Of a stretch of DNA of 32,367 bases, positions 1 to 32,367 are shown piece by piece. The stretch lies in the NCBI GenBank assembly GCA_012718915.1, contig JAAYBI010000066.1, positions 1 to 32,367 on the forward strand, in the 5' to 3' direction. Each line of letters opens with the position of its first letter. The stretch's first letter is position 1. The translations under genes and the position numbers were made by a program. The notes under the pieces are model-generated. The model was not told the origin of the DNA, ran no database searches, and saw only the letters and a list, made by a program, of their open reading frames with translations. Source of the stretch: Clostridiaceae bacterium. GTDB lineage: Bacteria > Bacillota > Clostridia > Saccharofermentanales > Saccharofermentanaceae.

Positions 1-98
1 GCCACCACCACCGCAACCGCCACAGCCACCACCGCAACCGCCACAGCCACCACCACCACCGCCAACACCACAGCCGCCACTACCACCGCTGCCTTCAC
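1..98. repeat. Low-complexity CCA/CCG triplet repeat with a perfect 21-bp tandem duplication
   Basis: A 21-bp unit of CCACCACCG and CAACCGCCACAG is perfectly duplicated at 5-25 and 26-46, followed by degenerate CCA/CCG triplets. All three plus-strand frames stay open into the window: the proline/glutamine-rich frame stops at TAA 149-151 and the threonine/alanine frame at about 174-176. On the minus strand one frame is Gly/Cys-rich, but it is preceded by a stop and has no start codon inside the window. The best coding reading is therefore the 3' end of a plus-strand gene with a Pro/Gln-rich tail that starts left of the window. Non-coding repeat DNA is equally possible. Confidence 0.5.
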
Positions 99-138
99 AC
101 GCGAGCCATTCTCAATTTTTAATCGAATTTTTCTCCGG

Positions 139-228
139 AGCAGAGGCTTAAACACGTTGCTGCAACCTCCTATCCAATAACTCAGCAGAGGCTTCAACAC
201 GTTGCTGCAACCTCCTAACCTATAACTC
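139..228. repeat. 45-bp tandem direct repeat, two copies, each with a GTTGC-x-GCAAC palindrome
   Basis: Copies lie at 139-183 and 184-228 and differ at only a few positions. Each contains an 11-bp dyad (GTTGCTGCAAC) flanked by identical sequence. No gene overlaps them convincingly. They could be a protein binding site duplicated in tandem or simply slipped-strand duplication. Confidence 0.75.
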
Positions 229-276
229 AATCGGGCGTTCCTTAGCATTTATGTTTTTCACGGTAAAAGGATTATT

Positions 277-360
277 TGCGGATAGGCGAGCTGATAGGAA
301 TAGTTGCGGATAAGTAATCTGAAAGGAAAGGGTGCGGATAGGCGAGCAGAATTGTATAAT
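277..360. repeat. 28-bp degenerate tandem repeat, three copies
   Basis: Three consecutive 28-bp units each start with TGCGGATA (277, 305, 333). Units 1 and 3 share TGCGGATAGGCGAGC, while unit 2 has diverged in the middle. The third unit ends in TATAAT (355-360), which could serve as a -10 element for the gene at 508, but no good -35 is seen. The remaining non-coding DNA up to 507 shows nothing else recognisable. Confidence 0.65.
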
Positions 361-507
361 CAAATTGATAACCATACTCGTGATACAGAAATAGTTTCTG
401 GATCGGAGACTGTTTCTTAAAAGGTTTGCATGGAATCGAGTTTGTCCATATGCGATTTGCCGGATTCATCTCACTTCCGGAAAATACGCGAATATAGGAG
501 CAGAATC

Positions 508-1251
508 ATGCAAGAACGAATCAGGAGAAAGGGATTGATCGGTCTTCGCATCTTGCCAAGTCTTGATCAAATCGAATTCGACGAGTCGCAACGAGAACAC
601 TTTGCACCCGGTATCGGTTTTTGCAAGTTGTTTTGGGTCTTTTTGTTTGCCGGTGCGTTCGGCGTGTTGCTGGAAACATCGTATTGTTTTTGGCGCACCG
701 GTTTTATTGAGAGCCGGGCGACGTTCGTATGGCTGCCATTGAACATGGTCTATGGTGTTGCCGGTGTAATCATGACCGTGGTCTTATATTGTTTGCGGAA
801 ATTCTCGCGAGTCGGAGTCTTTTTCGTCGGCATGTTTCTTGGGTGTGTTATCGAGTTTTTGTGCTCTCTCGTTCAAGAGCATGTATTTCAATCCATTTCA
901 TGGCGTTATTCGGGGCCGACCAACATACTGGGGCGGACCAGTTTGAAGTATGCCCTTGTCTGGGGGTTATTAGCCTTGATGTGGATGAAAGTTATATACC
1001 CGCTTATTTCGATGGCTTTACTTAAGATTCCTCGAAAGGCCGGAAGGGTAATCACCGCTGTGCTTGTACTGATTTTACTTCTAAATATGGTTGTAACTTT
1101 TTTAGCGGTACAGCGATGGGCAGTACGATCGTCTGAGCCTGATACCGAAGTACGGATATATCAGTGGGTGGACGCGTGGTTTCCGGATTCCCGAATGGAG
1201 CAGCTTTTTCCGAACTTGAGATTTACCGGAATCGGTGAATCTACGTCTTGA
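508..1251 (+). CDS. CmpB-like (putative ABC-transporter type IV) integral membrane protein
   Basis: The product is about 247 aa with roughly five hydrophobic segments, so it is an inner membrane protein. The run with ETSYCFWRTGFIESR, the LPLNMVYGVAGV segment, the QEHVF motif and the following long membrane helix match the pattern I know for the CmpB family (PF06541), a clostridial membrane family of unproven function named as a type IV ABC-transporter component. The frame is open from ATG 430, but ATG 508 is preceded by AGGAG at 496-500 with a 7-nt gap, whereas 430 has no ribosome binding site, so I place the start at 508. It stands alone, with a 190-bp gap to the next gene. The transport role is a family label, not something the sequence shows. 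Confidence 0.75.
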   Translation: MQERIRRKGLIGLRILPSLDQIEFDESQREHFAPGIGFCKLFWVFLFAGAFGVLLETSYCFWRTGFIESRATFVWLPLNMVYGVAGVIMTVVLYCLRKFSRVGVFFVGMFLGCVIEFLCSLVQEHVFQSISWRYSGPTNILGRTSLKYALVWGLLALMWMKVIYPLISMALLKIPRKAGRVITAVLVLILLLNMVVTFLAVQRWAVRSSEPDTEVRIYQWVDAWFPDSRMEQLFPNLRFTGIGESTS

Positions 1252-1442
1252 AAACGCAGATCGAGCGTGTCGGTATTGGATGCTATTCTGAGATGCGTCA
1301 TTTATTGCGCAAATATTCTGGTGCATACGGATGCCGTCATGTCCGTCGTTATAGAATTCTATGAACCAAGAACCCGGAAAAAATTGCAGAAAAAATTGTA
1401 TAATATATTTGAGATATTCGCATGGTCAAGGAGGTGAACCGT

Positions 1443-2054
1443 ATGTTTAAGTCGAAAATGACGTTAATCTTATCGATCATTTTAGTCGTAGCCGTCGGTG
1501 GTTGCATGGTTTCCGGTTGTAATCGAGATTCGGACAGAGATCGGGATACGAGAGATGAAGAAGAGACCAGCCGGATTGAGGAAACAACACCGAAGGACTC
1601 AGAGACGACTAAGAACGGAGAGAATGAAGAAACACAAGAGACGCTAGATTCAGAAGTAACCACTGCGTCGGAGACACAGGAGCAGACCACTGAAGTTGCA
1701 GAGACAGAATCCCAAGTGCTTTTCAATATGTATTCCATTCCGGCGGATTGGCCGCGAGTCGTGCCGATTATGAGTGAATTTCAGGTCACCGCATACGAGT
1801 GGACGGATTACGGTATGTATGCTGCCGGCTACGGCGATGTCACAATGTCTCGAGCCAATAATTTCTATACGAATGCTCAAAAAATTTACGTCAGCAGCAA
1901 CATATGGGAGCAGGATCCGTCGGTGGCGTCCGTTACTGATGGCACAGATCAAGTATTTAATTATGTTGGTGAAAGGCAGACGATGTCGGTTGCTTTAGTT
2001 GAGGATGCAGAGAACAGAGTAACGTTCGAGATATTCTATATACCGGCACCATAG
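1443..2054 (+). CDS. Secreted lipoprotein with Glu/Thr-rich linker
   Basis: About 203 aa. The start at ATG 1443 follows a strong AAGGAGGTGA at 1428-1437; an upstream in-frame start at 1422 would place this site inside the gene. A signal peptide of about 20 hydrophobic residues ends in the lipobox VSGC (Cys26; an alternative is Cys21 in VGGC), so the mature protein is predicted to be lipid-anchored on the outer face of the membrane. Residues about 27-85 are a low-complexity Asp/Arg then Glu/Thr linker. The C-terminal 115 residues look like a small folded beta-rich domain that I do not recognise. A TATAAT at 1399-1404 could be its -10. The same build (lipobox, acidic Thr linker, small domain) recurs at 14873-15658 and 26738-27396. 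Confidence 0.85.
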   Translation: MFKSKMTLILSIILVVAVGGCMVSGCNRDSDRDRDTRDEEETSRIEETTPKDSETTKNGENEETQETLDSEVTTASETQEQTTEVAETESQVLFNMYSIPADWPRVVPIMSEFQVTAYEWTDYGMYAAGYGDVTMSRANNFYTNAQKIYVSSNIWEQDPSVASVTDGTDQVFNYVGERQTMSVALVEDAENRVTFEIFYIPAP

Positions 2055-2139
2055 TAGATGGGTCGGTTTTCGGTCATCGTTTGCGAAAGCAAAAATCGTA
2101 AGATCATGCGTCGAAAGTCTCGAATAATAACCATTGCGA

Positions 2140-2172
2140 AAATAGCGCCCCTCGTCGGGCGCTATTTATCTT
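2140..2172 (+). terminator. Rho-independent terminator
   Basis: An 11-bp perfect stem (AAATAGCGCCC at 2140-2150 pairing with GGGCGCTATTT at 2157-2167) encloses a 6-nt loop and is followed by a T-rich tract. It lies 86 nt after the lipoprotein stop codon. Confidence 0.85.
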
Positions 2173-2201
2173 TCGCTTTAGATTTTTCTAAATGATATGG
2201 C

Positions 2202-2309
2202 TTAAGAACGCCTTAGTTCGCTCATTATTCGGGTCATCTTGATGGCAATGCCCTCCTCTTCAAGACGAAGAATTTCTCCGCAAAGTGTGAGGTTTTCGCT
2301 GCTACTCAT
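2202..2309 (-). other. Possible 35-aa minus-strand ORF or gene fragment
   Basis: An ATG at 2309-2307 opens a short frame with a charged, helical-looking C-terminus (EILRLEEEGIAIKM, then MSELRRS) that ends at 2202. No good ribosome binding site precedes it, and it sits between the terminator at 2140-2172 and the TetR promoter. It may be the tail of a decayed gene; chance is just as likely. Confidence 0.2.
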
Positions 2310-2331
2310 GTCAGCAAATTCGCTCGAGCAC

Positions 2332-2360
2332 TTGACTGACTGAGAATCAGTCAGTACAAT
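2332..2360 (+). promoter_or_regulatory. Sigma-A promoter with palindromic TetR-type operator in its spacer
   Basis: TTGACT (2332-2337) and TACAAT (2355-2360) are separated by exactly 17 bp. A perfect palindrome ACTGACTGA-GAA-TCAGTCAGT (2335-2355, centre 2345) fills the spacer and overlaps both hexamers. A repressor bound there would block RNA polymerase. The next gene, 63 bp downstream, encodes a TetR-family regulator, so this is very likely its autoregulatory operator and that of the co-transcribed exporter. The binding itself is inferred. Confidence 0.85.
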
Positions 2361-2422
2361 CAAATTACAGGTAAGGCCTATTCCAGCAAAAACACACTTC
2401 ACGACTTACGGAGGTATCCCCA

Positions 2423-3061
2423 ATGATGCGTATCAGCAAATCCCCGCATGAGCGAAAACAAGAGATCATCGCGGCCGCTCTTGAATTATTTTTATCTCAG
2501 GGCTATGAGAAGACATCGGTCTCAATGATTGTCGATCATGTCGGCGTTGCGCAAGGCCTGTTCTATTATTACTTCAAGTCCAAGGAAGATGTTTTTCAGG
2601 AAGCGATGCGCTTCTATACGGATCGTCTTGCCACGGAGGTTATCGGTGAATTACTGGCACCGGAAGCGGCCAGCATTTTCGAGCGAGTAACGGCGGTGAT
2701 TACTCATCTTTCCACAATGTTTGAGGCGTCGGACCTCGTGTTCAATTCGGATTTGAACACAGGACTCGTCAAGGAGATTGATATCCAGTTGTCGTACTAT
2801 TTTTCCGTGACTTTGATTGAACCGGTGGCCGCCCTGCTCAGCTTACTTGAGGAGAAAACCGGCCGTGCTCTGGACGATGTGTATCAATTGGCGGCCTTTG
2901 TCGTCTTCGGAATTTTCGGATTACTTCACGGCCATAATGATATCGGGCATCAGAGAATGCCGGAGTCCATGATGGTGGCAACGCTTTTGGCGAGGACGAT
3001 TGGTGTCGACGTCGATATATTGTTGAAAGAGAAAATTGAGATTCCGGAGGGGCGGGTATGA
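2423..3061 (+). CDS. TetR/AcrR-family transcriptional repressor
   Basis: 212 aa. The N-terminal DNA-binding domain is clear at residues about 10-57: the ERKQEIIAAALELFLSQGYEKTS-type helix 1, the SVSMIVDHVGVAQGLFYYYF helix-turn-helix, then the KSKEDVF end. The C-terminal 150 residues form the variable ligand and dimerisation part. ATG 2423 has GGAGG at 2410-2414 with an 8-nt gap; ATG 2426 is an alternative. The stop overlaps the next start (ATGA), so it is translationally coupled to the ABC ATPase. The promoter palindrome at 2335-2355 implies autorepression, with release by a small molecule that is probably a substrate of the exporter or a stress signal. The ligand cannot be read from the sequence. 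Confidence 0.95.
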   Translation: MMRISKSPHERKQEIIAAALELFLSQGYEKTSVSMIVDHVGVAQGLFYYYFKSKEDVFQEAMRFYTDRLATEVIGELLAPEAASIFERVTAVITHLSTMFEASDLVFNSDLNTGLVKEIDIQLSYYFSVTLIEPVAALLSLLEEKTGRALDDVYQLAAFVVFGIFGLLHGHNDIGHQRMPESMMVATLLARTIGVDVDILLKEKIEIPEGRV

Positions 3062-3762
3062 ATTCGTTGATTTCATTTGAGAAGGTGTCACGCGAATATG
3101 GTTCGGGAGATTCGAAAGTTTTCGCGCTAAGGGATATCAGTTTTGATATTCGAAAAGGAGAGTTTGTAGTGATTCTGGGGCCTAGCGGCGCTGGAAAAAG
3201 TACGCTTCTCAATATTCTTGGCGGCATGGATCAAGCGAGCTCGGGACGCGTATGCTTCGGCGACGAAATTGTCAGCGAGTATAATGACTCGCAATTGACG
3301 TCTTATCGCGCAAAGCGGATTGGATTTGTATTTCAATTTTATAACCTGATTCCGAATCTGACCGCCTATGAAAATGTTTCTTTGACACGAGAAATTAATG
3401 ACACTTCGCTGGATCCGGATATGACATTATCGGATGTCGGACTCGAAGGACGAAGGGATCATTTTCCGGCGCAGATGTCAGGCGGTGAACAGCAGCGCGT
3501 TGCAATTGCTCGAGCGCTGAACAAGAGTCCGGAATTGTTGCTTTGCGATGAGCCGACTGGTGCATTGGACAGCGAGACCGGCGTCCATATTTTATCGTTG
3601 CTTCAGCGCTTGAGTGCTGAGCAGGGACGAACCGTCATCGTTGTTACACACAACTCGAAGCTGACTCAATTGGCCGGAAGAGTGATTTATCTGAGAGACG
3701 GCCAAATTGAAAAGGATGAGATTAACGATCACCCGATTGACGCCAAGGAGGTTCGTTGGTAA
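3058..3762 (+). CDS. ABC transporter ATP-binding protein, MacB/LolD type
   Basis: 234 aa, the usual length for this class. It carries Walker A GPSGAGKS (41-48), Q-loop Gln93 in VFQFYNL, signature MSGGEQQRVAIARAL (140 onward), Walker B LLLCDEPTGALD (161-171) and the H-loop His198 in VVTHNS. The VFQFYNLIPNLTAYENV stretch is typical of ATPases that pair with FtsX/MacB-type permeases (mechanotransmission class). It overlaps the regulator by 4 nt at its start and the permease by one base at its end, so the three genes form one tightly coupled operon. It should energise the permease encoded next, at the cytoplasmic face of the membrane. It retains all catalytic motifs. Confidence 0.96.
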   Translation: MNSLISFEKVSREYGSGDSKVFALRDISFDIRKGEFVVILGPSGAGKSTLLNILGGMDQASSGRVCFGDEIVSEYNDSQLTSYRAKRIGFVFQFYNLIPNLTAYENVSLTREINDTSLDPDMTLSDVGLEGRRDHFPAQMSGGEQQRVAIARALNKSPELLLCDEPTGALDSETGVHILSLLQRLSAEQGRTVIVVTHNSKLTQLAGRVIYLRDGQIEKDEINDHPIDAKEVRW

Positions 3763-6044
3763 TGCTTCTCAAAAAAATGTTTCGAGACATGCGTGCGGCA
3801 AAGGTTCAGTTTGTCAGCATTTTTATTCTTGCGTTTCTCGGCGTATTTGTATTCAGCGGGATGCGAGCGCAATGGGAAGGGATGAGAGAGAATGTCGACT
3901 CCTATTATCAAGACACAAATCTGGCCGACTTATTTGTGATGGGAGTATCTTTCGGAGGGGAAGAACTGGCAGCGGTCGAGGCGCTGAACAATGTGTCGAC
4001 GGCCCAGCTCCGTCTCGAATTGGATGTAATCGCTGATCTTGAGAATGAGCCAACCCTTCGTCTGTTGATATCGGACAGGAATGACGTGAGTCAGCCGATG
4101 GTGGTGGCTGGTGCCGCCTATGATCCTAACGGAAAAGGTATCTGGCTCGATCGAGCCTTTGCGGAAGGTAACGAATTAGAAGTCGGTGAAGTCATCGAAC
4201 TATCATACGAGGGCATGACTTTTGAATTTGTGATTGAAGGTCTGATCCTTCATCCGGAGTTTGTACACAACGTTAAAGACGCCAAGCAGTTGGTGACAGA
4301 CCCCTCAATCTTTGGATATGCATGTTTGCCTTCAGCTGCACTATCCATACCGGGCGGCATTCCGTATAGCCACATTCTTGTCGATGTCGATGATCAGGTT
4401 GACCCGAACGAACAAAAAAATCTGGAAACATTATTGAGCGAGGGATCCAAAGTATTTCATGTGATGACTCGAGAAACCCATCCGAGCATCGACGTGTTTG
4501 AATCCGAAATCGCGCAGAATCGAGAAATGGGGAATTTATTCCCGTTGGTATTCTTTTTCGTTGCGGCACTCAGCATGATGACGACAATGACACGGTTGGT
4601 ATTAGCGCAAAGGACGTTAATCGGGACATTGATGGGGATGGGTTTCTCCCGAAGGAAAATAGTTGCACATTATGTGTCATATGGATTGTGGATCGGCTTG
4701 GCAGGAGGTGTATTAGGACTAATGACCGGGCCGGCACTTATTTCGGCACTGCTCTATTCTTTTCAAGAAGTCTTCTACTCCCTGCCTGAATGGTCGTCAT
4801 ATGTGTCGCCTATATCCATTTCAAGTGTCGCAGTGGTGGTATTCATATGTGCCGGCGCGGGGTATTTTGCCTGTATCAGAGAAATGCGAGATCTCCCGGC
4901 CGCCGTATTGCGACCCAAGGCACCGAAAGTTTCTAAGCATACCGTTGTCGAAAAATCGAAAATTTGGCATCGCTTGTCTTTTTCGGTGAAGTGGAGTATC
5001 AGAGATATTCTGAGAAGCAAAGCCAGGACGATGATGGCGATCGCAGGCGTATCCGGCTGCACGCTGATGCTGGTATGGGGGATCGGGCTATACGATTCTA
5101 TGATTGCGTCGCAGACTTGGTATTTCGAGGATCTCCAACGATACTCATCCAAAGTCTATGTCGATAGCAGTGCTACTCCTGAGGCGATTTTCGAGCAACC
5201 GGCGAAAATGCAGGCGGTCGACGAGCGAACGGTCAGTGTTCGCGACGGAGAAAAGCGACAGATGTTGCCGATGCGAATTTTTGGTGAGGGGAACATGGAG
5301 CACTTTGAAGACAAAAACGGAAAGCCTTTGACGCTGCCGGAGGAAGGTATGCTTGTATCTTTGAAGACTGCAGAACTACTGAATATTGGTGTCGGAGATA
5401 AAGTGTCGTTCCGCCTATTGGGTGAAGAAAAGGACTATGAATCATATGTATCTTCGATTAATCGTTCGCCGTTTGACCAAGGAATTGTAATGTCTGAGGA
5501 CGCGTTTGAAGCGATTGGGCTTGAGATGAATACATCAGCGTATTTGCTGTCAGATCGTGAAATTGTTAGAGAAGATGCAAAAGGAATTGTTGATATTAAG
5601 GATAAAGAGTTCATCAAGGACAGCTATGGTCAGATGCTCGAAAGCCTGAACATGATTATTATAGTTCTCTTTCTGGCTGCTGTGCTCTTAGGGGTCGTCG
5701 TCCTATATAATCTCGGAAGTTTATCCTACGCGGAACGTATCCGCGAATTAGCCACACTTCGCGTGCTCGGATATCCGCTTCCGCACATCCGAAAACTACT
5801 TCGAGTTCAGACGCTACTGTTAACGGCAATCGGAAGTTTAGCCGGCGTGCCTCTCGGGATATTTTTCATTCGATTAATTACGGAGTCCATCAGCGAGAAC
5901 ATCGATTTTCCTTCCTATATCGCTCCGGTGTCTGTTATATTATGCGTCGCCGGTACCTTTGTGGTTGCATTGACCGTTGACGGGCTACTTTCCGGGAAAA
6001 CCAAGCGAATTGACATGGTCGGTGCACTGAAGGCGGTGGAGTAA
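3762..6044 (+). CDS. Large FtsX/MacB-type ABC permease
   Basis: About 760 aa. The start is ATG 3762, overlapping the ATPase stop as TAATG, with AAGGAGG at 3746-3752. The layout is that of a two-FtsX-domain permease: a first membrane helix (about 15-35), a large extracytoplasmic domain (about 40-250), three helices (about 255-375), an ARTMMAIAGVSGCTLMLVWGIG helix (about 425-445), a second extracytoplasmic domain, and a C-terminal three-helix FtsX domain (about 635-750). The conserved ERIRELATLRVLGYP segment, typical of FtsX domains, follows the helix at about 650. It should work with the ATPase upstream as an exporter or a lipid/peptide-handling pump under TetR control. No substrate can be assigned. 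Confidence 0.93.
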   Translation: MLLKKMFRDMRAAKVQFVSIFILAFLGVFVFSGMRAQWEGMRENVDSYYQDTNLADLFVMGVSFGGEELAAVEALNNVSTAQLRLELDVIADLENEPTLRLLISDRNDVSQPMVVAGAAYDPNGKGIWLDRAFAEGNELEVGEVIELSYEGMTFEFVIEGLILHPEFVHNVKDAKQLVTDPSIFGYACLPSAALSIPGGIPYSHILVDVDDQVDPNEQKNLETLLSEGSKVFHVMTRETHPSIDVFESEIAQNREMGNLFPLVFFFVAALSMMTTMTRLVLAQRTLIGTLMGMGFSRRKIVAHYVSYGLWIGLAGGVLGLMTGPALISALLYSFQEVFYSLPEWSSYVSPISISSVAVVVFICAGAGYFACIREMRDLPAAVLRPKAPKVSKHTVVEKSKIWHRLSFSVKWSIRDILRSKARTMMAIAGVSGCTLMLVWGIGLYDSMIASQTWYFEDLQRYSSKVYVDSSATPEAIFEQPAKMQAVDERTVSVRDGEKRQMLPMRIFGEGNMEHFEDKNGKPLTLPEEGMLVSLKTAELLNIGVGDKVSFRLLGEEKDYESYVSSINRSPFDQGIVMSEDAFEAIGLEMNTSAYLLSDREIVREDAKGIVDIKDKEFIKDSYGQMLESLNMIIIVLFLAAVLLGVVVLYNLGSLSYAERIRELATLRVLGYPLPHIRKLLRVQTLLLTAIGSLAGVPLGIFFIRLITESISENIDFPSYIAPVSVILCVAGTFVVALTVDGLLSGKTKRIDMVGALKAVE

Positions 6045-6074
6045 GAGATTCTGAATCTCCCGAGATCGCATAAG

Positions 6075-6339
6075 TACAGATGCTCTGGCAGGTGAGAATT
6101 TCAGCCTACAAACGAAGTTCTAGCGATCTAGGCTGTAAATTTGAATTGCTAGTTTTTTCAGAGAGTGGGGAAGTACAGCCTAGAATCGAAGTTCTGGTGC
6201 TCTAGGCTGTAAATTTGCCGATTACAGCCGCTCTGACAGGTGAGAATACAGCCTAGAATCGAAGTTCTAGCGATCTAGGCTGTAAATTTGCCGATTACAG
6301 ATGCTCTGGCAGGTGAGAAGTACAGCCTAGAAAAGCATT
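6075..6339. repeat. 73/74-bp tandem repeats with long palindromic core (three full, one truncated copy)
   Basis: Each unit has a 39-bp core, TACAGCCTAGA...TCTAGGCTGTAA, whose arms pair to form a hairpin, followed by a linker containing TTTGCCGATTACAG, CTCTG and CAGGTGAGAA. Cores lie at 6100-6138 (linker diverged), 6174-6212 and 6247-6285. A fourth core starts at 6321 but matches only to about 6332 and then runs into the IS3 end at 6340. Partial linker copies lie at 6075-6098, 6224-6246 and 6297-6319. The region is non-coding and lies directly after the permease. It looks like an extragenic palindromic repeat family, and could help termination or act as a protein or transposase target. Confidence 0.85.
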
Positions 6340-6413
6340 TGTACTGCACCCCAAATATTGGACATGAATCAAGCGGCTTTAAAGGAATGAGTTCGGAAAG
6401 CAATCGGACTCAT
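6340..6413 (-). mobile_element. Remnant right end of an IS3-family (IS150-like) insertion sequence
   Basis: The plus strand begins with TGTACTGCACCCC and continues AAATATTGGACA (6340-6364), a typical IS3-family terminal inverted repeat. Read on the minus strand, the last 14 codons of a transposase precede it (6413-6369): MSPIAFRTHSFKAA and TGA. This is the characteristic C-terminus of IS3-family OrfB (the GMSP-x-x-(F/Y)RT motif). Immediately upstream in that frame there is a TAG, so the rest of the transposase is gone. The fragment truncates the fourth palindromic repeat at 6321, which suggests that the element inserted into the repeat array. From 6414 to 6540 I see nothing recognisable. Confidence 0.8.
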
Positions 6414-6540
6414 GAACTACGAATAGAGCTGAATCGATCTAAACTCAGTACTTGCGAACAGCTTTGATACTTCCGGATATCGCTGCAGATGATTAGAACT
6501 TCTTGAAGAATTGCCGCTATGGCATCCGTGTGAACGTGAA

Positions 6541-6655
6541 ACTACCGGCAAAGCCTTTCCCACGCGCCACTTTTGCCGGTATCCCGCGCTCCGCGAAAAT
6601 CTTCGAAATCGGAAACTACCGGCAAGATGAAGTGTTCTGAACTGTTTTGCCGGTA
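6541..6655. repeat. Two copies of a CCGGCAA inverted-repeat element
   Basis: Two related units (6538-6600 and about 6612-6672) each begin with GAAACTACCGGCAA and end with TTTTGCCGGTATC, then a stretch ending CGCGAAA. The arms TACCGGCAA and TTGCCGGTA are at 6543-6551 with 6573-6581, and at 6617-6625 with 6647-6655. The loops differ in sequence while the arms are identical. The CCGGCAAA core also occurs in every unit of the adjacent 29-bp minisatellite, so the two repeat types may share an origin. Confidence 0.75.
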
Positions 6656-6680
6656 TCTCTGAGTCGCGAAACGTTTCGTC

Positions 6681-6911
6681 CTCCGGCAAATGTCGCCCAC
6701 TTCGTCGTCCTCCGGCAAATGTCGCCCGCTCCGACACCCTCCGTTAAATGTCGCCCACTCCGTCGTCCTCCGGCAAATGTCGCCCACTTCGTCGTCCTCC
6801 GGCAAATGTCGCCCGCTCCGACACCCTCCGGTAAATGTCGCTGCGCCTCGCCCCGCCGGCAAATGTCGCCCACTCCGCCGCCCTCCGGCAAATGTTGCCC
6901 ACTCCGCCGCG
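6681..6911. repeat. 29-bp minisatellite, eight head-to-tail units
   Basis: Units begin with CTCCGGCAAATGTCGCCC or a close variant at 6681, 6710, 6739, 6768, 6797, 6826, 6854 and 6883. The period is 29 bp, with one 28-bp step. The last 11 bases alternate between a few types (CACTTCGTCGT, CGCTCCGACAC, CACTCCGTCGT, CACTCCGCCGC) and the order suggests that a block was duplicated. Because 29 is not a multiple of 3, no reading frame is conserved, so the long frames open on both strands here are a by-product of composition. It ends about 175 bp before the TIR gene. Confidence 0.9.
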
Positions 6912-6921
6912 CTACCGCACA

Positions 6922-6970
6922 CTATGTAATTAACGCTTTTCCATTTGTCATGGTGGTTCCGCCTCCTTTT
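6922..6970 (-). other. Strong ribosome binding site and nine-codon ORF, minus strand
   Basis: On the minus strand AAAAGGAGGC (6970-6961) stands 10 nt before ATG (6951-6949), which opens the nine-residue frame MTNGKALIT and stops at 6922. The quality of the site suggests the start of a former gene whose body has been replaced by the minisatellite, or a leader peptide. I do not recognise the protein start. Confidence 0.35.
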
Positions 6971-6973
6971 CGA

Positions 6974-7028
6974 TATAATGTCAATTAGCATCAAGTCGAA
7001 CGCTTATAGGTTCGGTGAGACGACTTGA
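6974..7028 (+). promoter_or_regulatory. Putative -10 element and leader hairpin upstream of the TIR gene
   Basis: TATAAT lies at 6974-6979 without a good -35 at normal spacing. Downstream, TCAAGTCG (6991-6998) and CGACTTGA (7021-7028) form an 8-bp inverted repeat. The CGAAC and GTTCG pair inside it could form an alternative stem. This would be in the leader of the TIR gene, about 60 nt before its start. Confidence 0.35.
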
Positions 7029-7085
7029 AGTGACGCTTAGGAGAGACTTTAACAAAGCGGCAATAGTAAAGGGCAGGTATTACGG

Positions 7086-10000
7086 ATGAAATACGACGCG
7101 TTTATCAGTTATCGACACGCACCGATGGATATAGCAGTTTCTGAGCAGATACATAAGCGATTAGAGAACATACGTGTACCGAGGTCTATACGCAAATTAT
7201 CGGGCAAGAAAAAAATCGAGCGTGTCTTCCGGGATCAGGAAGAACTGACGGTGTCGTCGAGCTTAAGTGAAGAAATACTGACTGCACTGGATGAGTCTGA
7301 ATACTTGATTGTTATTTGCTCACCACGAACACCGGAGTCTGAGTGGGTCGAGAATGAGGTATCCTACTTCATCAGAAAGCACGGACGTGAGCGCATTTTG
7401 CCTGTTATTATCGAGGGAGAGCCCAAGGATTCCTTCCCCAAGCCGTTGCTTTTCGAGGAGCGTCGCGAGATTGACGTTCACGGTGAGACTTATGTCTATG
7501 AGACCATCGCTGAGCCCTTTGCGGCGGACTATCGCGCACCGGATGAGAGGACGAGAAAGCAAGTTATCAAGAGAGATATTCTCCGCTTGGCGGCGCCGAT
7601 TCTCGGTTGTCGTTACGATGACTTGAAGCAAAGACATCGTGAACAGAGGAATCGGCGTATCGCACTCGGCGTTACAGCGTTTGCGGTGTTGGCCGTTGTT
7701 TTCGGTATATACAATTACATTCAGAATCAAAAGATTATCGAAAATTATAGAAAGCAACAGAAGACGCAGTCGCTGTTTTTGGCGGATACGTCATTGAGAT
7801 TACTTGAGTCAGGGGATCGCACCAATGCGATTCTGGTTGCACTTGAAGCACTGCCCAAGGATTTGGAGAATCCCGAGCGTCCGGTGATGCCGCAGGCAGA
7901 ATACGCTTTATCGAATGCGCTGCATGCATACGCGGCGGGTTCGGAGATGGTGCCGGATTATTCAATTGAGCATCAGGATGTGCTGACGGATAATGTTCAG
8001 GCTTCGGGTGATGGAAATACTTTTTGCGCACTCGATCAAAGGGGAGTTCTGAATTTATTTGACGTTACAAAAGGGACATTAATCAGTGAGATAAGCGCCG
8101 ACACAGAAGCAATTTCGACGAATCGAATTTATGATTATGTTTTTGCAGATGAGCGAGTAGTCGCGTTTTCTGCGGTGGATATTCTTTGTATTGACGGAGC
8201 GGATGGATCCACGATATGGAGTATGCGGTATGATAAGGCAGACCCCACGTATAAGACATCTTCCTATTCTCGAGAACCTAATTTTGCAGTGAGTGAAGAT
8301 GGTTCAACACTGGCATATAGTTTTGCCTATTCCGATTGGATCTATGTTTTGGATATGAATAACGGTCAAGTAATAAACAGGATTCGGATGGATAATATTG
8401 ATGTCTTATTGACAGATATTGTGCTTTCAAAGGATGGATCGAAGATAGCGGTCGTTAATTCGGATATGACGTCGGATGATATATTACCCCTGGTTCGGAT
8501 TTTTGATTCGGTTTCTGACCAGTTGATTTCAAGCATTGAACTCAACTATTCATACAACTTTTTTGTAGAATTTGCTCCCGATGATCGACTGATATGCGGA
8601 TCGAACGATTATTCAATTTGGGATGACCCGTCAAAGCAGATCAAAATTGAGTTGGCATGCTTCGATTGGCGTGACGGATCCTTGCTGTGGCTTACGGAGG
8701 AACGGGTGACAAGTTCAGTAGCGGATTTTGTGATTAGCCAGGTGAAGCTGATTATTTCCGAAGAAGCCGGGAACCATATTTTGCTCGTTGTCGAAAACCG
8801 CGTATTTCTTTTCGACCTTGAAAATGGAGAAAAAGAGACGGAAAAGATCACTTCTACTGAGATTGTCGGTCTCGCGATGAATAAAGATACCGGGTTTTAT
8901 GTTTCTATGACCGATATGGGGCAAACCAATTGGGGAGATTTATATACCGGAAGAGATTATCAGGATTTAGACTTCAAAATAGATGCCAATATCATGAGTT
9001 TTGTTGGTGCGTCCAATCATATTATTATTGTGCCGGACTACTCCAAGTCGATGATGGTTTTTTCCTATTATCTGGCACCGGGATTCGAGACTGTGGATGA
9101 GCTGAACTCAGAATATAGTTACCTGCTGTTTTCGAAAAGTCCGGACAATCGATACTTACTCTTCGAAAAATTTAATGATGATTCGACGTTTGTTTGGATA
9201 TTTGATACTTTGTCTGAAGAGGTTGTCTGCGATACTCAAGTGCGGTATTTAATTGAAGGCGCGATTTTTGAAGAAGACGGTGTTTTTCTGGCAATGTACG
9301 ACGGAACGGTTGAATATGTCGACTTTGCGTCGGACACGACGGAAACCATCTATCAGGATGAAGACGCTTACTTTACATGTCGTACGAATGAAGATCAAAC
9401 CCATTTTGTGTTTGATGCAGCATCGAGAGTTTTTCTGTATTCCACAGAGAAGCGGGAAGTCGTTCTAGACTTGAAGACAGAAATTAATGAGAAAGTCGTT
9501 GCTGTTTCCGGTGATGCGAAATACTTGATAATGAGCGGAGACGAAGGACTTTTCGCAATCAACACCGAAGATAATTCGCATGTCGAATTGGAAGAACATA
9601 TTGAATTATCATCGGGGTATTTTGTTCAGATTGCATTTGCACAGGATCAGCCATACGCAGCAATTCCGGCCGCAGACCAATACATCCACATTGTCGATCT
9701 CGAAAGCGGCAAAACGATTTCTTTGATTGTGGGCATGAACAACAACATTTTTTCCGGCTACTTCATTGATGCGGACCAGACGTTTGTGTTTCACTCCGAT
9801 GACTATCGTATTCGCGCGGCCGACGTGAAGAGCGGAGAGTTGGTCTATACCGGCAATGAACTTATAAACAAGATTAGCCGATGGGAAATTAACTCAGATC
9901 GCAATTTGTTTTTGGCAGTGTCAACCGCAGAAACCATCATTTTCAGTGTTAAGGACGGCATCTATCCCGTCGCAGTCATACCCTATTTTGTGGGTTTTGA

Positions 10001-10154
10001 TAAGGATGCAAAATACGTCTATATCAAGGATAATTTCGGCTTCGGCCGATTCCCGTACCGTGAATTGAAGGACTTGTATCAGATGGCAGAGGATGTATTG
10101 GGCGGTAAGAATTTGTCCGCTGAGAATCGGATTAAATACTACATTGATAGCTGA
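7086..10154 (+). CDS. Membrane-anchored TIR-domain protein with C-terminal beta-propeller-like region
   Basis: 1022 aa. Residues 1-145 form a TIR domain: it opens with YDAFISYRH, has the RVFRDQEEL segment, a YLIVICSP strand and SEWVENEV, where Glu91 stands four residues after Trp87, the position of the catalytic glutamate in TIR NAD-hydrolases. A basic stretch (RHREQRNRR, about 183-191) precedes a single membrane helix at about 192-210, which predicts a cytoplasmic TIR domain and an outside C-terminus. Residues about 222-275 are helical (ALEALP segment). The remaining 750 residues contain repeated strands of the form 'FDLENGE' and 'DGSTLAYS', as in WD40/PQQ-like propellers. Related TIR-helix-propeller proteins occur in Clostridia; their function is not established. 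The start has only a weak ribosome binding site (AGGGCAGG, 7072-7079). It stands alone, and no Thoeris-type partner is visible nearby. Confidence 0.88.
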   Translation: MKYDAFISYRHAPMDIAVSEQIHKRLENIRVPRSIRKLSGKKKIERVFRDQEELTVSSSLSEEILTALDESEYLIVICSPRTPESEWVENEVSYFIRKHGRERILPVIIEGEPKDSFPKPLLFEERREIDVHGETYVYETIAEPFAADYRAPDERTRKQVIKRDILRLAAPILGCRYDDLKQRHREQRNRRIALGVTAFAVLAVVFGIYNYIQNQKIIENYRKQQKTQSLFLADTSLRLLESGDRTNAILVALEALPKDLENPERPVMPQAEYALSNALHAYAAGSEMVPDYSIEHQDVLTDNVQASGDGNTFCALDQRGVLNLFDVTKGTLISEISADTEAISTNRIYDYVFADERVVAFSAVDILCIDGADGSTIWSMRYDKADPTYKTSSYSREPNFAVSEDGSTLAYSFAYSDWIYVLDMNNGQVINRIRMDNIDVLLTDIVLSKDGSKIAVVNSDMTSDDILPLVRIFDSVSDQLISSIELNYSYNFFVEFAPDDRLICGSNDYSIWDDPSKQIKIELACFDWRDGSLLWLTEERVTSSVADFVISQVKLIISEEAGNHILLVVENRVFLFDLENGEKETEKITSTEIVGLAMNKDTGFYVSMTDMGQTNWGDLYTGRDYQDLDFKIDANIMSFVGASNHIIIVPDYSKSMMVFSYYLAPGFETVDELNSEYSYLLFSKSPDNRYLLFEKFNDDSTFVWIFDTLSEEVVCDTQVRYLIEGAIFEEDGVFLAMYDGTVEYVDFASDTTETIYQDEDAYFTCRTNEDQTHFVFDAASRVFLYSTEKREVVLDLKTEINEKVVAVSGDAKYLIMSGDEGLFAINTEDNSHVELEEHIELSSGYFVQIAFAQDQPYAAIPAADQYIHIVDLESGKTISLIVGMNNNIFSGYFIDADQTFVFHSDDYRIRAADVKSGELVYTGNELINKISRWEINSDRNLFLAVSTAETIIFSVKDGIYPVAVIPYFVGFDKDAKYVYIKDNFGFGRFPYRELKDLYQMAEDVLGGKNLSAENRIKYYIDS

Positions 10155-10187
10155 TTCGCGGCCGAATAATTTGGACTTCTTTATGAC

Positions 10188-11696
10188 TCAGGATTCAAAC
10201 CGACTGTAAGTCATCTCGAAAATATCTTGCGCAACCACGTATACATCCTTCGGGTTATCATAATGTGCTGCGAGCATGTCGCCCTTGTTTCCGAGCATAT
10301 AGTGATCCGGATCCCAGGCGGTAAAAACCTTGGTCGTTCGCGTGAGCGGACGGGCATAGATTTGGGTCTCGTCCGTCGGGATGCATACGTGCGCGTGCTC
10401 GACTAATGATACGGATTGCTGTGTGTGCATCCGCTTGATGGTCGGAGAGTATTCAAAACTTGCGGAATAGGAATTATCAGATGCGGTATAACGTTTCTCA
10501 AAAGTTGCCTTTTTAATCGGATACACCTCGCCGGAAATACCAATCATGATATAGGTGTCTTCGGAAGCGCGGATGTTAATGTCCCCCTCAAGGGTGCGAA
10601 CCGTCGCAAAATCACCGTCGTTCAAGACGTCTATAGAGCGGACAAATCCGAGTGGCAAGCGGTTTTTGACGTATACGGACATCTCCCTTAAGTCCGGTTC
10701 GAATTGAGATGCATAGATAATGTCATAGCTTTTCTGATACGCACGAATACTATCGGTAAAGAATTCAGCGTCCGAGAGGCCTTTTGAGGAGAGCTCTGCC
10801 GATAGGGCATCTTCGCGCAAGAAGCCGCCGGCTTTTTCCGCGTGCCCGCCACCGGAACCGATATCCGTCGCTAAAAAACGCGCCATATCGCCGGCCTGAA
10901 TCTCGGGGGTACAACTCCTGACGGAGTACTTGACGCCAAAAGGCAAGCGGCAAAATACCACACAAGAATCGCAAAGATTCACTTGGAGCAACATGTCACT
11001 GATGAAACCCAAAATATTCGGATCGCAAGGTCCCGCCTCAGCGATGGCAAAGCGATTTTCTTTGTCGAAAAAGGCACCGTTCAAAGCGTCTCCCGCGAGA
11101 AGAATGTCGTCAGACGATAAGTTGGCGTTGCGAAGTGCGCTAATCAAGCTATTGTTGCAGATCAAATCATCCCGCAGATCCTTGTCCGCCGGATGTGAAA
11201 TCTCCGAAAGACTGTTGGAATCCGTATAAAGACCATAATAAAGGGCGGTCGTCAGGGCGATGTCATCATTCACGTCAATACCTTCATTTCTCAACAGTTG
11301 ATACACAAGAGTCGCACAGCTGCCGTAGGCGCTTCGAATTTCCGAAAAATCAAACGTTCGTCCGCTGTCCGGATGATGATCGATTACGGCAATCGATTTT
11401 CCGGGAAGCGTCGTGACATTGCCTTCGCCGTATTGACCGTCAACCACAATCAGAAGATCCGGCACTTCCTCTAATGATTCGACATGCTCCAGCGGAATGC
11501 CCAGTCGCTCAATCATCATAAGAATGTTGGGCTTCTGTATCACATACTTGCCCGCATAGACAAAGCGAACGTGTCGACGGGTATCGGCTGCGAAAAAGCG
11601 ATATAGAGCGAATCCGGACGCCACGGCATCGGGATCCGGATTGTCATGACACTGGATGACAATGTTGTCGAAATCAGACAGGTCCGAAAGTCTCAT
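10188..11696 (-). CDS. DHH/DHHA1-family phosphoesterase with long C-terminal extension
   Basis: 502 aa. The N-terminal 300 residues form a DHH phosphoesterase like NrnA (oligoribonuclease / pAp phosphatase): HDNPDPDA (17-24), VVDG (84-87), the DHH motif at 106-108 followed by Pro, YTDSNS (157-162), and the DHHA1 substrate loop GSGGGHAEKAGG (280-291). All metal-binding Asp and His residues are present. NrnA-type enzymes are usually about 310-330 aa, so about 170 residues are extra. The last 60 (FTAWDPDHYMLGNKGDMLAA, then DVYVVAQDIFEMTY) resemble the PGDYG domain. ATG 11696 has AAGGAGA just upstream. It is convergent with the TIR gene, 33 bp apart. Likely substrates are short RNAs, pAp or cyclic-dinucleotide products. 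Confidence 0.9.
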   Translation of the reverse strand: MRLSDLSDFDNIVIQCHDNPDPDAVASGFALYRFFAADTRRHVRFVYAGKYVIQKPNILMMIERLGIPLEHVESLEEVPDLLIVVDGQYGEGNVTTLPGKSIAVIDHHPDSGRTFDFSEIRSAYGSCATLVYQLLRNEGIDVNDDIALTTALYYGLYTDSNSLSEISHPADKDLRDDLICNNSLISALRNANLSSDDILLAGDALNGAFFDKENRFAIAEAGPCDPNILGFISDMLLQVNLCDSCVVFCRLPFGVKYSVRSCTPEIQAGDMARFLATDIGSGGGHAEKAGGFLREDALSAELSSKGLSDAEFFTDSIRAYQKSYDIIYASQFEPDLREMSVYVKNRLPLGFVRSIDVLNDGDFATVRTLEGDINIRASEDTYIMIGISGEVYPIKKATFEKRYTASDNSYSASFEYSPTIKRMHTQQSVSLVEHAHVCIPTDETQIYARPLTRTTKVFTAWDPDHYMLGNKGDMLAAHYDNPKDVYVVAQDIFEMTYSRFES

Positions 11697-11971
11697 AGAA
11701 TGGTCTCCTTTGGTACGCCCGGTGGGGCATGAGTGAATGCAATATTTAGAAAGAGTATATCAAAAATATGAGACAGTTCGTTTTTTATCCAAGAAATTGT
11801 GAAAAACACTTTTGATAGACGCAATAGCCGGGTGTTGGGAAAATGTCCGGGAAGCTAAGAGACAGCGAAATCTCGAGGGCGTGGCGGTGTCATTTTCGGT
11901 CAATACAGTTCATTATTGTTTTGGTCATCCATAGTGATAGTAATAAGTTTTGGACTTAATGTACAATATAG
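11697..11971. other. Divergent intergenic region between the DHH gene and the membrane protein operon
   Basis: Apart from the DHH ribosome binding site near 11700-11706 and the promoter starting at 11972, I see no ORF, hairpin or repeat here. The promoter of the DHH gene must lie in this stretch but is not clear by eye. Confidence 0.5.
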
Positions 11972-12000
11972 TTGACATCGAGAAAAGCGCGTGCTACATT
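11972..12000 (+). promoter_or_regulatory. Sigma-A promoter for the membrane protein / XRE / oxidoreductase operon
   Basis: A perfect TTGACA (11972-11977) is followed after 17 bp by TACATT (11995-12000). A TATAAT at 12006-12011 is also present but lies too far from the -35. The flanking ACAAT and ATTGT (11962-11968 region and 11997-12001) form a loose dyad that could bind the small regulator encoded at 12537. Confidence 0.65.
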
Positions 12001-12037
12001 GTGTGTATAATAACAGACACGCAGAGAGGTGATCAAT

Positions 12038-12544
12038 ATGTCGTATTCTGAAAAAAGGACTATCGTTTCAATCCTGGTAGGAATTGTCGTTCTCGCATCC
12101 TATTGTTTCTATGTCTACGGAAAGGTAAAGGCCGGAGTCGCAGAATCGGATAATATCAAATTCTGGGCGGGTGCCATGCTTATCTTTGTCGGTATCGGCA
12201 TTATCTCAAGTATCATCATCCAAATCGTATTTCACATTTTGTTATCTATGTCGATGGCGGTCCGAGAACAAATCGCAACCGGTCAGAGCGACGGAAAGAA
12301 GATCGAGAAGATGATTGCTTCTGAAATGGTCACTGACGAAATGGATAAGCTCGTGGAGCTCAAATCTTTGAGAGTTGGGTTTGCGATTGCCGGAGTAGGA
12401 TTTATGACAGCGCTGATCTTCGCCTATCTCGGACACTCACCCGCCGTCATGCTGAATATCATGTTTGTTTCATTCAGCGTCGGATCGATTATCGAGGGAT
12501 TCAGTACAATCTTTTACTACAGAAGGGGTGTTACGCGTGGCTAA
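12038..12544 (+). CDS. Four-helix integral membrane protein, partner of small XRE regulator
   Basis: 168 aa with hydrophobic segments at about 8-27, 44-68, 112-132 and 137-158, and a charged cytoplasmic loop (about 75-108) rich in Lys/Glu/Met. ATG 12038 follows GAGAGGTGA; a GTG nine bases earlier has no spacing for it. Its end overlaps the XRE gene by 8 nt. Pairs of a small multi-helix membrane protein and a YozG-type XRE protein are common in Bacillota (DUF2178-like proteins are one such group). In those pairs the membrane protein is thought to control the regulator, but here this is inference from neighbourhood. Confidence 0.8.
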   Translation: MSYSEKRTIVSILVGIVVLASYCFYVYGKVKAGVAESDNIKFWAGAMLIFVGIGIISSIIIQIVFHILLSMSMAVREQIATGQSDGKKIEKMIASEMVTDEMDKLVELKSLRVGFAIAGVGFMTALIFAYLGHSPAVMLNIMFVSFSVGSIIEGFSTIFYYRRGVTRG

Positions 12545-12764
12545 GAAAGACTTCGAGATTACCAATAATATCAGAACACTGAGATTTTTCGCTGAGGAGA
12601 TGACCCAACAGCAACTGGCAGAAAAGGTCGGTGCGTCTCGGCAGACAATCATCGCGGTAGAGGCAGGAAAATACTCTCCATCGCTGGAACTAGCTTTTCG
12701 AATCGCAGATGCGTTCGGGCGGCCAATCGGTGAAGTCTTTGAGTACAAGAAATTGGAGGCGTGA
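12537..12764 (+). CDS. Small XRE-family helix-turn-helix regulator (YozG-like)
   Basis: 75 aa, consisting of a single HTH domain. I place the start at GTG 12537 because AGAAGGGG at 12521-12528 stands 8 nt upstream and the domain begins a few codons later; a longer frame from 12465 lies wholly inside the previous gene. Residues 6-66 carry the HTH: IRTLRFFAEEMTQQQLAEKV, then the recognition helix SRQTIIAVEAGKYSPSLELA. Proteins of this size and sequence bind DNA as dimers and often repress their own operon. It is coupled to the membrane protein before it and sits 4 nt from the oxidoreductase after it. Confidence 0.93.
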   Translation: MAKKDFEITNNIRTLRFFAEEMTQQQLAEKVGASRQTIIAVEAGKYSPSLELAFRIADAFGRPIGEVFEYKKLEA

Positions 12765-12768
12765 CATT

Positions 12769-13710
12769 ATGAAAGCCGTAGTCTACTCGAAAAAGAGCGC
12801 TTCTTCCGGTATGCGACTCGAGGAAGTCGAAAAGCCGTCACCCGCCACCGGGCAGGTACTTGTGAAAATTCACACGGTATCCCTAAATGCCGCCGATTAT
12901 CGATCTATGCAGATGGGCATCGGCCCGAAAAGCGGCATCTTTGGCGCTGATATCGCCGGGAGAATCGAGACGGTCGGTCCGGAGGTCAAGAAGTTCAAGG
13001 TCGGAGACGAGGTCTTCGGAGATCTGTCCGGCTGCGGTTTCGGAGGCCTCGCGGAATATGTTGCGGCGCCGGAAAACCTTTTGGCAGCGAAGGCAGAGTC
13101 CGTGTCCTACGAGGATGCCGCCGCTGTGCCGATGGCCTCACTCACGGCGCTTCAGGCCCTTCGTGACAAAGGCAGAATTAAGTCCGGGCACCGCGTACTT
13201 ATTGTCGGGGCTTCCGGAGGCGTAGGCCTGTTCGCACTACAACTTGCCAAACACTTCGGCGCGCATGTGACCGCCGTCTGCAGTTCCAAAAGAACGGAAT
13301 TAGTTTCCTCCCTCGGCGCAGACAGTATTCTCGATTATACAAAAAACGAGTTGAGTTCTCTTCCGGGAAATTTCGACGTTATCCTCGCAATTAACGGAAA
13401 CTATTCGATTTTTACATATAAAAAGCTCCTGACACCGGGCGGCTCCTGCGTGATCGTCGGCGGAGCGCTTTCGCAAATTTTCAGGTTTTTCCTGCTCGGT
13501 CCGTTTCTCTCGATCGGTAGCCGGAAAATACGCTTTCTCGCTGGCAAGGCAAGCACGGAGGATCTCGAGTTTGTCATGAGGCTCGTCGAAGAAGGCCGAA
13601 TACGACCGGTTATCGACAAGCGTTATTCACTTCAGGAGGCCGGAGAGGCCTTTGAATACCTGAAAGCCGGACACGCAGGCGGCAAAGTTGTCATCAACGT
13701 AATTTCCTAA
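12769..13710 (+). CDS. Zinc-free MDR-family NAD(P)H-dependent oxidoreductase (quinone reductase-like)
   Basis: About 313 aa. ATG 12769 has GGAGG at 12755-12759. The N-terminal GroES-like domain contains LNAADYRSM and FGADIAGRIETVG; the cofactor domain has VLIVGASGGVGLFALQLAKHFG, with the AxxGxxG loop at 147-153. The catalytic zinc ligands of classical alcohol dehydrogenases are absent, so this belongs with quinone oxidoreductase / enoyl reductase-like MDR proteins that use NADPH to reduce quinones or reactive carbonyls. It begins 4 nt after the XRE gene and is probably in the same operon. The next gene is a paralogue with the same fold. The substrate is unknown. Confidence 0.93.
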   Translation: MKAVVYSKKSASSGMRLEEVEKPSPATGQVLVKIHTVSLNAADYRSMQMGIGPKSGIFGADIAGRIETVGPEVKKFKVGDEVFGDLSGCGFGGLAEYVAAPENLLAAKAESVSYEDAAAVPMASLTALQALRDKGRIKSGHRVLIVGASGGVGLFALQLAKHFGAHVTAVCSSKRTELVSSLGADSILDYTKNELSSLPGNFDVILAINGNYSIFTYKKLLTPGGSCVIVGGALSQIFRFFLLGPFLSIGSRKIRFLAGKASTEDLEFVMRLVEEGRIRPVIDKRYSLQEAGEAFEYLKAGHAGGKVVINVIS

Positions 13711-13785
13711 AAAGATGACCCGACATCCCTTTTCTCGTGCCTTTTCTCGAGGGCTTGGTTTAGTTCGCACATATATCAGAAAACA

Positions 13786-13802
13786 GTCCGCAAAGAGCGG
13801 AC
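13786..13802 (+). promoter_or_regulatory. Small hairpin in the leader of the second oxidoreductase
   Basis: GTCCGC (13786-13791) and GCGGAC (13797-13802) enclose a 5-nt loop, 8 nt before the AAGGAG ribosome binding site at 13811. No T-run follows, so it is not a terminator. It may separate translation or mRNA stability of the two paralogues. Confidence 0.3.
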
Positions 13803-13823
13803 AGGATTACAAGGAGATACACT

Positions 13824-14792
13824 ATGAAAGCAGTTCAATGTAAAAAATACGGCAGTCCCGAAGTCCTTTACATCAAGGATATGGAAAAACCTACACCAAA
13901 GGAAAACGAGGTCCTGATTCGGATCCGGGCGACCGTTGCTGCGCCGGCGGACAGCGCTTTTCGAAAAGGTAATCCGGCGGTTGCGCGATTGTTCACGGGT
14001 CTTTCTCATCCGAAACAGATTCCGGGGGATGTTATTGCCGGAACGATTGAGGCGGTCGGAAAAGACGTCACCCGCTTCAAGGTCGGCGATGAGGTCTATG
14101 GATCTTCCGGGGCTAAGTTCGGTTCAAATGCGGAATATATCACGCTTGCCGAGACCGAGGCGATTTTCGAAAAGCCGGGAAACGCTAGTTTCGAAGAGGC
14201 CGCCGCCATCAGCGAAGGCGCGATCACAGCACTTCCGTTTCTCCGCGACTCCGCAAAGATCAAAAAGGGCGATCGTGTTCTGATCATTGGTGCCTCGGGC
14301 GGAGTCGGCGTTTATGCGGTTCAACTCGCAAAGCATCTCGGTGCTCATGTCACCGGTGTCTGCGGACCGGGAAATCAAGATCTTGTACGTGGCTTGGGAG
14401 CGGATCAAGTGATTGATTACACGAAGACTGATTATCTGTCGGTAGAAAATGCATACCGGATCATTTTTGACGCGGTCGGCAAAAGCAGTTTTCCACAATG
14501 CAAAAAGGCATTGCTTTCGGGCGGAGTTTATATGACCACTGTCCCGACAGGGTCGTCGATGATCCATATGCTTCTCACCTCGATTGCAGGTAAGAAAAAA
14601 GCCGTATTCTCGGCGACCGGTATTCGTAAGCCGGCGGATAAAATCAAGGACCTGGAACTTCTTCGTCAGTTAATTGAAGAAGGAACTCTGAAGCCGGTCA
14701 TCGACCGAAGTTACTCTTTATTTCAAATTTCCGAAGCACATCGCTATGTCGATACAGGCCACAAAAGGGGCAGTGTCGTTGTAAAGGTGTAG
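13824..14792 (+). CDS. Second MDR-family NAD(P)H-dependent oxidoreductase, paralogue of the upstream gene
   Basis: 322 aa. ATG 13824 follows AAGGAGAT. Domain order is the same as in the gene before it: GroES-like part with the PADSAFRKGNP and GDVIAGTIEAVG segments, then the Rossmann fold with VLIIGASGGVGVYAVQLAKHLG (GASGGVG at 156-162) and VIDYTKTDY. Catalytic zinc ligands are absent. The shared stretches (ASGGVG, LAKH.GAHVT.VC, LKPVID.SYSL/RPVIDKRYSL) show that the two arose by duplication, but they have diverged strongly and probably differ in substrate. The 113-bp gap contains a small hairpin. The operon ends at the terminator at 14820. Confidence 0.93.
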   Translation: MKAVQCKKYGSPEVLYIKDMEKPTPKENEVLIRIRATVAAPADSAFRKGNPAVARLFTGLSHPKQIPGDVIAGTIEAVGKDVTRFKVGDEVYGSSGAKFGSNAEYITLAETEAIFEKPGNASFEEAAAISEGAITALPFLRDSAKIKKGDRVLIIGASGGVGVYAVQLAKHLGAHVTGVCGPGNQDLVRGLGADQVIDYTKTDYLSVENAYRIIFDAVGKSSFPQCKKALLSGGVYMTTVPTGSSMIHMLLTSIAGKKKAVFSATGIRKPADKIKDLELLRQLIEEGTLKPVIDRSYSLFQISEAHRYVDTGHKRGSVVVKV

Positions 14793-14819
14793 GAGTTCTC
14801 TAAGGAAGCGGTTCAATGG

Positions 14820-14855
14820 CGGTAGCGGGTCGAGACTCGCTACCGTCGTTATTTT
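14820..14855 (+). terminator. Rho-independent terminator after the oxidoreductase genes
   Basis: CGGTAGCG (14820-14827) pairs with CGCTACCG (14838-14845), and the stem can be extended inward with one G-U pair. It is followed by TCGTTATTTTA. It lies 27 nt after the stop codon and separates the operon from the convergent lipoprotein gene. Confidence 0.8.
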
Positions 14856-14872
14856 ATAAACTGACGCACGAA

Positions 14873-15658
14873 TCAGGCTGAGAAAAATCCTTCTGCACCA
14901 CCGACATTGTATAGCCCATAAAAGGGCAGCGTCTCCGGAACATTGTCCTCTGACCACACATTAGGCATGCTGATCCACAACATAAAATCTTCAGGCAGAT
15001 CCACTGTCGGCCTGCCGGGCAGGTAGATGATAAACTCGCCCGGATTGTCCATGCCGTAAGCATAAGTTGTGATAATTTTGACGCCATCCTCAAATCGTTC
15101 AGAATTAATCTCACCCTCGATAAGAATACTTTCGAGTTGCATCGTGTACTCATAATCGCTGACCTTGCGAAAATCGGTAAACTTGCCGCTGAATACAGAC
15201 TCGTACATTGTGCCGTTCGGATAATCATCGCCGTTATCGCCCATGTCAGCATCCATGTAATATCCCGTAAAAGAACCGTCGGGCTTTATTTTTAGGCTTG
15301 TAAACCAGCCGCCCACACCCGACATATAAAGAAATTCTTCGGGGAAATCAGGCAAGTCCGAAAGAAGGCGCAGGGTTCCGTCGGAAGACGTGTTGGTCGT
15401 GACTTCTGTAATTTCTGTAACAGACGTAGAATTGGCAGAATTTGATTCTTCCGATTCGACCGAAGTGTCGCGATCTTCTTTAGTCGTATCGGGCTCTTCC
15501 GTGTTCGAAGCCTCCGTCCCGTCCGAGGTATCGCGTTCTTCAGTAACTTCTACACGAGAATCCTTTTTCGTATCATCCACAAGTCGAAAAACGTTATTGC
15601 AAGACGTCAGACTGAGACCGATTGAAATGGATAGAAGAATCAGTATAAATTTTTTCAT
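14873..15658 (-). CDS. Secreted lipoprotein with Thr/Glu/Ser-rich linker
   Basis: 261 aa. The signal peptide (MKKFILILLSISIGLSLTSC) ends in the lipobox LTSC, with Cys20 predicted to carry the lipid. Residues about 30-95 form an acidic Thr/Ser/Glu linker. The C-terminal 165 residues contain a recurrent beta pattern with DGSFTGYYMDADMGDNGDDYPNGT, which looks like a glycine- and aspartate-rich folded domain; I do not recognise the family, though 'DGSFTGxxxD' strings occur in other clostridial lipoproteins. AAAGGA precedes the ATG by about 9 nt. The build is that of the lipoproteins at 1443 and 27396. Its terminator may be the convergent hairpin region around 14820-14855, but no clear minus-strand T-run is seen. 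Confidence 0.85.
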   Translation of the reverse strand: MKKFILILLSISIGLSLTSCNNVFRLVDDTKKDSRVEVTEERDTSDGTEASNTEEPDTTKEDRDTSVESEESNSANSTSVTEITEVTTNTSSDGTLRLLSDLPDFPEEFLYMSGVGGWFTSLKIKPDGSFTGYYMDADMGDNGDDYPNGTMYESVFSGKFTDFRKVSDYEYTMQLESILIEGEINSERFEDGVKIITTYAYGMDNPGEFIIYLPGRPTVDLPEDFMLWISMPNVWSEDNVPETLPFYGLYNVGGAEGFFSA

Positions 15659-15765
15659 CGTTGTTTGTCCTTTTCAGTAAAATATTAAGCGATTATTTCT
15701 CTGGCTCATTCCCGGATGCGATGAAATTCGCCTGTTAAGTATTTAATACCATTATGAAAAGGATG

Positions 15766-15791
15766 TCCAACCGGTTTGTAAACCGGTTGGA
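15766..15791. promoter_or_regulatory. Perfect 26-bp palindrome made of two AACCGGTT sites
   Basis: TCCAACCGGTTT (15766-15777) and AAACCGGTTGGA (15780-15791) are exact reverse complements around a GT centre. Each half itself contains the palindrome AACCGGTT, so the site has two 8-bp dyads about 12 bp apart. No T-run follows on either strand, so it is unlikely to be a terminator. It lies 107 bp upstream of the minus-strand lipoprotein start and could be an operator for it or for the transcript that runs right. Confidence 0.6.
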
Positions 15792-16107
15792 AACAATTCT
15801 AAAGAAAACTGATAAGCATGTTTTAAAAAGAAGTTAATTTACGAAAAAAACGCTGTTATTACTATGAGGAGAAAAGACGTATGTGGAAACACTATCCGCC
15901 TTCCGATTTGCATAATAACGAATAGACAAGATAATTGTCTCGGGCCCGATGGTATTATTGCATCGAAAATGGGAAACGATGAATAAGAATATGTTGAAGC
16001 TTTCGTGAATAGCATCGCGGACATACGACGTTTGATGGTACAATTTTCATGAGACTTGATTCCGTCCTTTCTGGGAGGTAATGATTTTGTGGTGAAACCA
16101 TTGTACC
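15792..16107 (+). other. Unassigned transcribed-looking region with short ORFs, upstream of the LRR gene
   Basis: No convincing gene lies here. On the plus strand a well-placed GAGGAG (15866-15871) precedes a 14-codon ORF, MWKHYPPSDLHNNE (15881-15925). A small hairpin, AGACAA with TTGTCT, follows at about 15924-15940. On the minus strand a 31-aa frame (16050-15955) begins MKIVPSNVVCPRC and has one CxxC, which could be a decayed zinc-ribbon start. Since a terminator closes the region at 16108-16137, it may be a leader RNA, a small RNA or the remains of a gene. Confidence 0.3.
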
Positions 16108-16137
16108 AGAGGCATTTCAAGCCTCTTTTCCTGTTTT
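16108..16137 (+). terminator. Rho-independent terminator or attenuator before the LRR gene
   Basis: AGAGGC (16108-16113) and GCCTCT (16121-16126) form a 6-bp stem with a 7-nt loop, followed by TTTCCTGTTTT. No gene stops nearby on the plus strand, so it either ends a small transcript from 15792-16107 or attenuates transcription into the gene at 16175. Confidence 0.6.
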
Positions 16138-16174
16138 AAGTTAACAGACCACATTGTAAATAGAGGAGATTGAT

Positions 16175-17716
16175 ATGAAAAAAATAGTAGCGCTAATCGT
16201 CATCGTTGCATTGATTTTGTCCGCTTGTCGTGACGAAGTGGTTACGTCACAAATAAATACAGAGGGACAGGAAACGATTGAAGCGACCGACACAACAACT
16301 CTTATACCTGAAACTTCTCATGCGGTTATCATCTCGGCGGCGACGACCGAGGATCGAGGCGTGCCAGTCGTGTTTCAAGATCCATATTTTGAAGCAGCGG
16401 TCAGAGATGCGCTTCAGAAGCCCAAAAGTGAAATTTATTCAGGTGAAATAGAACAATTGACATACATCAATATTTACATACCCTTCGATGCCATTAATGT
16501 AGATTTATCGGAAATGCGCTTACTTGAAAGCCTCGAAGCGCTCTACATAACAATAGATACACCGGAAGAGATTGATTTATCATATATTTCCGAAATGAAT
16601 CAGCTGACCACGTTGGAGATCTCTTGCCATCAAATTTCAGATCTGTCCTCTATTGTGGCGCTGACCCAGCTCGAGCAGCTTAGTATTTTTGCGATGGAAT
16701 TAACCGACATTTCGTCAATCGGGGCCTTAAGTAATCTTAAACAACTAAAAATTGACGCGAATAAATTAACAGATATTTCCGGAATTAAAGATCTTATTAA
16801 TCTTACTGAATTGGATATTTCCGCAATAAAAGTCGTCGATATTTCTCCGATTTCAAATCTTACTCATCTGCAATCACTCTTTCTATCGACACCGGATCTT
16901 AAAGATATTTCGGCGGTTTCAAACCTTGTAGAGCTAAATATGCTGTCCGTCTTCGCGAAGAATCTCAGCGATATATCTGCGCTCACCAATCTGACTAAGC
17001 TCGAGTGGATTAATATTGCGGAAGCAAAAATCAAGGATATCTCAGCGCTAAAAAACCTCAAGGCGCTTAAGACTCTTAATCTCGGTACAAATCAAATCTC
17101 TGATATCGCAGTACTGAAAGACCTAAAAGAAATGGAAACCCTCGTATTATCCGGTAATCAGATTTCTGATATTTCGGTTTTATCCGGATTGGATCAACTC
17201 ACGTATTTGGATTTGGGATGGAATCAAATCTCTGACATTTCATCGCTTAGTCTACTCCAAAATCTGGAGCATTTGTATTTGATTACGAATGATGTTGAAG
17301 ATATTTCGGCGCTATCAGAGCTCAAGACCCTTCGAATATTAAATATTACGGGGAATAAAGTGTCGGACATCTCAGCACTTGCCGGACTCGAAGATCTGGA
17401 CCAGTTTTATGCGGCCGAGAATGGCATTAGTGACATTACAGCCATATCGAATTTCGAAAAGCTGACGGTCTTAGAATTGAGTCACAATAGCATCAGCGAC
17501 ATTCATCCGATAGCCAATTTATCCGCACTGACTCATATCTTTTTGGTGGATAACAATATCTCGGACATATCACCGCTTTCAGGCCTGAAAAAAATCAGCG
17601 AACTACATCTTTTCGAAAATCCTTTATACAATTCGACCACACCAAATGCCAGCCATAAAGCAGAGCTCGATATTGAAACCGAATTTGGCGCGCATGAGGT
17701 ATGGGTAAAGGAATAG
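16175..17716 (+). CDS. Internalin-type leucine-rich-repeat lipoprotein
   Basis: 513 aa. A signal peptide ends in the lipobox LSAC (Cys18). After a short Thr-rich linker and a cap region (about 65-125), roughly 15 leucine-rich repeats of 22 residues follow, each with the pattern LxxLxxLxLxxNxISDISxL; the (I/L)-x-DIS element recurs from ISDLSSI through ISDISPL. This is the repeat class of Listeria internalins (LRR_4 type). No C-terminal anchor, cell-wall binding or adhesin domain follows, and the protein ends about 35 residues after the last repeat. Internalin-type LRRs bind proteins or glycans at the surface; the partner here is unknown. GAGGAG stands 8 nt before ATG 16175. The gene is convergent with the acetyltransferase at 17735, 18 bp apart. 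Confidence 0.93.
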   Translation: MKKIVALIVIVALILSACRDEVVTSQINTEGQETIEATDTTTLIPETSHAVIISAATTEDRGVPVVFQDPYFEAAVRDALQKPKSEIYSGEIEQLTYINIYIPFDAINVDLSEMRLLESLEALYITIDTPEEIDLSYISEMNQLTTLEISCHQISDLSSIVALTQLEQLSIFAMELTDISSIGALSNLKQLKIDANKLTDISGIKDLINLTELDISAIKVVDISPISNLTHLQSLFLSTPDLKDISAVSNLVELNMLSVFAKNLSDISALTNLTKLEWINIAEAKIKDISALKNLKALKTLNLGTNQISDIAVLKDLKEMETLVLSGNQISDISVLSGLDQLTYLDLGWNQISDISSLSLLQNLEHLYLITNDVEDISALSELKTLRILNITGNKVSDISALAGLEDLDQFYAAENGISDITAISNFEKLTVLELSHNSISDIHPIANLSALTHIFLVDNNISDISPLSGLKKISELHLFENPLYNSTTPNASHKAELDIETEFGAHEVWVKE

Positions 17717-17734
17717 GTGGGTTTGAGCAAATAT

Positions 17735-18253
17735 TTACACATCCAACCGCATCAGCAGATCCGTCTGCGGGTCGGAGCCGAGCATGAACAGGTGCTCGCC
17801 GAATGGGCGGAATCCCAGTTTTTCGTAAAAGCGAATGGCTTTGACGTTGTGCTCCCAGACGCCGAGCCAGACGTAGCGAAGGGCGCTCTCGATGGCCCGA
17901 TCGATCGCTTCTTGCATCAGCCGGCGTCCGATACCACTGCCCTTGTAAGCTTTGAGGACATATAGCCTTTGCACTTCAAGAGCGTCATCGTGCCCGGGCT
18001 CGGTCTGCGCCGGCCCGCGGTTGATTTTGATATATCCGATAACCTCGCCTTGGTCCTCCGCGATATAAAACGTCGAATCGGGATTATTCATCTCGCGGAT
18101 CAGGATGTCATCTTGAGTGTTTTCCTGAAAATAAAGCGCCATGTCTTCCGGGCTGTTCAGGTGCGAAAAGGTCTCTTCAAAGGTCTTTTCGCTGATGTAT
18201 TTGATCGCTTTCAAGTCCGACAAATCGACTTGGCGATATTGGATGTTTGTCAT
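17735..18253 (-). CDS. paiA: GNAT acetyltransferase, PaiA-like (polyamine N-acetyltransferase)
   Basis: 172 aa. It follows Bacillus subtilis PaiA closely in layout: the ETFEETFSHLNSPEDM start, IAEDQGEVIGYIKIN strand, LEVQRLYVLKAYKGSGIGRRLM acetyl-CoA loop (Q/RxxGxG/A type) and the near-diagnostic WLGVWEHNVKAIRFYEKLGF followed by SDPQTDLLM. PaiA acetylates spermidine and related amines. GGAGG precedes ATG 18253. The gene symbol is given by resemblance of the whole sequence to PaiA as I remember it, not by an alignment; substrate specificity could differ. Confidence 0.85.
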   Translation of the reverse strand: MTNIQYRQVDLSDLKAIKYISEKTFEETFSHLNSPEDMALYFQENTQDDILIREMNNPDSTFYIAEDQGEVIGYIKINRGPAQTEPGHDDALEVQRLYVLKAYKGSGIGRRLMQEAIDRAIESALRYVWLGVWEHNVKAIRFYEKLGFRPFGEHLFMLGSDPQTDLLMRLDV

Positions 18254-18499
18254 AGAAGGTGATCCTCCAACTTGATGTCTGGTTTTCTGGTTCAGTTAAA
18301 TATTTATAAAAAAGAGCCTCATTTTTTCAAACATCATATCCTAAACTACTTATATTGGAAATACAGGGTTCAAGTTAGAAAGGGGACAACTCCAAAAACA
18401 AATTGCACTGCATAGATAAATAGGTATTGTGTTATTTAAAAAAAGATATATGATTCAAGTAGTTTGAAATTCACAATTATACTTGAGGAGGTATAGGTC

Positions 18500-18859
18500 A
18501 TGTTAAAATTTCGAAAAGTAATCGCAAAAAGTATTGCAGTTCTTCTTTTGGTAGTGTCTTTAGGGAGCCTCGCTTCGTGTAGCAAAACCTACCCCAAAAC
18601 GTGGAAGAATTCTGCTGGCACAAGAAGAATCAAAGTAACGTCCAGCGTAGATACTTTCTTGACGAATTTCAGATACGATGTTGGCCCTGTTACATGCTCT
18701 GTTTCAGGAAACGGAACTTACAGTGTATCCGGATCATCTATAACCTTTCATATAACTAATCCTTACCATGCACTTTTCGGAGTTGAAATGACTGGTTCAT
18801 ACTATAATAGTGGAGAGAAGATTTCGGCATACGGAGTAACGTACACATTGCAAAGTTAG
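18500..18859 (+). CDS. Small lipoprotein with beta-rich domain
   Basis: 119 aa. GAGGAGG stands about 8 nt before ATG 18500. A signal peptide ends in LASC (Cys27). The mature part of about 90 residues is rich in Ser, Thr, Val and Tyr, and contains strings such as GNGTYSVSGSSITFHI and GVEMTGSYYNSGEKIS, the pattern of a small beta-sandwich that occurs in lipoproteins with lipocalin-like or 'META'-like folds. I cannot assign a family. It is followed by a strong terminator and so is probably monocistronic. Confidence 0.85.
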   Translation: MLKFRKVIAKSIAVLLLVVSLGSLASCSKTYPKTWKNSAGTRRIKVTSSVDTFLTNFRYDVGPVTCSVSGNGTYSVSGSSITFHITNPYHALFGVEMTGSYYNSGEKISAYGVTYTLQS

Positions 18860-18880
18860 TAATAGCGTAATACCATCTAA

Positions 18881-18912
18881 AGCAGAATAGTCGATACTAT
18901 TCTGCTTTTTTT
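18881..18912 (+). terminator. Strong rho-independent terminator
   Basis: AGCAGAATAGT (18881-18891) pairs perfectly with ACTATTCTGCT (18896-18906) around a CGAT loop, and a run of seven to eight T follows immediately. It ends the small lipoprotein transcript. Confidence 0.95.
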
Positions 18913-19021
18913 AATTATAATTGTTCAGATTCTTAAAGTTGTAACAACACCGATGTCCTGAGTTCATTCGAAGATCATTTCGTAGTATAATGACAAAAAT
19001 ATCTGATTTTGGAGAGTTTCT

Positions 19022-19516
19022 ATGAAGCGAGTTTTGGGAATATGCCTACTGATTGTCCTTCTGTTTATATCGTCGTGTTCGAGTGAAAAAAAACTGGCGC
19101 AACCGCCTGACGGGCGATATTACTTTTCAGGGTCTGGTGAAGAGGCTTATATCGAAGTCACAGACGGTCATTTTCTAACTTTTAGTAACATTGATTGGGG
19201 CGCCATAGAAAAGGAGAGATTTGAGGATTTTTTAATATCTTCAATGGAAGAGAGTGATCAGTATGCTGCGATGTCTGAAACGGAGCAAGAAGCTGCTGTT
19301 ACATCGATTCGAGATGGCTTTGATTTGACATCATTTTTTGGGAGTGGGGTTCATGACTTTGTTCTGGAGACGGAAGAAAGCACCGGTGAAGTTTTTTTCT
19401 ATGCACCGATTCCGGAGTATGAAGGTCACGTTTTTAATATTACAATTATCTATGAAGAAAAAGAGAACGCGCTCGTTCTGCAGGAACGAGCATTTGCGTT
19501 AGAATCAAATACTTAA
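19022..19516 (+). CDS. Lipoprotein heading an ABC exporter operon
   Basis: 164 aa. A signal peptide ends in ISSC (Cys19). The mature domain starts with a GRYYFSGSGEEAYIEV strand pair, has a helical segment at about 60-100 (EKERFEDFLISSMEESDQ...), and ends with beta strands. ATG 19022 has GGAGAG about 9 nt upstream. A TATAAT at 18986-18991 with a weak TTCATT at 18964-18969 is a plausible promoter. It lies 63 bp before the ATPase gene and probably shares its transcript, which suggests that it acts with the exporter on the outside of the membrane. The protein family is not recognised. Confidence 0.85.
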   Translation: MKRVLGICLLIVLLFISSCSSEKKLAQPPDGRYYFSGSGEEAYIEVTDGHFLTFSNIDWGAIEKERFEDFLISSMEESDQYAAMSETEQEAAVTSIRDGFDLTSFFGSGVHDFVLETEESTGEVFFYAPIPEYEGHVFNITIIYEEKENALVLQERAFALESNT

Positions 19517-19579
19517 TATTCGTTAGTGAGTCCGCACGTTTATTTTCTCAAGATAATTAGGCGCGAAAGCAGAGAACAA

Positions 19580-20260
19580 ATGGAGATTATTCGGTTAGAA
19601 GCGGTTAAGAAGGTATATCAGACCGGAGATATAGCTTGCGAAGCGCTTCGCGGTGTATCTCTGGAAATTGAGATGGGGAGTTTTGTGAGCATTGTCGGAC
19701 GTTCCGGAAGCGGGAAGTCGACGCTCATGCATGTTTCCGCTGGATTGGATTCGGTAACTGAGGGGCGCGTTTTTATTGACGGAGAGGATATTTCCCGATA
19801 TAGCGAAAAAGCCTTATGTAATCATCGTAACAAAAAGACGGGATTTATTTTTCAGTCGTTTTTTCTTGAACCGGCGTATTCTGTATTTGACAATATATCT
19901 ATGCCTCTTGTCATAGCCGGCATGTCGCCCAAGTTACGCAGAAATCGTGTCGCTGAGGTGAGCGAGGCCGTAGGTATTGCTCATAAACTTTCTGTTCCGT
20001 CCGGACGCTTATCCGGCGGAGAGAAGCAACGCGTGGCCATCGCGCGCGCTATCGTGCATCAGCCCCCGATTGTTTTCGCGGACGAGCCTTGCGGGAACTT
20101 AGACTCTGAAAACAGCGGCATGGTTATGGATCTTCTGGAGCAGCTTCATCGCATGGGAACCACGGTTGTGTTGGTGACACACAATGCGGAAGATGCAAAG
20201 CGAGCGAATCGGATGATTAAACTCCGAGATGGACGGGTGGAGTCGGATGAGGTTTGCTGA
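19580..20260 (+). CDS. ABC transporter ATP-binding protein, MacB/LolD type
   Basis: About 226 aa from ATG 19580; a longer frame from GTG 19526 lacks a ribosome binding site and adds residues outside the normal domain. Walker A GRSGSGKS (40-47), Q-loop FQSFFLEP, signature LSGGEKQRVAIARAI (144 onward), Walker B IVFADEPCGNLD and H-loop His201 in LVTHNAE are all present. The usual DEPTG has become DEPCG, a tolerable change. The ATPase overlaps the first permease by 14 nt. It belongs to the mechanotransmission-type exporters that handle peptides, lipids or antibiotics. Confidence 0.94.
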   Translation: MEIIRLEAVKKVYQTGDIACEALRGVSLEIEMGSFVSIVGRSGSGKSTLMHVSAGLDSVTEGRVFIDGEDISRYSEKALCNHRNKKTGFIFQSFFLEPAYSVFDNISMPLVIAGMSPKLRRNRVAEVSEAVGIAHKLSVPSGRLSGGEKQRVAIARAIVHQPPIVFADEPCGNLDSENSGMVMDLLEQLHRMGTTVVLVTHNAEDAKRANRMIKLRDGRVESDEVC

Positions 20261-21419
20261 CACGATTGTATCTGCAGCCAAAGAGTTTCGTTTGGGCAAG
20301 AATATCCTAATACCAGGGGTTGTCGTTGCGACGATGCTTATATCTGTGTCCATCATATTGATAAACATGACGATTTCTGTAATCCCTGCCATGTACGAAT
20401 GGTCGGAATCGCAAGATTTAAGGGGCGTATATGCCATATTTCATCACTCAAAGCTTGAGGATGTTGATCTGCTTCGCGAAAAGGGAGTCCGCAACTTATC
20501 CGTCGAAGTGTACCCAAGTACAATTCTTGATAGATCAACATTATCATTTGCTCATAATGAAGTGCAGATACCGGCACGGGTCATACCGGTTTGGCTGTCG
20601 CGACAGTCCATGGATGGCTATTCCGGTTTGCCGACAATCGTGTCTGAGCGTATTTTAACCAACGGTATAGACCAAGCCGCATATATATTTTGCCCAAAAG
20701 AAGATTTTTCGAAATTCGAAATATTGGATTCGGTAGATATTATATCCGCAGATGGCATAAGTTTTGGCAAGTATTATATTCAAGGCATAGCCAGTGAGAT
20801 TGATGGGGTACCCTGTGAAACGGTAACGATGTATGTGTCATTTGAAGTGATTAATCCTTTTCTTTTGGCAGAGGGAATTCGAATTCCTCATGAAATATAT
20901 GGTTGGGTCGATGAGATCGCACTATATCAGAAACTTCAAACAGAGTTGAAAAGTGACTATGACATATATATTGAGTCACCATTGGACAGTTTGATTCAGA
21001 GTCTAGGTGTGTTCAAGCTGTTTTTCATGTCTGCTTCGTTGCTGATGCTATTTATCAGTACCGTTGGTATTTACAGCATTTCCGGCATGTTTTTCAATTC
21101 TCGTCGCCGCAACATCGCAACATACAAAATGCTGGGCACAAAAGATAAGTACCTTTTGAGAATACAGTTTATAGTTATGGAAATCACTCTTGTAACCGCT
21201 GTCGCATTTGCGATGATAGTGGTTCGCTTTTCGAATCGATATATACGTGAAGCGCTAAATACATTGACATACGGCATTCAATATCGTGACAAGAGTATTG
21301 TGCTTTCGGCAATTATAGCTTGGTTCATCATGAACATTATGCTATGGATATCATCAATTTTGATGATTAGAAAAATTAGTCGTATCCGTATCGTTGAAGT
21401 GCTTCGAGATAAAGAATAA
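20247..21419 (+). CDS. FtsX-type ABC permease (first of two)
   Basis: About 390 aa. I take ATG 20247, with GGTGGAG a few bases upstream; ATG 20229 is possible. Layout: one N-terminal helix at about 22-42, a large extracytoplasmic part (about 45-255), and three C-terminal helices (about 260-285, 310-335, 350-372), as in one FtsX half. The MLGTKDKYLLR segment and C-terminal RIVEVLRDKE are typical of the family. It overlaps the ATPase end, so it is translationally coupled. It likely heterodimerises with the permease encoded next. Confidence 0.9.
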   Translation: MRFADTIVSAAKEFRLGKNILIPGVVVATMLISVSIILINMTISVIPAMYEWSESQDLRGVYAIFHHSKLEDVDLLREKGVRNLSVEVYPSTILDRSTLSFAHNEVQIPARVIPVWLSRQSMDGYSGLPTIVSERILTNGIDQAAYIFCPKEDFSKFEILDSVDIISADGISFGKYYIQGIASEIDGVPCETVTMYVSFEVINPFLLAEGIRIPHEIYGWVDEIALYQKLQTELKSDYDIYIESPLDSLIQSLGVFKLFFMSASLLMLFISTVGIYSISGMFFNSRRRNIATYKMLGTKDKYLLRIQFIVMEITLVTAVAFAMIVVRFSNRYIREALNTLTYGIQYRDKSIVLSAIIAWFIMNIMLWISSILMIRKISRIRIVEVLRDKE

Positions 21420-21445
21420 TTGGATTTAGCACGGACGGAGGAAAA

Positions 21446-22882
21446 GTGAGACAGAGAGACGCCATTGGTATAGCGGTCAAAAATGTACTGTTTTATCGCA
21501 AGACAACATCGATTGTTGTCGGGGGCATGATTATTTCTGCTGTGATGATTTTTTGTGCAGTGAGCTATAATCTGGCTACCACAGAGGTGATGCGGGAACT
21601 TGAAAATGAACAAATCTCAATGGCATATAATCGAATTCTCGATACGGATTCAAAAGGTTTCGATCAAGTACTTGAAGTCGTCTCGAAAAGTCCGAATATT
21701 TCGGAGGTGCAGATATATACTGATAGTCTGGTTGATTGTCTCGAGGCGTTCATAGCCAAATCAAATGGGAAGCAAAGCAGCACTCTTGAAGGAGATTCTT
21801 CTCCTCTGTTATTAGATCAAACCGAAATGCTTGTTGCCGGGAAAGCGTATTCCGGAATTAATGATTTGAGCTTTGATTTTCCGTACGGAGAGAAGATAGG
21901 TGAGACTGTCGCGGACATGAATGTATATTTTAGTATACGTGCGCTGGTCGTTCCTCCGAGCCGATTAATTTCTGATGCGGAGCTAAAAGAGTACGATTCA
22001 AAATCACCGGAAGGACAATATATAACCGGACGACTTTCGGAAAACCCCGGCGAACTCATGATCAGCAGCTATATGTTAGAAAAGTATGGCATACCGTCGA
22101 ATGAGCATAGTGCGCTAATTGGTGAAACCGTATCTTTTCGAATCAATGGCGGGGAAGCTATCTTCTTTCAAACGGAAGACTTCACCCTCGTCGGAATCAT
22201 TAATGCCGACTTTTTTCGTATCCAATCCAGAAGGGAGAGTCCTCAGATTATCCTCTGTGTCGAAAATGATACAGTTGAAATACCATTGGTTCATATTCCG
22301 GAAAGCTATGAAGAGATGCTAACGACACAAAAAGGACCTTCTGACAATCATATCTATAATCTAATTGTTTATTCGGACAATTTTTCCGACGCGGCCAGAG
22401 CCGGGCAAGAAATTCGACAGGTAGGCATAGAGGCCAATATGTCTTGGGTGGGAGATATGTACGCATTCATTGAGACGCAAAATCAGGTATTCACAAAGAT
22501 TGTAAGTCTTATCGGTGCAATGCTGGTTGTGACGATTATTGTGTTTCTCTTGATGATCACTCGCTACTATATGGATCGGAGAGCTGATTTTATTGAGATG
22601 GAACGCGCCATGGGAATGCGCCGGCGTCACATTACGGCGATATACGCATATGAATTGATGCTGGTCGCTGCACTCACTCTTGCGACGTCCATTCCTTTAT
22701 CCATAATGCTTATGCAGCTTATTAAAATGGTATTGATGGACTATGTTTCGGATATTTTTCGATTGAACGCAAGTCATTTCATCACTGCATCAGCATATAC
22801 TGCTATATATACCGCCATTTTCACCATTGTGCTCTTGGTACGTGAACGGATTCAATCCGCAGTAGCACTAAGAAGATTCTGA
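21446..22882 (+). CDS. FtsX-type ABC permease (second of two)
   Basis: 478 aa. The start is GTG 21446, with GGAGG (21437-21441) unusually close, 4 nt upstream; no other start fits. An N-terminal helix (about 22-45) precedes a long extracytoplasmic domain (about 50-345), then three helices near 350-375, 395-420 and 440-470, with EMERAMGMRRRHITAIYAYE between them, the FtsX coupling segment. Gene order is lipoprotein, ATPase, permease, permease, and the two permeases are 26 bp apart. Unlike the fused 760-aa permease at 3762, this system uses two half-size permeases. Confidence 0.88.
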   Translation: MRQRDAIGIAVKNVLFYRKTTSIVVGGMIISAVMIFCAVSYNLATTEVMRELENEQISMAYNRILDTDSKGFDQVLEVVSKSPNISEVQIYTDSLVDCLEAFIAKSNGKQSSTLEGDSSPLLLDQTEMLVAGKAYSGINDLSFDFPYGEKIGETVADMNVYFSIRALVVPPSRLISDAELKEYDSKSPEGQYITGRLSENPGELMISSYMLEKYGIPSNEHSALIGETVSFRINGGEAIFFQTEDFTLVGIINADFFRIQSRRESPQIILCVENDTVEIPLVHIPESYEEMLTTQKGPSDNHIYNLIVYSDNFSDAARAGQEIRQVGIEANMSWVGDMYAFIETQNQVFTKIVSLIGAMLVVTIIVFLLMITRYYMDRRADFIEMERAMGMRRRHITAIYAYELMLVAALTLATSIPLSIMLMQLIKMVLMDYVSDIFRLNASHFITASAYTAIYTAIFTIVLLVRERIQSAVALRRF

Positions 22883-22917
22883 AACTGAAAACAAGCTCAA
22901 TATTCCATTCAACCCAC

Positions 22918-23355
22918 CTAATCCAAAAAAGACACCCTCAGCCGGCAGGATTCTGCACCGCCGAGAATGGTCTGCTCGAGTTCCACCGTCACGCTGGACG
23001 GACCCATTGCCGCTTCGAAATTGGCCTGAAGATTATACCTGGAACACTCGCAAAGTTCGGGTGTCGATACCCAGCCGCGAGTGTGCAAATCACAATAACA
23101 TTCCGGATATACGAAAACCACGTGCGATGCATCGACACGCTCTATCACAACCCCGCCCATCCCGGACTCGATACGATGCAAAAAATCAGCCCGATCCGAG
23201 CTTTTCGAAAAAGCCTCGCGAAAAATGTTCGCGGGATACGATTCCGAACATGCCTTTGCACAAGGTCGAAGTAGGGCCGCGCGTTCCTCCTCGGACATAT
23301 TCTGTAATGCCACCTCGAAGCCGCCAAACCACTGTGCTAAAAATGGGTCGCTCAT
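22918..23355 (-). CDS. Small cysteine-rich protein, DUF6144 / V4R-like
   Basis: 145 aa. Start at ATG 23355, preceded by GGAGG with a 9-nt gap; a longer frame to 23478 has no such site. Residues include RPCAKACSESYPANIF, YPECYCDLHTRGW, PELCECSRYNLQANFEAAMG and VELEQTILGGAESCRLRVSF. The spacing of CYC, CECS and the final GG-x-x-C-R is that of a family of small clostridial proteins (DUF6144-like) related to the 4-vinyl-reductase sensor domain, in which the cysteines are thought to bind metal. The family match is by pattern only. It lies 55 bp downstream of the zinc-ribbon gene on the same strand. Confidence 0.6.
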   Translation of the reverse strand: MSDPFLAQWFGGFEVALQNMSEEERAALLRPCAKACSESYPANIFREAFSKSSDRADFLHRIESGMGGVVIERVDASHVVFVYPECYCDLHTRGWVSTPELCECSRYNLQANFEAAMGPSSVTVELEQTILGGAESCRLRVSFLD

Positions 23356-23410
23356 CACACGATACCTCCAATAAAGCTTATGGACATTAGTATTGCCGAG
23401 TAATCTGCTC

Positions 23411-24397
23411 TTATACGCCCGGGCTGCTATCAGGGAGGGGGTAGGGTGCGATACCACCTGCAACGTATCCGAGTCCAATCAGATTTGCGAGATTGCCTTG
23501 AAGTGATTGGATATACCACCGACCGTTATACTCTATGAGCTGTGGGCAGAAGATGTATTCATCACCAGCAACCTCAAAAGTGATGACAACGTTAGCGACC
23601 TCGTCTTTTTTCACACCATAAATCTTTACCTGATCAGCTAGATTTTTTTGATTACGCTCATCCTTGTATATATCGGAGATATCTTCGGGATCCATGGACC
23701 CCGTAATTTCCAAGTCTTCAAAATAATAGTCTTTGGTCGCTTTCTCCATATCTTCAACCAGATCCGGATAATCTTTCAAAGTATTTGATAGTCCGAAAGA
23801 ATAATCCTCGATCAATTCGTTATAGTAAAAATATTGATTGCTGATGTTTTGAGTGATGAATTTGCGACGTGATTCGAGATTGAGATCCTTTGTGTAGGGG
23901 GTTGAACCGGGGAAAGGCATTTCCATATTGGGGACATAAGCCTGAAGTCGCTCAATCATGGCATTGAAATCATAGTTTTCGACATAACTTTCGACGGCAA
24001 AAGTAGAAATCATGGCGTCGACGTCTTGGTCGCGAAGTGCAATGAGGTAAGCCTCAGCTGCCTCTTCCGGCGCGTCGTAGCCCCTGCCTTCGATTTTATC
24101 GGCATCAGCGCCAACAATGCCGTTAATCATAAAAATAGCGAAAAGCACCGCTGCACCGATGGCCATCCCGACGACTCCGAAAATCATTGATTTCATAAGA
24201 GGGTTGTCTTTTGCTTTCGGGCTCGGAAAGGATGAATTGGTTTGAACTTCAGGCATGCTGTCCGGAACCGTATTATTTAAGGATGCCGGTGGTGTGACTT
24301 GAGCTTCGGAAACAGATGCGCCGATCGCCTTGTTACCGCAAGCCGGGCAAACCGTCTCGTCTTCTGCTAATAGATAGCCGCATTGGTTGCAATTCAT
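23411..24397 (-). CDS. Zinc-ribbon membrane protein with extracytoplasmic domain
   Basis: 328 aa. Start at ATG 24397 with AAGGAGATTATT just before it. An N-terminal zinc ribbon has Cys3, Cys6, Cys17 and Cys20; a Pro/Ser-rich linker runs to residue 64. A membrane helix spans about 69-95. After it comes a 230-residue outside domain that begins APEEAAEAYLIALRDQDVDAMISTF, the start of an NTF2-like/DUF4878-type fold common in clostridial zinc-ribbon proteins. Many Bacillota proteins have this zinc ribbon / helix / outside-domain layout, with unknown function. It is divergent from the XRE gene at 24574. Confidence 0.85.
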   Translation of the reverse strand: MNCNQCGYLLAEDETVCPACGNKAIGASVSEAQVTPPASLNNTVPDSMPEVQTNSSFPSPKAKDNPLMKSMIFGVVGMAIGAAVLFAIFMINGIVGADADKIEGRGYDAPEEAAEAYLIALRDQDVDAMISTFAVESYVENYDFNAMIERLQAYVPNMEMPFPGSTPYTKDLNLESRRKFITQNISNQYFYYNELIEDYSFGLSNTLKDYPDLVEDMEKATKDYYFEDLEITGSMDPEDISDIYKDERNQKNLADQVKIYGVKKDEVANVVITFEVAGDEYIFCPQLIEYNGRWYIQSLQGNLANLIGLGYVAGGIAPYPLPDSSPGV

Positions 24398-24573
24398 AAT
24401 AATCTCCTTTTCGATCGTCCTGCCGGGGCGTCTCGTAAAATCGGAGACGCAGTGAAGTGATATGAATAAAAATACTCGAAAATTATGTATATTGAAAGTA
24501 GCAAAATTGCAATCTCTAAATGACTGTGATTTAAATGCCCTCATGTTATGATTTTGAAGAGGAGGGTGATGAC

Positions 24574-25245
24574 ATGATTTTTTCTGAGAAGTTGCATATA
24601 TTGAGGAAGAGCAAAGGCTTGACGCAGGAGGAACTGGCCGAAAAACTCAATGTGTCCCGGCAAGCGGTGGCAAAGTGGGAATCCGGCCAAGTTTATCCGG
24701 ATATTTCGAACTTGATTCAGATCAGTTTGCTCTTGAATGTCACAATTGACTATTTGGTAAAGGATCAGGAGTGTGCCAAAATTCCCGTAAGCGATGAGCC
24801 CACTCCGTGTAACGAATTGATACGTTTCCGCCTCGAGGCCAATATCAACACTTATGCAGCGATGATAAACGAGGTCGATTCGACGCGCTTGGATTCGCAC
24901 GATTTTCAATACTCGCGCGGAGACTACACTTATCACGACACCTATGTCGGCGGCGAGCAGTTTGCCGGGCAAGAAGCGATTTGGAAAAATGGAAGCGCGG
25001 TCTACGCTATGAACTACATTGGCAGAGTGTTAGACGAGAAATTCAGCGGTAATTTCCTCAAAGAAGCTTTGCGAGCCGCCGACGAGACCATGCCTTATCG
25101 CGGACCGGAATACTACGCCTCCGGAGAATATGTTTATAAGTGCAGTGTCGCCGGCGATTTTAAATGGTTTCAAGGCTATGAGGAAATCTATTACTTGGAC
25201 GAGAAAATATATGAGTGTTATTTTCATGGCGGTTTGACGAGATAA
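24574..25245 (+). CDS. XRE-family regulator with C-terminal DUF5680-like sensor domain
   Basis: 223 aa. ATG 24574 is preceded by GAGGAGGGTGA; an in-frame ATG at 24535 lacks one. Residues 3-62 form a typical XRE HTH (LRKSKGLTQEELAEKLNVSRQAVAKWESGQVYP). Residues about 90-223 carry the pattern of DUF5680 (LIRFRLEANINTYAA, YRGPEYYASGEYVYKCSVAGDFKWFQGYEEIYY), a domain found only behind XRE or alone. Members of this group are predicted ligand-responsive regulators. Target genes cannot be told; the divergent zinc-ribbon gene at 24397 is the nearest candidate. Confidence 0.9.
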   Translation: MIFSEKLHILRKSKGLTQEELAEKLNVSRQAVAKWESGQVYPDISNLIQISLLLNVTIDYLVKDQECAKIPVSDEPTPCNELIRFRLEANINTYAAMINEVDSTRLDSHDFQYSRGDYTYHDTYVGGEQFAGQEAIWKNGSAVYAMNYIGRVLDEKFSGNFLKEALRAADETMPYRGPEYYASGEYVYKCSVAGDFKWFQGYEEIYYLDEKIYECYFHGGLTR

Positions 25246-25270
25246 ACATGACTAATATCCGCACCAATCA

Positions 25271-25918
25271 TTACTGATGAGATTCAATATGCACCGCAGT
25301 TGATGCGATATAGTCCAGTCGAATCAGTGCTTTACCGTTTGGAAGCAACGTTTCCCGACGATGATATTTTATGAATCCGATATCTGCCATAGATGTGTCC
25401 AATGTGGGTTCGTCTATTTGATGATACACTTCACCTAATCGATCAAAAACCTGACTATTAGATGAGTCGGATACGGTCATTTGATCTCTATTGTCGATGA
25501 TGACGCAGGAAACCACTTTGGGCGCGACATGCAAAAGCACTTTTTGGAAGCGCGAATAACCGATATATTCGATCAACAGGTTGGCGATTACCCAATCCGT
25601 TTGTGGCAAATCTATCGATTCATCGCATAGATCCGCACAGATCGGAACAAAGACATCTTTAAGGTTCGGATATCTTTGGGCGCACGTTTCCAAATAGCAC
25701 GAATTGATGTCCACGCCGTGGATCACTTCAAAATCCCGGGGCGATATGTGTTCCAGACCGTTTCCGCCGGCAACACCCAAAATCATTACATTTTTGAAAT
25801 TATAGTCTGTGAGTTGCTCAGCCATAATGCTTTTTAAGGTTTGAAGTTGGAAAACATTGTCTTGGCTCATATGTGTTTCATAATCGGTCAATAAAATACT
25901 GTCCCATGGATTACTCAT
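25271..25918 (-). CDS. Class I SAM-dependent methyltransferase-like protein
   Basis: About 215 aa. Start at ATG 25918, after GAGGAGATTGAAG. Motif I appears as NVMILGVAGGNGLEHI (VLxxGxGxG form), followed by the acidic strand end VIHGVDINSCYLE (motif II), VFVPICADLCD and TDWVIANLLIEYI. Together they mark a Rossmann-fold methyltransferase. The usual Asp of the motif I-III loop is recognisable, but no substrate motif is visible. It lies 55 bp behind the GNAT gene on the same strand, so both may be one transcript. Confidence 0.8.
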   Translation of the reverse strand: MSNPWDSILLTDYETHMSQDNVFQLQTLKSIMAEQLTDYNFKNVMILGVAGGNGLEHISPRDFEVIHGVDINSCYLETCAQRYPNLKDVFVPICADLCDESIDLPQTDWVIANLLIEYIGYSRFQKVLLHVAPKVVSCVIIDNRDQMTVSDSSNSQVFDRLGEVYHQIDEPTLDTSMADIGFIKYHRRETLLPNGKALIRLDYIASTAVHIESHQ

Positions 25919-25973
25919 CTTCAATCTCCTCAAGAAAAAATCAATCAAAGCATCAATTCCGATTATCGAAGCT

Positions 25974-26471
25974 CTAGTCGTATACGTCTTTTTCCATAAT
26001 GCAAACAGTAAATGGCAGATGCTCGTAAGTCTTGACGCACACCTCTCCAAAACCGTATGCTTCATACCAGTTTTTAAGCACCGTGTTTTCATTGATGATG
26101 CCGATGGATATCCTTTTTCCGCCTTGCGCTCTTACATAATCGAATACATGATCCATAAGGATCTTTCCGAAGCCTTTGTGTCGATGTTCCGGCAAGACCG
26201 CCAGTTTTTCCAGATAGAAAACTGTATCGTTTGCCTTTTCTACGGATACGAACCCGACTTGCTTTTCGCCTTCGAACGCCCCAAATAATGTAATGCCCGA
26301 TTCTTTCATCGCATATAATTTATCCTCGGAAATGAATGCCGCATTTGACGGCGCATTATCGATAGTGAGATCGAAGAGCTCGGCGACGGATCTAAAGGCG
26401 TCCCTGATTACCTTGGCGCTCATAAAAATGTCTTCATCACGATCGATCGATTTGATGTCAACTTGCTTCAT
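25974..26471 (-). CDS. GNAT-family N-acetyltransferase
   Basis: 165 aa. Strands and acetyl-CoA loop are clear: KQVGFVSVEKA, FYLEKLAVLPEHRHKGFGKILMD (R/Q-x-x-G-x-G motif as HRHKGFGK) and ISIGIINENTVLKNWYEAYGF. GGGAG lies about 10 nt before ATG 26471. A TATAAT on the minus strand (26493-26488) is a possible -10. The substrate is unknown. Confidence 0.88.
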   Translation of the reverse strand: MKQVDIKSIDRDEDIFMSAKVIRDAFRSVAELFDLTIDNAPSNAAFISEDKLYAMKESGITLFGAFEGEKQVGFVSVEKANDTVFYLEKLAVLPEHRHKGFGKILMDHVFDYVRAQGGKRISIGIINENTVLKNWYEAYGFGEVCVKTYEHLPFTVCIMEKDVYD

Positions 26472-26660
26472 GACGGTGAACTCCCAAATTATATAAATCT
26501 ATATTGGTTATGTTCCGCGGTAAAATCTCTGCGCATCAATAGTTTGCAGAGAAGTATATGTGGGATAGAAATCGTGTCCGCCGTAATCGTCCTGATAATA
26601 CTAACACCACAAGCATAACAATTTCCAATTCAGTTGTCTTGCAAAGTGCAGCGGCTTAAT

Positions 26661-26708
26661 CAAAAAAGACTGCCTCGTCCGACTCTTCACAAGTCTTTTG
26701 AGGCAGTC
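26661..26708 (-). terminator. Terminator of the split lipoprotein gene, possibly bidirectional
   Basis: GACTGCCTC (26668-26676) pairs with GAGGCAGTC (26700-26708). On the minus strand the stem is followed by a T6 run (complement of A at 26662-26667), on the plus strand by GTTTT. It lies 30 bp beyond the end of the gene at 26738. Confidence 0.9.
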
Positions 26709-26737
26709 GTTTTAGACCAAAATAGACTCAGATAGTA

Positions 26738-27396
26738 CTACTTGTTTACAGTAATTGCTGAGGTGATTAATTGATTCATTTCGGCTTCTTCATCAATGTA
26801 GGTGTCTTTCAAAGAACCCGCTGTGCCATAGCAAAGTGTTGAATCAATATAAAACAAGAAATAGGTCATTCTCATCTCCATGTCGGAAATCGATACATCA
26901 AAAGTAAACTGAATTGCTTCAGTGCCGTTCATGTCATAAATTGCAGGCTCGCTGATGACGGCATAGCCTTCAAACGCAGAAGCGAGCATAGACGAATAAA
27001 ATTCGGCATCCGCTTCCAGATCACCGGATCCGTTATATGCATCACTCAAGACAATAAAGGTCGAGACGTTTTTTGATATTGAAAAAGTGCTGTAGAAGCG
27101 GTGTTTTCCTCCCAGCCTTCGGGTACGGTCACTGTCATCATTGATTTGAAATCAGAGGTTGAACCTGTTGCGGAAGTCGTCGCTTCGGTAGATTCCTCCG
27201 TTGTGGCCTCCGTGGTCTCTTCGGTCGTGGCGTCGGTGGTCTCTTCGGTCGTGGATTCGGTGGTCTCTTCGGTTTCCTCAGTCTCCTCGGTTTCCTCACG
27301 ATTGGACTTGCGATCGTCATCGTCGTCTACAAGGTTACATGCGGACATGCCAAGAACAAGGGATAAAGAAAGTAGTGCTACCAGAAATTTTTTCAC
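26738..27396 (-). pseudogene. Lipoprotein gene split by a one-base frameshift in an A6 run
   Basis: A GTG at 27396 (AAGG 8 nt upstream) opens a 116-codon frame with signal peptide and lipobox MSAC (Cys20), an Asp cluster, and a long Glu/Thr linker. This frame enters a folded domain (TVTVPEGWEENTASTALFQYQK) and stops at 27046. The other frame, ending at 26738, encodes the rest of the domain (SDAYNGSGDLEADAEFYSSM, then TYFLFYIDSTLCYGTAGSLK). Adding one A to the A6 run at 27074-27069 (minus strand) joins them as QKNVSTFIVLSDAYN and gives a 219-aa protein with no stop. The whole has the same build as the lipoproteins at 1443 and 14873. It may be a sequencing slip, a real null mutation or a phase-variable switch. 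Confidence 0.85.
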
Positions 27397-27745
27397 AATA
27401 AATACCTTGCCTTTCAAAATAGTTAAAAAAAGTGCCATGTCAAATCATAAAATGACTTTGAAGTATTTCCGATTATATGCTTACTTTTCAAAATTTACCA
27501 TCGTACGAAGTATGATTTTATAAAAATATCCATTTCTACGAATAAATCGTGCATTCAATTCTTATGATTGTTCATTTTTACGAGATTCTGCGGCTAAAAC
27601 TGAAGTGCAAATAAATCCATTTGATTTCACGGATACCTTCATTGATTGAAAACTTCTCACATATAGCTTATTATTTTCATAATTCTATAATATGAGCAGC
27701 TACAATTATCATTAAAGTAAAAATTGAAGTAAATGAGGAAATACT
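27397..27745. other. AT-rich divergent intergenic region
   Basis: It separates the split lipoprotein (leftward) from the five-gene operon (rightward). It contains a TATAAT at 27686-27691 on the plus strand, with no good -35 at 17 bp. No hairpin, ORF with ribosome binding site or repeat stands out. Confidence 0.4.
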
Positions 27746-28084
27746 GTGACAAATGATGATACAGATCAATCGCCGGTATCTATTTCAAAAGATGATTCCG
27801 AATCGGGTGAATCGCGCGCATCTGAGAGACAATCCGTTCGCCTGGATGTTGCTTCGGAATATAAGGATGACGGCGTCAAACCCGGCAAGAAAACCAAATT
27901 CAAGTGGCCGTCCGCTTTGGCGATACAATATTTTGCTTTTTTTGCATTTTTTATTCTCATTCAAGTTGCATCCGGCAGAATAGCGGATACAAAGGCAATG
28001 ATTGGCCCTATTTTCTTCTTAATATTGCTTATAGTTGTATTCAATTTGATTCGGAAAGGAACAAAGAGTAAGAAGGATAAATAA
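27746..28084 (+). CDS. Small two-helix membrane protein of the DYR-WWG operon
   Basis: 112 aa. GTG 27746 follows GAGGAAATACT. Residues 1-50 are polar and low in complexity, then the motif SVRLDVASEYKDD (30-42) and a basic stretch, followed by two membrane helices (about 56-75 and 85-102) with a short loop and a basic C-terminus. The L-D-V-x-x-E-Y motif plus two helices recurs in the genes at 29015 and 30644. It is the first of five genes separated by 15-45 bp. No known family is recognised. Confidence 0.8.
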   Translation: MTNDDTDQSPVSISKDDSESGESRASERQSVRLDVASEYKDDGVKPGKKTKFKWPSALAIQYFAFFAFFILIQVASGRIADTKAMIGPIFFLILLIVVFNLIRKGTKSKKDK

Positions 28085-28099
28085 TCAGAGGGTGGGCAA

Positions 28100-28993
28100 A
28101 TGCGCGATCGAATGACAGACATTAGTTTGCTTGGAGATGAAGAACTCTATCGCTTGTGTTTGGGGGCAATTAAGAATCATTCTTTTGGCGAGGCGGAAGA
28201 GTACGCGAGAGAATTTATTCGCCGGTTTTCCGGAGATTATCGGGCGCATGTCTGTATCTTAGAAGCCTTGTCGAATGACTTTAACATTGCCCGGGCGCGT
28301 ACGCACGAGACCAGTGAAGCCATGAGAAAAATTCGAGTTATGGCGCCTTCTCATGTGGTAGAAGTGATTGAAAAACAATATCAGGCATGGGTCTCGACGC
28401 CGCCGATAGATTCCGATAGAGAGATGGAGAATCTGACGGAAATTGCTCAAATACAATTGGTCGATGAGAAAAGATATCTGCCGGAAGCAGATCCGTATAT
28501 TGATTTTTCAGCGGACCAACTTGATGAGAAAGGCATTCAGTATATTCATGAAAAGAATTATCTTGATGCTGCAACGGTATATCAATCTTATGCTATTCGA
28601 TTTCCTAAGGACTATCGCGCATGGTGGGGAAGATTGAGAGCGATAAGCCAAGACTTTTCCTGTGTTCGAAGACCGAAAAATGCCGGCATATATTTTCATA
28701 AATTCAGATATACGGCGCCCAAAGCAGTCTCGGAAGCCTGGGCTGAGAAGTATTTTTCCTGGTCAAAAAATAACCGGATGGCACCCAATAGAATGCAGTA
28801 TGAAGCTCTGATGAAAGAAGTTCGCCATCAGCATATTCGCAAGAGTGGCAGACAAGTATTCATAGCTGAACACTATTATGATCTTGTTAGTAACTCCACG
28901 GGGCAGCATGCCTATACAATTATGCTTCGCGGGTTGGGTTTCATGGTACAGGTGATCGCTTGGATCGTGCTCATCATATTGGTTTTGATGTGA
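28100..28993 (+). CDS. Protein with two DYR-type TPR-like modules and a C-terminal membrane helix
   Basis: 297 aa. Two copies of a roughly 85-residue module: residues 12-98 (FSGDYRAHVCILEALSNDF, later MAPSHVVEVIEKQYQAW) and 137-222 (FPKDYRAWWGRLRAISQDF, later APKAVSEAWAEKYFSW). Each begins with a TPR-like helix pair ending in an aromatic-Pro-x-DYR turn. The second copy keeps the W-W-G-R-L-R-A core, while the first has drifted. A single membrane helix at about 278-297 ends the protein, so it is probably tail-anchored with the modules in the cytoplasm. Start ATG 28100 has GAGGGTGGG upstream. The module also occurs in the next two genes. Function unknown. Confidence 0.82.
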   Translation: MRDRMTDISLLGDEELYRLCLGAIKNHSFGEAEEYAREFIRRFSGDYRAHVCILEALSNDFNIARARTHETSEAMRKIRVMAPSHVVEVIEKQYQAWVSTPPIDSDREMENLTEIAQIQLVDEKRYLPEADPYIDFSADQLDEKGIQYIHEKNYLDAATVYQSYAIRFPKDYRAWWGRLRAISQDFSCVRRPKNAGIYFHKFRYTAPKAVSEAWAEKYFSWSKNNRMAPNRMQYEALMKEVRHQHIRKSGRQVFIAEHYYDLVSNSTGQHAYTIMLRGLGFMVQVIAWIVLIILVLM

Positions 28994-29014
28994 CATTGGC
29001 TTTTGGAGGGATGA

Positions 29015-29602
29015 ATGGAAAAATCAGAGCAGATGCTACAGCAGGCCGATGAATTGCTGGCTGCAAAGGAATACATGGCGGCATCGAAATCTTTCTCAGT
29101 CGGAATCGAGCAGTTTCCGAATGATTATCGTTTTTTTTGGGGCGCTCTCCGAGCCGAAACTGAAGATTTTCAAAGGGCGGAGAAGAGCCACGAGGCAGCA
29201 GCGCTTTATCGACAGGCCATGGTATTGGTGCCGGATGAAGTGCGATCGGAATTAGCAGATGCATATCAGGAATGGACTAATTATATAGCCCTCAAAAAAG
29301 AGGAAAACGAGAGACGAGCGAAAGTAGAAGAAATTCGGCCGGGACATAAAATGTCGCTGGATGTCGATAAAGAATATCGTAATATGAATATGCCAACGCC
29401 TTCGAAAAGTCGGTTCAGCATTCCTCAACCGGTAGCATTTCTAGCGTACTTCCTATTAATTATCATTGTTTACATCGGTCAGGTGGCGGAGGCGGATCAG
29501 ATCGGCTTCATTATTGCGGCACTAGTCGGCATTGGAGTATTATTTGTTTTGATTGTTGTCATATGGAATGCGTACATCATTTTTCGCAACAGATTGAAAT
29601 AA
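29015..29602 (+). CDS. Fusion of a DYR TPR-like module with the LDV two-helix membrane module
   Basis: 195 aa. Residues 4-90 are one TPR-like module (FPNDYRFFWGALRAETEDF, then LVPDEVRSELADAYQEW). Residues 113-121 hold the motif MSLDVDKEY, as in the 27746 and 30644 proteins, and two membrane helices follow (about 139-156 and 163-190). The protein thus joins the two modules that are on separate chains elsewhere in the operon. GGAGGG stands about 5 nt before ATG 29015. An out-of-frame ATG at 29011 has no use. It lies 21 bp after the previous gene. Confidence 0.82.
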   Translation: MEKSEQMLQQADELLAAKEYMAASKSFSVGIEQFPNDYRFFWGALRAETEDFQRAEKSHEAAALYRQAMVLVPDEVRSELADAYQEWTNYIALKKEENERRAKVEEIRPGHKMSLDVDKEYRNMNMPTPSKSRFSIPQPVAFLAYFLLIIIVYIGQVAEADQIGFIIAALVGIGVLFVLIVVIWNAYIIFRNRLK

Positions 29603-29647
29603 CGATCAATTCCATTTTTTCGAAGAGCTTGAATCTGGAGGATGATT

Positions 29648-30625
29648 ATGGATTCTATTCAGGTGAAATGTCCGGGATGCGGTCAGGTGGTTCTCATTGA
29701 GCAGGGCAAAAAACGAGAGTCCTGTAATAAATGCAGCACATGGGTCGATGTCCGCGATGCGGTGAAAGTCTCTGATTTGGAGGTGTCTACGACCGTTATG
29801 GACACTCCGGCAATTGCGGTGCCTCTCGTTTCGACAGGCGCATCTCTTGTTGAAGATAAAACTTTAGCGATGCAGAAGGCTTCGCCGGCTCCGATCGTTC
29901 CGGAAGCTCCCGGGGTTTCTTCGGTGCCTATCGATGAAGTTGAGACTCACTCTAATCCTCCCCAACAAGCTATTCGTCTTGAGTTGAAGGAAGCACCCGA
30001 TTTTCCCGTTGCCGAGAATATAGATGTAGAATTGAAGGAAAATGTAAATTTCTCTGCTGAGGACAAGACAGAAACGTTGGTTTCTGATTGCGAGAGACTT
30101 TTTAATGAAGGCACTGCTCTTCTTGAGCAAGGAAGATATCCGTTGGCGGAGAAGATATTCATCGCGATGTCGCTTCAGTATCCGGATGACTATCGAGGAT
30201 GGTGGGGCAGGCTGCGAGCATCAAGCAAAGATTTCAAAGCCCGCGAAAAAAAAGAGATCACCAAAGAATATATGATGAAGGCAAGCTCTCTGGTGCCGGA
30301 TGAAGCGCTGAAATTTCAAATGCGCAAAAAATACAACGATTGGCTCAGAGACCTGGCCGTAGCGAGGGTTAAACGGCAGAGTCGCATACCCGAATCATCA
30401 TATAAAAAGATTGACGATGCGGCTGAACCGATGGACTACACCGTAAAACCCGTCAGAACTTCCGGAAACTGGAGTAAATCCTGTGTGATTGTACCAATAG
30501 CATTCGTTTTGCTTTTCTTGATGTTTATCATCTCGCTGATGCAAGGATCTCCTGCCCCGATCATTACTCTTTTGATTATCGTTGGCGCCATCGTTGCTTT
30601 CGCAAATAAGGATGGTTCAAACTAA
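29648..30625 (+). CDS. Zinc-ribbon protein with DYR TPR-like module and two membrane helices
   Basis: About 325 aa. ATG 29648 has GGAGG at 29636-29640 (7-nt gap); ATG 29642 is too close to it. Cys8, Cys11, Cys26 and Cys29 form an N-terminal zinc ribbon. A long low-complexity linker (about 40-144) follows, then the TPR-like module at 145-236 with YPDDYRGWWGRLRASSKDF and LVPDEALKFQMRKKYNDW. Two membrane helices lie at about 279-299 and 303-319. The linker holds two LELKEAPDF/VELKENVNF-like segments. It is the fourth gene of the operon, and the zinc ribbon suggests contact with nucleic acid or protein on the cytoplasmic side, though this is only inference. Confidence 0.82.
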   Translation: MDSIQVKCPGCGQVVLIEQGKKRESCNKCSTWVDVRDAVKVSDLEVSTTVMDTPAIAVPLVSTGASLVEDKTLAMQKASPAPIVPEAPGVSSVPIDEVETHSNPPQQAIRLELKEAPDFPVAENIDVELKENVNFSAEDKTETLVSDCERLFNEGTALLEQGRYPLAEKIFIAMSLQYPDDYRGWWGRLRASSKDFKAREKKEITKEYMMKASSLVPDEALKFQMRKKYNDWLRDLAVARVKRQSRIPESSYKKIDDAAEPMDYTVKPVRTSGNWSKSCVIVPIAFVLLFLMFIISLMQGSPAPIITLLIIVGAIVAFANKDGSN

Positions 30626-30643
30626 CCAGTATAGGAGAACTAT

Positions 30644-30979
30644 ATGAAAGACAGACAAATTGAAGAACAAAGAGATCCGGATGCCATAGAGACTAAGGAA
30701 GAATCCGAGCATACAAATGCCGTGCCGCTAAATATTGATACGGAATTTCGGGAATTGCGGCGTAAAGAGTGGGCAAAGCACATTTTTTACATTCCAGCCG
30801 GAGCAAGAAAGTTTATGTTGATTTCGGCGTGCATATTTTTAATGCTTGCCGCTACACCACAAAACGATATATTTGATTTAATTCAATCCTTGGGATTATA
30901 TTGTGTTCTTGTTGTAATCGTTGTCGTATCTGTCATTTCCTTCAATATCTATCGTGTTTTTTTCGAGAAAAGCAAATAA
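30644..30979 (+). CDS. Small two-helix membrane protein, last gene of the DYR-WWG operon
   Basis: 111 aa. AGGAG stands about 8 nt before ATG 30644. A polar N-terminus (DRQIEEQRDPDAIETKEESE) leads to AVPLNIDTEFREL (26-38), matching the LDV-E-Y motif of the 27746 and 29015 proteins with conservative changes. Helices span about 56-72 and 83-104. It begins 18 bp after the zinc-ribbon gene. It ends 23 bp from the convergent acetyltransferase, with no clear terminator. Confidence 0.8.
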   Translation: MKDRQIEEQRDPDAIETKEESEHTNAVPLNIDTEFRELRRKEWAKHIFYIPAGARKFMLISACIFLMLAATPQNDIFDLIQSLGLYCVLVVIVVVSVISFNIYRVFFEKSK

Positions 30980-31002
30980 GACCTGTTCGCGTTTGCGACG
31001 GA

Positions 31003-31896
31003 TCATGCTCTGGATAGAGTCGGAAATCGTAATTGCTTTTCGTCAAAAGTCTCGAAGGCGGCCCCTTTTACGAATAATGTAGTATTCTCTTCTTCCGATA
31101 CCGCCTTGCTGAAACTGTCCCTTTCCAAAGGGGCAAATCCAAGTTCTACGTTTTGGAACTTTGATCCGAAAGCGGAAATTATCGCATCGAGATCACCGTG
31201 TGTTCCCGAAAAAACATGGTGCAGAAACAAAGAGTCTCCTTCTTCTTCAGCGACCACATAGGCGTCTTCTTTAGCGATGTAATATACATTCTCTCGCATG
31301 AACTGGGACAAGTAAAATAAGACCAAACCTTCGTTATTGCGCAGATCCAGAGCACTTTGAACTCCGGACTCGCGGATGGCGCGAATCGTTCGAGTCAGGT
31401 GATCGGGATTACTCATATCGAGCGGTTCAACTGTCCGGTCTTCGGATCGAGAATTAGGGATATCGCTGATCAAAGACCTGGAGAATGTGTATTCGTCGGC
31501 TTTTCGAAAACCGAATTTCGGATAGAAGTCTACGACGCTGTCGTTTGCAAAAAGATAAAAGCCGTCTGCGATCTCGCTGTAATCCTTTAGGATCTCTTGT
31601 ATCAGTATTTTCGAAAAGCCTCTTCCCCGGAAGGCTTCCGATGTCATGACCGTGCCGATCTGAATGAATTTTTTCGATTCGCCGAACATGTCAAAATCCA
31701 TAATATTTGCTGAAGCGTTTGCTACAACTTCTCCTTCGATGACGACGGTGTAAGGGATATAACGATCGGTCCAGTACCCGTGGAGATACCAAGGTTCAAA
31801 ATCCAAGCTGAAAGTCGCTTTTGACAGAGCGCTAAAACTTAATCTCAAGCTCTCGTGCTCGCGGACGTTTTTGAATATCTCAAAATTATCGTTCAT
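31003..31896 (-). CDS. Two-domain GNAT acetyltransferase
   Basis: 297 aa. The first half is a GNAT fold: VVIEGEVVANASANIM strand, IGTVMTSEAFRGRGFSKILIQ acetyl-CoA loop (R-G-R-G-F), and FYPKFGFRKADEYTFSR. The second half (about 155-297) is a second GNAT-like or related domain with no clear loop (FLHHVFSGTHGDLDAIISAFGS), the layout seen in GNAT proteins that carry a degenerate second copy, such as Eis-like or DUF4081-like enzymes. ATG 31896 has a weak GGGGATGG before it. The substrate is unknown. Confidence 0.82.
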   Translation of the reverse strand: MNDNFEIFKNVREHESLRLSFSALSKATFSLDFEPWYLHGYWTDRYIPYTVVIEGEVVANASANIMDFDMFGESKKFIQIGTVMTSEAFRGRGFSKILIQEILKDYSEIADGFYLFANDSVVDFYPKFGFRKADEYTFSRSLISDIPNSRSEDRTVEPLDMSNPDHLTRTIRAIRESGVQSALDLRNNEGLVLFYLSQFMRENVYYIAKEDAYVVAEEEGDSLFLHHVFSGTHGDLDAIISAFGSKFQNVELGFAPLERDSFSKAVSEEENTTLFVKGAAFETFDEKQLRFPTLSRA

Positions 31897-32367
31897 AGGC
31901 CATCCCCGCTAAGCTTTGTATCATCAGGATACAGGTTCTTCTCTTAGAAATCACGCTCAGTTCAACTCAATTGGCTTGATTGTTCTGAATAAATACTCGT
32001 GAATATTACCATAAAATGCCGGAAGCTTCACTCTTAATCCATTTCCGTGACTTTGAGAATCGTATATGACAGGTCTATTCTTTCAATCCTTGGTGCACAG
32101 GCATCGGCTTGAAATCGGGCGGTTTTTACTCGGATACCGATATATTTGGTGTTGGGATTGGGCTTTAGGATCTTAATAGTGGCATCGAATCGGCGTGTTC
32201 GCCATCAGATTGTGCGAGCTGTAAGCTGCGCAAGGGTTGAATCAAGCAGCGAACATCCGAAGGATTTCTGCCCGTAAATCCGGAGGCAGCATCCGGGCCA
32301 TAACAATCCAATGCATGCTGCGCAACTATGCGCAACAACGATATCAAATTTGTTAAAATCAAACAAC
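31897..32367. other. No supported gene in the last 470 bases
   Basis: Frames at 32165-32362 (minus, 65 codons) and a short plus-strand frame with CSPSDCASCK near 32190-32230 were considered, but neither has a ribosome binding site or a recognisable product. No long hairpin or repeat is seen. The sequence becomes richer in G and C after about 32190, which may mark the edge of a different block. Confidence 0.4.

Follow-up and report, generated by a model that had tools for sequence, protein, structure and literature searches.

A five-gene cluster of membrane proteins with TPR-like modules related to a widespread zinc-ribbon family in a Clostridiaceae bacterium

Organization of the gene cluster

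The window, by which we mean the whole stretch of 32,367 nt that was analyzed, is contig 54 of a Clostridiaceae draft genome of 2.2 Mb that is 96% complete. It carries a cluster of five ORFs on the forward strand (positions 27746-30979), which are separated by intergenic gaps of 15, 21, 39 and 18 bp and are each preceded by a GGAGG-like site. All five frames are intact, and no stop codon or frameshift occurs in any of them. The first gene (27746-28084, 112 aa, with a GTG start) and the fifth (30644-30979, 111 aa) encode hairpin-only proteins, in which a short charged segment is followed by two membrane helices and which carry the motifs LDVASEY and LNIDTEF, respectively. The second gene (28100-28993, 297 aa) encodes two TPR-like modules, referred to here as DYR modules, and one C-terminal membrane helix, and the third (29015-29602, 195 aa) encodes one DYR module fused to an LDVDKEY two-helix hairpin. 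The fourth gene (29642-30625, 327 aa) encodes a zinc ribbon (CPGC...CNKC), a linker, a DYR module and two membrane helices; its start is possibly at 29648, because the Shine-Dalgarno spacing is better there. The ribbon, putatively TFIIB-like, has four cysteines and is predicted to bind zinc. Outside the cluster, an acetyltransferase gene on the reverse strand (31003-31896) served as a synteny marker.

This layout agrees with an original prediction made for the window, which had described five close-set genes, a zinc ribbon among their products, and a protein encoded at 29015 that joins both of the shared modules. The same prediction had placed paired helices in the membrane; this does not hold for protein 2, whose single C-terminal helix is a tail anchor.

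A TPR-like module is shared by three of the proteins

Four DYR modules of ~90 residues are present in three of the cluster proteins, at residues 6-103 and 131-228 of protein 2, 1-94 of protein 3 and 143-240 of protein 4. Within a database of just six short module sequences, an all-against-all BLAST search matched the four window modules to one another at E-values of 2e-15 to 3e-6, so that the number and distribution of modules originally described (four in three proteins, two of them in one) were borne out. Six module copies, comprising the four window modules, a paralogue and a copy from a sister species, all have D41, Y42, R43, L49, D55, P77, Y89 and W92 in common; copy 1 of protein 2 no longer has the WG and LRA portions of the motif.

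AlphaFold predicts the module of protein 3 with a pLDDT of 93-98 as five helices (residues 2-16, 20-33, 38-48, 59-71 and 74-107), and in this predicted structure the helix-turn-helix repeats are packed as in TPR domains. For protein 2, the predicted structure is confident for the second module only, and a sequence search of this protein against the PDB gave no match. Among the best 50 matches found by Foldseek in the PDB, almost all were TPR proteins (probability about 1.00), with E-values of only 0.03-0.2, modest values of the kind expected when a short helical domain is part of a longer query. As judged from these models, the module fold is TPR-like, in agreement with the helical repeats first proposed, and its sequence is not that of a standard TPR. 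Its helix-pair fold is common to TPR domains (Pfam TPR_16 and TPR_14), but the cluster module has only about two repeats and falls below the Pfam gathering scores, the best Pfam TPR score being 19.9 bits as compared with a gathering score of 32.7. Whether the modules are plain TPRs of a named family had been posed as a check on the prediction, and no Pfam TPR model matched at its gathering score.

A membrane hairpin is shared by proteins 1, 3 and 5

Proteins 1, 3 and 5 carry the LD[VI]xxE[YF]-type motif and two helices that had been noticed in three proteins of the cluster. Because a chance copy of this motif also occurs in an unrelated leucine-rich protein encoded in the window, the motif on its own is weak and unspecific. 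When whole hairpin tails were compared, they scored above shuffles that keep the hydrophobic pattern, with z = 6.3 for proteins 1 and 3 (0/1000 shuffles), z = 5.3 for proteins 3 and 5 (0/1000) and z = 3.0 for proteins 1 and 5 (13/1000). Positive charge is found both before and after the hairpins of these three proteins, which argues that both ends are inside and that the modules should therefore face the cytoplasm, a charge pattern in keeping with the earlier assignment of the soluble parts to the inside.

Protein 4 also ends in two helices, and its tail resembles that of a 413-aa paralogue encoded on contig 55 of the same genome (hereafter C55; z = 6.1). No kinship was detectable between the tail of protein 4 and the LD[VI]xxE[YF] hairpin (profile comparison probability 6%), and the five proteins thus do not all share one anchor. 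The match of this tail to the tails of the wider family described below was not significant by profile comparison. A derivation of the LD[VI]xxE[YF] hairpin from the tail of the family itself was also considered, and was unsupported by profile comparison of the tails.

In genomes of the taxonomic family (115), class (291) and order (188; the sets overlap), a hairpin profile retrieved the three copies of this genome only. One could picture the hairpin as a small membrane anchor of a new kind, through which proteins 1 and 5, being anchors only, would pair with the TPR-bearing proteins 2, 3 and 4; the outcome would be a membrane scaffold of a new type, of recent origin in a single genus and derived from the zinc-ribbon/TPR family. 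We regard this picture as unlikely.

The modules descend from a widespread zinc-ribbon/TPR-like family

A search with the module profile in the taxonomic family and class identified outside relatives of the cluster proteins, namely proteins of about 250-420 aa that have a zinc ribbon and, in the middle, a related module. The cluster module aligns with these relatives over 89 columns (hhalign probability 99.2, E 6.8e-20), and a profile built from the outside relatives only recovers the modules of C55 and gene 4 at 7.5e-11 and 2.7e-10, respectively. C55, of which gene 4 is a paralogue, consists of ribbon, linker, module and two helices, in the same order as in protein 4. Its orthologue in one sister species (DUPM01000076.1, a Clostridiaceae metagenome assembly) is 62% identical and has the same order of parts; between the two, the ribbon and the module show low dN against dS, with dS near saturation. 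That sister species was the sole find in a collection scan with module alignment A2.

When 41 modules were placed in a tree, those of the genus, six in number, grouped together (support 89/91; 86% of bootstraps). Their group sits inside the DYR/GWWG-type clade (100/99) and points to a genus-level expansion. Branches there are long, the longest being that of copy 1 of gene 2, and the order of duplications is therefore unsure. By profile homology and tree placement, the central DYR/DxRGWWG TPR-like module is present in proteins 2, 3 and 4, and the modules share common descent with the wider zinc-ribbon/TPR-like family. The N-terminal CxxC...CxxC ribbon occurs in protein 4 only and is absent from proteins 1, 2, 3 and 5; protein 4 is accordingly filed as a family member and the other four as derivatives.

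The original view of the cluster as an unnamed system stands in that no Pfam, NCBIfam or PADLOC family matched the cluster proteins at cut-off, the PADLOC models of anti-phage defense systems giving weak partial matches only (E 0.0015 and worse, for proteins 4 and 5). It does not stand for the modules, which belong to a widespread family of zinc-ribbon/TPR-like/membrane proteins with many paralogues. Literature searches for a zinc-ribbon/TPR-like membrane family yielded nothing direct.

We surveyed 24 loci of this family, 20 taken from the top of the match list and four chosen, all of which (24/24) carry a family protein. Genes of the family occur in tandem, in twos or threes, at 4/20 top-list loci and at 3/4 chosen ones; some copies are ribbon-less (L115, L078) or helix-less (L115, L121), and some long family proteins carry two modules. 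Up to about 19 module matches were found per genome, and 93/115 genomes of the taxonomic family had matches to profile A7, an upper estimate because this profile mixes two subtypes and catches generic TPRs. Matches of ~630 aa near topoisomerase genes (e.g., L060 and L073) were set aside because they belong to a generic repeat protein distinct from this family. Gene 4 matches the wider family (e.g., L041, L042, L102, L104, L075) in the order of its parts, all modules are homologous, and the tandem copies and the loss of ribbon or helices seen in the cluster are seen in the wider family as well. Unlike the cluster proteins, however, the relatives have coiled-coil-like stretches around their helices, and neither the LD[VI]xxE[YF] hairpin nor hairpin-only genes nor the five-gene set were found in the wider family. 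The family is large and no curated name was found for it; if the function of even a single member were established, a large number of genes could be annotated.

One family gene (L020, contig 23 of genome G104) lies among conjugative-element-like genes, and some members may therefore be mobile. For the cluster itself, carriage by mobile elements was considered and rejected: protein 3 had no match in phage records or IMG/VR, and protein 4 had none in plasmids.

The five-gene order is not conserved

The cluster was seen in one draft genome. Among the same overlapping sets of 115, 291 and 188 genomes of the family, class and order, none other had the five-gene layout, and the module profile at strict scores detected single, distant genes only. 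In a sister genome, the flanking acetyltransferase gene is 78% identical and lies 120 bp from the end of its contig. Within these 120 bp, a 74-bp stretch is 81% identical to the sequence where genes 2 and 3 meet (28961-29033, forward strand), the alignment score being 76 as compared with 30 for the best of 200 shuffles. This junction, the sole part of the cluster on the sister contig, indicates that gene 2 is, or at one time was, present at the site; the remainder of this gene was not found in the sister assembly, and genes 3-5 do not lie between the junction and the acetyltransferase gene. The gene order is thus not conserved, since nothing of the cluster but this junction is kept at the sister site, and the two species therefore differ in cluster content. 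Recurrence of the five-gene order had been proposed as a check on the prediction; no other genome searched showed it, and the sister species has a shorter version of the site. A match in genome G056 ran through three stop codons, covered the tail only and was disregarded.

On contig 22 of the sister genome G001 (L009, L071), the acetyltransferase gene lies ~11 kb from a zinc-ribbon/TPR-like gene, with a sugar-transport locus between them; contigs 54 and 55 of the source genome are probably neighbors in the same way.

The five products might form a true membrane complex, in which the shared hairpins would assemble and the TPR parts would make up a cytoplasmic platform. Tight gene spacing, the hairpin common to proteins 1, 3 and 5 and the joining of module to hairpin in protein 3 speak for such a complex, whereas gene order and content are not conserved, the full set being missing from all other genomes searched and the sister having a reduced version, and we give a five-subunit complex a low probability. 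The five products may bind each other, a possibility to which only their gene neighborhood and shared hairpins point. The fused protein had been taken as proof that the two modules work together, yet protein 3 shows only one joining event.

It is likewise improbable, in our assessment, that the cluster is a by-product of duplication, with one or two genes working like the parent zinc-ribbon protein and with decaying or neutral pieces in the form of genes 1 and 5 and of module 1 of gene 2. All five intact frames have ribosome-binding sites, which argues against decay, although the sister species lost genes 3-5 at this site or never had them, and motif residues have been lost from copy 1 of gene 2, which forms the longest branch. 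Genes 1 and 5 could be leftovers.

A model of membrane-anchored adaptors

The interpretation that we favor, with moderate confidence, is that a genus-level tandem expansion with domain shuffling, within the widespread zinc-ribbon/TPR-like/two-membrane-helix family, produced the cluster, whose products are most likely membrane-anchored cytoplasmic TPR-like adaptors. Rather than a conserved machine discovered for the first time, the cluster seems to be a product of local reshuffling within a widespread, unstudied family. It is a general property of TPR domains that they bind short stretches of partner proteins. In our model, proteins 2, 3 and 4 would hold small TPR-like adaptor domains at the cytoplasmic face of the membrane, the TPR-like grooves would bind short segments of partner proteins, and the zinc ribbon of protein 4 may add a second contact. 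Proteins 1 and 5 would act as anchor-only partners that have the hairpin of protein 3 and may pair with that protein in the membrane. The cluster itself is a local curiosity; it illustrates how exchange of ribbon, adaptor and anchor rebuilds proteins of this kind.

Possible regulators near family genes

At 4/24 surveyed loci there is also a gene for a helix-turn-helix (HTH) protein whose zinc ribbon is of the family's type (probability 94.6, 33 columns), and some of the tandem, domain-shuffled clusters of the family lie next to such putative regulators. At two of these loci, L076 (8723-9391) and L107 (8719-9663), an Xre-type HTH is combined with a zinc ribbon, and the gene lies 44 and 116 bp, respectively, from zinc-ribbon/TPR-like genes; the protein at L107 also has membrane helices. 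These neighbors suggest a link with regulation. The zinc-ribbon/TPR proteins could be imagined, on the membrane side, to relay an envelope signal to a DNA-binding partner, with the cluster as a variant of this relay, and the short distances of ribbon-bearing HTH genes from family genes in related genomes, together with the membrane helices of one of their products, are in line with this idea, as are published envelope-stress systems that join zinc ribbons to membrane domains (PMC11237479). However, the HTH/zinc-ribbon gene occurs at only 4/24 loci, HTH genes of this class are common, and the HTH gene of the window (24535-25245) is 2.5 kb away and lacks the zinc ribbon, and we consider such a signaling role quite improbable. 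In PSP/YdjFGHL-type envelope-stress modules (PMC11237479), Firmicutes zinc ribbons are joined to membrane segments, as in the cluster, but no PspA, Band-7, NTF2-like or TPM domain was matched in the cluster, and the likeness is in layout only.

Other features of the window

Upstream of the cluster, on the reverse strand, a lipoprotein-like gene (26738-27438) appears split at about position 27046 into ORFs of 130 and 103 aa, which is probably a frameshift or an assembly error; the gene contains a 12/24-bp repeat in an acidic-threonine linker. A forward-strand gene at 7086-10154 encodes a protein of 1022 aa whose N-terminus is TIR-like (the PADLOC matches being weak, E about 2e-5) and in which a membrane helix is followed by a repeat-rich C-terminal part. 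Two repeat arrays lie close to each other, one at 6676-6910, composed of a 29-bp unit (CCTCCGGCAAATGTCGCC...) present eight times in tandem, and the other at 6075-6332, composed of a 74-bp unit repeated 3.5 times.
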